DNA of 64,000 bases, from NCBI GenBank assembly GCA_949751835.1, contig CATKHK010000084.1, positions 124,001-188,000 on the forward strand, read 5' to 3'. Source of the DNA: Blepharisma japonicum (Eukaryota; Ciliophora; Heterotrichea; Heterotrichida; Blepharismidae). Of this stretch, positions 1 to 64,000 are shown piece after piece. The position numbers and the translations under genes are program-made. A model generated the notes under the pieces. It did no database searches and was not told the origin of the DNA. It was given only the letters and a program-made list of their open reading frames with translations. Numbering within the stretch: position 1 is the first letter of the stretch; the number at the start of each line of letters is the position of its first letter.

Positions 1-2
1 AT

Positions 3-923
3 TCATATTTAGTCACGCTTTCTATCTATACAGCCTGATTCATGAAAAATCGGTCCTTTCAGATCACCCTTTTTATTATGAATTCTCTATTAAACATTTT
101 CGAGCTGTTTTTAATGGCTGTCTCAGGGAAATATTACTTCACATATATATGAAATTACGTTGACTGGTTTAGAGGCACAATGCTTTTATTATACGAGTAC
201 ATGGAATGATACAACGTTTTGCCTGAGCTCATGCCTTCAGTTTTCGCTATAGTCACTTTTCTCAGCTGAGCCAGAGGGATTGCATATTTTCGGCTATTTA
301 AAACCACACGATATTTCATTAATCTCCTCATAAGTGTGATCAGTGGGATGTCTGGGTACATCGTCTTATTAATTTACTCCACTTTTGCATTTACCTTTAT
401 ATTTATAGTCCTTGAGAGAGATATGCATATTCCAGATTTAATGCTAAACGTAAGAACCTCATATAGCTTGGTATTCGGAAATTTTGACTTTGAGGGTGAA
501 ATAATTGAGATTACTGTGGTCACGCTTGGAATTATCATAAATCCTATCATAATGATGACCATTTTAATTTCTATTATTACTGATGTATATGAGCAGGTTC
601 AAAGTGATTGTTTGTCATCAGATATAAAAGAATTGATTTTTTTGAATATTGAAGTCGAAAATCTGATGTTTTGGAAAAGAAAAAATAAGCATAGGCAGTA
701 TATACAAGTAGTTAAAGAATATGAAAAAGAAGAAGATTTGTCATGGGAAGGGAAACTTACTCTCCTCAAAAAGTCACTAGAAAAATCACACCATTCGACA
801 CTCCAATTTTATGGAGCCTTTACTAAAAGGCTTAAAGATAGAGATGAGCTTATGTCTCAAAATGCAAAAAAAGCTCAAAAGATAATTGAGTTGCTTGATA
901 AAGAAGTAGAAAAAGAAGACTAA
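3..923 (+). CDS. TRP/polycystin-like ion transport protein, C-terminal part (5' end outside window)
   Basis: The frame is open from the window edge to TAA at 921-923 if TGA is read as Trp, with in-frame TGA at 36 and 150 among others. Visible features are several hydrophobic segments, an S4-like Arg-rich stretch (SWARGIAYFRLFKTTRYF) and a pore/S6-like region ending in NPIIMMTILISII. A charged tail with coiled-coil character follows, rich in Lys and Glu. This order of voltage-sensor-like helix, pore and cytosolic coiled coil is typical of the C-terminal half of TRP/PKD2-type cation channels, a family expanded in ciliates. The predicted site is plasma or ciliary membrane. The exact subfamily cannot be fixed without the N-terminal half. 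Confidence 0.7.
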
Positions 924-1172
924 TAATTACATAATTTATTATTTAGAAAATAACATAGAGCTTTGATAATAATTAATTCCCGCGAAATAAAAATGCTTGT
1001 AAATTTTTATCTAAATTTTTATTTTATTGAAATTTCCAATCCCATACCCTTAAATTGTTTAAAAATGCCTGCCATATTATTTTTAACGTTAAAACTCAAA
1101 GAAAGCCAAAAATCTTTCTCTAGTAAAAAGTTCTTTATTATCTTAATTGTGATATAATAAACTCGCGGCAAT

Positions 1173-3500
1173 ATGGAACCACGGCGGGAAGACGGTAGTG
1201 AATCATCTTCATCAAGAATCCGAACTCAAGGCACCCAAGGCCTTGGGCGGCACGGAATCTCCAATACAGAAGGTTCTCTCGCCCCTCAATTTGTAAATCG
1301 AATGGAGGATGGCACCGATTTTGATCCTGGTGCTTTGCGCTCAGTTCTCTGGGGCACAGATATAAATATCGACGAAATTCAGACCAAATTCAAAGATTTC
1401 CTGTTAAGATTCACTGACTCTGACGAAATGACTGATGGGGAAACTCCTTTCTACATCAAAAGACTGATGGAAAATACAGATACTTCATTCTTAAACCTCG
1501 ACGTAGACTGTGATCATATTTTTCAATTTGACAGAGAGCTTTACCAGCAACTAGTTAATTACCCCTCAGATATTGTCCCACTTTTCGATTTATCAGCAAT
1601 GGAGCTTTATAGAAGCATGCAAGGTGGAAACATAGACGAAGACTACAAAATCCAAGTAAGGACCCATAATTTAAGACATGTCACTGGGATGAGAGAAATG
1701 GGCCCAGACAAAATTGATATGTTAATTGCAGTCAGAGGGATTGTGATTAGGTGCTCAGATATCGTTCCTGATATGAGAGTCGCTGATTTCCGATGTGCAC
1801 AATGTGGAAGACATGAAAAGGTTACCTTAGAAAGAGGAAAAGTGGAAGAGCCTAACTCCTGCCCAAGGTGTTTAGCGAAATATTCATTTGAGCTTATTCA
1901 TAATTTGTCAATATTTTCTGATAAGCAGCATATAAAAATCCAAGAAACACCAGAAAATATTCCTGAAGGAGAAGTCCCTCATACTGTGCATATTTGCTGC
2001 TATGATGATATGATTGATATTATGAGGCCTGGGGATAGAATTGAAGTGACTGGGATTTTTAGAGCTTGCCCTATGAGGGTTTCAAGGCTTAGAAGGACCT
2101 TGAAATCAATATACAGCACTTATGTCGATGTTGTGCATGTAGCGAAAATGCATAAACAAAGATTTACACATGAGGAAGAAGAGGTGACTGAATTTTCTGA
2201 CGAAAAAAAGCAGCTTTTCCATCAAATTGCTGAGAGGCCTGACCTTAATGATCTTCTTGTAAAAAGTTTTGCGCCGAGTATATGGGAATGTGATGATATT
2301 AAAAAAGGACTTTTGTGTCAACTTTTTGGAGGGTGCAATAAAAATTTCAATAATTCGGGGAGAGGAAGATTTAGAGGAGAAATTAATATCTTGCTAGTAG
2401 GAGACCCATCAACTGCAAAATCTCAGCTTTTGCAATTTGTTCATAAGCTCTCTAATAGAGGAATTTATACATCAGGGAAAGGAAGTTCTGCAGTCGGGCT
2501 TACGGTTTATGTAAAAAGAGATCCAGATACCAAAGAAATTTTACTGGAAAGTGGGGCGCTAGTGTTGAGTGACAGAGGTATCTGCTGTATTGATGAATTT
2601 GATAAAATGGATGACTCTACTAGAGCCATGCTTCATGAAGCAATGGAGCAGCAGACACTTTCTGTAGCTAAGGCAGGGATTATTTGCCAATTAAATGCAA
2701 GAACTGCTATATTAGCAGCAGCCAATCCGAAGCAAAGCAAATATAACCCTAAAATGTCAGTTGTAGAGAATATTGAGCTTCCACCTACTCTGCTGTCTCG
2801 TTTTGACTTAATTTATCTAGTGCTAGACAAAACAACTGAAGCTTATGACAAAAGGCTTGCTGGACACATTTTATCACTTTATGGAGATTTAGTATTGAAA
2901 AATGACCCATCAGATACCATTAACAGAGAAACTCTAGCTGGTTATATTTCCTATGCCAGAAAGTTCGCTACTCCTAAATTAAGTCCGGAGGCTTCATCTT
3001 TATTGGTGAATTCTTATATTGAGATGAGAAGAGTGGGAAATTCAAGCAAAACTATCACTGCAACACCTAGACAACTTGAAAGTATTATAAGAATTTCAGA
3101 AGCTTTAGCAAAAATGAGACTTTCACCAGCTGTAGTTAAATCTGATGTAGAAGAAGCTATAAGACTTATGAAAGTTGCTACTCAGCAAGCTGCTACAGAC
3201 CCAAAAACTGGACAAATCAATTATGAATTAATTCTAACTGGACACTCAGCTGGAACTAGACAAAAGGTGCAAGAAAATGTAACGCTTATAAGGCAAGTTA
3301 TAGGAGAATTCAAAGAAACAGCCAAAAAAGGCATAAAAGTTAAGACTGTTTTTGACGAATTTAAGAAGAAAATTGAAGCTCTAGGACTGTCTTGCACTGA
3401 AATCGAATTTAATGATGCTATTAAAAATTTAGAAGATGAAGGGATAATTACCTCTACAGGAAAACGACAACCAATTATACGTTTGATAAGCTTCCAGTAA
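1173..3500 (+). CDS. MCM4: DNA replication licensing factor MCM4
   Basis: A 775-residue protein, one subunit of the nuclear MCM2-7 replicative helicase. The N-terminus is Ser-rich and disordered, followed by the MCM4-typical VLWGTDINIDEIQTKFKDFL. A CxxC...CxxC zinc finger lies near residues 207-233, Walker A GDPSTAKSQLL near 409, Walker B CIDEFDKM near 471 and the arginine finger LLSRFDL near 540. A winged-helix-like tail ends the protein. The form IPDMRVADFRC upstream of the zinc finger and VLESGALVLSDRG before Walker B fit MCM4 better than other MCMs. It is somewhat shorter than animal MCM4 (about 860 aa), mostly in the N-terminal tail. All Trp codons are TGG and no intron is seen. Confidence 0.95.
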   Translation: MEPRREDGSESSSSRIRTQGTQGLGRHGISNTEGSLAPQFVNRMEDGTDFDPGALRSVLWGTDINIDEIQTKFKDFLLRFTDSDEMTDGETPFYIKRLMENTDTSFLNLDVDCDHIFQFDRELYQQLVNYPSDIVPLFDLSAMELYRSMQGGNIDEDYKIQVRTHNLRHVTGMREMGPDKIDMLIAVRGIVIRCSDIVPDMRVADFRCAQCGRHEKVTLERGKVEEPNSCPRCLAKYSFELIHNLSIFSDKQHIKIQETPENIPEGEVPHTVHICCYDDMIDIMRPGDRIEVTGIFRACPMRVSRLRRTLKSIYSTYVDVVHVAKMHKQRFTHEEEEVTEFSDEKKQLFHQIAERPDLNDLLVKSFAPSIWECDDIKKGLLCQLFGGCNKNFNNSGRGRFRGEINILLVGDPSTAKSQLLQFVHKLSNRGIYTSGKGSSAVGLTVYVKRDPDTKEILLESGALVLSDRGICCIDEFDKMDDSTRAMLHEAMEQQTLSVAKAGIICQLNARTAILAAANPKQSKYNPKMSVVENIELPPTLLSRFDLIYLVLDKTTEAYDKRLAGHILSLYGDLVLKNDPSDTINRETLAGYISYARKFATPKLSPEASSLLVNSYIEMRRVGNSSKTITATPRQLESIIRISEALAKMRLSPAVVKSDVEEAIRLMKVATQQAATDPKTGQINYELILTGHSAGTRQKVQENVTLIRQVIGEFKETAKKGIKVKTVFDEFKKKIEALGLSCTEIEFNDAIKNLEDEGIITSTGKRQPIIRLISFQ

Positions 3501-3557
3501 GGCCCAAAGTTAATTAAAAGCAAAATAATTAGGAAATTTTAAATTATTGTTGTAAAA

Positions 3558-5489
3558 TTAATAGATTGTAGCATAGTCGCTGAGCTTTTTTTCAAGGCTT
3601 TCTATGTTTGATTCGATGATATTGAGTTCTAATGACAATTCTCGCATTCTATTATTGTTCCCAGATCTTTCAGCTTTATCATAATTTACTTGTACTTTAT
3701 CTCTGTCATCTTTAAGTATTCTTAGCTTGCCTTGTATGTTTCTTATAATGTTATTGACATTTTTATTAGGCTCTGAAGGCTGCCTTACTTTTTGAGAGTC
3801 TTCCCAATTACTATTTTGAGTTTCATAATCCACCGTCTGTTGCCTGATTTCTGGTCTATCATAATCTATAGATTTGCGCCTGGCATCTGCCCTATTATCC
3901 ACAGTCTGCTGCCTGATTTCTGGTTTATTTTTCTGAGAGTCCTCCCATTTAAATACATTTACCATATTTTCGCTTTGATTTTCATACGTCCTGACTGGTA
4001 TATAAGTGTTTGCGCGATTTTTCCCTTCATTTTCTGCTATAACTTCACCAGTTTTTTTTTCACTAAAATAATTATCATTAGTCCCATTATAACTTTTTTC
4101 GATTTCTTGAGGGTAAATTTCTTCTTGGTAATTTTTTTGTTTTTTCTCTTTGACTTTAGGAGATTTTTCAATCTCTTCTGATTTCTTCATAATTTGAGAA
4201 TTTCTTTCATTTAGCATTTCAATTTCATTATCAAACTGCTTTTGAGTATCTAAAAACTGACTTTCTAGCATTTTCAGCTTCTGCTCTGTCTGCTTTAGCT
4301 TAAATGCTGTGCTTTCTTCTTTCTCTATTGCGGAATTCAGCTCAATTTCTAGCATTTCTTTGTCTCTTTTAAGAATCATCATTTCTTTTTCCATTGCTTG
4401 GGATCTGGCTTGGTCTTGCTTTCTTAATATTTGTAGAGCTAGAATTTGGCTTTTTAGCTGCTCATTTTCAGATTCTAATTGTCTTGCATTGTCTGCGATT
4501 TCTTTTAAGTTTTCTCTTTTGTCAGTAGAAAAGGACAGAGGAGGGAAAAATCCGGGCTGATTTAAATTTTGGGAAGGGAAAAGTCGTGGCTGCTGGCTAT
4601 AATTTTGTGGATAAAAGGGTGCCTGGGAGCTTATACTGGTGTTTTGGGATTTTAAAGCGTTTATTGATTGCTCTAGTGCTTCAGCTTGCTTCAGGAGGCT
4701 TATTTTAAGCTGAGATGAGTCAAGAGGGCTTTGAGGGACTGGCATTTGAGAAAGATTTGACATTTGAGAAAGATTTGGCATTTGAGGAATATTGGGCATT
4801 TGAGGAATATTGGGAATTTGAGCAATATTTGGCATTTGTGAAAGATTTGGCATTGGGGGAAGGTTTGGCATTTGAGGAAGCGATAGCATTTGAGGAGGAA
4901 AATAAGAGTTTTGAAGAGGATTATTAGGTGGAATTTGCTGAAAAAACTGAGGAGGAAGCTGTGGAGGGATTTGAGATGGATTTTGAGGCGGAACCTGAAG
5001 ATTTTGCTGATTTTGTATGTAATTTCTGTAAAGATCTTGCTTGTAGGTAGATTCTGGAGACATGCATCTAGAACCTTGATTAGATGGAGGAAATGAAAAC
5101 TGCTGAGGGAAAAATTGTGGATTTTTAGGTGTTTGTTGTAGTTTTGCTGCATATAAAGCGTCTTCTAAAGCCTTTGCTTGATTCAATAGCATATTTTTAA
5201 TTTCATCTGGCTGAGCTGGAGTTTGATTTTGAGAAAGAAACTGGTTATGAGAAATTTGGCGATTAGCCATCATTAAAGGATTCTGACTGTTCATGCTCAT
5301 AAAGCTTGTCCCAAATTCTCTTTCAGATTGGTCGAAAGATTCAGAAATGCAGGTTTGATCTCCATGCAGCCCTCTTATCCAGTTTTCTTCATTTTCTCTC
5401 GCATTTAAAGCTTTTTCTATTGAGTCTTCTTTTAGTTCTGAGAAATTATCAATTTCATTAGTTTTTATTCTGTAACCATCAGATTCCAT
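3558..5489 (-). CDS. Gln/Pro-rich coiled-coil protein with hexapeptide repeats
   Basis: A 643-residue protein of no recognised family. The first 140 residues are polar. Residues about 140-270 are Pro/Gln/Asn-rich and contain eight consecutive hexapeptides of type [LI]-[SP]-Q-M-P-N. Residues about 320-440 form a strong heptad coiled coil (ENEQLKSQILALQ and onward), and another helical segment lies at the C-terminus. The motif PEIRQQTVD occurs twice and WEDSQK three times near residues 510-570. It starts at ATG 5489 and stops with TAA. The composition suggests a structural, cortical or cilium-associated scaffold, but that is inference only. The gene is convergent with MCM4, with a 57-bp gap between them. 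Confidence 0.75.
   Translation of the reverse strand: MESDGYRIKTNEIDNFSELKEDSIEKALNARENEENWIRGLHGDQTCISESFDQSEREFGTSFMSMNSQNPLMMANRQISHNQFLSQNQTPAQPDEIKNMLLNQAKALEDALYAAKLQQTPKNPQFFPQQFSFPPSNQGSRCMSPESTYKQDLYRNYIQNQQNLQVPPQNPSQIPPQLPPQFFQQIPPNNPLQNSYFPPQMLSLPQMPNLPPMPNLSQMPNIAQIPNIPQMPNIPQMPNLSQMSNLSQMPVPQSPLDSSQLKISLLKQAEALEQSINALKSQNTSISSQAPFYPQNYSQQPRLFPSQNLNQPGFFPPLSFSTDKRENLKEIADNARQLESENEQLKSQILALQILRKQDQARSQAMEKEMMILKRDKEMLEIELNSAIEKEESTAFKLKQTEQKLKMLESQFLDTQKQFDNEIEMLNERNSQIMKKSEEIEKSPKVKEKKQKNYQEEIYPQEIEKSYNGTNDNYFSEKKTGEVIAENEGKNRANTYIPVRTYENQSENMVNVFKWEDSQKNKPEIRQQTVDNRADARRKSIDYDRPEIRQQTVDYETQNSNWEDSQKVRQPSEPNKNVNNIIRNIQGKLRILKDDRDKVQVNYDKAERSGNNNRMRELSLELNIIESNIESLEKKLSDYATIY
4741..4890 (-). 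repeat. 18-nt tandem repeat inside a coding region
   Basis: About eight imperfect copies of an 18-nt unit (on the + strand GGCATTTGAGAAAGATTT or GGCATTTGAGGAATATTG) encode the hexapeptide repeat of the Gln/Pro-rich protein. The unit is a multiple of three, so copy-number changes keep the frame. Confidence 0.85.
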
Positions 5490-5582
5490 TTCAAAAAATC
5501 TTTACAAATTATAAGAATTTCAAATTTATTGATGTTTTCCAGAATTATTTAAAATTAATGAAGACTTAACGTATAGAGAAAT

Positions 5583-7040
5583 TTATTTGATTCTATGGGA
5601 ATATATTGCCCTTTTAATAGCAGCTGCTGATACTGGGATTGAGCTCTTGCTTTGGTATGCAGTTGAAGGTCTGAACATAATGCCGTATGAATCACATTCT
5701 TTAACTTTGGCACCTCTAACAGAAACACAGAAAGGAGCTGCTATGTTTTCATATTTACACTGATTTTCTATTTTTCCTGAAAAGTTTTGAATAAATACAG
5801 AGTGAGGTCTGATTCTAGGTGATATGAATACAGGTTTGGATTGAGGAGAATTTTCGATTATAGAACTTGGAGTGCTTAATGAATGAATTCTTAGTGTAGT
5901 TCCAGAATTATTAGAATAATCACTAATCCTGTTCGTTCTTGATGATTTTATTGAAGGTTTTTTATCCGACTCTTTACTGCTTTTTTGTTCTTTGCATACA
6001 CTTGCATGATTTATATTATTAATATTCCTTAAAAAAAGGCTTTTCTTTTTCTTTATAATTTTTGAATTTTTTGCAGATGCATTATCCATCATTTTTGCTA
6101 CATCATCAAGTCTAAAAGAATTATTGTTTTGCTTTAAAGTAATTATTTCTTTTTCAAATTTATTAATTGAAGGAGAGGAAATTTTTTTCTGTTTTATTTT
6201 ATGCTCAGATTTATATCCTCTAGCAAGTTTTTTTTGGGATGCTGAAGTGATTTTTTTAGTTTTTTCTGAATACTCTGGATAATTATCTTTATTGGATAAA
6301 AAATTTTGACTTATTTTGCTTTCCTCAACTTGGATTTCTTTTTTTTCGTTTTCAGTCAAAATACCCAAAACTTCTTGCAAAAATAATTTATTTTTATCGT
6401 AATCTGTTTCATCCTCTTTTATATTTTCAATTTTAGTATTAAGATTTGGCTTACTCACTGTCTTTTTATCAATTTCTTTAAACTCTGATAGTTTAGGTGA
6501 AACATTAGATCTGCCATCTATAGTTAGTTTCAAAATTTCTTTGCTGCTCATGCATTTTTTAATGTTTTCTAAAATTTTAACATCAATTAATTTTGGTGAA
6601 GAATTGTTGTCAGAAATTTTTTCATCATCAGATTTTATTTTTTTAAGAATTTCACAAAGAGAATAGACATTAACAGCATAATTTGGCCTTGAAGACAAAG
6701 TTTCAGTTTTAATTGCGCACTTCGCATTTTGAGAATGTGATTTTCATGCCCTAAAATCAGTTGTTCTTTTTTTGCTGAATGACTCTGGTGTTTTTATCTT
6801 TTCAGAGTGCAATGACTTTCATTCATTATTATTGATTAGTAAAATGTCTAAGACTTTATCTGATATGCCTTTATTGGCTTCTTCGCTGTCATGAGTTATT
6901 CACGGTTTAAAATTTTCATGGTGAATTTCAGAGTCCATAAATTTTGAAAGACTGTTTCTGGTCTTTTCAGCTGAGAATATCGACTGTTTTTGAATTTTTG
7001 GTTTGTTTTCATAACAGTTTAAAGGCCCATGCTTATCCAT
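5583..7040 (-). CDS. Lys/Ser-rich protein of unknown function
   Basis: A 485-residue protein when read with UGA=Trp. The start ATG at 7040 begins MDKHGPLNCYENKPK, and three in-frame TGA codons lie in the first 115 codons (FKPW, NNEW and FRAW). Under the standard code these would hide the N-terminal quarter. The body is rich in Lys, Ser, Asn and Ile, with no membrane segment and no recognised domain. Short helical stretches appear near the middle. The C-terminus is more ordered (PFCVSVRGAKVKEC, IMFRPSTAYQSKSSIPVSAAAIKRAIYSHRIK). It resembles many ciliate basal-body or cortex proteins in composition only, and no function is assigned. Confidence 0.65.
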
Positions 7041-7547
7041 TTATCAAATAATTTATAGCTTTTGAATTGAAATTTCTTCTGATTAAATGTGCTATTAATG
7101 CTAAGAAGAATTATTGAATTACCCAAGATTTTATTTTATATAAATAACTATCAGCATAAACTGCTATTTTTAATAGTTTGTTCGTAAGAGTATTTAATTA
7201 AAACAAATTTTTAACTTATAGATATTAATATATTCAAAAATAGGTTATGATTATATAGTATAATTAATGATAAAGAAAATAAAAGGGTAATTAAATAGCA
7301 ATAGGAAAAGTATAAAATGCAGTCTGATAAAATAATACATACTTGTGGTATTTTATTTTCAATACCGAAATATGGGACTATGAATCTAATCATTAAGCTT
7401 TTAGATTATTATTCATTAGAATAAGTAAAATAATTAAATAAATCTTAAATTAGTCCATCTAATTTCAAACCATTTCTGATAATTATTAAATAAAAACTGC
7501 AGCTTTATTTATCACTAAATAAATGAATATCAAATCAGAAAAAATAA
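7041..7547. other. AT-rich intergenic region
   Basis: Divergent spacer between two genes, very AT-rich. I see no credible ORF, RNA or repeat in it. Confidence 0.6.
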
Positions 7548-7829
7548 ATGTCATCAGAACAAGCACGTCTTGCACCAGGGGCCATAGATAATAGAAGAGG
7601 AGATTCTAAAACACCTTTAGAAAATGAAAAGAAGCATAGGCCTCCACCTCAAGAAAATATTTATAAAGTCAAGCCAGTTATCCCACAAGGTATAATGGAA
7701 GGGGAACCTCAAAAGTTCACAATAATTCCACATTCTGAAGGAGGACCTGCTGAAGGACAAATTTTCGTAGAGGAAGATCCATATATGACTAATGTTAAAA
7801 CAACGAAAGGAAGTAAAGATGAGAAATAA
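7548..7829 (+). CDS. Small hydrophilic protein of unknown function
   Basis: A 93-residue protein starting MSSEQARLAPGAIDNR and ending in TAA. It is charged and Pro-rich (KKHRPPPQENIYKVKPVIPQG, FVEEDPYMTNVKTTKG) and lacks hydrophobic segments or cysteines. No family is recognised. Its base composition is clearly less AT-rich than the flanks, which supports real coding. Ciliate genomes have many such short, probably disordered proteins. Confidence 0.55.
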   Translation: MSSEQARLAPGAIDNRRGDSKTPLENEKKHRPPPQENIYKVKPVIPQGIMEGEPQKFTIIPHSEGGPAEGQIFVEEDPYMTNVKTTKGSKDEK

Positions 7830-8179
7830 AATCCATATTGGTTAATTTAACTGAATTTAGATTGAATTTTTATGAATTTACTCTTTATGCAGATTCTTAT
7901 TAGTCCTAAGGATTATGCAAACCAGCTATAATTAAGAATAAATATAGATTTCTTAGTTGATCTGATTAATTTTGATTGCTATGAAATTAAATAAATATAC
8001 CCTTCTTTCTTTAATGGGAAAAATTTAAATCATATTTAAGAGAACATAATTCTTATATCTGTGTGATGACTCAATTCAGCCTTGATTTTTTTGTATTTCT
8101 GAGCTTTTATTATAATCAACTTAAATACCAAAATATTTTATTCAAATGAAAAGTGGATAAATAGATAACTGCGTCTGAA
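7830..8179. other. AT-rich intergenic region
   Basis: Spacer upstream of the 14-3-3 gene; nothing recognisable. Confidence 0.6.
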
Positions 8180-8908
8180 ATGATGAATATTAATGAACCA
8201 AAAAACTTGGATTGCGATACTTTACTATATTTAGCAAGGGTATCTGAGCAATCAGAACGTTATGACGAAATGGCAGCATACATCAAGGAATTTATAAGAA
8301 AAACAAATAAAGAATTATCTGTGGAAGAACGAAATATTCTTTCAGTTGCTTATAAAAATGTATTGGGCTCCAGAAGAGCTGCCTGACGAATTTTATGCTC
8401 ATTAGAAAATAATGAGAATTCCAGTCGCTCTGAAGAACAAAAAATCCTAGCAAAAGCTTATAGGCTAGAGGTAGAAAATGAAATAGAAAAATCATGCAGA
8501 GAAATTATAGATTTGCTAGAATCAAAATTAATTATTTCAGCAAGCTCAAGTGAAGCGCAAGTTTTTTATTGTAAAATGAAAGGAGATTATTATAGATATA
8601 TGTGCGAATTTTTAACAGATGAAGGAAGGATTGAAAGCTGTAGTAAAGCACTTAATGCATACCAAGAAGCTGAAAATATTGCTATAAGTGAGCTTCAGAG
8701 CACAAATCCGATTAGATTGGGCGTATCATTAAATTTTTCTGTGTTTTTGATTGAAGTTATGAAGGATGCTGATTCAGCAAAGCAAATGTCTCAAAAGGCG
8801 TTTGACGAAGCTATGAATGAGATTGATTTGCTTGGAGACGAAACTTATAAAGAAAGCACGCTCATTTTACAATTGCTAAGAGACAATTTGGTATTATGGG
8901 CATCATAA
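8180..8908 (+). CDS. 14-3-3 protein
   Basis: A 242-residue phosphopeptide-binding adaptor of normal family length. The N-terminal dimer region is followed by [15 protein letters not shown]. Here the Trp is encoded by TGA at 8384-8386, exactly where 14-3-3 proteins have the invariant Trp of ARRSSWR. The [12 protein letters not shown] helix supplies the Arg/Tyr of the phosphate pocket, [15 protein letters not shown] contains the conserved Asn, and [15 protein letters not shown] ends the fold. Lys, both Arg and Tyr of the basic pocket are all present, so it should bind phospho-Ser/Thr partners. A divergent relative lies at 28129-28872. No intron is seen. Confidence 0.95.
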
Positions 8909-9045
8909 AATTTATAAATATAATATCTATAGTAGACGATTATGGATTAAGCATCATGTGATTAAAATTTATTTATTTTTGTAGAAGAACTTCTGATTTA
9001 TATTTATTTTATATAGCAAAATAATTATCATGTGCAACTTATTAA

Positions 9046-9622
9046 TTATTCATTTGGCTTATGATATTTTCTTATAAATTTTTCGCCATCAAGTGAATCA
9101 CTATCATCTTGTTCAGTATCAGTATCACTATTTTCACTATTTTCACTATTTGAACTGTTTGTTTTATTATCCAGTTGCGATTCTTTTTTTGTGCTACTTC
9201 CTTTTCCTGAGATTTTCTTTACCACTTTGGGCGGAGTAGCTACAATTTTGGCAGATTTTTCATTTTTTAAAGGAGATTCTTGGGAGGTCTTTGCGAAATT
9301 GTTTTTCCAAGCCTTTGTAATTACTGAAGAAATTTTTGATGATACTTGGTCTTTTTGAGGAATTTTATTAGAATTTTCTTCACTAATTTCTCTTCTCGCT
9401 AATTTTGGCTCTTTTGCAATTATCTCGTTTTCTAGTGGCAACTCTTTTATTAGCTCATTTCTAACAAGCGCTTTTTCAATTTTTGTTTTATTGTCATTTT
9501 CGATTTTGATGTTATTTTCTTCTTCTATTAACTTGGCTGCTTCAAGAAGATATGAAGATCCAAGTCTCATCAATTTGACTAACTGAGGTAGAAATTACTA
9601 AGCTTTTTGATATGTTATCCAT
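9046..9622 (-). CDS. Charged protein of unknown function, one 16-nt intron
   Basis: The exon from 9582 down to 9046 is strongly charged (EEENNIKIENDNKTKIEKALVRNE) with a Ser/Asp-rich acidic tail (NSSNSENSENSDTDTEQDDSDSLDG). A 16-nt segment at 9583-9598 has GT...AG ends and the A10 seen in the other introns. It joins this exon to a short first exon, MDNISKSL, starting at 9622; the spliced protein is 186 aa. Without splicing, translation would have to start at the ATG at 9570. No domain is recognised. It lies convergent with the 14-3-3 gene. Confidence 0.55.
9583..9598 (-). other. 16-nt spliceosomal intron (candidate)
   Basis: GTAATTTCTACCTCAG on the minus strand. It contains in-frame TAA/TAG if unspliced, has A at position 10 like the 15-nt introns, and is the only 16-mer found. 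Confidence 0.5.
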
Positions 9623-9989
9623 TTATATTGGATCCCTTAATATTTTATTTTCTAATTTTAAAATATATATCGATTGGAGTGCACAATAAATAAAGATATC
9701 GACAAAATCAAATTATAAATTAAATTGCAGAGCATTAAAAATTAGATTAATCTTTTAATTCTTCAGAAATTTCACGATATATATCATGCTAATTCAATAG
9801 ATATTGATTATAAACTTTACAGCAAGTGTTTGGATCAATCCATTATATATTATTGGTACCATTGCTATATTAAAAATTATTTAGGATGAGCTGGAGTAGT
9901 TGACCTTTATCTTGTACTTTTCACTATTCCATTAAAATTTATTTACACAAAAAAATACAAAATTAAGACTCTTATTAGATTATTTTAAT

Positions 9990-10095
9990 ACATATCCCAC
10001 CAGGCCAGCTGTGAGTTGTAATCGGGGCTGTTGTCTCAGAAAATCTACAGCTTTGTCTGGCTGTCTGTCTTGAGGTTAAAAACAGCTTTATACTT
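9990..10095 (+). ncRNA. Possible structured ncRNA (GC island)
   Basis: A roughly 105-bp GC island in AT-rich spacer with no ORF. It contains CAGC...GCTG pairings around a TTGTAATC loop (10006-10030) and ACAGC...GCTGT (10047-10064). The TGTAAT loop resembles the U-turn of the SRP Alu domain, but the downstream S-domain motifs are not seen, so SRP RNA is not claimed. Strand and ends are uncertain. Confidence 0.25.
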
Positions 10096-10346
10096 GGCAA
10101 TGGAAATTGATAGAAAAATAAAATTTTGTTTATTGATGAAGCAACTGTTTTTGTAGATTATAACATTGACTAACAGATTCAAAACATTATAAAGGATATT
10201 TTTAAGAATTATACAGTTATTATAATGCTCTTAGGCTTTTTGCATTAAAGATTATAATAAAATTATTGCTATGTTGAAATGTGGCTAAAATTGGTGTCTA
10301 ATAGAAATCATTGAGAATATTTAAAATAAAATCTTTAAATATAAAA

Positions 10347-10470
10347 AGCGCCTGATAAGCCTGCTAATAATAGTATAAACCAGGTATTAAGCCATTCGGC
10401 ATATAGTGTAAGGGAACTTAGTAGGAGTATCAATGTTTAGAAATGTCAAAGATATGCGCTAATTTTTTTT
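10347..10470 (+). ncRNA. Possible Pol III-type ncRNA
   Basis: The 5' AGCGC (10347-10351) can pair with the 3' GCGCT (10456-10460), followed at once by a run of eight T (10463-10470), the usual Pol III stop. Internal hairpin potential includes GCCATTCGGC. A TATA-like TAAATATAAAAA lies just upstream. There is no ORF, and it matches neither tRNA nor the hallmark motifs of U1-U6 that I know. Confidence 0.3.
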
Positions 10471-10552
10471 ACAAATAAAAAATTAGGCCAAATTCCATTA
10501 AAAAATTAATTTTAGATATGGCTTGAGAATTACCAAAAAACTGCAATTAGAT

Positions 10553-11230
10553 TTAAAATTCGCATTTCTTTTCTAATAGAGAAAGAGAACGATCTAAATT
10601 ATTTGATAAACTTGTTAAATCTGCAATTAACTTAGCAGAATCTTGGTCTAATTTTGAGTCCATTTCATTTAAAAATTCGTTTTTATCTTTAATCACTTTG
10701 GCTATATCATCTTTTTTCTTTTTCCACACACTAATAAAATTTACAAAAGGAGTAGACGTTTCATGAGAATTCAACGTATCCTGCAAAACAGTTTCTTGAC
10801 TTTCTAAATAGCGATTTATTTCTGCAGTATCATTTAAAAGAGTTTGGAGGTTAGAAACCCGATTATTATATACTTTTTTGATTTTTCCATTATCTTCTCT
10901 TAATTTTTCTGATTTTTGATGAGCATTGCTTCTATAAACTGCTATTTGTTGCATTATATTCTGCTTATGAGCATGTAAAAATTTTTCCAGTACTTCTTGC
11001 ACTTCATTTCGAGCAACTATTTGTTGAGATCTAGCATGCTGTAAACGATTCAATTCTTGACCTAATGTGGATAGTTTTTGATTATGAGCCAAAACATCAT
11101 AAGTCAACTGACTTCTTAAACTTTGGACTCCTTGCAAAATTTCTCTGTTTAGTGTTCCAATGCTATCAGATAAGTTTTGCATGCTTGTCCTTCGCCCTTG
11201 CCTTGAAGTTGTAACTCTTTCTAAATCCAT
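10553..11230 (-). CDS. Coiled-coil protein of unknown function
   Basis: A 225-residue protein, almost entirely alpha-helical. After a basic Ser/Thr N-terminus (MDLERVTTSRQGRRTS) it runs as long heptad-bearing helices (LTYDVLAHNQKLSTLGQELNRLQHARSQQ and onward) to the C-terminus. There are no membrane segments and one Trp (TGG). Length and helix pattern resemble small axonemal or basal-body coiled-coil proteins, but no family signature is recognised. It is divergent from the eIF4G gene, with 129 bp between starts. Confidence 0.7.
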   Translation of the reverse strand: MDLERVTTSRQGRRTSMQNLSDSIGTLNREILQGVQSLRSQLTYDVLAHNQKLSTLGQELNRLQHARSQQIVARNEVQEVLEKFLHAHKQNIMQQIAVYRSNAHQKSEKLREDNGKIKKVYNNRVSNLQTLLNDTAEINRYLESQETVLQDTLNSHETSTPFVNFISVWKKKKDDIAKVIKDKNEFLNEMDSKLDQDSAKLIADLTSLSNNLDRSLSLLEKKCEF

Positions 11231-11359
11231 TTATAAGAATTATATTTTTTATTATTTTGTATTAAAATTCATGCAGTAATCTTAATTACTTAGATATTTA
11301 TTTGAATTAACTCTTACACTTCCATGAAATGTCATTGGAATTTATTGTAATCAAAAAAG

Positions 11360-13012
11360 ATGATTGAATCAAAATTTCACAGACATCCTGCAAGAATCTT
11401 GTCAGCTCCCCCAGATGAGCCTAATGCGTTGAGACCAGAATCCCAAAAAAACTCAAACTTAAATCTAAACGCAAATGTGTTTGTACCGGGTGGTGGCAAT
11501 ATTAAAATACCAGAAATTAAACCAGCAGTATCAGATAACAAAACAAAATTCAATATAGGAGCGACAGAATTTAACCCAGTCAAGCCTACAGCGCCAGCAC
11601 TTTCTCAAACTTCTTTAAAAGCAGATGCGCCTGAGTTTACTTTAAGATTTGGATCTTCCTTTGCATCACAAACAAAACCTCTTGATGCTGTAGTTAATGT
11701 TCCTGAATTTATCCCTAAGCAGCAAATGGAAGAACCACTCCCGAAAATCGAAGAAAAAAACCCTGAACCTCCGAAAGTTGAAGAAGAAATTGTAGAACCT
11801 GAAGACACATTTACACAAGTATTTAACAGAGAACTCTCTGGAGAAGAGCTGAAAGAAGAAATCGATTTTTCTGATGTTGTTATTAGAGTAGATGATATCA
11901 TTACGTATTCTTATGAAGAAATAGAAAAAATTAGAAAGGAATTAGAAATCTTGAAGGAATATTCCAATATTTCAGAGACCCTTATCCAGCTAAGTGATAG
12001 AAAAATTTTTGAAGTTTATAGAAAAAGGGATAATAAAAGGCACGACTCTAAAAAAAATCAAAGAAAAGATAAAGACTGAAGGGAAAAGGAGCAGCAAGGG
12101 CAGGTTGTTAAAATAGTTAATTGGAGAAGAGAAAAAACTACAGAAGAAGAAAAAATCATCCAGAAAGCAAGAGAGCACACTGCTAAATTAAAAGAAGGAA
12201 AAGAGGAAGAAGAAAAAATCAAGAGAACAATAAAAGTTACGTTAAATAAGCTTTCACCTTCAAACCTTGAAAAACTCAGAGACCAGCTTTTAGAAATAGG
12301 AAAATCATCGCCTTCCTCATTAGAAATTCTTGTAGCCGGGATTTTTGATAAAGCTTGATCGGAGCCAAAATATACTCAGATGTATGCACAAATGTGTGGG
12401 TACTTTAAATCTCAGTTCGAATCTTATAAGTTCCCTGGAGAGGAAGAAGAAAAAACCCCTAAAAATCCTTTTAAAAATGAGTTGCTTATTATGTGCGAAG
12501 AATCCTTTAAATTTGTCCCATCAGAAACAGACTATGAAGGCTTGGATGAAGAGCAAGCTGAAAAAAAGAAAACTATTCACAAGAAAAAAACTCAAGGAAA
12601 TGTAAGATTTATTGGAGAATTATTCAATGTAAAGTTAATTTCAGCCAAAATTGTACTGATGTGTGTCCATGAAATGCTTGGGCTTGATGAAGGCTCACAT
12701 GGAAGACCAGGACCACTTGATGAAGATAAACTTGAAGGAGCTTGCATTTTATTAAGCACTGGTGGAGCAGGCTTTGAAAGAGGATCGATGAGAAAAGACA
12801 CAAATAAGGTGTTTGAGTATTTGTCAGGATTAATTCAAAGCAAAGAGACGCTTTCTTCGAAATTGAGATTCAAGATCATGAATTTGATTGATGAAAGGAC
12901 AAGCGGATGGAGTAAAAACAAGAAGGATGAGCCGACAACAATTGAAGAAGTCCATGCTGAATATGAAAAGGAACAGAGCATCATTCAAAAAAGATACGAA
13001 ATTCGTAGATAA
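11360..13012 (+). CDS. Translation initiation factor eIF4G, MIF4G domain
   Basis: A 550-residue scaffold of the cap-binding complex. The N-terminal 200 residues are Pro/Glu-rich, and residues about 177-190 (IITYSYEEIEKIRKE) sit where an eIF4E-binding helix is expected but only loosely fit YxxxxL-phi. The MIF4G domain starts near residue 260 (VTLNKLSPSNLEKLRDQL) and continues through FDKAWSEPKYTQMYAQMC and GNVRFIGELFNVKLIS to the end. Two TGA codons (12077 and 12356) are read through as Trp; the second lies inside the conserved eIF4G helix. No MA3 domain follows, so it is a short eIF4G. Under the standard code it would fall apart into pieces. Confidence 0.88.
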
Positions 13013-13489
13013 TTATTCATTCTTGTTTGTGAAATATCATTATTATGTGTTGCTATCATAGAGCTTAGCATTATCCCTTTGAATTAGCGTATTTTTTATA
13101 TAAAGGGATATAGAATATCGCCAAAATATTATCTTTCTGCTGAGCATTAGCAATATTCATCATCCATAGCATTCGATTCTTGATTAATAATAGTAAAGAT
13201 CATCATTGATAAATTTTAATTCATAGTAATCTGACTTTTATCACTCTAATTGAATAATTTACAAAGATATAAATTCATTAAATAAATTTTTTCTTAGTAT
13301 TATTTAGTCTAAAGCATTTTATAATTCTTATTGGATTTAATTGCTAAGAGCTTTTATTTCAAATTGATGGGTAAAGAAGGAAGTTTGAGAAGATCACGAG
13401 CTTTATTTGGCAGCTGATAAACTAATATAATAATAATTCTTATTAATTCTTTGATTTTTTCTATTAAATCGCATAAAATTATACTATAA
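13013..13489. other. Intergenic region with an inverted repeat
   Basis: 477-bp AT-rich spacer. It contains a perfect 9-bp inverted repeat, TATCCCTTT at 13072-13080 and AAAGGGATA at 13102-13110, separated by 21 nt. No gene is recognised. Confidence 0.5.
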
Positions 13490-13726
13490 ATGTCAAACTC
13501 AGCAGGATTGATCACTGGCTCTCTCATCTATTTTGCCCTTATTTTCATTATTGGCGTCCCTGTCAGCCTTTACGTTAAAAAACACACCAAAGACCGCAGC
13601 CAAGCAAAAGAAAATTTCAATTTGACATGGTCATTAGTAGTAATAGGAGTCGTTATGATGTGACTGCTTTGGCTTTGTGCCTACCTTCACCAGATGAACC
13701 CTTTAGTAACTCCGAAGTTGGATTAA
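13490..13726 (+). CDS. V-type H+-ATPase subunit e (Vma9-like)
   Basis: A 78-residue, two-helix membrane protein of the V-ATPase Vo sector. Helix 1 is LITGSLIYFALIFIIGVPVS, then a basic loop (KKHTKDRSQAKENF), then helix 2 ending WLLWLCAYLHQMNPLVTPKL. The second half matches the family pattern FWLIAILAQLNPLFGP, and the size is normal. An in-frame TGA at 13661-13663 encodes the first Trp of WLLWL, where the family has an aromatic residue. A standard-code reading would truncate the protein inside helix 2. It lies 37 bp upstream of the eIF2-alpha gene on the same strand. Confidence 0.85.
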
Positions 13727-13763
13727 CTAATTAGCCTTATAATCTTCACAGAATAAGATATAA

Positions 13764-14816
13764 ATGGAAGACTCAAAAGACCGTAAAGGTGTAAAGCACG
13801 GTGGCGATGTGAACCTTAATTGCCGCTTCTACAGAAACCAATTCCCTAAGATTGATGATATTGTAGTAGTAGAAGTCCAACGTGTAGAAAACGAAGGCGC
13901 TTATGTCTCTTTGCTAGAATACAATAATATTGAAGGGATGATTCCTTTAGGTGAGCTTTCACGTAAGAGAATCAGATCGGTGACAAAACTTACCCGAATA
14001 GGCAAAACAGAGTATGTCACAGTCATAAGAGTAGATGAAGCTAAGGGTTATCTTGATCTATCTAAGAAACGAGTAGCTCCTGAAGAAATTCAAGAATGTG
14101 AAAACAAATTTAATAAGTCGAAGACTGTAAATAGCATACTAAGACATGTTGCACAAACTACAAAAACAGATATAGAGGTTTTATATGAAGCTATTGGATG
14201 GCCGCTTTATGATAAATATGAGCATGCATATGACGCTTTTAGGATGGCTGTTAGTGACCCTAATTCAGTGCTTGAAGGCTTAGAAATGACTCAAGAAGTC
14301 AGAAATTCTTTGTTGTCGGTCATAAGATCAAGACTGTCACCACATCCTATTAATATTAGAGCAGATTTTGGAGTAACCTGCTTTGAATATGATGGGATTG
14401 ATGCTATAAAAGAAGCTCTTTCAGCTGGTGCTGCAATGGCTTCTGACAGAATTCAAGTAAAAATAAGGCTTATAGCAGCCCCAGTCTTTGTCCTAGTAGT
14501 TACAACAATTGATAGAAACCAAGGTATGATTTTAGCAAATAGTGTACTTAGGAAAATCATGGAAGAAATCAAATCAAGAGGTGGAAATTTTGTCATGAAA
14601 GAAGAGCCCCATTGTTTAAATGATCAAGGAGACTTAGACTTAGAAGAATATATACAGAAGCAGAATAATGCTAGACACATTGAGGAAGGAGATGAAGAAA
14701 ATGAAGAAGGGATGGATGTTGATATTGGGGTTGACATAAACGCAATTGATGCTAAGCAGGAATTGGAAGAAGATGTGGATGAAGGGGAAACGGAAGAAGA
14801 AAAAGGGGAAGCTTAA
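13764..14816 (+). CDS. Translation initiation factor eIF2 alpha subunit
   Basis: A 350-residue subunit of the ternary complex that delivers Met-tRNAi. The S1/OB domain (DIVVVEVQRVENEGAYVSLLEYNNIEGMI) carries the regulatory loop LGELSRKRIRS. Ser66 here corresponds to the Ser51 phosphorylated by eIF2-alpha kinases, and the flanking residues are conserved, so stress control through phosphorylation is likely. The central helical domain and the C-terminal alpha-beta domain (IDRNQGMILANSVLRKI) follow. The tail of about 60 residues is very acidic, longer than the human one. It uses only TGG for Trp and has no intron. Confidence 0.95.
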   Translation: MEDSKDRKGVKHGGDVNLNCRFYRNQFPKIDDIVVVEVQRVENEGAYVSLLEYNNIEGMIPLGELSRKRIRSVTKLTRIGKTEYVTVIRVDEAKGYLDLSKKRVAPEEIQECENKFNKSKTVNSILRHVAQTTKTDIEVLYEAIGWPLYDKYEHAYDAFRMAVSDPNSVLEGLEMTQEVRNSLLSVIRSRLSPHPINIRADFGVTCFEYDGIDAIKEALSAGAAMASDRIQVKIRLIAAPVFVLVVTTIDRNQGMILANSVLRKIMEEIKSRGGNFVMKEEPHCLNDQGDLDLEEYIQKQNNARHIEEGDEENEEGMDVDIGVDINAIDAKQELEEDVDEGETEEEKGEA

Positions 14817-15552
14817 CTAAAAATAACAATGATTAATATAAGGAAACAGAGGAAAATAAAAAATTGAAAGAAAATAAGGGTAATTGAAAAAAGAAGAAAA
14901 TTTTCTTAGATAATTTGCAAATTTTAAATTTAAATATCAATCAATAGGTAATTGATTTTTGAATAATTTTAGTTAATAAAAAGATGGATTCAAATTCTTT
15001 ATAAATTTCATTTTCATTAACTCTTTATATTGCGTACTTAGCCCTTCTAAAGTGGCAAAGGGATTAATTATTTATGTAAAACACCTAGGATTTTTTATTA
15101 GTATCATTATTTATTATTTAGCATATTTATCAGTCTATCTTACAGCCATTATACTGTTTATGCATATATAAACAAAATTTCAGTTTTACACAATTTTAAT
15201 AATCTTTTCAAAGAATAAAATTTCATGTCCTAATTTAAGCTTCTTGAGAAATAAAAATTCATTAAAAAGCTATTTTGAATGATTAAATCATGATGCTGGC
15301 TTCCATGCCATCTATTGAGGATAAAAATGGTTAATTATAACATCATTATTTAAACCTATTCTGATCTATTATAAGTAATTTTACAAAATAAGCTAACTTT
15401 TGATTATTTTTCCCTTAAAGCTACCGAGTAATGTAGCTAAAAGCTTTATTCTCAAAAGAGAAAATGCTTTAATTCTGTCATAGCTGAGCCCTAAAATAAA
15501 TCTGCTAATTAAATACAAATCAAAAAATTACTATAAGATAAAAATTATTTTT
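14817..15552. other. AT-rich intergenic region
   Basis: No convincing ORF or RNA. One short inverted repeat, AGCTAC...GTAGCT, is present near 15420-15440. Confidence 0.5.
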
Positions 15553-15726
15553 TTAATCAGAATATTTTCCAATGAACTTGATAATTAAAAAATCCATGTG
15601 AATTAACAAAGAAGTATCACATCACCGTGCTGATAATTTTCCCAATTTGATTGCTGGAACTACTGCTGATATTTCAACTACTTTATTTTCACCTCCTCTC
15701 TGCTTTACCTTAGAAAAGTCCATCAT
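15553..15726 (-). CDS. Possible small protein (57 aa)
   Basis: Open frame MMDFSKVKQRGGENKVVEIS...KYSD ending in TAA, with one TGA read as Trp in SARWCD. The first 35 codons are clearly less AT-rich than the surroundings and give a mixed, non-repetitive sequence. No family is recognised. It could be an exon of a larger gene or chance. Confidence 0.3.
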
Positions 15727-15865
15727 ATTTATCTATTATATGCACTCTTATTACTTTTTCTTATCAAGGTGTGTTATTATATATCAAAATCGACCCTGTA
15801 ATTTTAACAACCTTTGACTGTTCTGTTCTTAGACGAAGCTTCTTGATGACACCTTTTTCACATCG

Positions 15866-16402
15866 ATGATAAATATGGCAGAATTTGTGATGATCATTAA
15901 TTATGAAATTTTATTAGATAATAATAAAAATATGAAAAAATATGAGACTTCAATAGAGGCGATTTCTGATCTGCCTCAGTGTATATTCACAAACATGCCA
16001 TCTCTACTTAAGCCAATAAGTGAGGATGGAAAATGACCATTGTGCCTCGACCTTCCTAATATTTTTCTATTTGAGCCTATTGCCATTTCATCAGAAATTA
16101 CAGAGAATCCTCAAGAATCAGAAGACCCATCTTCATTCCATCATCAGAGGGAATCAAGATGCAAAAGTATCACAGCTTGTTCTCATACTGACAAAAAGCA
16201 TTATGCAAAAAATATGTGCAATAATTGCTATCATAGATTTGGGAGGAATAAATTAGCTTGGGCTTGCCCTCATCCAGAAAGACAGCATTATGCAAAAGGA
16301 AAATGCCAGCTGTGCTACTTGCAGGATTACCACAGATCAAAAGTGTTCGGTAAGAGAAGAAAGAGAAGGTCTTTAAGGGAAACAGAGGATAATAATAACT
16401 AA
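15866..16402 (+). CDS. Small Cys/His-rich, probably zinc-binding protein
   Basis: The C-terminal 60 residues carry two similar modules. Module one is CSHTDKKHYAKNMCNNCYHRFGR; module two has CPHPERQHYAKGKCQLCYLQDYHR. Spacing C-x-H ... HYAK-x-x-C-x-x-C-Y suggests one zinc site per module. A basic tail (KRRKRRS) could be a nuclear signal or DNA contact. One in-frame TGA gives Trp in DGKWPLC. The start is uncertain: ATG 15866 is the longest frame, while ATG 15932 or 15995 are alternatives. The protein at 24235-24621 has a related YAKxxCxxCY module, so this may be a lineage-specific family of nuclear factors. Confidence 0.65.
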
Positions 16403-17176
16403 TTTAAATCAACAATAATCTGGGTATAAGCAACAATAATTTAAGCTGATATTAAATTTCATAAAAATTCATGAAGCATCCTATAATTTTTAGAGGCCTT
16501 GAATATTCAGAGTCATTTTATTTTATTAATAAAAATAATGGAGAAAAATTGAAATATCTTTCATTTGTGAAATTAAAACCTATGTTAATAGAAATCAAGC
16601 CAGCTTTACTAATAAACATAGTTTAATATTTATTATAGAGTATGTCTTATAAAGATTTATATATGTTAAATGGAATAAATATGCTAAAAATCTTGAATTT
16701 CGTTATTGAATAATAAATAGTAAAACGCATAAAAGAAATATTCAACAAGTGGCCTCTTAATATTTTAGAACAAAATTGTCATCTTCAAAAAATTTTATTT
16801 AATTCTTCTCAGATAAATTCTCAACAATAGTATTTTTTTATCTGTTTTAATCCTAGATTTAGGGCAAGTAGTTTTGAGAATACAATGGTCTTATCAGATG
16901 CTTACTTTAATGTCTAAATACTTTTTCTTAAGTCTATTTATTCTATCTTCTCAATTTTTGAGACTATTTTTGCATTTTATAGTATAAATATTATTTGTCA
17001 AATGTTCAGAAAAAAGCAGAATTATTCTGCTGTAGAAATAAAATAGTAAAAAATAATATTTTAATAGTAAACTTATGTGTGTTTAGAGAAGCTGAAGATT
17101 TTTAATAAAATATCGACAAACTGAAAATCTAAGGGTAATTAATAGAGTTGAATTTTTAAACTATAAATCTCTTCTA
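16403..17176. other. AT-rich intergenic region
   Basis: 774 bp, strongly AT-rich; I see no gene, RNA or repeat that I can support. Confidence 0.55.
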
Positions 17177-17986
17177 TTACTTATTGGTCCTATTTTCTAA
17201 TGATTTATTTCGACGGGTTTGCTTACGAGTGTTTTTCCATATTGGCTCAAACACTATTTGTGATTTATTTAAGCCATTTTGAGATTTTTTATTGCCCTTT
17301 TCATTTCCGACCATTTTGTTGCTTTCCAATTTTTTTCTATCCTTTTTGACCTTATTTTTATTTTCATTAAGAACATTCTTTACATAAGTCCTAAAATGAA
17401 CGCCACAATAATTTTCCACGACATCACCGTCATCTGTTTTTAGCTTTTTAGCTCTATTTTTGCATTTTTCTTGAGCGCAGAAAGGCCGTAGTTGTCCAGG
17501 ATTAATAGGATCACAGTATCTTTCAGCTAATTCTCTATCAAATGTTAATTTCAAATCTTCCATTGTATACTTACTTGGCCAAATATACCCATATTCAATC
17601 ATAAATGGCTGAATTTCATCACGGAACTTTTCTTCATAAAACCATGGTGCTTTTCTTATAAGTGAGCACATGTGACTTTGGTGGAATATTTCCCATCCCC
17701 ACCATCACGGATAAACGACTTCATTTTCATTTATTTCATAATAAGTCATATTATTGTTTTTACCTCTTTCAACTCACTCCGATATGCATTCATTATAATA
17801 AAGCTTAAGGCATAATTCAAAACCTTTTCACATTAGTGTAGCTGGGTGCTTTCTTCATCCTTTTTTTGTCCCATTTATTGCATTCAAAATATTAAATGCC
17901 TCGACTCTTTGTTTCCCAAGCCTTTGATCATCCAAGGCTTTTACACTTTTTTTGATATTTGGGTATGGTAAAAAAGTAACAACCAT
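17177..17986 (-). CDS. Pyrimidine-dimer-glycosylase-like protein (Pyr_excise / MSMEG_6728-type)
   Basis: A 269-residue protein read with UGA=Trp. The N-terminal 130 residues match the pattern of a mainly bacterial family related to T4 endonuclease V. In order they show FLPYPNIKKSVKALDDQRLGKQRVEAF, GWRKHPATLMWKGFE, CISEWVERGK, YPWWWGWEIFHQSH, a dimer-contact-like LIRKAPWFYEEKF and YIWPS. The four TGA codons fall at Trp positions of this pattern. Family members are thought to act in base excision of UV lesions, but catalysis is not shown for this subtype. After residue 165 there is a ciliate-specific extension with Cys/His (CAQEKCKNRAKK...YCGVHF) and a long basic tail. The start ATG is at 17986. 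Confidence 0.75.
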
Positions 17987-18092
17987 TTATTACGAAATTC
18001 AATTATTTCTTTTTAAAAAATTCCTGTTTATTTGCAAATAAATTTCTAGCAACTATTATTTTATCTATGGCTAATTTTGATATAATTTAGAC

Positions 18093-18377
18093 ATGTCAAA
18101 AGGTAAAGGTTTCTGCTATTACTATTGTCTACTTATATCAATCTTCGGATGCCTCTTTTTGGTGAGTGTTATTTAGACTTACATAGCTTTACTTTGCGCT
18201 TTTGATGTGAAGGAGCTTGATGTGGAAGATAAAACAGAATATACAGGAACTGTATTTATTTCAGCTGGTGTTTATGAAGTTATCGTGGTTATATTGGTAA
18301 TTTATGGTCTTATCACTTCTAGGCGTGCAGGAAATGTCTCAGGAAATGGATATCAGCGTATAGAAGATGAAAAGTAA
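18093..18377 (+). CDS. Two-helix membrane protein, RNASEK-like, one 15-nt intron
   Basis: The spliced product has 89 residues. A short Cys/Tyr-rich N-terminus leads into helix 1 (LLISIFGCLFLTYIALLCAF), then a polar loop (DVKELDVEDKTEYTG), helix 2 (VYEVIVVILVIYGLIT) and a polar tail. Length, two-helix layout and the position of the acidic loop resemble ribonuclease kappa (RNASEK), a V-ATPase-associated protein, though identity is low. Without removal of the 15-nt intron the frame meets TAG right after helix 1 begins. V-ATPase subunit e is encoded 4.5 kb away, which is only weak support. Confidence 0.55.
18162..18176 (+). other. 15-nt spliceosomal intron
   Basis: GTGAGTGTTATTTAG, phase 0. It contains an in-frame TAG if retained and carries the conserved A at position 10; it is the only one here beginning GTG. 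Confidence 0.85.
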
Positions 18378-18985
18378 GTTTAATGATGAGACTTGCATAA
18401 GATAAGTAAACTGCAGAGATGTCTTGTCTTTGAAAGTGAATTATAAAGGCGATTTCTTTGAATTTTTTTGAATTTTGTTTTTGAATAAGAGACGGATTTC
18501 CTTATCCAATTTTTCATAATAATTGTTGTGTCTTTTATGAAGAAATTTCTTTTGCCTTTATTTTTAGTTTAAAATTTTATTATTGGAGTTCAAACTTCTG
18601 AATGCCATATAAAAATACAATCAATTGCAAAAAGGACTTTATGCATTGAAAATATGAGAATTGATCATAAGAAAAATTTATAAAAATTATGTAATTTTAA
18701 ACCAAAATTGTAATCTCTAATTTCTAAATTATCAATTTCAGTTTAAAAGTATTAAATCTGCAAAATTTTTTATTCATTTAAACAATAAAAAAAAACTGAT
18801 CTAAAATTGATCAGATTCTAATGGCATGGTAAAGTTACAATAGACTCCATTTTATATTTAACTGCATTAAAACAACTGAGGCAACTTGATTGTTGAGAAA
18901 ATTTAAAATTCTAGTTTTATTAATTCAAAAAGGCCCATGGAAATTAAAAGGCTATTAAAATTCATTATATTTATTCAATTACTAA
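18378..18985. other. AT-rich intergenic region
   Basis: 608 bp upstream of the AGC kinase; nothing recognisable beyond AT-rich spacer. Confidence 0.55.
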
Positions 18986-20032
18986 ATGGGAGGATCTCCT
19001 TCTAAAGAAGATTCCCGAGACAGCATTGAAGCTCTTGGGATATTCAAAGGAAAAGCTACTGTCGATGATTTTGAAATCCTCAAATATATCGGCAAGGGCA
19101 AATTTGGAAAAGTTTACCAGGTAAAACACACAGCCAATGGAAAAATATACGCTATGAAGACCTTGAAAAAATCATATATACAAAAAAACAATCAGATCAG
19201 AAACACAAAAAATGAAAGGAATATTCTCGCAAAATCTTCACATCGTTTTATTGTGAAGTTGCATTATGCATTTAAAACTGACAAAAAACTATATTTGGTG
19301 ATGGATTACGTCAGTGGCGGGGAGCTTTATACTCACTTAAGGTCACGTGGACCATTTTTAGAGAGCTGGATAAGGTTTTATGCAGCTGAAATACTCTGTG
19401 CTTTAAACTATCTCCATACAAAAGGTGTTGTATATAGAGACTTAAAGCCTGAAAATATATTAGTGCAAAATAATGGACACATAAAATTATCAGACTTTGG
19501 ACTTTCCATAGCCAACATGGCTGAATCAAGCTGTGAAACAGTTTGTGGAACACCTGCCTATCTATCCCCAGAGATGCTTAGAGGTGAGACCTATGGCGTC
19601 TCAGTAGATATTTGGGCTTTAGGAATTCTTCTCTATGAGCTTGCCTCAGGAACAACTCCATTTTATCACAAAAACCGCGTTGCTATGTCCAAAAAAATAA
19701 TAAACTCAGAAATTGTCTTTCCATCAGAATTTTCTTATGAGTTTAAGTCTTTATTAGAAGGCTTACTTGCAAAAAACGTCAATGAAAGATTTACAATAAA
19801 CGACGCAAAAAAACACAACTTTTTCGAAAATATTGATTGGGGTAAAGTTGATCAAGGATTATTAAATCCTCCAATCGTCCCTATAATTTTTGGAGAAGAA
19901 GACACAAGCAATTTCAGAGAACTTGAGATGGAGCATAGTCCACTTTCACCTCAGGAATTAATGGAAGAGCCTTATGAGCGTGAATCATATTCTGGATTTT
20001 CTTTTGGTGAAGATGGCCAGAATATGATATAA
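18986..20032 (+). CDS. AGC-family protein kinase, probably myristoylated
   Basis: A 348-residue Ser/Thr kinase. The N-terminus MGGSPSKE fits the N-myristoylation consensus (Gly2, Ser6), suggesting membrane attachment. The kinase domain begins with the glycine loop GKGKFGKV near residue 36. The catalytic Lys is in YAMKTLKK, the catalytic loop is YRDLKPEN near 150, then DFG, and the activation loop ends CGTPAYLSPE near 187. The Tyr in place of His in the HRD motif is typical of AGC kinases. A C-terminal hydrophobic motif YSGFSF and a preceding SPLSP turn region suggest control through a PDK1-like kinase. It lies between PKA-like and S6K/SGK-like types and is not assignable further. Confidence 0.88.
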   Translation: MGGSPSKEDSRDSIEALGIFKGKATVDDFEILKYIGKGKFGKVYQVKHTANGKIYAMKTLKKSYIQKNNQIRNTKNERNILAKSSHRFIVKLHYAFKTDKKLYLVMDYVSGGELYTHLRSRGPFLESWIRFYAAEILCALNYLHTKGVVYRDLKPENILVQNNGHIKLSDFGLSIANMAESSCETVCGTPAYLSPEMLRGETYGVSVDIWALGILLYELASGTTPFYHKNRVAMSKKIINSEIVFPSEFSYEFKSLLEGLLAKNVNERFTINDAKKHNFFENIDWGKVDQGLLNPPIVPIIFGEEDTSNFRELEMEHSPLSPQELMEEPYERESYSGFSFGEDGQNMI

Positions 20033-20075
20033 CTAATTGAGAAGAATTTAATTAAATGTTTCATACCTAAAACTG

Positions 20076-20582
20076 TTATTTAATTCCCAATAATTCTTTA
20101 GATTTTTTAAAAGCTTCTTTCAATTGTACTTTTTCTTCCTCTCTAAATTGAGTCAAAACATAATCAGTCACTTCCGATACATCCCCAGGTTTTCCTATCC
20201 CTATTTTAAGCCTATCAAACTTATTCGTTTGTAGTGCTGAAATTACAGATGCAACTCCATTATGTCCATTTGCGCTTCCTCCATTCTTAATTTTAGCTTT
20301 ACCAATCGGTGTATCTAGGTCATCCTGCAGAATTATCAATTCTTCAAATTTTGTGTCAAAGCTTTTAATTGCTTTTTTTATTATACCACCACAGATGTTC
20401 ATATAGCTATGTGGCTTAAAAAGTAAAATCCCATTGTAATTGGAGATGTAGCCTTCTAGCTTTTTATCATATTCAAAGCGAGTGCCAAGTGAATCTAAAA
20501 ATTGCTGTCCTACATTGTGTTTTGTGAGTTTATAAGCGGGTGGATTTCCTAATCCAATAAGTAATTTATATTTATAACTCAT
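20076..20582 (-). CDS. Peptidyl-tRNA hydrolase (bacterial/organellar Pth type)
   Basis: A 168-residue enzyme that cleaves peptidyl-tRNA to rescue stalled tRNA. It starts LLIGLGNPPAYKLTKHNVG, with the catalytic His22 in KHNVG and Asn12 in LGNP. PHSYMNICG, LQDDLDTPIGKAKIKNGGSANGHNG and RLKIGIGKP supply the remaining active-site and RNA-binding residues. The length equals bacterial Pth minus part of the C-terminal helix. No clear mitochondrial presequence is visible, so the compartment is unsettled. It is convergent with the AGC kinase gene, 43 bp apart. Confidence 0.93.
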   Translation of the reverse strand: MSYKYKLLIGLGNPPAYKLTKHNVGQQFLDSLGTRFEYDKKLEGYISNYNGILLFKPHSYMNICGGIIKKAIKSFDTKFEELIILQDDLDTPIGKAKIKNGGSANGHNGVASVISALQTNKFDRLKIGIGKPGDVSEVTDYVLTQFREEEKVQLKEAFKKSKELLGIK

Positions 20583-21219
20583 AGGATTTATAAATCAAAT
20601 AATTTAATAATAGTTTTATTTGTAAAAAACCAAATTCTAACCATAAATCTTGTTCTCTTATGCTGTAAATACTTATAGCATATTTATTGTATTTACATGA
20701 CGTAATATGATCCTTCAGATTTATAAGCTTTTCATATTTAGATTTTCAATGCTTGTGTGGGTCTAAATTTTTGAAACATCGATTATAAAAATGGGATGCA
20801 AATAACAAATTGTCAACAGCTAAAGAACTCTTTTTGGATCACTTGCTTATCTCTGTAAATATGAGCCTGTGGTTAATAATTCAAAGCTTCTTCTCTAAGT
20901 TGATTCGTAAAATAAGGTAGCTATCACCTTTGCTTATGACGTTTTAGCACCAACCTATTAGTCTAAGCCAAACCCATCCTCATCCAATGGATCTTAACAA
21001 ATTTTAATATAAATTTATGTCAATTTCTAATAGATTTGCAAAATTCTCTAACAAATTTCAAAATTTATGGCAAAAATTGCTACATCCCTAAAAAGGGTGG
21101 ATAGCCCGTAGAAACTAAAGAAGTTTCACCATCAAAATAACTTAAGAAGCCTCTAGCTTATGTAAATCAGCCTCAAATTAAGTTGCCATTTACGTGGTGA
21201 TAATTAATATTGGCCCAAA
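20583..21219. other. Promoter-side intergenic region of the H+-ATPase gene
   Basis: 637 bp. The part at 20840-21000 is less AT-rich than usual for spacer but encodes nothing convincing. No RNA gene was recognised. Confidence 0.45.
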
Positions 21220-23961
21220 ATGAGTGAGTACAAAGAACTTAAGGACGATAAAGAGGAGGAGAAGAAGAATAACCCTAACAGACTGACCGCTCAACAACTG
21301 GCCGATATAAACACCGGTGAAGAAGGTTTGAACAAACAGGAATGGAAACAAAGGTTTGACAGAGATGGCCCAAATGAGCTTCCTGAGAAAAAGGTCAACC
21401 CAATTCTTAAGTTTTTATCATATTACTGGGGTCCCATGCCAGTTATGATTTGGTGCGCCATCATCATAGAGACGATTCGTCTCTCACTGATTGATGCAGT
21501 CGTGCTTTTAATTTTGCAGTTCTTCAATGGCTTTGTAGGTTGGTATGAAGAGAAAAATGCAGGAAACGCAATTGAAGCCTTGAAGAAAAACCTAGCACCC
21601 AGAGCGAAGGTGAAAAGAGAAGGAAAATGGGAGACTATTGCTGCTAGAGAGCTCGTACAAGGGGATAGGATTAACATCAAGCTTGGAGACATCATCCCAG
21701 CTGATTCCATTTTAGGACCTGGGTATGCAGAAATTGATCAATCAGCGCTAACAGGAGAAAGTTTGGCAGTCACCAGATATGAAGGAGAAACAGTCTACCA
21801 AGGCTCAGTCTGCAAAAGAGGAGACTTAGAAGCCATTGTCATTGCAACTGGTCCAAGGACTTTCTTCGGCAAGACCTCAACTCTTGTCGGACAAGTCAAC
21901 CAGAAAGGGAACTTCCAAAAAGTTATATTGAAAGTCACAGGAATCCTTATGATCGTCTCATTTGTCTTAGTCGCTATTATCATGATTGTGGTGCTTACCA
22001 AAGGAAATGACTTCTTAGTGACCCTTTCTATCTGTGTCGTCATCTTGGTCGCTTCAATTCCGATCGCAACACAAGTCGTCTGCACTGCTACTATGGCTGT
22101 AGGTGCCCACGCATTGGCTCAGAGGCAGGCTATTGTATGTAAGCTAAGCTCAATTGAAGAGTTGGCCGGCATGCAAATTCTTTGCAGTGATAAGACTGGA
22201 ACTTTAACCAAGAACGAGCTGACAGTCCAACAGCCAATGATGCTTAAGAACTATACAATTGAAGACATTTTCCTTGCAGCTGGACTTGCATGCAAAAGAG
22301 AAGTCGGGTCTCAAGACGCCATTGACAAATGTGTCAGCGAATACGCAATCCAAAAATGCAGAATCAGCTTCCAAGGATACGAAGAAGAAGATTTCATCCC
22401 ATTCGACCCTAAGAACAAAAGGACTGAAGCTACAGTCAGAAACACAAAAACTGGAGAAACCTTCAAATGTGCCAAAGGAGCTCCACAGGTTATTTTGGCT
22501 ATGAGCAAAGATCCAAGCATTGAAGAAGAAGTCACTAGGTTTGTAGAAGAGCTTGCTCAGCGTGGATACAGAACACTTGGAGTATCAAGGACCAATGCTC
22601 AAGGAGCCTGGATCATGCTTGGACTAATTCCTCTCTATGATCCTCCTAGAGATGATACCAAAGAAACCATCCACAAAGCTATACAAATGGAAGTCAAGGT
22701 AAAAATGATCACTGGAGACCAAATTGCCATTGCAAAAGAAACTGCAAAACTCCTTAGCCTTGGAGATAAAATCTATAACTCAGATCTTCTTAGTGAAGAA
22801 TCCTCAGCTGTACAACGTGAATTATTGGACACTTTGGTTGAAGAAGCTGACGGCTTCGCTGAAGTTTTCCCTGAACACAAGTTTGGAATTGTCAAGATTT
22901 TACAAGATAAAGGCCACAGAGTTGGTATGACAGGAGATGGTGTTAATGATGCCCCAGCCCTTAAAAAGGCAGATGTGGGTATTGCTGTTGATGGAGCTAC
23001 TGATGCTGCAAGAGCTGCTGCAGATATTGTCCTTACAAGCCCAGGTCTTTCTGTCATTATTGAAGCTATTTATAGAGCTCGTAAAATCTTCCAAAGAATG
23101 AACAATTACTGTATTTACAGAGTTGCCTGCACAGTCCAATTGCTGCTTTTCTTCTTCATTACAATGTGCTCAGTGAACCCTGACAGTGATTTTACTTGCC
23201 ACTACCACGATGATAAGGATGCTTGCAAGCACATTCCTAACACTTTTACCCTCCCAGTCATTGCTATCGTGCTAATTACAGTTCTCAATGACGGCACCAT
23301 CGTCTCAATTGCATACGACAGAGTAACTGTCTCAAAGAAACCAGAACGATGGAATTTAAGCTTGATGTTCTTTAATGCTATTACCTGTGGAGGAATTGCT
23401 TTAGTGTCTTCAATTATTTTGCTATTGACAAGCTTAGATAACTTGGATACCAGAGACGCTGATCCATTTTATAATGCTTTCAATATTGGAGTCTTCAAGT
23501 ATGGAGAAGTGCTGACTGCAATTTACATGAAGGTTGCGCTGTCTGATTTCTTGACTTTATTTGCAGCAAGAACTAATAGCTGGTTCTGGACAAGAAAGCC
23601 AGGAAATATTTTATTGTTTGCCTTTGTGTTTGCGACATTATGTGCTACATTCTTTTCAACTTATTGGTTCTTGAACTTCAGCAACGGAGATTCTGGGAAT
23701 ATTCCTGACATGAAGCCAATTTCTTGGAAGCTTGCTGGGTTTATTTGGGGATTCGATATTATTTTCTTCATTCTTCAAGATATAGTTAAGGTTTATCAGT
23801 TGAAGTTCTTTGATTATTACTATAGTCTCCAAGGAAAAGATACTGGATATTCTGGAGCTGTGCTGACTGATACATTCTTAGTGTTTACAGGAGTAACTGA
23901 TAATAGAGAAAATAAAAGATCTATTGTTACTAGAAGATCAATGGCAGCAGCCGGAGTTTAA
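21220..23961 (+). CDS. Plasma-membrane P-type H+-ATPase (P3A)
   Basis: A 913-residue proton pump that energises the plasma membrane. The actuator motif TGES lies near residue 178 and the phosphorylation site DKTGTLT at Asp324. The nucleotide-binding KGAP follows and the hinge TGDGVNDAP lies near 571. About ten membrane segments are visible, and the N-terminal LSYYWGPMPVMIW is characteristic of fungal and plant H+-ATPases. It lacks the long autoinhibitory plant C-terminus and ends in a basic RRSMAAAGV. All 12 Trp are TGG and the codons are noticeably richer in C/G than neighbouring genes, consistent with high expression. No intron is seen. Confidence 0.95.
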   Translation: MSEYKELKDDKEEEKKNNPNRLTAQQLADINTGEEGLNKQEWKQRFDRDGPNELPEKKVNPILKFLSYYWGPMPVMIWCAIIIETIRLSLIDAVVLLILQFFNGFVGWYEEKNAGNAIEALKKNLAPRAKVKREGKWETIAARELVQGDRINIKLGDIIPADSILGPGYAEIDQSALTGESLAVTRYEGETVYQGSVCKRGDLEAIVIATGPRTFFGKTSTLVGQVNQKGNFQKVILKVTGILMIVSFVLVAIIMIVVLTKGNDFLVTLSICVVILVASIPIATQVVCTATMAVGAHALAQRQAIVCKLSSIEELAGMQILCSDKTGTLTKNELTVQQPMMLKNYTIEDIFLAAGLACKREVGSQDAIDKCVSEYAIQKCRISFQGYEEEDFIPFDPKNKRTEATVRNTKTGETFKCAKGAPQVILAMSKDPSIEEEVTRFVEELAQRGYRTLGVSRTNAQGAWIMLGLIPLYDPPRDDTKETIHKAIQMEVKVKMITGDQIAIAKETAKLLSLGDKIYNSDLLSEESSAVQRELLDTLVEEADGFAEVFPEHKFGIVKILQDKGHRVGMTGDGVNDAPALKKADVGIAVDGATDAARAAADIVLTSPGLSVIIEAIYRARKIFQRMNNYCIYRVACTVQLLLFFFITMCSVNPDSDFTCHYHDDKDACKHIPNTFTLPVIAIVLITVLNDGTIVSIAYDRVTVSKKPERWNLSLMFFNAITCGGIALVSSIILLLTSLDNLDTRDADPFYNAFNIGVFKYGEVLTAIYMKVALSDFLTLFAARTNSWFWTRKPGNILLFAFVFATLCATFFSTYWFLNFSNGDSGNIPDMKPISWKLAGFIWGFDIIFFILQDIVKVYQLKFFDYYYSLQGKDTGYSGAVLTDTFLVFTGVTDNRENKRSIVTRRSMAAAGV

Positions 23962-24234
23962 AAAGATAATTACTTTTTTTATAAATTTCGATTTATAAAC
24001 TTGTGTGAAATAATCTAATAATTTTGCAAAAAGGATCCAAAATATCCATATTAAAATTTTTGCAAAATTCCATCTTCAAAGCTTCAAATATTAATTTGAT
24101 AAATTATTTATTAAAGACAACTTTAATAATTTGATAAGATTTAATTTAAATTCAAGATTTTATGTTGGGGAGTGGGCAGAAATTTTGCTAAATTTGATAT
24201 CACTTAGCCAAGTTCTATTGGCCTCTATCAAAAT

Positions 24235-24621
24235 ATGGACCAATTGTCGGACACAATTGAATTTAATAAAAATCTAGCACTTTTGAGAAATCAGATGCTT
24301 GGATACAATGCCAGGCTAAACCAGTTGAGGACAGAGTCGAGACAGCCACTTTCAGCTTACAAGCCTAACCCAAACTGAACCAGTGAATACATAGGAATCC
24401 ACGCCTCATATTCAATTGACTACTTTCCAAAGAAGCGAGGCAGGAAACCAAAAGATGTGGATTTGACAGAAACTGTGAATAATAATGGAGGAATTACATT
24501 CACCTGCAAAAGCTGCAAGCGTGTACTTGAGATTAAAAAGAAATACGCTAAAGAGCAATGTCAGACTTGCTATAAAAAGAACAAGAAAATCGATCAAGAT
24601 CCAAAATATGTATATTCTTAA
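24235..24621 (+). CDS. Small AT-hook / zinc-binding protein
   Basis: A 128-residue protein starting MDQLSDTIEFNKNL, with one TGA (24376-24378) read as Trp in NPNWTSEY. Residues about 66-75 form an AT-hook-like KKRGRKPK. The C-terminal third has CKSCKRVLEIKKKYAKEQCQTCYKK, a CxxC...CxxC zinc-binding module. Its YAKxxCxxCY part matches the modules of the protein at 15866-16402. The combination suggests a DNA-associated nuclear protein, but this is inference. The 5' half is hidden under the standard code. Confidence 0.7.
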
Positions 24622-25117
24622 TAATTACTCAAAAAACAAAGAAAATTTATATGAATGTGCCGCGAGCCAGTGTATGTTAAAATAAATCTTAATTACTGGT
24701 TTATCTAATTCAAATTAGCAAATCGCCATATATTTCAGTCATAAACATAAGAGGGTGACAGAGTTTGCAAATAATATTTTAGATATTATAAGCCAGCTTT
24801 AAAAGCATTTTCTTGAAAATCTTTTGCATTATTTTGCTCTATATTTTATGACGCTCGAATAATAAATATAATAAATAAAGTTCTTTACAATTTATTTATT
24901 AAATTGCACTCCTTGAGTTTCTTTATGAGCTTATAATTAATGATTTCAACGTAAAATCTTGATTTCAAAAATCTTTCAGTTTGCACGACTCATCATAAAG
25001 TCAAATTCATCTTATTTAAATCAATTAATTTTCAAGACAAATATCAGAAACTGAATAAATTATTATGGAATAGTTCCAGACCCTGACCTAAACCCTTCGA
25101 ATCATCAAATTATTACA
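24622..25117. other. AT-rich intergenic region
   Basis: 496 bp between convergent genes; nothing recognisable. Confidence 0.55.
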
Positions 25118-26332
25118 TTATCTGGAATCTTCTCTTGCGAGAAGTGTCTTTACCTTTATACCCTCATGACGTAGCTCGGCCATACCTTTCATCCAATATA
25201 CTCCAGGAAATTCATAAAGTTGATAATCTTGCTCAATTACGATTTCTTCTTTATCAATAATCTCCCCATCTTCCATTGACCCTCCTGTCGTTTTTAATTC
25301 CAGTTCTTGAAAATCGCTTTCAGATCCGGTGTCATTAGGCTTAAAAATCTTTACTGGTGGCTCCAATTCAACAGGCTGCCTTAGCCTTTTGCTAACAACA
25401 TCTAATCCAAACGTGGTAACGTAGTTTTTGGGTTTTTTGAAAATAGAAGAATAAGGGTGGATATCAATTAGCCCAGGGAATTTCGACCTTTTGAATTTTT
25501 TTATCATGATATAAGCATCTTCTATTCTTCTTAATACAAGAATTGTGCACAGGTAGTTGTTGACGAACCTTGGGGTTTCTGCGTGGAAAATAAATTCTCC
25601 ACCAAGTTTTATTCTTAGATGTTCTGTTGAGAAATTCTGAGGAAGTGACCTAAGAATAACTGCTGTCCAGTTGAAATCTGGGTCAAGAACTCTGTAATTA
25701 AGCCATCTTACGTAGCTATCATGCTGAGAGCCTGGGATTCTATGCAAAATGGCACCTAGCCTTCCATTTTCTTCATCCTTTGCAAGCTTGGCGTATATGA
25801 ATTTAGCTAAATATTTCTTACCTTCAGCCAAAGTTCTAAAATATAAAAGTGCATAATGCTCGGTCCCAGTGTCTTTTTTCAAATCCAAAAACGAAATCTG
25901 GGTGGGTTGTCCTCCATATCGTTTGATTATGCTATCTATATGTGCTATGCTTAAAGAAAGCTCGATGTTCCCTAAAGCAAGAACGGAAAGGCAGGACTTC
26001 AAGTGGTGTTTCTAAATTAAATTTACTGAAAACGAAATGTTAGTGATATCGAGGATGGTCTCAGCAACTTTTCTAACGCTGGGCACACAAGATTCTTCTT
26101 CTGAACACTCTGCACTGCTTGGGGATTCGACTAGGAATTTCAAATTTGGGCCAACTGATCGTAAAGATAAGCAAATTTGTCTGAAAGATTCTTGAGTTTC
26201 AGATGAAGGAATTATCATAAAGGATGGACGGTATCCGTTTTTCCTCAGAATGTCATGGACTCGTCGTGGGTCAAGCTTGGCTAATTCATCTTGTGCGGTG
26301 TCCAAAAGTTGGTCAAGTGTAGAATACTCCAT
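25118..26332 (-). CDS. RRM-type RNA-binding protein, one 15-nt intron
   Basis: The spliced product has 399 residues. Exon 1 (26332-26027) encodes a helix-rich N-terminus with an acidic patch (SAECSEEESC). Exon 2 holds two or three RRM-like folds. The first is SVLALGNIELSLSIAHIDSII...HYALLYFRT; the clearest is TAVILRSLPQNFSTEHLRIKLG...LCTILVLRRIEDAYIMIKKF, with RNP2-like and weak RNP1-like strands. The tail is acidic. The 15-nt intron restores the frame exactly; unspliced, exon 1 runs into TAG. The RRMs lack several aromatic RNP residues, so RNA binding may be atypical. Confidence 0.68.
26012..26026 (-). other. 15-nt spliceosomal intron
   Basis: GTAAATTTAATTTAG on the minus strand, phase 0, ending in the stop that closes exon 1 if unspliced; A at position 10. 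Confidence 0.85.
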
Positions 26333-26687
26333 ATATTTTTCAACATAAATTTGTCGTAAGATTTTGAGTTCTTTTTTTTACCTCGGAAAATTGGGAAATT
26401 TTATTGTTCGGGGCAGTGTGGAATAATAATTAAGTATTTTCAGGTTTTTGTAATGGCATTTTAATAGATGAATAATATCGAGTGTATTAATTTCTAAAAA
26501 TAATTTAGTTTATCATCACCTAGCTAGATAATTAACTACAAGTATTTACATAGGAGGTGTAAAAATAATTTTAATAAAACTATGAAAATGCAAAAAATAG
26601 CATTTCAACAAATATTTTTTATTTTGAGCTAAGAGTGCATCACAACATATATAAATCAATTAGAAATTAGAAATTTTTCTGATAAAA
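26333..26687. other. AT-rich intergenic region
   Basis: Divergent spacer between the RRM and Rh genes; no distinct element seen. Confidence 0.55.
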
Positions 26688-28052
26688 ATGGAATCAGAAA
26701 CTTCAAGCAAAAAAAGATTTTTGTGCCCGATATATCTGATTTTCCTTGAAGCTACAATAATAATTCTTTATGCGCTATTTACATCATTTTCCTCTTTTTC
26801 TGAACCAATTAGCCCAAGCTTAATTCCAAGCTCAAACTCAGAAAGCCATTTTATTCTGCTCTATCCTCTTTATCAAGATATTTCTATTATGATTTTTGTA
26901 GGAATAGGGTTCCTTATGTCATTTTTAAGATTTCACAGCTGATCTTCAGTAGGCTTTAATTTTATTTTAGGTGCTATTTCTTTACAGCTTTATATCCTAT
27001 TCAATGGATTCTGGACAAGGGTTGTTACAAACTCCTCATGAGATATTCCAATAAATTTAGATATTTCTCTATTTATCAGCGCTTTATTCGGCACAGGAGC
27101 TGTTTTAATTTCACTTGGTGGGGTAATCGGCAAACTAAATCTTTTTCAGCTAGTTTGCATGGCGACCATAGAAATTTGTATTTATGCCCTCAACGAGGCA
27201 ATAGTTTTCAACAAAATTCATATAACAGATGTAGGTGGTAGCATTGTAGTTCACATATTTGGTGGATATTTTGGCCTATCAGTTTCCCTCCTGATCTCCT
27301 CAGACAACTGTAAAAATCACCCAAAATTAGTTACAAGCTACAATTCAAATTTATTCGCAATGATCGGGACATTATTCCTCTGAGTATATTGGCCATCATT
27401 TAATGCTGCACCAGCTTTAAATATAAATGATGTCCATCGTGCTGCCTTAAATACAATTTTATCTCTAACAGGCAGCTGTATCGCCACATTTATTTTTTCC
27501 ACTTTATTTAAAAATGGAAAACTATGTATGGATGACATTTTAAATGCTACATTGGCTGGAGGAGTTATTATAGGAACAAGTGCTGACATTATTGTATATC
27601 CTTTTTCGTCATTAATAATTGGCTGTTGAGCAGGGTTTTTGACGACTTTTGGATTTGGGGTTTTGTCACCTTTTCTCCATAGGAAAGGAATTTTGTATGA
27701 TACTTGTGGGATACATAATCTTCATGCATTGCCAGGGGTATTTGGAGGGATTTTTTCAGCAATTTTTATAGCTGGGCTTACGAAAAATTCTCTTGGGTAT
27801 AGGGTAGAAGATAGATTTTCAGGGAGGTCAGCATCAGAGCAAGCAGCTTTACAAATTGCTGGCTGTGGGATAAGTCTTGGGTTTGCAATAATATCGGGGA
27901 TTTTGACTGGAATTTTGTTGAAACTTCCAATTTTCGAGAAAATAAATTCTATATTTGATGATCAAGAATTTTGGGTGATGAAAGACGATCCAGATGATTA
28001 TTTAGCTGTTGGGCATACCCGTAAGAGGACTGAAGATACAGATAGAAACTAG
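26688..28052 (+). CDS. Rh-type ammonium transporter
   Basis: A 454-residue protein with about 11-12 membrane helices, of the Rh branch of the Amt/Rh family (NH3/NH4+ channel). Rh signatures include SSVGFNFILGAISLQ, VGGSIVVHIFGGYFGL (conserved pore His), [51 protein letters not shown] and DTCGIHNLHALPGVFGGI (second pore His). Four in-frame TGA codons are Trp, including the first Trp of the invariant [10 protein letters not shown]. The cytosolic C-terminus is acidic. It may serve ammonia excretion, normal for a protist, or osmoregulation. Confidence 0.93.
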
Positions 28053-28128
28053 TGAGTCATAATTTATCTAATTAGATGTTTTTGATATATTTTGCATGAA
28101 TTAAATTATTTGAGCATACTTAGCATTG

Positions 28129-28872
28129 CTAATCCAATAAAGAATTCTTCTTTAATAGACTTGGAAATTCTTTCTCCCATTCGGATATATAATCTCTCAA
28201 TAAGCCTATTTGGGAGGTAATGTCTTTATAATCTTCATTTTCAATATCATCGTAGTGATGAATGGCTAAAAGAAAAGCTTCTTTAGCCATTTTGTGCGCT
28301 TTTCTGTATTCCCCTTCTATTTCATATGCAAAAATTGCTATGTTTAGAACTATCTCAATTCTAACTGGGCTAATTGGAGAGAGCCCAGACGTCACTATTC
28401 TTCACAGGTCCTCTTGAGATCTTTTATGATTTTCTTTTTCATTTGGCTGATAAAATCCAATATTCAACTTATGAAACTGATACTCGACAATTTTTCTATA
28501 TGCTTTCTCTCTCAATCTTAATAAAAATAAATTAGTTTCAAAAGAATTTTCCCTCTCAATCCAAATATCCACAAAATTTAGTATTTCTTTACAATAGTCG
28601 TTTATTTCGCTTTCTAATTTTCATCTGCAATCCCTTGTCGCTTTCATTTCCTCAGTCATTTTAACACTATTTTGCTTTAGCTCTATTGATGCAAGAATTT
28701 TCCATTCTTTGGTTCATTTTTCTAATAATTTATTAAATGACACAGCTATTAATCTTTTTAATTCACCATTCAAATTTTCAGTATTTTTTGCTCCTTCCCT
28801 AACAAAATAAAACATATCCTTAAATCTCTCCACATTTTCAGCTAGCTTCGCTTTAAAAATCCATGACTCCAT
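28129..28872 (-). CDS. Divergent 14-3-3-like protein
   Basis: A 247-residue protein beginning MESWIFKAKLAENVERF, with three in-frame TGA codons read as Trp. The nine-helix pattern of 14-3-3 is followed throughout. LIAVSFNKLLEKWTKEWKILASIE aligns to [23 protein letters not shown], and RIEIVLNIAIFAYEI to the helix with the conserved Asn. ITSQIGLLRDYISEW aligns to the last helix. The phosphate-binding Lys and first Arg are replaced (Asn and Trp/Thr region), and Tyr128 is Lys, so the basic pocket is mostly lost. A polar insert (YQPNEKENHKRSQ) precedes helix 6 or 7. It may dimerise without binding phosphopeptides. It lies next to eS7. Confidence 0.72.
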
Positions 28873-28910
28873 TTTTTAATAAACCAAATTAGTTTGACCT
28901 AATGTTTAAG

Positions 28911-29501
28911 TTAAACTGGGAATTCTCTATTAAGAGGGAATTCAAAAACTACTTCTTTGTTAGTTAGCTTGTTGTAAACAGCACTTAAAGTATCTAATTT
29001 TTCTTCGAACTTTTCTCTGTCTTTAGGATCAAGGAGAACTTTAAAGACGCGTTTCCCATCAGTCTTTATTCTCTGTCTCTTTCCAAGAATAGTGGCAGGG
29101 AACACCAAATCATCTAAAATCGCTTCATGAACGCTGGTAAGAGTTCTTGAATATGGGCGTTTCTGTTGGCCTTTAGATTTAAGGTATTTTGGTAATATAG
29201 TTCTTGAGAAAATTATAGCCACTGGCCTTGAAAATCTTTTTTCAAGTTCGTTTAGAAGTCTGGCATAGATTTTTCTGACTGCTTGGAGTGATCTATAGTG
29301 GAACATGATTACTACAGCTTGACGGACTGACCCTCTGAATTTTCCCTCAAATTCACTTGCTCCTGTAATAAGAATGTCACGAAGTTCACCTTTGAGGTCA
29401 CTTGCGGATGCTTCAATCTCACCTAAGGTCTGGGCAACATGGTATTCGAACTCTGTTGGCTCGCTTCCTTTCTTGATGATTTTCTTTTTTGCGTCTGACA
29501 T
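28911..29501 (-). CDS. 40S ribosomal protein eS7 (RPS7)
   Basis: A 196-residue small-subunit protein of standard size. Family features are ASDLKGELRDILITGA, the strand AVVIMFHYRSLQAVRKIYARLLNELEKRF, PVAIIFSRTILP, the basic RPYSRTLTSVHEAILDDLVFPA and IVGKR-type segment ILGKRQRIKTDGKRVFKVLLD. It ends in an aromatic tail EFPLNREFPV. The start is ATG 29501 and no intron is seen. Only 38 bp separate it from the start of the 14-3-3-like gene downstream on the same strand. Confidence 0.95.
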   Translation of the reverse strand: MSDAKKKIIKKGSEPTEFEYHVAQTLGEIEASASDLKGELRDILITGASEFEGKFRGSVRQAVVIMFHYRSLQAVRKIYARLLNELEKRFSRPVAIIFSRTILPKYLKSKGQQKRPYSRTLTSVHEAILDDLVFPATILGKRQRIKTDGKRVFKVLLDPKDREKFEEKLDTLSAVYNKLTNKEVVFEFPLNREFPV

Positions 29502-29713
29502 GTGGACCCTATTTATTACAAATTTAGTTAGTTATAGAAGACTAAGAGGTAAGGAATTTTCCTGTTTTTAGTTATTAAGGAATGATTTTATGGAAATTTT
29601 AAGAATAATAGGTGATTTATCATGGAAAATAATATTTTGAGCAAAATTAAATAGATTTCAATAGAAGCTTTGGAATTAAAATTTAAATAAGGAAATGCTG
29701 TTAGTTAAATATA

Positions 29714-30331
29714 ATGTGAAACTTGGTTGGAGCAAATAAGATTTGCACTGATAGAAATATAGCAAGAGAGCATATGCTACATTTAGCAAGGCTTAAGAAA
29801 ATGAAATCTACAGTAAATTGCAATCCGCCTCGGACTATGTCTCATCTTAAAATCAAAGCGAAGAAAGAACAAATTAAAAGAGATAAAGAAGAAATAGTTG
29901 AGCATGATAATAAGCTATTACTTAAAAAAATGCTTGAAATCGACAAAAAACCATCTTCAGTTACTCCTAGGAGCCTAGGAACTCCTCGAAACAAGTCATT
30001 GAATAAGGTAAATAGAGTAAATGAATTATCTCGAATAGCAAGGGAAAATCGAAAAATATTAAAACAGATACAACTTGCAAAACCGTCTTACTCTAATCAT
30101 AAGCTCAAGAAAGATTATGAATACAAGCAATATCTCTCTCACAATTTATCAGAAAATGCAGGTAGAGTTCCCAGGTCAGTTAGCTTCACATCTGAGTCAT
30201 TTGTTGCAAGCTCAGTAAGCATTGAAGCACCAAGACCGCTCAGCGCTGTACAACAAAGAAGTGTAGAAACTAGCTCAGTTAGACCTATGACGGCTGATGG
30301 GAGAAATAGGATTCCTAAATCATTTTTATAA
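29714..30331 (+). CDS. CFAP97 / Hemingway-domain ciliary protein
   Basis: A 205-residue protein. The second codon is TGA (start MWNLVGANK at 29714), so a standard-code reading misses the true start. The core SHLKIKAKKEQIKRDKEEIVEHDNKLLLKKMLEI, then SLNKVNRVNELSRIARENRKILKQIQ and KPSYSNHKLKKDYEYKQYLSHNLS, follows the CFAP97/KIAA1430 (Hemingway) domain. That domain is found in cilium- and flagellum-associated proteins. The Ser/Arg-rich C-terminus is variable. An axonemal role fits a heavily ciliated cell. Confidence 0.82.
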
Positions 30332-30567
30332 AGCTGTAACTGATTTCTGAACAAAATTAGAGATAAAATTTGAGATTACGATTTTTTATTTAATAAATAA
30401 TTTTATAGTATTTGAATTATAATAAAAATATTTTTAAATTAATTTCTAAACGAACTGGATATAGTAAATTAGATTTTTAGGATTTTTTCAATTCTGTTAC
30501 ACATTGCCATTTTATTATCAAAAATTAAAAAATTGGTCTTCATTGATTTATCAAAAAAATTTCCAAT

Positions 30568-30945
30568 ATGTCATGCAATACTGAATCAGAATTTGGAGCT
30601 GACCAGTGCTCGGAATATTCAGTGCCAAGCACAAGAGCAAGCTTAGAAACAAATGAGGACTGTGGGTGTTGGCAATATTCAGAAGACATGCAATTAGAAT
30701 GTCCACAAAACCCAGAAAATTGCATTGAGCTTTATACTCCAATATCATTGGATAAGATAAATAAAATTGAGCAGCGAAACAAGAAGCTAAAGGACTTAAT
30801 AGAAAATTTCGACCAAGAAATTTTTGTATATTGCAGAGATGATTTTTCACTTCCACAAGAGCCTATATTATTGGGAAATCCATTTGAATCCACATTTCAT
30901 AGGCGAAGAAGTGCAGTAGCTATGGAAAGACTGGATTCTTTATAA
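30568..30945 (+). CDS. Small protein of unknown function
   Basis: A 125-residue protein. The N-terminal half is acidic with scattered Cys (CSEYSVPST, EDCGCWQYSEDMQLECPQNPENC), the middle has a short helix (LDKINKIEQRNKKLKDLIENFDQEI), and the tail is basic (HRRRSAVAMERL). No family is recognised. The Cys spacing is irregular, so a zinc site is not proposed. A clear ATG, TAA stop and balanced composition support it as a gene. Confidence 0.55.
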   Translation: MSCNTESEFGADQCSEYSVPSTRASLETNEDCGCWQYSEDMQLECPQNPENCIELYTPISLDKINKIEQRNKKLKDLIENFDQEIFVYCRDDFSLPQEPILLGNPFESTFHRRRSAVAMERLDSL

Positions 30946-31271
30946 ATACACATATAAATAGTTGTATATATGTTAATAAAAATTTAGTGTGTTAAATGAT
31001 TTTCTTAAATATATAATTAGGCTCAGAACCATTTTTATTTTTTATTAGAGAAGAAATGCTAAGGAATAATAATGACAATAGTAAGAGATACCATTGATCA
31101 TCGAGCTTATAAATTTTTAAATAAATCAGATACTCATTTTTACAGTAAAAACTAGTTTTCTTTAGCTCATTAGATTTTTTACTGATTATTGTATTTCTGA
31201 AGAAAATTTGTTTATAGGATTCAGTATTTATTATAAATTTTTATTGTATATTTATCTGTGAATGATTTAAA
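30946..31271. other. AT-rich intergenic region
   Basis: 326 bp between convergent genes; nothing recognised. Confidence 0.55.
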
Positions 31272-31853
31272 TTAAAAGTCATATCCTCTAACTTTGCTTA
31301 ATACTTGATTGCAAAACCTCGTTAGCTCCTTGCTATAGCTTAATGGAAGCCCTTTAATATCTTGATCAGTCATTTCATCTAAAATTTCAATTCCTTTTCT
31401 GAGATCTTCAATTTTAAGTACGTCCTGAAGTTTTCTTTGATATTCATATAGATTAAGTCGTGGACTTCTAACTTTTGGTGATAGAATCGATGGGCTAGGT
31501 GACCTTGAAGTCATAGGCTTCTTGAAAAATTGATCAATTTGAGGCTTAATTCTTGAAAATGGAGACCTCGCTTTTGGGGAAGTAGGAGTTGTTGGTCTAA
31601 AGTGTGATATATCTTGATAAAGAGAAAAATTCGGAATCGTGGATGTAGATGTAGTTGGCTTTGTCTTAACTTCACTGCGGAATGCTTTCCAGTTACTTTG
31701 ACTTGATTTTTGGCTTTTAAATGAGAGTTCTAGTTTTTGCTTAAAATCACTCAGTCTGTCATTGGAATTCTGTCGACTGAGTTTGTCGACTTTATATTTC
31801 GATTCAAAGAATCGGTCTTTATTGCCGTATTCGCTAGATGATCTGAGCGACAT
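31272..31853 (-). CDS. Ser/Arg-rich protein of unknown function
   Basis: A 193-residue protein starting MSLRSSSEYGNKDRFF. The first 130 residues are basic and Ser/Pro/Thr-rich, with repeated S-P and T-P dipeptides (RPTTPTSPKARSPFSR, SRSPSPSILSPKVRSP) that look like proline-directed kinase sites. The last 60 residues are more ordered and helical (NLYEYQRKLQDVLKIEDLRKGIEIL, LPLSYSKELTRFCNQVLSKV). No family is recognised; cytoskeletal association is possible but unproven. Confidence 0.6.
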   Translation of the reverse strand: MSLRSSSEYGNKDRFFESKYKVDKLSRQNSNDRLSDFKQKLELSFKSQKSSQSNWKAFRSEVKTKPTTSTSTIPNFSLYQDISHFRPTTPTSPKARSPFSRIKPQIDQFFKKPMTSRSPSPSILSPKVRSPRLNLYEYQRKLQDVLKIEDLRKGIEILDEMTDQDIKGLPLSYSKELTRFCNQVLSKVRGYDF

Positions 31854-32163
31854 TTTCTAATATTAATAGCAATTTAATAAAGTATGCACTTGAATTTAAA
31901 ATCAAAGTCTTTTTTATATTTTATTGGTGATCGTCATTATAATATTAAAAATAATTTTAAAGAATTTGCTTAAATTAAGTTTTTAAATTATTTTCTTTTT
32001 CTATTTCGTGAAAAAGTGCAATCATTCAAATATAATGCAGTTATGTAATTAGTTTTTATATTTATTATTATATTGTTAAGAATGTATTTAAATAACTTAT
32101 AAATAGCTACTTATTTAATATTATGACGCCAAATAAATCAATAATTAGATATTTTTTATTTTA
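31854..32163. other. AT-rich intergenic region
   Basis: 310 bp, nothing recognised. Confidence 0.55.
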
Positions 32164-33207
32164 TTAACCACTGCTTTCTTCTTCAAAATGATTTTGGTTG
32201 AACCTCCCAATTTTTGGCTTCCTTCCATCAGTAAAAGTCATATTACCATATCCATGCTGAATTCCTTCAACCCAATCTCCAGCATAGCAAGACCCATCAT
32301 TCCATTTCATTTTTCCTTTTCCGTTTCGTTTATCTCCTTTAAACTCTCCTCGATATTCATTTTTCGATGGCCACACAAAGTACCCTTTTCCTTCTTTTAC
32401 ATCATTTCTAAAGTCTCCAATATATGTATGCCCTTGAGCTGTAATAATTTTCCCTTTTCCATGTTTTTTTCCATCCTGAAACATTCCTTGATAAACTGTA
32501 TTATTTCTGTACGTATATTTTCCATACCCATGCGGCTTTCCATCCAAAAATTCTCCAACATACTTATCACCAGTTTCCACATATGTCTCAATGCCTTTCC
32601 CATGCTTAATGCAAGAATTCCATTCTCCTTCATATGCATCTCCGTTAGACCATGTATGCTTTCCCCATCCATGAGCTTTAGAATCACTCCAGTCACCAAT
32701 ATAACAATCTCCATTTGGACTTGTCCATTTTCCTTTGCCATGCTTGACTCCACTTACCCACTCCCCTTGGTAGACTTCTCCATTGTTCCACGCATATACC
32801 CCAATGCCATGTGCTTTTCCATTGGCAAAGTCTCCAGTGTATTTATTTCCATTGGAATAATGCTCGATTCCTCTACCTTGGCGGACGTCATTTCTCCATT
32901 CCCCGAAGTAAACTCTTCCATTATCATAAGTCATCTTGCCTAGACCATGTCGCTTGTCATTCAGCAAGTCTCCTTCATACCGAGCATCGTTGAATTTTCG
33001 AACGGAATTTGGGACTAACCTCCTTCTTTCATCATCACTCAACTTATTTAAATAGTCAGATCTAAGCAAATCTTCATAATTTTCATATGAAGGCAAGCGG
33101 ATTTCTTCGTTTCTTGGCTTAATTTGAGAGATGATATTTTCTTTATCTCGGATCATTTTTTCCACTTCTTCTATTTCGCTTTGAGGCATGTACTCGTTCC
33201 ATTCCAT
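32164..33207 (-). CDS. MORN-repeat protein (11 repeats)
   Basis: A 347-residue protein. After about 75 mainly helical residues (SEIEEVEKMIRDKENIISQI), eleven consecutive MORN repeats of 23 residues run to near the end. Their cores include YEGDLLNDKRHG, YFGEWRNDVRQG, YTGDFANGKAHG and YAGDWVEGIQHG. MORN arrays bind membranes or scaffold proteins and in ciliates are common in cortical, basal-body and radial-spoke proteins. All Trp are TGG. The repeat number is typical of MORN proteins without an added catalytic domain. Confidence 0.88.
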   Translation of the reverse strand: MEWNEYMPQSEIEEVEKMIRDKENIISQIKPRNEEIRLPSYENYEDLLRSDYLNKLSDDERRRLVPNSVRKFNDARYEGDLLNDKRHGLGKMTYDNGRVYFGEWRNDVRQGRGIEHYSNGNKYTGDFANGKAHGIGVYAWNNGEVYQGEWVSGVKHGKGKWTSPNGDCYIGDWSDSKAHGWGKHTWSNGDAYEGEWNSCIKHGKGIETYVETGDKYVGEFLDGKPHGYGKYTYRNNTVYQGMFQDGKKHGKGKIITAQGHTYIGDFRNDVKEGKGYFVWPSKNEYRGEFKGDKRNGKGKMKWNDGSCYAGDWVEGIQHGYGNMTFTDGRKPKIGRFNQNHFEEESSG

Positions 33208-33304
33208 ATTAGAAGTTTTGAATTTATTAATATAATGAAAATTTTTTAGGGTGTTCTAGAAAGAGGGAGTAGATGTATTTATAGGGAAGGAAAGGATATA
33301 AATT

Positions 33305-33422
33305 GTTGTCGGCCATACTATGCCTAACGCACCAGATCCCATCCGAACTCTGAAGTTAAGCGGCATAAGGCGAGGTTAGTACTTGGGTGGGGGACCGCCA
33401 GGGAAGCCCTCGTGCTGACAGC
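33305..33422 (+). rRNA. 5S ribosomal RNA
   Basis: 118 nt. GTTGTCGGC at the 5' end pairs with GCTGACAGC at the 3' end (9 bp with G-U pairs). The internal ATCCCATCCGAACTCTGAAG and GGGTGGGGGACC segments match eukaryotic 5S loops, including the box A-like AAGTTAAGCGGC region of the internal promoter. A T-rich stretch follows. It occurs here as a single copy, not a tandem array. Confidence 0.96.
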
Positions 33423-33636
33423 TAAACTTTTATTTTGAAGATTTTTATTATAAGATCTTCTTGCTTCTTTAGAAAACCTTTCATATTTTATCAAGCTTAA
33501 TTTATGACATCTCTTATAAAAATTTTATTTGACTTTTTAGCAAAGCTAAACTCATTATTGAAGCTAAAATAAGCCTAACCAAATCTTTCGTCCCTCTCTT
33601 TCTAAATATTTAATATTTAAATAAAAATTCAAATAA

Positions 33637-34590
33637 ATGTCAGACGCCTCCACATCACCATCAAGCTCAGAATTACTTGATTCAGTAACCCCAATGCCCA
33701 TGTCTAGATCAGTCCGCAAAAGACCTCGCTCTTCAAATGATTTTTTTGAGCTTCTAAACTGTCCTATATGTTTTGACTACTACACCCCTCCAATCATCAA
33801 TTGCAAGAAAGGGCATTCTTTTTGTGTAAACTGCATTGAAAGGATGGAAAGAACAAGCGGAGATTTAAGATGTCCACAGTGTCGCTCCCCTATTGATAAA
33901 ACAAGTAGAAACCATCTAATTGAAGACCAGCTTGAAAAAATCACAGTAGGATGCATATGGAGAGAATACGGCTGTAAGATAAGAATTTCTTTGACTGAAA
34001 GAGAAAACCATGAAAAAACTTGTGATAAGAGGCCGGGAGGAGTTTTTTGCTATTTTGCTCATGAGCCTCTCGGAAATAGCTGCTCCTGGAAAGGAAATCC
34101 TTTGCAATTGCCTAAACATTTAGAGCAGTGCCATGACATTCAGCCCATCGAAAGAGGCAGAATTGTAAAATTCTTATGAAACCCACCTAGACAAGATCAA
34201 GCACGATTTCGACACAGAGTAATTAAGATTGGCTACCCTTCAGAAAGTAATAAAACATATTTTATTTTAGAGCATATTTATATCCCAGATTGCAAACAGT
34301 TGCTATTTATGGTTAGAACTTTAGACGGCGAAGTAAAAATCCCTTATAAAATATCAATTTTAAATAGAAGTGATGATGAAAATAAAATATCTTTCAGAGG
34401 AAAAACAGCAGATTTTGAGGACATTGGGCTGCTAAGCCAGTACCCTAATATTGATAAAACAAAAATTTTTGCAGTCCATTATGATACATTACAAAATTAT
34501 TCATTCCAAAATCCAGAAGATGGGTTAATATATTTTTCTCTGCACATTGAGTTTCTGAGTGCAGGGTATCGAGAAGTAGTTGATGATTAA
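33637..34590 (+). CDS. SIAH/TRAF-like RING E3 ubiquitin ligase
   Basis: A 317-residue protein. A Ser-rich N-terminus is followed by a C3HC4-type RING (residues about 46-88: CPICFDYYTPPIINCKKGHSFC...CPQCRSPI). A SIAH-type zinc-finger segment with VGCIWREYGCKIRIS, HEKTC, CYFAHEP and HLEQCH comes next. The C-terminal region (KIGYPSESNKTYFILEHIYIPDCKQLLFMVRTLDGEVK) is a beta-rich Sina/TRAF-like substrate-binding domain. A TGA at 34177-34179 encodes Trp between the two halves; a standard-code reading would cut off the substrate domain. Confidence 0.85.
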
Positions 34591-34713
34591 TTCAATTTTA
34601 ATTTATTTAATTAAATTTTAGAGATAATATTATATGAATATAAGCTGAAAAACGTTATGGAAATAATATCAGGCTGATTCTATTATATACTAAAATAAGT
34701 AATAAGTAGTGTA

Positions 34714-34787
34714 GGTCCCATAGCTCAGCTGGTTAGAGCGCTGTGCTAATAACGCAGAGGTCGTGAGTTCGATCCTCACTGGGACCA
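34714..34787 (+). tRNA. tRNA-Ile (anticodon AAU)
   Basis: A 74-nt cloverleaf. The acceptor is GGTCCCA/TGGGACC with A73, the D-arm GCTC...GAGC, the anticodon stem CTGTG/CGCAG with loop CTAATAA (anticodon AAT), and the T-arm GTGAG TTCGATC CTCAC. No intron. A short T run follows as terminator. Confidence 0.97.
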
Positions 34788-35176
34788 CTTTTATGATTTT
34801 TCACAATTATTTACCAATTACTTAGTTTTATATTTTACGAGTGGATTTGCTTAATAAAATTCATTTTTAAAACCATGCTAAAATTTTATTCAAATATTTC
34901 CATTTTTATCAAGTTTTGTTTACAAAAATCTTTATTAGTATCTTATTGAGATTATGGATATAATTGTAATAGGATAAGGATAAAAAAGTTATTAATGATT
35001 CTTAAGGCTGAAAATGCTATTATGAAAAAAAATTAATAATCTTTTTATAAGTCAAGCTTATTTGAGCAAAGCTATTATCTATATAAGACTTCCTAGAAAT
35101 AAAACAATAGAGTTTTATTTATCTTTAAATTTCATTTAGAATTCCCGTTTTGAGACTAACAAAATATAATATCAAG
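34788..35176. other. AT-rich intergenic region
   Basis: 389 bp between the tRNA and the FYVE-kinase gene; nothing recognised. Confidence 0.55.
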
Positions 35177-36520
35177 ATGGATGTTTTCTTTAGTGTTTTT
35201 AAAGAGACAAAATGCTATTCTTGCAACTCCAAAGTATCAATGACAAAGAAAAGAAGAAAATGTGTGAAATGTGGTAAAAGCTATTAAGAACATTTATTTT
35301 GTACAAATTGCAGCGTAAAGGTCAAAGCCCCTGATCTTGGTTTTCTTCGCCATCGAAGATATTGTCTGCAATGCCATTCTCACTTGACTTCTAATTTAAC
35401 CTCTGAATTTCATGAAGAAATAAAGCAAGATCTTGTGAAGGCGCAAACAAGCCCTCAATCTAATGCTCTTGAAACTCACTCTGAGTTGGAATCTATTGCA
35501 CAAAATGCTGGCTTCACCTCAGAAGAGCTTACATTAGACAAAAAACTAATAAAAAATGCTTTTGGGCTACTACTCAATGGTATAAAGCCTCAAGCATCTC
35601 GAAAAAGAGTAAATTTAATATAGGCAAATGGCATTTTCCCCCAGAAACACAATGTCGCCGAAGACGATCCTTTGAATTTTTATGCAATAGTAAGGCGCCT
35701 TACAATAGAAGACGATAATGCCTTATATCAAGTCAGAGAATTGAACTCAGAAACCATCGCTATCTTAAAAAAAGTGAAGCCTGATAATCCTGAAGAATTT
35801 TCAGAAATTTGGGATGAAATTTTATTAACACAATCCAAAAAACACCCAAATATAGTAGACTATTATAATGCATATCATTTTAATGATTGCATATGATACA
35901 CTTTAGAATCAATTGATGTTACTATGTATGAGCTAGCTGCAGACCGAGCTGGGTATATACCAGAAAAGCATATGGCTTATATTTGCAAAGAAATTTTACA
36001 AGGATTAGTATTTCTGCACAAAGAAGGGAGAGTTCATAGAGATATAAAAAGTGATAATATTTTATTAGGGCCTGGGGGAGTTATAAAACTCGGAGACTTT
36101 GGATTGGCAGCTCAGCTATGTAAAAGTTGCTTTAGAAGGCAATTAACAGCTGATAACCCTTCGTGGATGGCTCCTGAGTTAGCGAGGCATACAAATTATA
36201 ATGAGAAAATCGATATTTGGTCCTTTGGAATATTTCTAATTGAATTAGCTGAAGGACACCCTCCATATTATAACGAAAACCCAATGAAGATTTTGTATAA
36301 TATTTCGGCAAAGCCTCCACCTACTTTTCAAAACAAGCTAAGGTGGAGTTCTGAAATCAAAGAATTTCTTGGATTTTGCCTAAGAAAAAATCCTGAAGAA
36401 AGAATGAGCGCAGAAGAATTATTGCGTCATCCATTTATTGAAGAGCATATTGAAGAGACGTCTAAGGAACAATTTGCTGAGTATCTTGAAGATTTTTATC
36501 CATCACTAAGTAAGAAATAA
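35177..36520 (+). CDS. FYVE-type zinc finger fused to a Ste20-like protein kinase, two 15-nt introns
   Basis: The spliced product has 437 residues. Residues about 10-65 form a FYVE-like finger. CYSC opens it, RRKCVKCEHLFCTNCS is created only after intron 1 is removed, and RHRRYCLQCHSHL closes it. A linker is followed by a kinase domain of the Ste20/PAK type with HRDIKSDN, DFGLAAQL, SWMAPEL and IDIWSFGIFLIELAEG. The glycine-rich loop is not canonical (RRLTIEDDNALYQV) although AILKK offers the ATP lysine. TGA at 35894 encodes Trp before the hinge. FYVE fingers bind PtdIns3P on endosomes, so an endosomal kinase is plausible. Confidence 0.82.
35274..35288 (+). other. 15-nt spliceosomal intron, AAG 3' end
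   Basis: GTAAAAGCTATTAAG, phase 1. Unspliced, the frame hits TAA; spliced, it yields the FYVE core KCVKCEHLFC. It has the unusual AAG end and the invariant A10. Confidence 0.75.
35609..35623 (+). other. 15-nt spliceosomal intron
   Basis: GTAAATTTAATATAG, phase 0; it contains the in-frame TAG that separates the FYVE and kinase parts if unspliced. Confidence 0.85.
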
Positions 36521-36867
36521 GTGATAAGATTTTGATCTTACCGAAATTATAATTTAATATTGATTTTTATAAGGAAATATCAAAATTGTTTTTATTGAAA
36601 TTAGTATAATCGAATTTTAATAATAATTATAAACAATATAGCATCGCCATTAATAATTTAAATAATACTAATACAATAATGCATTTTTAGTTATTGTTTA
36701 AAATTTCTGATTTTTCTCCATAATATCCGCCATTTTAATTTTCACAACTTAAAATGCAAAAATAATTTCCCGACAATTAATTAAGAACATATCTATAAAT
36801 ATTCGTTATTTATAAATAGAATAGGATAATGGCCCACAATTAATTTTATTAATGGCAGTAATTTAAA
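36521..36867. other. AT-rich intergenic region
   Basis: 347 bp, nothing recognised. Confidence 0.55.
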
Positions 36868-37335
36868 ATGAAAATATTTCTGGTGGCACTATTTATCTCA
36901 TTCTCCTTATCAAGTGCATGCAATGAAACTACAGATATTTCCGGTCTCAAAAACGATACAAATTGATGCACAGAAATAGAAAACTGCTTCTTTGATGAGG
37001 ATTGTCCTCTGCTCCCTTGCATAAAAATTTTGTGCGTTGAAACAAATCCAAATTGCACTCAGCCACCTTGCTATATAAATAGATGCATAAAACATCGATG
37101 CACTCCTCTTGAAAGAGTAACTTCTGATAAGTGTAAAATTGGTGGATGTGGAGGCGAATTATGTGTCGCTCAGTCTGATAGTGGAGTAAGCCCTTGCATA
37201 TACCGTCCAGAAGATGCTTGCTATGGGCTATATGGGACATGCGGGTATCATTCATATGGATGTGATTGGATAGCAACTCCGTCACTATATAGGTGCCTAT
37301 TTGAAGCTCGGTACAATAATAGTGTTTGCCCATAA
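36868..37335 (+). CDS. Secreted eight-cysteine-cluster protein
   Basis: A 155-residue protein with a signal peptide (MKIFLVALFISFSLSSA, cleavage likely before CNET). A Cys-rich middle follows (CTEIENCFFDEDCPLLPCIK, CTQPPCYINRC). The last 65 residues are KCKIGGCGGELCVAQ...CIYRPEDACYGLYGTCG...GCDWIATPSLYRCL. This closely follows an eight-cysteine module seen mostly in bacterial secreted proteins (CxxxGCSGxxC ... W.PEYACY ... CGWT.T..L..C). TGA at 36964 gives Trp just before the first Cys pair. Disulfide-rich and exported; the function is unknown. Confidence 0.72.
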
Positions 37336-37702
37336 AATTAAGTTCATTATCGTTTTATATACAATTTGTTGAATAATCATTAATAAATGGCCAATTAATA
37401 ATACTCTAGCTATAGCATACTATTTTTCTGAAATCACCAATGATTTAATGTCCAGAAAAATTCTGATAGAATTATACTATTGTTTCTGATAAAATTAGAA
37501 TTTATCTGTTAAAAATAAAACTCTATACAATTTAGTTATCTTAATTTTAAATAGACAATAGAGAAATAATTAGTTATTGTCCATAAATAAATATATTTAA
37601 TAAATACAGTTTTACTTGTGATAGCAATATTGGTTTAACAATACTTTTAGCTTATATAGGACATTTTGAACATTATCTTCAAAATATTCTTGACATTTCT
37701 TC
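37336..37702. other. AT-rich intergenic region
   Basis: 367 bp, nothing recognised. Confidence 0.55.
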
Positions 37703-38605
37703 TTAATTTTTAAGAATCTTAAAAAACTCATCAAATGTAATATACTCTTTTCGCTTCCCTGATAATACTTTAGCCTTCTCAAGCGTTCAGTCAGCGAGCT
37801 TCGATTTTTCAGAGCTTTTTTTCTTTTTTAAAGCCATGCTCATCACGTTTTGCAGCTGTGGCCGTCCAAGTTCTCCTTCATTATAAATCTCTACCATTTT
37901 GAAAAAAACTGATTAGAAATTACATAGCAACTTTTGCATCGTCAACCTTCTTTTAATGTCATGTCCAGGTTCTTTATAAAAAAATGACGATTTATCAAAC
38001 ACTGCCTGCTGAAGTGCTTCAAGCGAATGGACAAAATTTCTCAAATCCACCCACTCCCTGCCTTTAAGAGGTGCTATTAAGACATTCAAAAGATGATAAG
38101 TAGTAATATAGCAGTCTAAAAAGTGCTGTATAACATTAGATATATGCACTTCAGGATTATTTTTATAAATTCTTGATCCTTGCAGTGGTTTATGTGTGAA
38201 ATAAAGGTGAAAGAAGTTTTGTCTTATTATTTCATATTCTTCATTTGTGTCTATTTACAATTTACATGTCTTATTTCTACCAAACCATTGGTCTTCAATT
38301 GAGGTAAAGCTTCTAATAGAAGTGAATTGTTTAGAGTGCATTGTTGTTGATGGCTCTATTATGAAAGACTCAGTATCTTCCTTTTCACATAAAATTGAAG
38401 CAGAGCTGGGAGAAAACTGAACATAATCGTTGGTTTTGGAATCTCGGAAAATTTTTAGAGTCAATTGGAGTGCTTTTCGCCTTGGTGGACATTTGCGTTT
38501 GAGAGAAGCATATTTTCGAACGATATTTGAGAGGAATAACAGTTTTAGTGTTACATCTCTTTGATCCTCTATGATCATATTATATTGTTCCCTTTCCTGT
38601 TCCAT
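37703..38605 (-). CDS. EF-hand-like protein, three exons
   Basis: The spliced product has 290 residues. Exon 1 (38605-38266) is helical and basic, exon 2 (38250-37924) is helix-rich (HISNVIQHFLDCYITTYHLLNV). Exon 3 (37908-37703) adds FFKMVEIYNEGELGRPQLQNVMSMAL and, later, YITFDEFFKILKN, an EF-hand-like helix-loop-helix pair in which the first loop lacks most Ca-binding acids. Each exon ends in an in-frame stop unless its 15-nt intron is removed, and one TGA is Trp in LADWTLEKA. It could be a ciliary or calcium-sensor protein; the family is not recognised. Confidence 0.65.
37909..37923 (-). other. 15-nt spliceosomal intron
   Basis: GTAATTTCTAATCAG on the minus strand, phase 1; it joins QKLLF to FFKMVEIYNE; A at position 10. 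Confidence 0.78.
38251..38265 (-). other. 15-nt spliceosomal intron
   Basis: GTAAATTGTAAATAG on the minus strand, phase 1; it removes a TAA and joins GRNKT to YTNEEYEII. Confidence 0.8.
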
Positions 38606-38924
38606 AATTGCCACTATTGGAGACCAAATTAAAATTATTTGTAAGATAGAATTTAAATTTTTTAAACGATTTATTTAAAAAAAGTAGCAAGTCGTGAATT
38701 TTCTAAAACTGGGATCTATAACTTAAAACTTATAATCAAGAATTTCATTTATTTTCTTTAATATGATGACTGAAATTCTGCTTTTTTATAGAATAATTTG
38801 ATCTTGGAAATTTTGAAATATTAATTATAATATATTCACTAAGTTGTGCTAATTTTCCCACTTTCTAAGCAGAACTTGAGCTTTTAGAAATTCTTGAAGC
38901 CATTTATAATTAGAGTGGCTGAAA
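38606..38924. other. Divergent promoter region
   Basis: 319 bp between the EF-hand-like gene and the uS10 gene, AT-rich, no recognised element. Confidence 0.5.
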
Positions 38925-39308
38925 ATGGAAGACACTGCATTTGAGAAAGGCAAAGGAAAGGGAGTAGAAAGTGAATCAAAGCCTCAAAAAATTAGATTCA
39001 CTCTGACTTCCACAAAGCTACAAGTTTTGGAAAATAGTAACCAATAATTAGTGACATCCAAGCTCATATCATCCGCTAAGAAAGAAAATCTCAAGACTTA
39101 CGGCCCAGTAAGACTCCCAACTAAAATATTACGTATAACAGTCAGAAAAAGCCCTTGTGGAAACGGAACATCTACATTTGATAGACTTGAAATGAGAATC
39201 CACAAGCGAGTTGTCACCTTGATCTGCCCAACTGATTTCATTAAGAAGGTCACTGATTTCAACATTGACCCTGGTGTAGAAGTCGAGCTACATTTCACAG
39301 AGTTCTAA
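38925..39308 (+). CDS. 40S ribosomal protein uS10 (RPS20), one 15-nt intron
   Basis: The spliced product has 122 residues. Exon 1 encodes MEDTAFEKGKGKGVESE...KIRFTLTSTKLQVLEN; exon 2 continues MTSKLISSAKKENLKTYGPVRLPTKILRITVRKSPCGNGTSTFDRLEMRIHKRV. This is the hallmark uS10 pattern, with GPVRxPTKxLRIT and MRIHKR, ending in DPGVEVELHFTEF. The splice converts A|TG into the Met codon at the junction and keeps alignment with the LEKVCADLIRGAKEKNLK helix of the family. Without the intron the first exon stops at TAA. Confidence 0.95.
39037..39051 (+). other. 15-nt spliceosomal intron
   Basis: GTAACCAATAATTAG, phase 1, in the uS10 gene. The best-anchored intron here, because both flanks align to the ribosomal family. 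Confidence 0.92.
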
Positions 39309-39345
39309 GTAATCCAATCTAGTTACCTAAAAGATATAATTAAAT

Positions 39346-39597
39346 ATGGGAAAACGAAAAAGCTCGAGTAAGATCACAAAAGCTCCGAGACCGAAGCTTG
39401 ATAGAATTTTTGACTGCCCGTTTTGCAATCACAGTAAAACTGTTGAGGTACTGTTTCAAAAAACACTTGGAAAAGCAAGCATAAGCTGCAGAGTGTGTGC
39501 GGCTACTTGGGATACCAAGGTTACAGCGCTTAGTGAAGCTATTGATGTGTATAGCGATTGGATTGATGAATGTGCAAGAAGAAATCCTAAAGAATAA
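39346..39597 (+). CDS. Transcription elongation factor ELOF1 (Elf1)
   Basis: An 83-residue zinc-ribbon protein of normal length. A basic N-terminus (MGKRKSSSKITKAPRPKLDRIF) that contacts nucleic acid is followed by CPFCNH...CRVCAATW, the four-Cys zinc site. The C-terminal helix is SEAIDVYSDWIDECARRN. It associates with elongating RNA polymerase II and, in other eukaryotes, with transcription-coupled repair. It lies 37 bp downstream of the uS10 gene on the same strand. Confidence 0.94.
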   Translation: MGKRKSSSKITKAPRPKLDRIFDCPFCNHSKTVEVLFQKTLGKASISCRVCAATWDTKVTALSEAIDVYSDWIDECARRNPKE

Positions 39598-40281
39598 TTA
39601 GCAAATTACAATAAAAATCGAAAATTTTAGTAGCATTAGAAATAAGCACATATATCTGATATATTCATTTTGCGTTTTTGAGGAGTTATTATGTGTAAAT
39701 TTCAGGTGATTGCAGGCATTTAAGTCTCTGGCTAGGATATTGATATTATTTTCTACACTTAATAAAAAATCTAAGATTTCTTATCTTCCTAATTCCATTT
39801 AATTCAATAGCAAGAAAAACTATATTAAAGATCAGTTATTTGCCCATTGGCAGTAAGCAAAATTTGAAATAATTTTAAATTTATTATTTTAATAATTTTG
39901 AATATGCTTCTAAACTCCTAAAGAAAATTTGAAATTACATTCTCTTCTTCGATCTCCAATTAATTATATTTTAAATCTCTATTTATTATACTTTTTAATT
40001 AAACCTAATACTGAGTTATGTATCAATAAGCAAAGAACAAATAAGAGTTCACTATTAATAAAGTGAAATTAACACCAAAATTGATTTACCCATCTTTATA
40101 AATTGGAGTCAATGAATTATATGGCTATTTCTTATATATAAATATTTAACGATTTTTAATGAGCCGCAGATTTGTGAAATTCTTAACCATTTTTCAAATT
40201 CAATAAATAAGAAATCTCAATATCGAGGCAAATGCTATTTTATCACTATACTAAATATGAGCCACATAGAATAATTATAAT
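39598..40281. other. AT-rich intergenic region
   Basis: 684 bp, extremely AT-rich; nothing recognised. Confidence 0.55.
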
Positions 40282-40716
40282 ATGAATGAACTATCTTTTA
40301 AAGGAGGCAACTCCAGACCATTCTTTGAAAGCAGGGTTGCCGAGCAGAATTCAAATTTAATAACTGAGTCGCGAAGGCTGCTTCGTCAAATTCAGAAGCT
40401 TGCAACGATATCCCCACTCCAAAGCAAGTCCATCAGAAATTTACGAAAGCAAGAACATTCCAATCAAGATAGTTCTTTCAGTGAGTGCAAATCTAAGAAA
40501 AAGAGTAAATCACCATTGTTGGAGACTTTAACACTTCCAAAGTCACCCTTCAATAAAGAATTTAAAGCCTCAGAAAATAAGATAAAGCCATTCTTATTTT
40601 CGTATGCTGAATATGTAAAGAAAAAGTATAGAAGGAAATTCGTTGCAGAAAATTTCATAGATGATTGTTTTCTGCCACCAATTATAGAAAACCGAAAGCT
40701 TATGAATACAGGATAG
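40282..40716 (+). CDS. Basic protein of unknown function
   Basis: A 144-residue protein rich in Ser, Lys and Arg. Short helical segments occur (SNLITESRRLLRQIQKLATI, SYAEYVKKKYRRKFVAENFIDDCFLPPI), with a central KKKSKSPLLETLTLPKSP stretch resembling proline-directed phosphosites. It has no Trp, no membrane segment and no recognised domain. It ends in TAG. Confidence 0.55.
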   Translation: MNELSFKGGNSRPFFESRVAEQNSNLITESRRLLRQIQKLATISPLQSKSIRNLRKQEHSNQDSSFSECKSKKKSKSPLLETLTLPKSPFNKEFKASENKIKPFLFSYAEYVKKKYRRKFVAENFIDDCFLPPIIENRKLMNTG

Positions 40717-41006
40717 AGGTCCTGTATTTAGAAAAATAAAATAATTAAATGATTTAATTATTTTAATTAAGAAAAATAATCAGCATTATATTTATATTTT
40801 ATTTAAAATCACTAGAAAATATATAAAGCCTTTACTGATTACTTACTATTATCTCCACTTCTCTTAATGCAAAGAATACTTTTTATTATTGATCTTTCAG
40901 ATAATTTGCTTAAGTCCATGATAAATAATATTAGAGCTGAATTTTGCATAAGGAATTTAAAGGTAAATAATAATTTTTTATTTTATTCTGCTTCAAAAAT
41001 AGGCAA

Positions 41007-42290
41007 ATGGAAATATCATTCCCAATCATACCACACAAACTTATATGGGTCAGTTCTCAAAAAGTTCCTCGTGGAAATGTTATTAATTCAGAAACAGTAG
41101 CCTCTATTTAGATGTTTCAGTATGAACCAATTTATTCTGATTTTGGACCTATTGATCTCGGTCAAACATTTGGATTTTGTAAAACCGTTGAAAGCATGCT
41201 AAGAGAAGAAGGCGAAGTTATACAATATTGCTCAACCAATGCTTACTCTAGATCCAATGCCGCCTATTTAATGGGCGCATTTCAGATTATCGTTTTGCGG
41301 AAAAACCCCGAGCAGGCTTGGCGTCCATTTCAGCAGCTTCCAATGCCATTTATTACATTTCGAGATGCCAGCCCCGGCGCATGCTCTTACAAATGCACTA
41401 TACTGCATTGTTTATGTGCAATATACAAAGCAATTCAGCTAGAATGGTTCAGCTATGACTCTTTTGATGTAAGCTCCTACAATAATTATTCTCAAATGGA
41501 AAATGGCGATATCAATTGAATTATCCCTGGAAAACTCATGGCATTTAGCAGCCCAAGCTTGCAGCCACGAGATGAGGAAGGCTACAGAACTTTTACTCCA
41601 GAAGATTACGTCCCACATTTTTTAAACTTTGGAGTTAAAACTGTTATAAAGCTAGATGGAACAGATTATGATCCTTCAAGATTTAAAAGAAATAGAATTG
41701 AACATATTGATTTAAGTTTCAGACATATGAATTTGCCTCCTCAAAATATATATTTGGCTTTTATGGAAGTAGTTGAAGAAAGAAATGACGCAATTGCAGT
41801 TCATTGCAAGTCAGGGTTGGGGAAAACGGGGATGATGATAGGACTATATGCAATGAAACATTATGATATTACTGCACAAGAGTTTATTGCTTGGTGCAGA
41901 ATATGTAGGCCGGGAAGTATTATTGGCCCTCAGCAGGATTTTTTGATTGATATGGAGTCTAAATGCAAAAATATGAAAAAGAAGCAAGACTTGCTAAGTG
42001 TTAACACCCCGAAGCACTTTAATGACAGAAGAAGATTTAGTTCAACTTCTCCTGCTAAGATCAAAGGCTATACATTTTCAAGCCTAGCTGTAACTACACT
42101 TAACACTCCTTATCATAAAAAAAGCTCTGCAAGCGCGACCCCTGCAAAGTGACAAAATTCAGTATCTCCTTCTCCATCTGCGCTCCGAGGCAGTTTAACC
42201 CCTATTCCGTCATCTCCATCTCCATTTAGTTACTCAAAATACTATGCCCCATATCTCAACAAAATTAAAACCAACTATAACATAGTGTAA
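41007..42290 (+). CDS. CDC14: CDC14-type dual-specificity phosphatase, one 15-nt intron
   Basis: The spliced product has about 422 residues. The DSPn domain is clear from EPIYSDFGPIDLGQTFGFCK through SNAAYLMGAFQIIVLRKNPEQAW, PFITFRDASPG and VSSYNNYSQMENGDINWIIPGKLMAF. The catalytic loop is HCKSGLGKTG, followed by CRICRPGSIIGPQQDFL. TGA at 41517-41519 is the invariant Trp of GDFNWIVPGK, and a second TGA lies in the Ser/Pro-rich tail. The 5' end is uncertain. ATG 41007 gives MEISFPIIPHK, which omits a first strand seen in other CDC14s; upstream in-frame codons FILFCFKNRQ look homologous but are closed off by TAA. Role: mitotic exit or ciliary function. Confidence 0.88.
41097..41111 (+). other. 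15-nt spliceosomal intron
   Basis: GTAGCCTCTATTTAG, phase 0; it removes the TAG before MFQYEPIYSDFGP and joins GNVINSET to it, matching the CDC14 domain. Confidence 0.88.
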
Positions 42291-42324
42291 ATAAATTAAA
42301 TGTTTTTTTCATAAACAGCTTAAA

Positions 42325-45045
42325 TTATTCAGACTGGGCAAGTTCAATTCCTTGTATCTGTGGCTTGTCGTCTATACGATACTCTATAAGTTTTGTGTAC
42401 TTTCTCTTGAACTTGCAGAAGCATAAGCATAAAACGATTGATACTATGACTAAAACTCCTAAAAAGATAAGCCCTACGATGACTTGCCATGTTTGGATTA
42501 AATCTTCATTGACGCTACAACTTTCCTGCCAGCTTTTATATGACGTCCCATTTGCTACCACACAGTTAGGAGATTCATAGAGCTGTACAGTCCTTTTGCC
42601 ATTATCGCAGTAGCTTCTTTTTTCTATCATCATTGCTGATGTGCATATTTTGCAAGCATGAACCGTTTTCCACCTAAAAGCATAAATACAGTCAATTTGG
42701 CCTTGAAAAACTGGCCAGCCTTCTGATTCTGTTTTGTCACAGATAAAGTTAATCTGACTGAGAAATCGTTTATTAAGACCAGCTTTGCATTTTGAGCCTG
42801 CACCATAGCTGATAACAAAGCCTGTAGGGGTTTCTTGAATTGAAGTTAGTCTCGATCCTACATTAACTACAGCCATGCTATAATCTTTTACACATTCAGC
42901 TGAAGGCTGGGTTGGGTCATTTTCTATATATGGGATTTGAGTTTTATTGACAATTCCAAATGCATAGCCTTTTCTCATAAAATCATAATTGGAATAAGTA
43001 GGCAGAGAAAAATTGGAAGGATTGGCAACTGATAAGTAAAAATAGTTTTCATTGGCCATGACTGGGCCATAGAAAGTGTCATGGCAATAAAGCTTCATAC
43101 TTTCATCATTACAGTAATTAGATTGGTTTCCTTCGTTCATTCCTTGAATTCCTGTTAATGGAGATATATAATAAGTGCCGTTTTTTAAAATTAGGTAGTC
43201 AGAAACTATGCAAGCAGTGTGGTTTTGATTTACGATAGAAAATTCCGGACAAGCGGTACAGCTTTGGCCAGGTAAATCAGAGAAAGTCCCCTTTGGACAC
43301 TCTACACAGTTGACGTGGGAATCATCAGAAGTTGTCCCAGGTGGGCATGGTGTGCATTCATCACTATTTTCAACAGAAATATGCCCCACAGGACATTGAA
43401 TGCATGTCGGAGCTCCACCTTCTTTGCTCCCAGTAATTTCAATGCTATAAATTTTGCATTCATCTTTAGGGTCGCTAATTCCTGCAGAGTAATGCCGATA
43501 ATCCCATTTAAGAGATTTTATACCTTTAGTAAGTGGAAATGAATAATTATAAAAACCTTCAGAGTTTTCATGGTAACTCCCTTTCAAAAGCCCATCAATA
43601 AAAAACAGCAATCTTGTTTCATATGAAATTACATTTTTCATTGAAAAATTGAACGATACATATGCATCATTTTCTGTAATTGTGACTCTTCTTACCAATA
43701 CAATATTTGAGTTAAAGTCTGCGCTATCGCCAGAGCTAATGTGAGTCCCTCTAGCTTCCCAGCCTGAGCTTAAGCTGCACTTATTGGAATTTGAAGGTAT
43801 ACAATGATTTTCAAACTCTGCAGGAATAGTGCTCCAATGAGTAAAATTCAAGACTTTAGGAGCATAAAGCCCAGCTTGGCAAGCTACACATTGATTTTCA
43901 GCTTGAGTCTCTGTCATTGATGTGCCTGTTGGGCATGGCTCACATTCTGTTTCTAAAGTGTCTTGATTCATGATTTTATGATAATATCCTGCGTTACAGG
44001 TTTCACATGGAATACCACTTTCGTCATCTGGCAGCGAAAGTGTACTGTTATTGCATATCATTGGGTAGTTCCAAGAATAAACTTTGCTTCTTGATCCATT
44101 TATACATGAACTAAATTTCCAAGAATAATCATTAGCGGTGCATTCTTTTCTTTGTCTGCAGTCACTTCAAGATGTGCTCCCTGGAAGTGAATAAAAACCA
44201 TCAGGACAAGGTGAGCATTTTTCGCTAGCATTAGGCGAATAATAAGTGTTCATTTGACAGACATCACATTCATCAGATCCTGGATTACTGAACCCGGAAG
44301 GGCAAGGAGTACAGAAATGAGAAGCATTCTGAATACCGCGGATCTCAAAATACTTTATCTCAGCTTGATTTTCTTCATTAGTAGAGTACTTATCATAAGT
44401 AAATGCAATATTATGAAGGCCTGGTGTCAGGTCTAGAATCACAGTTTTCCATCCAATCTGTGAAATATCATTATCTCTGTAAACTTGATTATCGTCAATA
44501 TAAACGTGAAATTGTCCATTTGTTGAGTTATTATGCATGCTGATATCTTTTCTATAAGTGAATTTTACAGTCCCATTTTTGACTAAAAATGCATGATAAG
44601 CCAAGCTTGATTCAAACCAAGTGTCTTCATCGGCTGAGCCAGAGGATATTTTGTTACCGTCAAGTGTAGACCATGGTCTGCAGTTTGAGTTCAGTTCCCA
44701 GTTATAATACCCCATAGTCCAACAATAGGTACTAAAAGATAAATAAAAATTATTTCAATCGTTTTCATCACCTGAAAACCTTTCGCCACCTCCGATGCTA
44801 TAAGTATTTGCGGGGCAGGTAGCGCAAATTGGGTCATTTGAGGTCAGGTTTACATCTAAAAATGTCCCTGCTGGACAATTTACTGCACATGATAAATTTG
44901 TAATTGGTTCTGGGATTTCTTCTGTGCTATTACATTTGCCATTTGGGTAGAATATTGCTGTGCGTGTGTTGTCTTCTTCACAATCAGTAAAAGCATGATC
45001 AAAACAATCAAGTCCATATGCTACACTAAGAAAAAGCCATAGCAT
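42325..45045 (-). CDS. ELAPOR1/EIG121-like cysteine-rich type I membrane protein
   Basis: 906 residues in one frame with two TGA read as Trp (near 44752 and 44164); the standard code would split it into three. An N-terminal signal (MLWLFLSVAYGLDCF) leads to a long lumenal part. Repeated cysteine-rich GYY/CPxG modules (CPAGTFLDVNL, CPSGFSNPGSDECDVC, CPPGTTSDDSHVNCVECPKGTFSD) alternate with beta-rich segments and many N-glycosylation sites. One membrane helix (TWQVIVGLIFLGVLVIVSIVLCLCF) and a short cytosolic tail with a Tyr motif follow. Module order and the W...SGxxxS segments fit the ELAPOR (KIAA1324) family of endolysosomal or secretory-pathway receptors. Confidence 0.8.
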
Positions 45046-45237
45046 TTTAAATATTATAGTGTGTAAGTAGGTAGATAGTATTTCTTTAATTATTAAAATT
45101 ATTTTAAGATTTTAGCAATTAAATATAAGTGATTGATTTATTTAAGTATTTTTTGTGATTCATAGCTTTAAAAAGATATTAATTGGTATGAATTGTTTCT
45201 ATATTTTTCTGATAATTGAATTTTTCTTATTGATTTG

Positions 45238-46944
45238 TTAATTTAACTCTTCATTTTTAGAGTCTTCAGTTATTTCTTTTTCTACTCCACTTTCCGCATT
45301 TTGTATTACATTAGGCTCGCCTTCTACATTGGCTTTTAGACTCGTCTCCTCACTTATTGTATTTTGCTCTCCACCTTCAGCATTTCCCTCCTTACTTTCT
45401 TCATTCTCCTTCCCAGCTGCCTTATTAATATTTTCTGTTTCATTGGATATTTCTTCCTTATTTTCATTACTTTCCCCTTCACTAATTTTTACATTCTTTA
45501 CTCCAGCAGTTATCTCAGTTTCCAAAATTTCATTGACCATATTTTCATCATACTCATCTTCATCATTTTCATTTAATTCTCTTTCCAGCTGCTCCAGTAA
45601 CTCATTAATCCCTTCTGTCCTTTTTTCTTTTATTTCTTCTTCACTTGGCCATTTTTCTCCATAATCTTCAATATGGATTTTCTCTTCGACTTCATGGATT
45701 TTTTCTTCTGTTGGCCATTTATCTCCAGAGTCTTCAAAATTCGTTTTGGTTTCTTCAGTCGTTTTCTCACTGATCACTTCTGAAGATGGTCATTTATCTC
45801 CAAAATTCTCTGGTGCGCTTTTCAGCTCTACAGGCTCATCTTTAACTCTTGGTCTTTTTCCAGCTTTGGCTTCTTCAACTTTTGGTTCAGGGGAGTTTAA
45901 AATGGCTAGCACTTTTTCATTGGAAAATAATTTTTGTAGCTTTTGGATGTATTCTTCAAATTTCTCATCACTCAAGGCTGAGTAATATTCAATAGCTTTT
46001 TGGTAATAATCTATTAGTGCGTGTACATTTTTGTAGTTCATGACTACAGCTGTTTCTTTTTCTAAGTTTGCGATTGCTTTTAATATGTCTTTGATTTTAA
46101 TTTTTTTTAGGCTACTGGCGTTGACTTCTTCTTCCTTTATTTTAGGGACTTCTTGGACGACATGCCTTTTTACACTGCCTCCAAGTTTTTTGAGGTTTTC
46201 AGAAATAGCTTCGATAAGGGCGTCATGGTCTTTTACTTTGAACTGCTGAGCTAGCTGGGGGTTGTTATTAATTGGTTTCCATTCAAAAATTAGTCTATCG
46301 GGATCTGACCGTCCTTTCTTCACAGCTGAAAGAAGTTGCAAGGAGCTCCAACATACTAAATGACCAACTCCTTCGTAGAGTGAATTTAATTCAAGCTGCA
46401 AAATATGGGTATGTGTAATAACCAACGCTCGGTCTCTAGTAAATTTTGGATTTTGTGGGTCAAGCTCGATGCATCTAAAACATTTCATATCTCGTTTATT
46501 GTCCCAAGAATCCAATAGCATTGCGGTCCCAAGCTTAAAACTTCCAGGCCTTATGCTTGGATTGTGGGCTAATTCTAAAATAAATGATTTTAGGCAGTTA
46601 ATGATTTCAACAACAGTGGTATTAGGGGTTCATTGTTTTTTCAAGATATTGTCGAGCAAATCTCTTCCGTCTGAAATTGAAGGGTAACCATAAATAGTTT
46701 CACATGTTATTCTAGGAGGCTGGAAGGGGTATTTTCCTTCTAAGTGAATTTTAAAGCTAATGGAGGTTGATGATCCGACTGTATTCTTAAAGTCAACTTG
46801 AATAGCAAATCCAAACTTTGTGCTATTTCTAGTCAATGTAAGTCCGCTTATGCTTGGTTCTAAAAGGCTGTTTTCTAACTAAAATATACCTTTTTCGATT
46901 CTCTTCTGTTGCAACTCCTCAGTGAATTCCTCTAAAGCTATCAT
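45238..46944 (-). CDS. UBC-like (inactive E2-type) protein with PH-like domain and WPxEE repeats, one intron
   Basis: The spliced product has 563 residues. Residues about 20-130 look like an E2/UEV fold, with FKIHLEGKYPFQPPRITCETIYGYPSIS and later ILKKQWTPNTTVVEIINCLKSFI. The catalytic Cys position (CLDIL in E2s) is replaced, so it should be inactive. A PH-like domain follows (CFRCIELDPQNPKFTRDRALVITHTHILQLE...FEWKP). A helical region and a very acidic C-terminus with three copies of G[DE]KWP[ST]xE come after. One copy uses TGA and two use TGG for the same Trp, internal proof of the code. Function unknown. Confidence 0.68.
46875..46889 (-). other. 15-nt spliceosomal intron
   Basis: GTATATTTTAGTTAG on the minus strand, phase 1; it joins MIALEEFTEELQQKRIEK to ENSLLEPSISG; A at position 10. 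Confidence 0.82.
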
Positions 46945-47147
46945 TAACTTTATATATTAAAATTTTTATTTGGATAAAGTATGTGATATTATAATTAATT
47001 AAACTTCTTCAAAATTATTTTAAATGCCAAATGCAAAAAACGTGTTTATTCTTATATTCCTCAAATACACACATATAATATCCTTTCTTCTAACAATGAC
47101 TCTAATTAATAAATTAATATTGTTAATTATCGAATTGATAATATCAA

Positions 47148-47648
47148 CTAACTAATAGTTGTCCGCATAGCCTTTTTCACATCTCCATTTCCAGATTTAG
47201 GCGATGAATCCCCAAAAGATTTTTTTGGTTCACTAAGCCTTTTGGATAATTCTTCTTGATAAGAAGCTTCTTTATTTTTATTTCTAAATCAGCTGTTTTG
47301 AGTTTTCACAAGCACTTCTTTTCGCTCATATGTTGGTCTTGGTGAATAAGTTCTTAAGGCTGTATAAAAACTATGCTTGTCATATGATGAAAATAAACCT
47401 CCATGGTTGCAGCCAATATATGTATCCCTTCCTGTCCCATCATGATTGTACTTTAGAGGCTTTGCATCTAGTCGAGGACTTGTTGGAGAAAATTGTCGCT
47501 TAACAGTCCTTTGAGGTTCAAATAGCCGAAGTGGACTTCCACCTTTGAAAACTCCTCCGTTGTTTGTTTGGATATAAGTGTCTCTTCCACGTCCATCAGG
47601 AGAGTAATGAGTTGTTCTGAATGGCTGAGTTCTATAAAGGGAGCTCAT
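47148..47648 (-). CDS. DGxGRDTYI-motif protein, probably ciliary
   Basis: A 166-residue protein with TGA read as Trp in TQNSWFRNK; stop TAG. Two copies of a motif are seen: YSPDGRGRDTYIQTNNGGVF and YNHDGTGRDTYIGCNHGGLF. I recall such D-G-x-G-R-D-x-Y-I ... N-x-G-G motifs in proteins of ciliated protists and algae, but I cannot name the family with certainty. Around them the protein is basic and Pro/Ser/Arg-rich. The C-terminal half becomes charged (KNKNKEASYQEELSKRL). A microtubule-associated role is a guess. Confidence 0.6.
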
Positions 47649-48089
47649 TTTATTAGTAATTATATTTTATGCCATCAAAAGACTTTGCTGTTGTGCCATT
47701 TAAGCAATGTAATAAGTAACTTTAATAATTTTTTACAAGCTGATAATTAATAATAAGGTTTTTCTATGAAGCTTTTTAGGGTCAAATTTAACTACTATTA
47801 ATATTCTACTTATAATTAGTTATATTTTTGCAATGCAAATATTATTCTCAATAATTTAATAATTATTTTTAAACTCCGTCTTCCAGTTAGGCATTTCCAA
47901 AAAGTCCTGCAATTAGGAATAAAAATCTACTGACTGTCCTAAGGTTATTTGAGTATCTAATTTTAAGAGTGTTAAAATAACTCTTTTAAAAGCTGAATAC
48001 AAGTAAATTTTTTTTCCCAAAAAGACTCTTATTTAAATCAAATGACTTTCTTCTTTTCTTTTAAATCAAAATCAGATGTAAATCATTAA
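47649..48089. other. Left boundary of the decayed array
   Basis: 441 bp of AT-rich DNA. It may contain further decayed sequence of the first X copy, but I cannot align it convincingly. Confidence 0.4.
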
Positions 48090-49222
48090 TATAAAAAGAA
48101 CAAGCCTAATCTTTACTATATTTTTATCATATAGACCTATATGCTTTATTAAGCAAATTTATTATATGGATTATTATTAAATTGATTGACATGCAAAAAA
48201 TATGAAAATATGATATAGATTTAAATGAATGAGCGCAAATAGCTCTTGGAATTTTAAATCTTTATAGAAAAAAGAATTCATTAAGCACATCACTGAAAAC
48301 TCTGGGCTTTTTTAACTTGCTGTATCCCAATTTTGGTTATCGGGAGGAAACAGAAGCTAAAGGGAGGAACATGAATTATACTTGATAGTTTTAGCCTTAA
48401 AAATAATACAATGAAGTAAGTGACTTTTATGTCATGTTCCTAATGAAAATGCTACTTACGTTTATATTGGCTAATTGTTTATGTATTGGGCGAAAGCCAA
48501 AATTTTCAATCTTACAAAAAAGCTATCTCTTAATTGTCGAAATGAACTGAAATTTATTCCTATGCAACACCCAAGATATGAGTCAGCTACATACCTAGGA
48601 TTATAATCAAAATGCAAGCAATTATGTGGTAGCTAGAAGCACACATTATCATTTCTAATCGTCCTGTGCAACAAAATGTTTTTATTCTGACGCATATACA
48701 AGTGATAGAATTTAAGTATTAGCAACCTCTTAGTGGACTATAAATACTATAAAACTTGAGTAAGTATGCCTAGGCTCAAATAATACTCATAACTTTGTGT
48801 GTTTTGAGGCTGCCCTAATTTCCACCTGCAAAAATCAATAAAGAAAAATTCATTAGAGCTATATCCATATTAATAAACCAGTGATTTTTCCAGTATTAAA
48901 TAAAATTATAGCTATATTAGGTGGAGGATCACATCAGTTTATTTGTTACATATTAAAGACTCACTAGATAAGCAATATTATAAATATGAGCTTGAAGAAT
49001 TCTTAAAGATATGAAGTGAAATTTAGAAACTGCATATGATAGAGAAGAAAATAAATAGCATATTCTAAATATTATTAGGAGCTGATGCATTAGCTCAGCA
49101 TTTGGGGTTGCATGGTATAGTATAGAAAATTTTGCTTTGCCACATAATTTTTTTATTTCTTTATTTTTCCTACTTTTAAGTAAGCCAAACTGTTAAGCAA
49201 ATAAGGCCTTGCAAAGATAATG
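48090..49222 (+). pseudogene. Decayed copy of gene X (unit 1)
   Basis: Long stretches align by eye to the intact gene X at about 54900-55930. Examples are GATTTAAATGAATGAG, TTTATATTGGCTAATTGTTTATGTATTGGGCG (versus the intact gene's GACAAATCCGTTTATGTGCTGGGTGGG) and the GGAGGATCA segment. It carries frameshifts, TAG/TAA stops and small insertions. Only the Kelch half is recognisable; the protease-like half is missing or too decayed. Homology extends past the stop into the 3' spacer. Confidence 0.75.
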
Positions 49223-49490
49223 CAGTTTTGTCGAAATTTAGAGTTAGCTTTCTATAAATTGGTATAGAAATATGTCGATTTAAAATGACAAACTAAGAGC
49301 TATGAACCATAAAAACTTTCATGAAAGCTCGCATCCTCAATAAAATATTTTTCAAAAAAAATTTTCCAATTCATAAACCTCTAAGCAATCAGTTAAAATT
49401 TAATTAAAAAGTAAATTCATGATATTAAATTAAATCAAGTGGATATTAAAAGATTTTTAAATTTATAATTTCTTTTAGTAAAAGTGATTT

Positions 49491-49898
49491 CTATAGCTGA
49501 TCAGCTACACAATCATTAGGGATTTCACAAATATCTGTATCGCCAGATACAATGCCTAAATAAATGGCTTCTCCAAAGTCAATTTTGAACTTTGAATCAC
49601 ATTTTTCAAGCTCCACCATAAACCTTGGATTTAAATCTGTGATGCAGTTTTGGTTTTTAAAACATTGCATGACAAGATTTTCAAAAGTTAGCTGAGATGA
49701 TTCAGTGTTTCCTGATAAGTTTGAGCACTGATCACTCTTATCTGATACTGCATAATTTGCAGTACCAAATATATTTATAGGAAGTTTTGAAAAGTCATGG
49801 GCCGTTAAACAGTCTAAATTTCAACTGCTTCTCCGCTCTTCTTCATTGCTCATTTGCATGTTTAATTTTCTATTAATCTAAATTCTATTTATTAGCCA
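49491..49898 (-). pseudogene. Gene Y, copy A, N-terminus degraded (unit 1)
   Basis: Starting at the ancestral ATG (49898) the frame meets TAG after four codons, so the original N-terminus is lost. From an internal ATG at 49859 a frame of 122 codons stays open to TAG with UGA=Trp (SSWNLDCLTAHDFSKLP...LENLVMQ-type core, CFKNQNCITDLNPRFMVELEKCDSK, ending NDCVADQL). It is therefore either a recent pseudogene or an N-terminally shortened functional copy. Similarity to copies C and D is very high in the C-terminal two thirds. Confidence 0.7.
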
Positions 49899-50439
49899 TT
49901 GATCCCTTTTACATTATGAGTGCGATTTGTAAAAGTTTAATTTGCATAAATAATTGATCTTGACTGTTTTTTAAATTAAAGAAGATTTTAATTCTTTGGA
50001 GACTCGCAATGAGGTGAAAATAATATGGATTATGAATTTAGAATTTAACTGGTTTGAACTTTTGTTAATAGACTAGTTAGATATTGAAATTTGGAGCAAG
50101 GCTAGGTGCATTTGGAATAGTGCTAATTATATTTTTAGAGGTCGTAAGTTTATATTCTTTAAGACATTAATTTTTGAAAGCTGTGCTTAAGGCTAAAATT
50201 AATTCACCATTGCATAAAATTTATTATTTTTCAAGTTGCATTGACTCCTATTCTTGTAATCTTTAGTCTTAATAAAATAAAATTCTTAGATTAAGTAATT
50301 TTTAGCATATCAAATTCTTTCTGGTAGCTATATACCACTGAATAGATTTCTCAAAATCTCAATTTATAAGGAAAGGCGGCATTATTCATAAGAGAACTAA
50401 TTTAATTTTAAATTATCTATAACTAAAAATATTATCCTT

Positions 50440-50680
50440 AATCCGCATAATTATCGTTAAGAAGTGTATCAAATTGCTCAAAAAAAAATTTTAATTTCCA
50501 TCACGTTTTATATTCCTTAAAGATTCTCATCAATTATAATCCTAACAAAAGTAGCAAGTCTATCATGGTAAATCTGTGCTCAAAATTCAATCCCATTGAT
50601 TTATTAACTTTACAGTCAGACATTTTAATAAAATATCCACAGAATTACGCAACGCAGGCACAAATATAATAATTTATTCA
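50440..50680 (-). pseudogene. Truncated YIPF 3' end (unit 1)
   Basis: AT-rich DNA aligning to the 3' part of the intact YIPF gene at 59215-59430. Matches include GTTAAGAAGTGTATCAAATTGCTCAA, TTTCCATCACG and ACGCAGGCACAAA. It is disrupted and carries no 5' part of the gene. It lies directly upstream of the next X copy. Confidence 0.6.
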
Positions 50681-50699
50681 TTATTTATGCTAATTGCTC

Positions 50700-52290
50700 A
50701 ATATTAAGGCTTTATGGCTTTGGTAATAATCATTCAGCAATCTGGTCTTTTGTTTCCGTCTGTCTTCATATCCATGAACCGCTATGCTCTATCTGCAAGG
50801 AGAGGATTCTTCAGTAATGCTTCTTTATTCATTCATCTACACTATGAATTATTTTATCCCTTTCGTCAACTTGTAGCATCTTTACACATGCGGCTTATTA
50901 TTCCATATACTGCCATGTCAACTTTCCTATTTCTTTCTATCAGCATCTAGCTCTTCTGCCCTTTTCGATAGCTTTATCTTTATCTAAGGGTGCTTCAATA
51001 TTCTATCAGCGTATGCTTTTCTGTTTCAGGTAAACTGCTCTAAATGTGTATGTCATTATGTGCTAGATGTCTTTCCGTCATTTGCCGTTATAGTAGATAA
51101 GGCCGACTCTTAGCCTATGCATTGCTCCTATCATATGAATTTACTTTAATAAATCGTATAATTCCAGTTATGGAGTCAAATCATTATACGGCTACACATA
51201 TGATGACTATATACACATGTTGCAATAGATATTGCCTTGTAGCATATTCAGTTATATCTGATAAAGCTTTACAATTAATTCATTGCGCATTCAGAAATAA
51301 TTAAGATTTTAAATTTGATGCTTAAAGTGTTTTTGTAACGTCAAGTTACCTTGAATTTACACTTGCAGCTTTCAAAATCAATTTGTATTTCTTAGCAATT
51401 ATATATATCAATTAATGCTGTAAAGCCCTTTTCACATTAGCATCGCAGATCCTGCGAGTTTTTCCTTATCATTCTTAAAAACTAAAAAGTTTCTGGAATA
51501 GGCAATTATTTATTTACTTTTGCACCAGATAATAAAGAAGACTTATTTGAACAGGACACAAAACTTTCCATCAGTATAAATTTTTCAGAAAATCTATATC
51601 AATTCAACTCTCGTTGCAAATTGGTAAATAGAGCAAAGCACAGTTTTAGGTATTTTTAATTAATTTTGTCTGTGAATCTTAATTCTTTATTAAACAAATT
51701 TATGCATTCGAATTATATAGCTATATGAAGCAATACCATGGTATGGGTTGATATCATTTTGAATGGCTTGGAGTTCGCAATAATTAAATAGATTTGAATG
51801 AATAGGTACGAATAATCTTGATCGCTTTAATTCATTAAATAAAAAGGTAAGTGTTGGATAAATTAATAAAATTTAAGACTTGTGCCTTTCTGATATATGA
51901 ATTCTAACAACTGGGGTTAATGAAGCTGACAGCAGGAGAATTAATGAATTTTAATATCATTACATCTAAAAAGGCAATAATTGAAGCTTGCTTATATATT
52001 AAAAAAATTTTTTATATACTGGGGGGAAGCTAAATCTTAAATTTTATTAGATCATTTTTCTAAAGAAAAAATTAGCAAGTATTATTTCTAGAAGTATCAA
52101 AGATTGAAAAAATACATGCCTATGATTAAATAATGCTTGTGATATTAATTTATGATTTAAGAATATTTTAAATTTAGTTAAAAGACAAGGTTATATAATT
52201 AATATATTTTACTTTTGCAACTGCTATGCAAATAAGAGCTCAAATGCCTTTTATTTATAAAGAGAATACTAAAATTAACTTTCTATAATC
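50700..52290 (+). pseudogene. Decayed copy of gene X (unit 2)
   Basis: It aligns along most of gene X. The N-terminal part near 50740-50800 is weak. The protease-like part at 51230-51550 is clear (for example TTTTAAATTTGATG, GAATTTACACTTG, AATAAAGAAGACTTATT), as is the Kelch part to about 52250. It is disrupted by many stops and indels, including a TAG in the region matching the catalytic-His strand. It is the most complete of the pseudogene copies. Confidence 0.72.
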
Positions 52291-52560
52291 TGTATCAAAA
52301 TTTGTTTCTTCATTTCAAAGCAAGAGTTTCTCTGAGTCGTAAAATAAATTATATCTCTTTTTGGATTTTTAAACTAAAAATAATTGCCAATATTAAAAAT
52401 CTCATTCTTTAAAAGAAATTTCTAATTCGGAAACCTTTATATTTATTGTAAAACTGAAAATTAATTTTCAATTCAAAAGTTAATTTTAAAAAATTAATAA
52501 AAATTTAAGTAAATCGAGCAGATATCAAAAGAATTTTAAATAATTTTAACAAAAGTCATT

Positions 52561-53303
52561 ATAATAGCTAATCAGCTACACAATCATTCGGGATTTCACA
52601 AATAGTTATATCTCCAGATATTATATCTGAATGAATGGCTTCTCCAAAGTCAAATTTGAACTTTGAATCATATTTTTCAAGCTCCATCATAAATCTTTGG
52701 ATTCAGACTGTTTGATTACTTAAGATTTATAGAGTTGATCGTTTACTATTGATATCTAATGCTAACATCCAACTTTTTTATACATAAAAAGTTTACAGAC
52801 CTGTTTGTTGTAAATATGTTTCTAGTTCCACAGCTTATAAGTGTGCTGCAAATTTTCACAATTCCATCCTATATTAGAAATTGATCATTTAATCATCGTA
52901 CGATGTTAAAGCAGACAGAATTAGCTCATATAAATTATCTAGGGATCGGTCAGAAGACCTCCCTCTAGATTACTTATAGTACTCAGCTATGAAAGAAAGC
53001 CCATACAAAATAGGATCTCATAATAAAACTTGCACAATAAATTATGATGCAGTTTTTATGCTTAGAACATTGCCAACTAGATTTTTCAAAGTCTGCTGCA
53101 CCAGCTCAGTATCTCCTGATATGTTTGAGTATTGATCACTCTTATCTGATATTGCATAATTTGAGGTACCAAATATATTTATTGGGAGAATTGAGAGATC
53201 AAGGGTCGCAAAAAAGTCTAAATTTCAACTGCTTCTGCGCTCTTCTTCATTACTCTTTTGCATGTTTAATTTTATATTAATCAAGTTCTTTTTTATTAGC
53301 CAT
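52561..53303 (-). pseudogene. Gene Y, copy B, interrupted by an insertion (unit 2)
   Basis: Both ends match gene Y: the 3' part at 52561-52704 and the 5' part at 53043-53303, whose ATG 53303 starts ATGGCTAATAAAAAAGAA. The terminal CAG codon has become TAG, and early TAA stops and frameshifts occur. About 340 bp of unrelated DNA (52705-53042) separate the halves. Confidence 0.75.
52705..53042. mobile_element. Unidentified ~340-bp insertion in gene Y copy B
   Basis: This segment is absent from the other three Y copies, where the sequence runs straight from TTGGATTTAGATCTG to TAATGCAG. No clear terminal inverted repeats, ORF or target-site duplication is visible. It could be a short non-autonomous element, an unremoved internally eliminated sequence or filler DNA; the element type is not established. 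Confidence 0.3.
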
Positions 53304-53449
53304 TTATCCTTTTGCATTAACATCATAAGTTCGATTTGTAAAATCTTAACTTGGTATAAAAATTTGACATAATAAAAAGCGATAACTGGCATTTTTACAT
53401 AAGCAAAATTAATTAAATTCATACTTATTTATATCCAAGAAAATTATCA

Positions 53450-53670
53450 TTAATTCGAATTAAATATCATAAAAAAGTATATTACTCAATGAAATAATAA
53501 GATATGCCTAAAGTATCAAAGTGCTGAAAAATATTTCTTTTCATCATCAGGTTTTTTTTATGTTCCTAGAGATTACTTATCAATAAAAAACTGGACCAAA
53601 AAAGCAGCAAGTCTCATCTTCTCATCTCTGTCCATCTAAGCATACATTTGGATATATTAATAAAATTTAA
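53450..53670 (-). pseudogene. Truncated YIPF 3' end (unit 2)
   Basis: It aligns to the last ~200 bp of the YIPF gene (59215-59410), with shared blocks ATCAAAGTGC, CAGAGATTG/TAGAGATTAC, GCAGCAA, CTGTCCATCTAAG and TTTGGATATAT. The reading frame is destroyed and the 5' part of the gene is absent. Confidence 0.65.
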
Positions 53671-53860
53671 GCATCTCACTCATTGTCGATTCAATCTAAC
53701 CCAAAAGGCAAACGCATATAAATTTTTGCAAAGCTAGCGTCAGTTCATCATTAATCCTACAGTTCAAAACACCTTTTGCGAATCAAAAACTTCACTTGAA
53801 TAGTATGAGTCATCTAATTAACTATATAATTTTATTATGCACTAAAATATCTATTACAAA

Positions 53861-55930
53861 ATGAATGCAAATCAGCTGTTTGTTCCAAAAGGCTCTTCAT
53901 TGAACCGAAGAAGTAGTCTTTCTCCTTTTCTTTCAAATCAAAGTCCAACTCCACTTATTAACTCAGAAAGATCAAGTCATCCTAATCTTAGTCGAGTTGG
54001 TTCATTATCCAGAATCGGTGGCAGTATAGCATCAAGTCCTACTCCACAGCCCCATGACATAAACAGCATTACGCTAAAAAAATATTCCCACAGCAGTTCT
54101 AAAAGTCTTAACAACGTTGATTATATAACAATTCTTGATACTTTTCAAGGTAATCAGTCATCTCCAGTATATGAGACCACCCTTTCAAGTCAAGTATCAA
54201 AAGCAGCTCCAAGAAATAGAACCATCATTTTCAATAAAAATCCAGGACCTTTGCTTAATGTAGGGTATGGGATCTCAGAAAAAGTTAACTCTGACTTGAA
54301 TTCATTTTATAGGAATTCTCATTATAGGAAAAAGCAGCAGCCGATCCCTCCTCCGCGTGATAAGATAAATTCTATTTTTTCAATTTATTATTTGGGAAGG
54401 GGCTTCAATGTATCCGGAAGTACTTTAGGGAGATCAAATGGACTTGGAATTTTGCTAAGTCCAGACTTATGTCTTACAACGCATTCAGTGATTGCTGATG
54501 AAGATGCTGCCCTTAATTCATATGCTCAATTCAGAAATAGTGAAGTTTTTAAATTTGATCCTCAGAGGTGCTTTGTGACATCAAGCAATCATGAATTCAC
54601 ACTTGTAGCTTTTCAGAGTCAATCTGCATTTGCTTTGCAATTATATAAGCCAATTAACATTACAGAGCCCTTTTCACTTAGCATTGGAGATTCTGTGACC
54701 TTTTTCCCTTATGATCCCCTAACATCTAAAAAGGTGCTGGCAATAGAAAATAATTTATTTACTTTTACATCAGGCAATAAAGAAGACTTATTGCCTGGAA
54801 CACCAATATTTTCATCTGAATGGGTTTTTCAAGGGATTTATATCAGATATAGCTCACACATCAACATTGTAAATAGGGTTGAGCACATTTTCGACTATTT
54901 TGAATCAATTTTGTCTATGAGTCCTAACCCTTTATTAGACAGGTTTTTGCATTTAGATCACATAGGATGCATGAAGCAATTTCATGACATGAATTTATAT
55001 TATTTTGAATGGCATGGAAGGAATACATGAAGATATGATATTGATTTAAATGAATGAGTTCGAATAAATCTAGGAAGCTTTAAGTCTTTAGAGAAAAAAG
55101 GTAGGCATTGAACATATCATTGAAATTCAAGGCTTGTATATCTCTCTGATATGTCAATTCTAATTATTGGAGGAAAGTCGAAGTTGACGGGAGGGGAAAC
55201 TAACGAAGTTTGAGTGTTTTCGCCTTCTAAGGGTAATAAATTAAAGAAAATGAATTCTATGTCGATTGCAAGAGAAAGCCCCGCTTGTGTTTATATTGAC
55301 AAATCCGTTTATGTGCTGGGTGGGAAGCCAAATCTTCAATCTTGTGAAATGCTATCTCTTAATAGCCAAAAATGAGCCGATATTGCTCCAATGCAGCATC
55401 CAAGATATGATGCAGCTGCATGCTCAGGATTAAATAATACTCACATATTTGTGTTTGGAGGCTGCCCTATTTCTCCCTCTGGGAAATCAATTGAAATTTA
55501 TTCAATAAAGAAAAATCAATGAGAGTTACTTCCTATTTCGATGCCAAAGCCTCTAGTAAAGCCAGCCCTTTTTCCAATCACAAATAGAAAACTAGCTATT
55601 TTAGGAGGAGGATCATCTTCAATTTATTTAATATATATTGAAGACTCATTAGAGCAGCAAGATTATAAATTCAAGCTTAAAGAATGCATTAAACATTTAG
55701 AAGAAAATTTAGAAACTTCTTGACCTGTAGCATATGATAGGGAAAAAAATAAATTATTTATACTAAATCTTAATAGGAGCGGATACATCAGTGCAACTCC
55801 TGGGGTTGTAGATTATTGTTTACAAGATTTTGAATTTGGACAAAGGCAAGACCATACAATTGATTTATTTTCTACTTTTGCAACTTCAAAGCAAGCAAGA
55901 GTCCAAACTCCTATTTCTTTGCATAGATAA
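53861..55930 (+). CDS. Gene X: trypsin-like-fold plus Kelch-repeat protein (the only intact copy)
   Basis: A 689-residue protein. Residues 1-160 are Ser-rich and disordered. Residues about 170-335 look like a trypsin-like fold: GLGILLSPDLCLTTHSVI has the catalytic-His strand, HEFTLVAF sits where the Asp strand would be but has Glu, and the GDSGGP site reads LLPGTPIFSS, with no serine nucleophile. It is therefore probably an inactive protease fold. Residues about 390-600 are Kelch repeats (SQKWADIAPMQHPRYDAAACSGLNNTHIFVFGG, KKNQWELLPISMPKP...LAILGGG). Eight Trp are TGA and two TGG. A standard-code reading ends at the first TGA, before the Kelch half. Probably a protein-binding scaffold; partners unknown. 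Confidence 0.85.
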
Positions 55931-56279
55931 TGCAGCATAGTGTATACTAAAATTAATTTTCTATAAATTGAAAAGAAATATGTCCATTTTAAATTAAGAA
56001 TTAAGCGCTCATATCAATGACAAAAAATTTTCATTTTTTATTGTTTTATTTACCGATTTTTTGGTTTTATTCACCAAACAATAAATAGAGATACTAAAGC
56101 AGATATATTTCCAAAAGAATTATTGAAAATTTTTTTTCAATCCATAGGCCTCTCTTCATAAATTAAGATAGTCAATTAATTTAAGTAAATAGTCAATTTG
56201 GAAATTTTAAAAAATTAATTAATTCAATTAGATATGAAAAGATTTTTAAAATTATAAAAACTTTTATAAAAAGTTGTTT

Positions 56280-56690
56280 TTATAGCTGATCAGCTATACA
56301 ATCATTAGGGATTTCACAAATACTAGTGTCCCCAGATATAATGCCTGAATAAATCGCTTCTCCAAAGTCAATTTTGAACTTTGAATCGCACTTTTCAAGC
56401 TCTACCATAAACCTTGGATTTAGATCTGTAATGCAGTTTTGATGGTTAAAACATTGCATTACTAGATTTTCCAAGGTCTGCTGCGATGAGTCAGTGTCTC
56501 CTGATAAGTTTGAGTACTGATCGCCCTTATCTGGTATTGCATAATTTGCAGTACCAAATATATTTATTGGAAGTTTTGAAAGGTCGAGGGCCGCAAAAAA
56601 GTCTAAATTTCAACTGCTTCTACGCTCTTCTTTATTGATGTTCTGCATTTTTGACTTTCTTTTAACTTCTAAATTCTTTTTATTAGCCAT
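56280..56690 (-). CDS. Gene Y, copy C: small protein of unknown family
   Basis: A 136-residue intact copy with UGA=Trp (RRSSWNLDFFAALDLSKLP). The N-terminus is basic (MANKKNLEVKRKSK), a middle part is polar, and the C-terminal half is conserved (TLENLVMQCF, NQNCITDLNPRFMVELEKCDSK, GDTSICEIPNDCIADQL). No known domain. Four Cys recur at fixed places in the copies. It is convergent with gene X, with 350 bp between stops. The standard code would break it at the single TGA. Confidence 0.75.
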
Positions 56691-57204
56691 TGGTCTCTTT
56701 TGCATTATTAGGGCGATTGTACAATTATAATTTGCTATAAAACACCAGTCTTTAATTTTTTTAAATTTAAGAAAAATTTTGAAGATTTGGAAAGTCTTAG
56801 TGAGGTGAAAATCATTATGAATTGCAAAATACAAATTGATTGGTATTAAAATTTTTATTAATAGAATAGCTAAATATTGAGGATTGGAACAATGAAAATT
56901 TGAAATAAGGTTGTTTGGGTTCTTAAACTTCATAATGTGTGCTCTTAAAGGCAAAGCTATTTTACAAAACTCCCTTAAAGATAAGATCTCATCATAATCG
57001 CATGAAAAAGCTTTTTTCTGAGTGTATGGGCCACTTCTTCTAATTCTTTGATTAATTATTTTCAGCCTGCCAATTTCTTTTGCTAGGTAGACAACTTAAT
57101 AAAGCTCTTTAAATAATAATTTGAAATAGAGGCCTGTATGATTTCATAAAGAAAACCAATTTATTTTTAATTTATCTATATCCAAGAAAATCATGACTAA
57201 ATCT
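56691..57204. other. Duplicated upstream region of gene Y copy C
   Basis: About 250 bp next to the Y start align with the regions upstream of copies A and D (for example TTTGCATTAT followed by a GCGATT block, and GAGGTGAAAAT shared with A), so the promoter was duplicated with the gene. The remainder shows no gene. Confidence 0.5.
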
Positions 57205-57420
57205 CATTAATTATCACTAAAGAAGTTTAGATTACTATATCTGCAATAAAATTGTCCTGAAAGCATCTAAAGTGCTACAAAATATTTTTCACTTACCATA
57301 ATATTTTAATACTCTCCTAAATGTTGCCTAAAATTAAAGATCCTAGAATAAAAGATGTAAGGCCCATCCTTCCCATCTAATTCGATAATTTGGTTAATTG
57401 CACAAACGCAAGCTGCCACA
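57205..57420 (-). pseudogene. Truncated YIPF 3' end (unit 3)
   Basis: It aligns with the 3' end of the YIPF gene (ACTAAAGAAGT, GAAAGCATCTAAAGTGC, TTTTTCACTTACCAT). Disrupted; the last matching block runs straight into the X remnant of unit 4. Confidence 0.6.
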
Positions 57421-57925
57421 AATGCTATACTTAGCTTCCTATTACTATTAAAGAAAGTGTTCGGAGGCTGCCTTAATTCTCCTACTGGAGAATTAACTCA
57501 AATTTATTCAATAAATAAAAATCAAAGAGCATTTTGGTATTTCTCTATCAAAGCCTCTAATGAGGCTAGCACTATTTCAAGTAAATACAAAAAGAAGTTA
57601 TATTAGATGAAGACCATCTTCAATTTATTATTTATTTTATGCAGAAGACTCATCAGACTAGCAAGACTATAAATATAAATTTAAGGAATTAATTAAAAAT
57701 TTAGGAGAGTTTCACTTGACCTTTAGAACATAGATGGGAGGAAATAAAATTTGATATAATATAATAAGGTAGAAGTTGATATTAGGGCGATCCCCATCTT
57801 GCTTATTATCATCCGAAAAGCTTTCAAATTTGAAAAAGTAAATAAATCACACAATAAATTCATTTTTACTCTTCCTGCTTTAAAGGAAATGATAACGCAA
57901 ATCCCTATTTCTTTTTTAAAGATAA
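57421..57925 (+). pseudogene. Decayed 3' remnant of gene X (unit 4)
   Basis: Aligns with the last third of gene X: TTCGGAGGCTGCC, CAAATTTATTCAATAAA, AAGCCTCTAATGAGGC and CCTATTTCTTT...GATAATA near the stop. The 5' two thirds, including the protease-like part, are absent. It has several stops and frameshifts. Confidence 0.72.
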
Positions 57926-58245
57926 TACACTATAGTGTAAATGCAAAATTTGCTTTCTATAAATCGATATCAAAATATGTCTATTTCAATTCTATGTAGA
58001 GATTAATTGCAAATAAAAACTATGATATTTTTTCCATAGTATACTAATGATAATAGAGCTCATATTTCCAATAAAATTCTCACGCAAAAAAAATTTTCCA
58101 ATTTATAAATCTATGTGCCTATCCTCCAAAGACGAATTTTAATTTTCATTTAAAAAACCAATTTTTGAAATTAATAAAATTATTAAATTAAAGCAGTGGA
58201 TATTAAAGGATATTTAAATTATATTTACTTATAACAAAAATTTCA

Positions 58246-58689
58246 CTATAACTCATCAATAATACAATCGTCAGGAATTTCACAAATATCTGTGTCCCCG
58301 AATACAATTCCTGAATAAATGTCTTCCCCAAAGTCAAATTTCAACTTTGTGTCACATTTTTCCAGTTCCACCATAAACCTTGGATTCAGGTCTGTAATGC
58401 AGTTTTGATTTTTAAAGCATTGCATGACAAGATTTTCCAAAGTCTGTTGTGTTGAAGTCATTCGGGATTTCATAGACTCGTTTGATGATTCATTATCCCC
58501 TGATAAGCTCGAGTACTGATCGCTCTTATCTAATATTGTATAATTTGCAGTAGCAAATGTATTTGTTGGGAGTTTTGAGAGGTCAAGGGCTGTAAAGAAG
58601 TCTGAATTCCTGCTCTTTCTGCGTCTTTCTTGATTGCTCTTATGCATGTTTGGTTTTCTATTAACTTCTAGATTCTTTTTATTAGCCAT
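58246..58689 (-). CDS. Gene Y, copy D: small protein of unknown family
   Basis: A 147-residue intact copy without any TGA. It has the same layout as copy C: basic N-terminus (MANKKNLEVNRKPNM), then FFTALDLSKLPTNTF, a Ser-rich insert absent from copy C (SSNESMKSRMTST), and the conserved C-terminal half with LENLVMQCFKNQNCITDLNPRF and DDCIIDEL. The absence of stops among many substitutions suggests selection. It lies 520 bp from the intact YIPF gene on the same strand; its X partner in this unit is a remnant. Confidence 0.75.
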   Translation of the reverse strand: MANKKNLEVNRKPNMHKSNQERRRKSRNSDFFTALDLSKLPTNTFATANYTILDKSDQYSSLSGDNESSNESMKSRMTSTQQTLENLVMQCFKNQNCITDLNPRFMVELEKCDTKLKFDFGEDIYSGIVFGDTDICEIPDDCIIDEL

Positions 58690-59209
58690 TGCTCCTTTGC
58701 ATTATAAGTGCGATTAGCAAAATTTTTAATTACTATAAACAAATATAAAAACAACTTCTTGATTACTTTTTAAATTTTAGAAAGATTACTGTGGTTTGGA
58801 AATACTTAAATAAGGATGAAAATAATTTATAAATTACAAAATTTATAAATTAATTGGATTCAAAAACCGATTAACTGAATTGATAATTCTTAAGGATTTG
58901 AAATATTTAGTGTTTAAAAATATTAATTAGCTATGAAAAGATTCTCTGATAAACTTGGTTTAAGGCTAAGAATTATTCACTATACAAAAATAGTTATCTT
59001 CAAATTTGATCGACTATTCCTAAATTTCTTGACTTCAATATGAGCAACTTCTAGCTTTATTTAGTATCAAGATTATAGTGCACTTACTGATAGGCTAATT
59101 ACTTAATAGCAATCTTTCACTTCTTAGTTTACTTGAGAATAAAGAGTTTTAATGGTTAAATAAAGTTAGTTTAATTTTTCATTAACATTTATCAATTTAA
59201 TTCAAATAA
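58690..59209. other. Intergenic region between Y copy D and YIPF
   Basis: 520 bp, AT-rich. The first ~200 bp resemble the upstream regions of the other Y copies; no other gene is seen. Confidence 0.5.
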
Positions 59210-59953
59210 TTACTCGTTAAAGAAGTATAAATTGCTCAATAGAATAATAAGAATATGTCCCGAAAGCATCAAAAGTGCAGTAAGATATTTTTTACTTTCC
59301 ATCACGCTTTTGATATTTTCCCAGAGATTGTTCATCATTAATAGCCCAGACCAAAATGCAGCAAACCCCATCGCTGTCCATCTAAGTAGACTATTTGGAT
59401 ATATGCATAAGATGCAAGCAGGCACAAAAGGTATTAATGAATACCCATAAAGTGAAATAATTTCTAATAAACTTAGTTTACTTCCAGCCCCTTTAAGAAT
59501 CGTGTATAAAGTAAAAGGAATAATTGCAGCTTGCATATAAATATAAGTTCCAGCACATAATAGTCTTGGAGTGTTAGAATCCCAATTCCCATATGCTATA
59601 AAGTACCCAAAGTTGCTTGCAGCCGCAAGGATGAAGATTAATGTTGTCACTGTCCAAAATGGCGTGTATAGATCTGGAACTCCATCCTCAAAAAATTGTC
59701 CCTTTGAGAATGGATGGAAAACCTTTTTTATCCTTTGAATAGCAGTCTGGGTGTCTATATCAAAATAAGCTTTATAAAAGCTGAGTTCCCAGAATTTACT
59801 GGAATATTCTCCATAAGCCTCTACGATATCTTCGAACTTTTGCAGCTCATCTTTATCATCTGTTTTCAGATTTGTAGTTTCAGATGGCTCGTGGTCTAAT
59901 GAGATTTGGCCATATGAATTAATGTCTGACTCGATGTCTGCCCACTCTTTCAT
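59210..59953 (-). CDS. YIPF1/2-type Yip1-domain Golgi membrane protein
   Basis: A 247-residue protein. A polar N-terminus is followed by SFYKAYFDIDTQTAIQRIKKVFHPF, then GVPDLYTPFWTVTTLIFILA (the DLYGPFW signature of YIPF1/2). Five membrane helices follow, with GYSLIPFVPACILCIYP typical of Yip1 domains. Such proteins act in ER-Golgi trafficking with Rab GTPases. This is the only full copy; three 3' fragments of it are scattered through the array to the left. All Trp are TGG. Confidence 0.9.
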   Translation of the reverse strand: MKEWADIESDINSYGQISLDHEPSETTNLKTDDKDELQKFEDIVEAYGEYSSKFWELSFYKAYFDIDTQTAIQRIKKVFHPFSKGQFFEDGVPDLYTPFWTVTTLIFILAAASNFGYFIAYGNWDSNTPRLLCAGTYIYMQAAIIPFTLYTILKGAGSKLSLLEIISLYGYSLIPFVPACILCIYPNSLLRWTAMGFAAFWSGLLMMNNLWENIKSVMESKKYLTALLMLSGHILIILLSNLYFFNE

Positions 59954-60003
59954 TTTATTGATGATTAAATATAATAAAAAATTAATAGGATTTTGGTATA
60001 GAT

Positions 60004-62397
60004 TTACTTATAAGATCCAAGAGAGCTTGAAGGACGAATTTTTGGAGGGGTTACGCTTTGGGTACTGTGAGACCTCCTTGAAGTTAGAGGAAGGATCTCT
60101 TTTGACTGAGAATTCCGCTTCAAACTTTTTTGAGTTTCGCTCCTCCCGACTATTCCATGAAATCCTTTGATTTTTATAGATTTTGACTGCTGGACCTCAG
60201 GGATTAAAGCTTCTAAGCTTTTGGCATGCTGCGTTTTTGAGATCCTCATCATATCTTTTTCTCTCTCTGTTCTTCAAGTTTCAAAGTGTGAGTTGAATCT
60301 GTCTTTGTTATTCCTTTCGATTTCTTTTATTTCTTCTTTCTTTGATTTCTGATAATTTTCTGACTGCTTTAATTCTTCTTTCAACTCTTTTATTTCGTTT
60401 TCTTGGTCAAGCTTAAGCTGTTGGGTCAGTTGCTTGTATTGCTTCTCTTGGGCTTGAATTTCTTTTTGATGAATATTTATAAGCGATTGAATCTGGTTTT
60501 GCAATTTTTGGACCTTGGATTTCAATTCCTCAGGATCATCACCTGAAATAGACTTATTTAGTGGCAAATTAGATCTGAAAACCCTTGGAGGGTGTGGAGT
60601 AGTAAACAATTGGATAGGACATATGCCAAATTCTTTCAGCTCTGTTTCCTTTGCTCTTCTTTTATAGTCATTTTTTATTGATGACCAATCAAATCTATAA
60701 CTTTCAGGGTAATATAAATTAAATGAGTCTTTAGCTTCTTGCCCTTGCTGCTTGTAGCCAAATATGATATCAATCCAATTATGTAAAGATGCAGAAACAA
60801 TATCATTTTCTAGCGCTTCTTTTAAAATAGTTAGAAATTGTCAAGAGTCTTTAGACCATTGAGGAAGTTCAACGTCTCCAATAGTTTTACCATCTCCAAT
60901 ACTTAATTCATCAACATTTATCAAAAAATCTGGATTATCAGAGAAAAATTCTGGGGTCAATTCTTTTATATCTCCAAATTCTGATATAGAGCTTTGGAAA
61001 GATTTTTCTACGCTTAAAAATAGCTTTTCTGAAATTGAGTAGACAGAATTTTGACACCTCAACAGCAGTTCTGGGATTTTTCTAATTAAATATAAAAATA
61101 CAATTGAGGGGTTTGAGTAATGAGAAGGGTAGAGGCTGATTTCAATTCCTCCTCCCTTTTCTTCTAGCCTGGTCTCTAAATAGAATCTTACTTCGTATCT
61201 CTCTAATCTTGATTTATTCAAAGCCCCAATTGGAGCTGCTAAATCTCTATAATTACTTGGATTATTTAAATCAATTTCTGTCTATATTTTACTTTCCCCA
61301 CAATAATTTTTCAATACTCAAGGAAACACAGGATACTGTGCGACATCTAATTCGCATCTATTCCCTAAATGGTTAAGGAACATTAAATACTCAAAATTGC
61401 TCAAAATTCCAGATGATCATTTTGCCATAATTTTCTGCAGTTCGCAGGCAGGATCTTTAAATTTAATTTTATTTTGCAAATACGAAAAAATATTTTCTCT
61501 TTGTTCTTCGTTTTCAAAAATTAAAATCAATGGGAATTTCGAATTGTACATATAAATAGAAAGAGCTGTGTTTTTATGAAGATATTTGTATCTCATAATA
61601 AAAAGAATATTTTTAAATAAAACGTGGACTGGCTCGTTTGGCTTTGCATTAATCAAAGAGTAAAAATGAAAAGAATTTGTCGATAAAATAAATGCTCCAA
61701 GCTGTAAACACTCAGGCAATAATCTGCTTGTTTTCTGATGCATTAACAGGTCTTCTGAGTCAAAATCCTGACTGTTTTTAAGCATTCCTACTAGTTCTTT
61801 ATATCTTACTTCATAAATCAATTGAATAATCCCATCTTCGTCATTATATCTCAGTACCATTTCTAGCTCAGTTGCTATTCTTGATAAGTCATTTTGGTTG
61901 ATTTCAAACTCAAAAGCTTCTTGGGAATTTTGAGAAAAAGCTGGCGCCATTGACTCTCGTGTTATTACGAAAAATCTTTTCACGTTAATACTAAGTACTG
62001 GGCGAGTTTCCAAGCTTTGATGCAAAACTCTTTTATATTTCATACTTCTTGGGGAAAGAGTTTCTGATGGGACTTGGCCACTTTTGGATTTTTTGGAAGT
62101 TTGGGAATTACTTGAAATTGATGAAGGTTCTGCTATAGAAGAGTTGCAGGAAAATTTAAAATCGGAAGTGTCAAGCTTGAATTTTACCATAGGAAGTCGA
62201 TAAACTTGAGGCTGGAAATATAGAGATCTTGTAGTTAAATGGAGCTTGCCTGCTTCTCTATCTAGGGATTACCTTTCAAATTCAGTCGATTTCAGTTTAC
62301 AAGAGACTGTTGAAATTAATGCTTCGTTTGAGTCAAGATAGAAAAGGTTAAAGCTCTTAGAAGGCCTTGGTATTCCATGAAACTCAGTTAAAATCAT
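60004..62397 (-). CDS. FAN/NSMAF-like GRAM-PH-BEACH protein, two 15-nt introns
   Basis: The spliced product has 787 residues. The N-terminal GRAM-like part is SFNLFYLDSNEALIST, EAGKLHLTTRSLYFQPQVYRLPMVKF. A PH-BEACH interface (FKNILFIMRYKYLHKNTALSIYMYN) comes next. The BEACH domain runs from ILSNFEYLMFLNHLGNR through YPVFPWVLKNYCGEKIDLNNP and GDVELPQWSKDSWQFLTILKEALE to HNWIDIIFGYKQQG. Several Trp are TGA, including ones in BEACH signatures. The C-terminus is a coiled coil plus a basic Ser-rich tail, with no WD40 repeats, unlike animal FAN. The start could instead be ATG 62463, which would add a hydrophobic leader. Expected role: membrane traffic. Confidence 0.85.
61278..61292 (-). other. 15-nt spliceosomal intron, CAG 3' end
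   Basis: GTAAAATATAGACAG on the minus strand, phase 1; removal restores NYCGEKIDLNNP of the BEACH domain; an in-frame TAG is present if unspliced. Confidence 0.82.
62258..62272 (-). other. 15-nt spliceosomal intron
   Basis: GTAATCCCTAGATAG on the minus strand, phase 2; it joins LKSTEFE-R to EAGKLHLTTRSLYF in the GRAM-like domain. Confidence 0.85.
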
Positions 62398-62655
62398 CTT
62401 ATAAGGATTTAATATAAAAATTGGGATAAAGTGCATAAAAATGTAACAAATATTTATTCGCATTTTATTGAAATGGCTTATTTTTATTAGTATAGCATTT
62501 TTTACATATAAATAAGTTGTTTCTTTGTATAATTTTTAAAATTTTCTGTGTAGTATTACCTATCTAAGCTTTTCATATTAGTTAAAAAGTCTTTCTCTTA
62601 AAAATGATAAAATTTGAATATATCTGTATCTTTTGTCGTTAAATATGAACGTTAA

Positions 62656-63210
62656 ATGTCTGAACAGTGCAGTAAGTTAGCTTATCCAAGCGCAATCAAG
62701 AAAAGGGTTGAAGGCGATTGGAATTGCCCTAATTGTTTAAATTTGAACTTTTCCTTCAGAAATATCTGCAATCGTTGCGGATATACAGACCAGCTAATGC
62801 CTACATTCAATGCATTCCTATACATGAACGCACCTTCTTTGGAGGAAGCCTCAGCTTTATCAAATGATGCAGTAAATCCTCCACCCAGGCTTGATATTTC
62901 TCAATTGCCCTCTATTTCTCCTTTTTTGAGAGAAAAATATCTTCAAAATAGAATTGAGATCAACCCTGTGACCAAACGTTTATTAAAATTTGAAAATGAA
63001 ACCACAAAGAATGAGAAAACAAACGAAAATACGCCGAATTTTAAAGCCAAAACAAAACCAAAGCAGCCAAGAAAATCTGGCACGTTGCCTGTTCATATTA
63101 AAAAACCTGCTAAAGAGAAAGAGGGGGACTGAATATGTCTAAAGTGCAATAATTGAAATTTTGCATTCCGTTCAGAGTGCAATATATGTAAAGAAGCTAA
63201 AGAGAAGTAA
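62656..63210 (+). CDS. Two-finger RanBP2-type zinc finger protein
   Basis: A 184-residue protein. Zinc finger 1 is GDWNCPNCLNLNFSFRNICNRCG near residues 20-42. Zinc finger 2 (GDWICLKCNNWNFAFRSECNIC) is near the C-terminus, and both of its Trp are TGA, so it is invisible under the standard code. Finger 1 has TGG at the first position. Each finger has W-x-C-x2-C-x10-C-x2-C with N-x-F and R for RNA contacts, the ZRANB2 type that binds single-stranded GGU. The linker is Pro/Lys-rich. Likely a splicing or RNA-binding factor. Confidence 0.9.
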
Positions 63211-63686
63211 GTTGATTTATTTAAAATAATTGTTTATCAATTGGAATAACTAATTAATATTTTATCTAAATAAATTTATAACTATATAGAATTCGTTAAA
63301 GATTTTATAGATTGAAAGATCTTAATAAGTCAGCATATTAATTTAATCTTCTCATTATGTTTATGCTACATTTTGTCCTCTGATCTCTTCAAAAAGCACA
63401 GTAAATTACTAGAAATTGATAAAAATAGCAAATTGCTAAACTAACAGAAAAATGGTGAAGAGAATGAAGCATGCTAAAAAGAAATTATAAGAAAGAAGAC
63501 TGAATAAATGCATTTTAAAATGTTAATAGATGCATTCCAGTTACTATAGACTTTAGATTTTGACAGAAAATTAAATTCACAAAATTGCACACCTAAAAAC
63601 CAAATTAAATTAATGCCAAAACACAATTAGAATATCAGTAGCATATAAGAAAAATTATAGTCAAGACTAAAATTACTTTATTCAAG
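63211..63686. other. AT-rich intergenic region
   Basis: 476 bp between convergent genes; nothing recognised. Confidence 0.55.
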
Positions 63687-64000
63687 CTATTTATTGAGCC
63701 TGCTTCCAAAGAAGTCACCCGCACTGTCCCAACAATCACTTTTACGTAAAATTGGCATGACTTTATTTGTCGGTGATTGTCCCATATATCTTGGCTTTTT
63801 CAATGCATCTTCAGATTTTTGCCTGAGTTTAAGTTTCGGATAATTTATCGTCACTCTTTTCGGAGAAATTTCAAATGAAGTTTTATCTGTTTGGTTTCTG
63901 GGATCACAATACGATTTTTCTTCAGCATTTACATAGCTTATTTGCTCGGAGTTAGTTTTTGAGTGCCTGACTTTAGGAACTATTAATGAATTTTCACTGG
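63687..64000 (-). CDS. Basic protein of unknown function, 3' part only
   Basis: The frame is open from the window end to TAG at 63687-63689, giving at least 104 codons. The sequence is basic with mixed composition (PKVRHSKTNSEQISYVN, SPKRVTINYPKLKLRQKSEDALKKPRYMGQSP) and ends DCWDSAGDFFGSRLNK. No domain is recognised. The 5' end lies beyond the window. Confidence 0.6.
   Translation of the reverse strand, partial: SENSLIVPKVRHSKTNSEQISYVNAEEKSYCDPRNQTDKTSFEISPKRVTINYPKLKLRQKSEDALKKPRYMGQSPTNKVMPILRKSDCWDSAGDFFGSRLNK

What the first reader, a model, noticed from the sequence alone, without database searches (positions are those of the whole stretch)
48090..59953. Four-unit tandem array of a gene pair (X and Y) undergoing birth-and-death decay
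The same order, X on + then Y on - then a YIPF tail on -, repeats four times (units about 48.1-50.7, 50.7-53.7, 53.9-57.4 and 57.4-60 kb). X is intact only in unit 3, Y is intact in units 3 and 4 and partly open in unit 1, and YIPF is whole only at the right edge. Such a long pseudogene-rich array is unusual in an otherwise gene-dense, presumably macronuclear, ciliate chromosome. X and Y may form a functional pair (a convergent locus amplified as a unit) whose copies are being lost at different rates.
Basis: partly seen in the sequence, partly recalled or inferred. Interest (0 to 1): 0.88.

Follow-up and report, generated by a model that had tools for sequence, protein, structure and literature searches.

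The report
Tandem gene duplicates, some dying, Blepharisma
A stretch of a Blepharisma (single-celled ciliate) chromosome was copied four times in a row; one large gene survives in only one copy while a small neighbouring gene of unknown function is kept open in three, an ordinary case of duplicate genes being kept or lost at different rates.

Summary
The array is real: four tandem units at about 47.82-59.95 kb, each with X, Y and YIPF 3'-end sequence, apparently from one ancestral junction. X (degenerate trypsin-like domain plus kelch repeats, also in Stentor) is intact only in unit 3; the other three copies are shredded. Y (small, no known family, found only in Blepharisma) is open in units 1, 3 and 4 with no frameshift among them (pairwise dN/dS 0.17-0.25, w=1 rejected). 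Y1, called 'partly open', is a complete frame starting where a B. stoltei protein starts, though its own branch does not exclude w=1. Y2 is broken, probably recently. The functional-pair idea is not supported: six Y genes outside the array are not near X-type genes. X looks like a hitch-hiker and extra Y like what was kept; that step is inference. Ordinary birth-and-death evolution. In passing: the region is collinear with another contig and three Y-bearing contig pairs behave alike, hinting at an old large-scale duplication.

The parts
47821..49301 (+). X1 relic: upstream flank and codons 1-~43 at 47821-48113, then codons ~355-679 and downstream; the middle is deleted
   Evidence: 38 frameshifting gaps and 10 stops in the aligned part
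49491..49859 (-). Y1, open frame of 122 codons from an internal ATG
   Evidence: same start and length as P0002
50160..50703 (-). YIPF 3' flank and 3' end relic, unit 1
   Evidence: score 150, shuffle maximum 87
50704..51232 (.). Unmatched stretch where the 5' part of X2 would be expected
   Evidence: no similarity to X3 5' part or YIPF above shuffles
51233..52288 (+). X2 relic (codons ~204-527 at 51233-52137, and a 3' piece at 52162-52288)
   Evidence: 24 frameshifting gaps and 12 stops
52562..53263 (-). Y2, broken: 1-bp frameshift, an insert of about 335 bp at 52712-53046, early stop near the end
53367..53712 (-). YIPF 3' end relic, unit 2
   Evidence: score 217, shuffle maximum 79
53861..55930 (+). 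X3, intact, 689 aa: degenerate trypsin-like domain plus kelch repeats
56280..56690 (-). Y3, intact, 136 aa
56945..57428 (-). YIPF 3' flank and 3' end relic, unit 3
   Evidence: score 192, shuffle maximum 70
57457..57999 (+). X4 relic, from codon 531 onward
   Evidence: 13 frameshifting gaps and 2 stops
58246..58689 (-). Y4, intact, 147 aa
   Evidence: 90% identical to P0001 of B. stoltei
59210..59953 (-). YIPF, complete Yip1-domain gene, 247 aa
   Evidence: PF04893 45.9 bits, cut-off 28.6

Best explanation
One ancestral tandem duplication joined the 3' part of a YIPF gene to a point about 140 bp upstream of gene X. Unequal crossing-over then expanded the X(+)-Y(-)-YIPF-tail(-) unit to four. 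The units then diverged by birth-and-death: YIPF fragments were dead on arrival, three X copies decayed, X3 stayed under strong purifying selection, and Y1, Y3 and Y4 (and until recently Y2) were kept as genes. Shown here: the array, the common junction, the decay of X1, X2 and X4, constraint on X3 and on the Y frames taken pairwise. Inferred: the unequal crossing-over, that extra Y (dosage or slightly different versions) is what selection keeps, and that X and YIPF sequence was merely carried along.
For: The three tails end at YIPF 59469, 59457 and 59434, and the X3 upstream flank starts 7 bp after one of them and matches the left edge of unit 1. X3: w 0.09 against its C82 paralogue (2dlnL 406.5); X1, X2, X4 branches 0.60, 0.35, 0.47 against 0.109, 0.074, 0.092 for the two intact genes, with 38, 24, 13 frameshifting gaps and 10, 12, 2 stops. 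Y1-Y3, Y1-Y4, Y3-Y4: w 0.25, 0.20, 0.17, w=1 rejected (2dlnL 16, 29, 34). Frameshifting gaps: 0 in the three Y coding pairs (369 nt aligned) against 5, 9, 8 in their ~200-nt 5' flanks and 2, 3, 1 in ~90-nt 3' flanks. B. stoltei proteins: X3 88% (P0003), Y4 90% (P0001), Y1/Y3-type 85/84% (P0002), all three with longest contig 861209.
Against: On its own branch Y1 has w 0.48, not distinguishable from 1 (2dlnL 1.66); the order of Y1/Y2/Y3 is unresolved, one other topology being 1.7 lnL better than the one used. X2's branch w (0.35) is below 1 (2dlnL 10.65) although X2 is plainly broken, so in-frame codons of a pseudogene can look constrained, or X2 died late; the same caution applies to Y2. No expression data. 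529 bp of unit 2 (50704-51232) match neither X3 nor YIPF.
Confidence: 0.87

Rival explanations
1. X and Y form a functional convergent pair amplified together, and the array preserves their partnership.
Against: No X-Y adjacency found elsewhere: six Y genes outside the array, the nearest X-type or kelch match on a shared contig being 78 kb away. The C82 X paralogue has no Y in 27.5 kb scanned. X has a Stentor relative at 47-48% (P0010) while Y searches found only Blepharisma (2 of 8 and 6 of 456 candidates). Three Y to one X retained.
Confidence: 0.06
2. All copies are decaying neutrally; the open Y frames are short enough to survive by chance.
For: Y is short; the Y1 branch alone does not exclude w=1; pseudogene X2 also shows a branch w below 1.
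Against: 0 frameshifting gaps in Y coding pairs against 5-9 in ~200-nt 5' flanks; at the X-relic gap rates 9-14 would be expected per 366 nt. Pairwise w 0.17-0.25; a B. stoltei protein of the same length and start as Y1 exists.
Confidence: 0.04
3. Assembly artefact: allelic or misassembled copies placed in tandem.
For: None found; reads were not available.
Against: Copies differ by 12-32%, far beyond the heterozygosity of 0.003% and 0.47% given for two B. stoltei strains (PMC9942806, passages seen). The genome DNA search with the array found only C82 and two short C11 stretches elsewhere.
Confidence: 0.03

Closest known systems
Birth-and-death evolution of tandem gene clusters
   Same: Tandem copies of one unit, some constrained, some pseudogenes, different fates of linked genes, a truncated neighbour gene carried at unit edges.
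   Different: Nothing essential; the unit holds two unrelated genes and only the small one is kept open in several copies.
Heterotrich kelch-family proteins (B. stoltei P0003 and P0011, Stentor SteCoe_24183 = P0010)
   Same: X3 is 88% identical to P0003 and 47-48% to P0010 over nearly its whole length, with kelch repeats.
   Different: Those records are named only as kelch or uncharacterised proteins; the N-terminal trypsin-like domain is recognised here only through a C130 paralogue (Trypsin_2, 31.9 bits, cut-off 27.6).
Y family of Blepharisma (P0001, P0002, P0017-P0020; C118, C51, C22, C6, C50, C26)
   Same: Short proteins sharing a core around C-x5-CITDLNPRF (invariant Cys, Cys, Thr, Pro, Phe).
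   Different: Array members form their own subgroup (89% support). They differ more between species (32 of 269 residues in Y4-P0001 and Y1-P0002) than four other orthologue pairs (29 of 525; Fisher p 0.002, sites treated as independent), but this rests mainly on Y1-P0002, whose orthology is uncertain: Y4-P0001 (9.5%) is no more divergent than C22-P0018 (10.3%).

Membership tests
Birth-and-death tandem cluster | Several head-to-tail copies of one unit | tested here: met
Birth-and-death tandem cluster | Mixture of constrained genes and pseudogenes | tested here: met
Birth-and-death tandem cluster | Copies diverge rather than being homogenised | tested here: inconclusive
   Y1-Y3 dS 0.36, Y1-Y4 and Y3-Y4 dS 0.72-0.78; flanks 70-82% identical; gene conversion was not tested and the Y1/Y2/Y3 order is unresolved
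Kelch-repeat protein (X) | Kelch motifs above Pfam cut-off | tested here: met
   PF01344 49.1 bits, cut-off 20.1, and others
Trypsin-like peptidase (X N-terminal domain) | Pfam Trypsin_2 match above cut-off in X3 | tested here: not met
   Not listed for X3; 3 of 15 members of A2 match at E up to 10, best 0.17; the C130 paralogue passes the cut-off
Trypsin-like peptidase (X N-terminal domain) | Complete His-Asp-Ser triad | tested here: not met
   Aligned with the C130 paralogue, X3 keeps a His, has Glu at the Asp column and Pro at the Ser column; which columns are catalytic is recalled from the GxSGxP motif, not from a call
Trypsin-like peptidase (X N-terminal domain) | Trypsin-like fold | not tested
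   Structure prediction never ran
Yip1 family (YIPF) | PF04893 above cut-off | tested here: met
   45.9 bits, cut-off 28.6
Any Pfam family (Y) | Match above cut-off in Y4 | tested here: not met
   Best for Y4 13.5 bits against cut-off 27; across 11 family members the best E is 0.017, cut-offs not shown; best PDB match E 0.084

The most novel reading that the evidence does not exclude
After an old genome duplication in Blepharisma, one of the two collinear regions (C82) kept X but lost Y, while the other (C84, this window) amplified Y by tandem duplication; the extra Y copies, one with a relocated start codon, have since taken on separate roles. The array would then be a lost duplicate replaced by local amplification of a lineage-specific gene.
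Probability: 0.15. Interest if true: 0.5.

Novelty: new member of a known kind. Interest (0 to 1): 0.3.

Why it matters
It is a clear example, in a ciliate, of two linked genes meeting opposite fates after joint tandem duplication; the dead X copies, YIPF tails and flanks give an internal yardstick for the small Y genes. The collinear contigs met on the way could make an old large-scale duplication in Blepharisma testable.

Tried and rejected
Functional X-Y pair: rejected for lack of adjacency elsewhere. Neutral survival of Y frames: disfavoured. Introns as the cause of the broken X frames: the 15-16 bp introns given for B. stoltei (PMC9942806, passages seen) cannot explain 13-38 frameshifting gaps plus 2-12 stops per copy; X3, Y1, Y3 and Y4 are single open frames. 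A mobile element in Y2: the insert of about 335 bp has best local scores of only 58-61 against the rest of the window (no shuffle control made), and the genome DNA search with the whole array reported no copy (which skips common words), so no transposon family was identified. RNA genes inside the array: none at Rfam gathering scores. Structural confirmation of the trypsin-like domain: not obtained; a model of Y was not attempted. P0002 as an unambiguous Y1 orthologue: left open, since it matches Y1 at 104 of 122 and Y3 at 103 of 122 and the split with Y1 has 74% support; P0002 stands for 2 clustered sequences, one of which was not seen. B. stoltei counterparts of the C82 X paralogue and of the C118/C51 Y genes were not among the hits; whether they are lost, unannotated or missed was not settled. 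A paper search for ciliate, birth-and-death and tandem listed 10 of 20 papers, one for tandem duplication, pseudogene and macronuclear listed 6; listings only, none opened.
Full report
What was checked. The window lies at C84:124001-188000 of an assembly of 45.2 Mb in 224 contigs. Frames are open with TGA read as tryptophan. Seven orthologue pairs compared with Blepharisma stoltei are 85-97% identical, so this is a Blepharisma other than B. stoltei; the species was not established.

The array. Self-BLAST and tblastn confirm four units. Unit 1, ~47821-50703: X1 relic (5' part 47821-48113, then codons ~355-679; the middle deleted), Y1 49491-49859, YIPF tail 50160-50703. Unit 2, ~50704-53712: 529 bp unmatched, X2 relic from 51233, broken Y2 52562-53263 with an insert of about 335 bp, tail 53367-53712. 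Unit 3, ~53719-57428: X3 53861-55930 and Y3 56280-56690 intact, tail 56945-57428. Unit 4, ~57457-59953: X4 relic from codon 531, Y4 58246-58689 intact, complete YIPF 59210-59953. The tails beat their shuffles (0 of 200 each) and three controls do not. The tails end within 36 bp of each other in YIPF (59434-59469), and X3's upstream flank starts 7 bp after the unit-2 tail and matches the left edge of unit 1, which points to one ancestral junction.

Fates. X3 against its full-length C82 paralogue (65% identical): w 0.09, dS about 2.3. X1, X2 and X4 carry 38, 24 and 13 frameshifting gaps and 10, 12 and 2 stops in 924, 900 and 449 aligned nt, with raised w. Y1, Y3 and Y4 are open, pairwise w 0.17-0.25, with no frameshifting gap among them against 5, 9 and 8 in ~200 nt of 5' flank and 2, 3 and 1 in ~90 nt of 3' flank. 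By branch, w is 0.48 (Y1, not different from 1), 0.24 (Y2), 0.17 (Y3) and 0.22 (Y4). Y2, though broken, therefore looks recently lost; the caution is that the plainly broken X2 also gives a branch w of 0.35, significantly below 1. Y1 and Y2 share a 2-bp deletion in the first codons. Y1 begins at the next methionine, which is present in Y3, Y4 and P0001 and is where P0002 of B. stoltei and the C118 and C51 paralogues begin.

Relatives. The X search gave 14 proteins among 7997 scored candidates: B. stoltei (88% and 41%), Stentor (47%), one MMETSP transcript and metagenome or unnamed sources. X3 combines kelch repeats with an N-terminal domain recognisable as trypsin-like only through the C130 paralogue. 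Eleven further places in the genome match the X N-terminal part. Y relatives were found only in Blepharisma: 6 proteins, each B. stoltei, among 456 candidates. In this genome 11 Y matches fall on 7 contigs, 5 of them in the array. Outside the array no Y gene is near an X-type match. Array Y genes differ more between species (32 of 269 residues) than four other Y orthologue pairs (29 of 525), but mostly because of Y1-P0002, whose orthology is uncertain; Y4-P0001 alone (14 of 147) resembles C22-P0018 (15 of 146).

Surroundings. The window is collinear, inverted, with C82: X (65%), the gene left of the array (77%), weakly 40.3-40.7 kb (31-41%), 37.6-39.6 kb, and a 913-aa gene at 21.2-24.0 kb (95%) match in order over about 48 kb of C82. 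Against a simple picture: the 906-aa gene at 42328-45045, inside the block, has no C82 copy (best 35% on C73), YIPF has no close copy (best 41% on C13), and C82 holds no Y or YIPF in the 27.5 kb scanned. Three contig pairs bearing Y paralogues show 2, 3 and 3 collinear tblastx clusters in 10 kb, the Y gene itself being one of them each time. Of the 42 other pairs compared, 37 have none, 4 have one and one (C11/C88, two X-type loci) has two, which lie in the X gene. The Y pairs have dS 1.2-2.3 and B. stoltei has both members of two of the three pairs. This suggests an old large-scale duplication, not proved to be genome-wide. Searches for Blepharisma with whole genome duplication (4 papers listed) and Stentor, heterotrich and genome duplication (10 of 11 listed) showed no title or abstract start describing one in Blepharisma; only listings were seen there, plus passages of PMC9942806 and PMC9942856.

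Verdict. A genuine but ordinary tandem duplication with birth-and-death decay. New points are the selective retention of Y frames and the lack of support for a functional pair. Confidence is high for the array and for constraint on X3, Y3 and Y4, fair for Y1, and low for any statement about what Y does. After checking, confidence in the main explanation was set at 0.87 instead of 0.88 and the artefact rival at 0.03 instead of 0.02, because linkage in B. stoltei rests only on contig length and no reads were seen.

Noticed in passing
window 21220-55930 against G000 C82:8208-55972: Long collinear paralogous block (inverted); three further contig pairs carrying Y paralogues (C118/C51, C22/C6, C50/C26) share neighbours too: possible old whole-genome duplication in Blepharisma.
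   Followed up: partly
window 52712-53046: About 335 bp inserted in Y2; no strong match in the window and none reported by the genome search with the whole array; origin unknown.
   Followed up: partly
window 50704-51232: 529 bp where X2's 5' half should be; no similarity to X3's 5' part or to YIPF above shuffles.
   Followed up: partly
G000 C130:49768-50340 (L051): X-type paralogue with a Trypsin_2 match above cut-off, a GPSGSPVF stretch, kelch repeats and a weak PB1 match: suggests the X family began as a protease-kelch fusion.
   Followed up: partly
G000 C28:373529-386834: Several YIPF matches close together, three of them with a TAA inside: another possible local YIPF cluster, or split genes.
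   Followed up: no
G000 C82:8208-10280, C118:72268-72651, C51:193022-193405: The X paralogue and two Y paralogues had no counterpart among the B. stoltei hits.
   Followed up: no
G000 C88:176300-176467 (end of L046): The contig ends in what looks, from a recalled motif, like the start of an 18S rRNA gene.
   Followed up: no
window 33305-33423 and 34714-34788: 5S rRNA gene and a tRNA-Ile gene 1.3 kb apart on the same strand.
   Followed up: no
window 4740-4896: Direct repeats of 67 bp, 82-85% identical, inside a 643-aa open frame.
   Followed up: no
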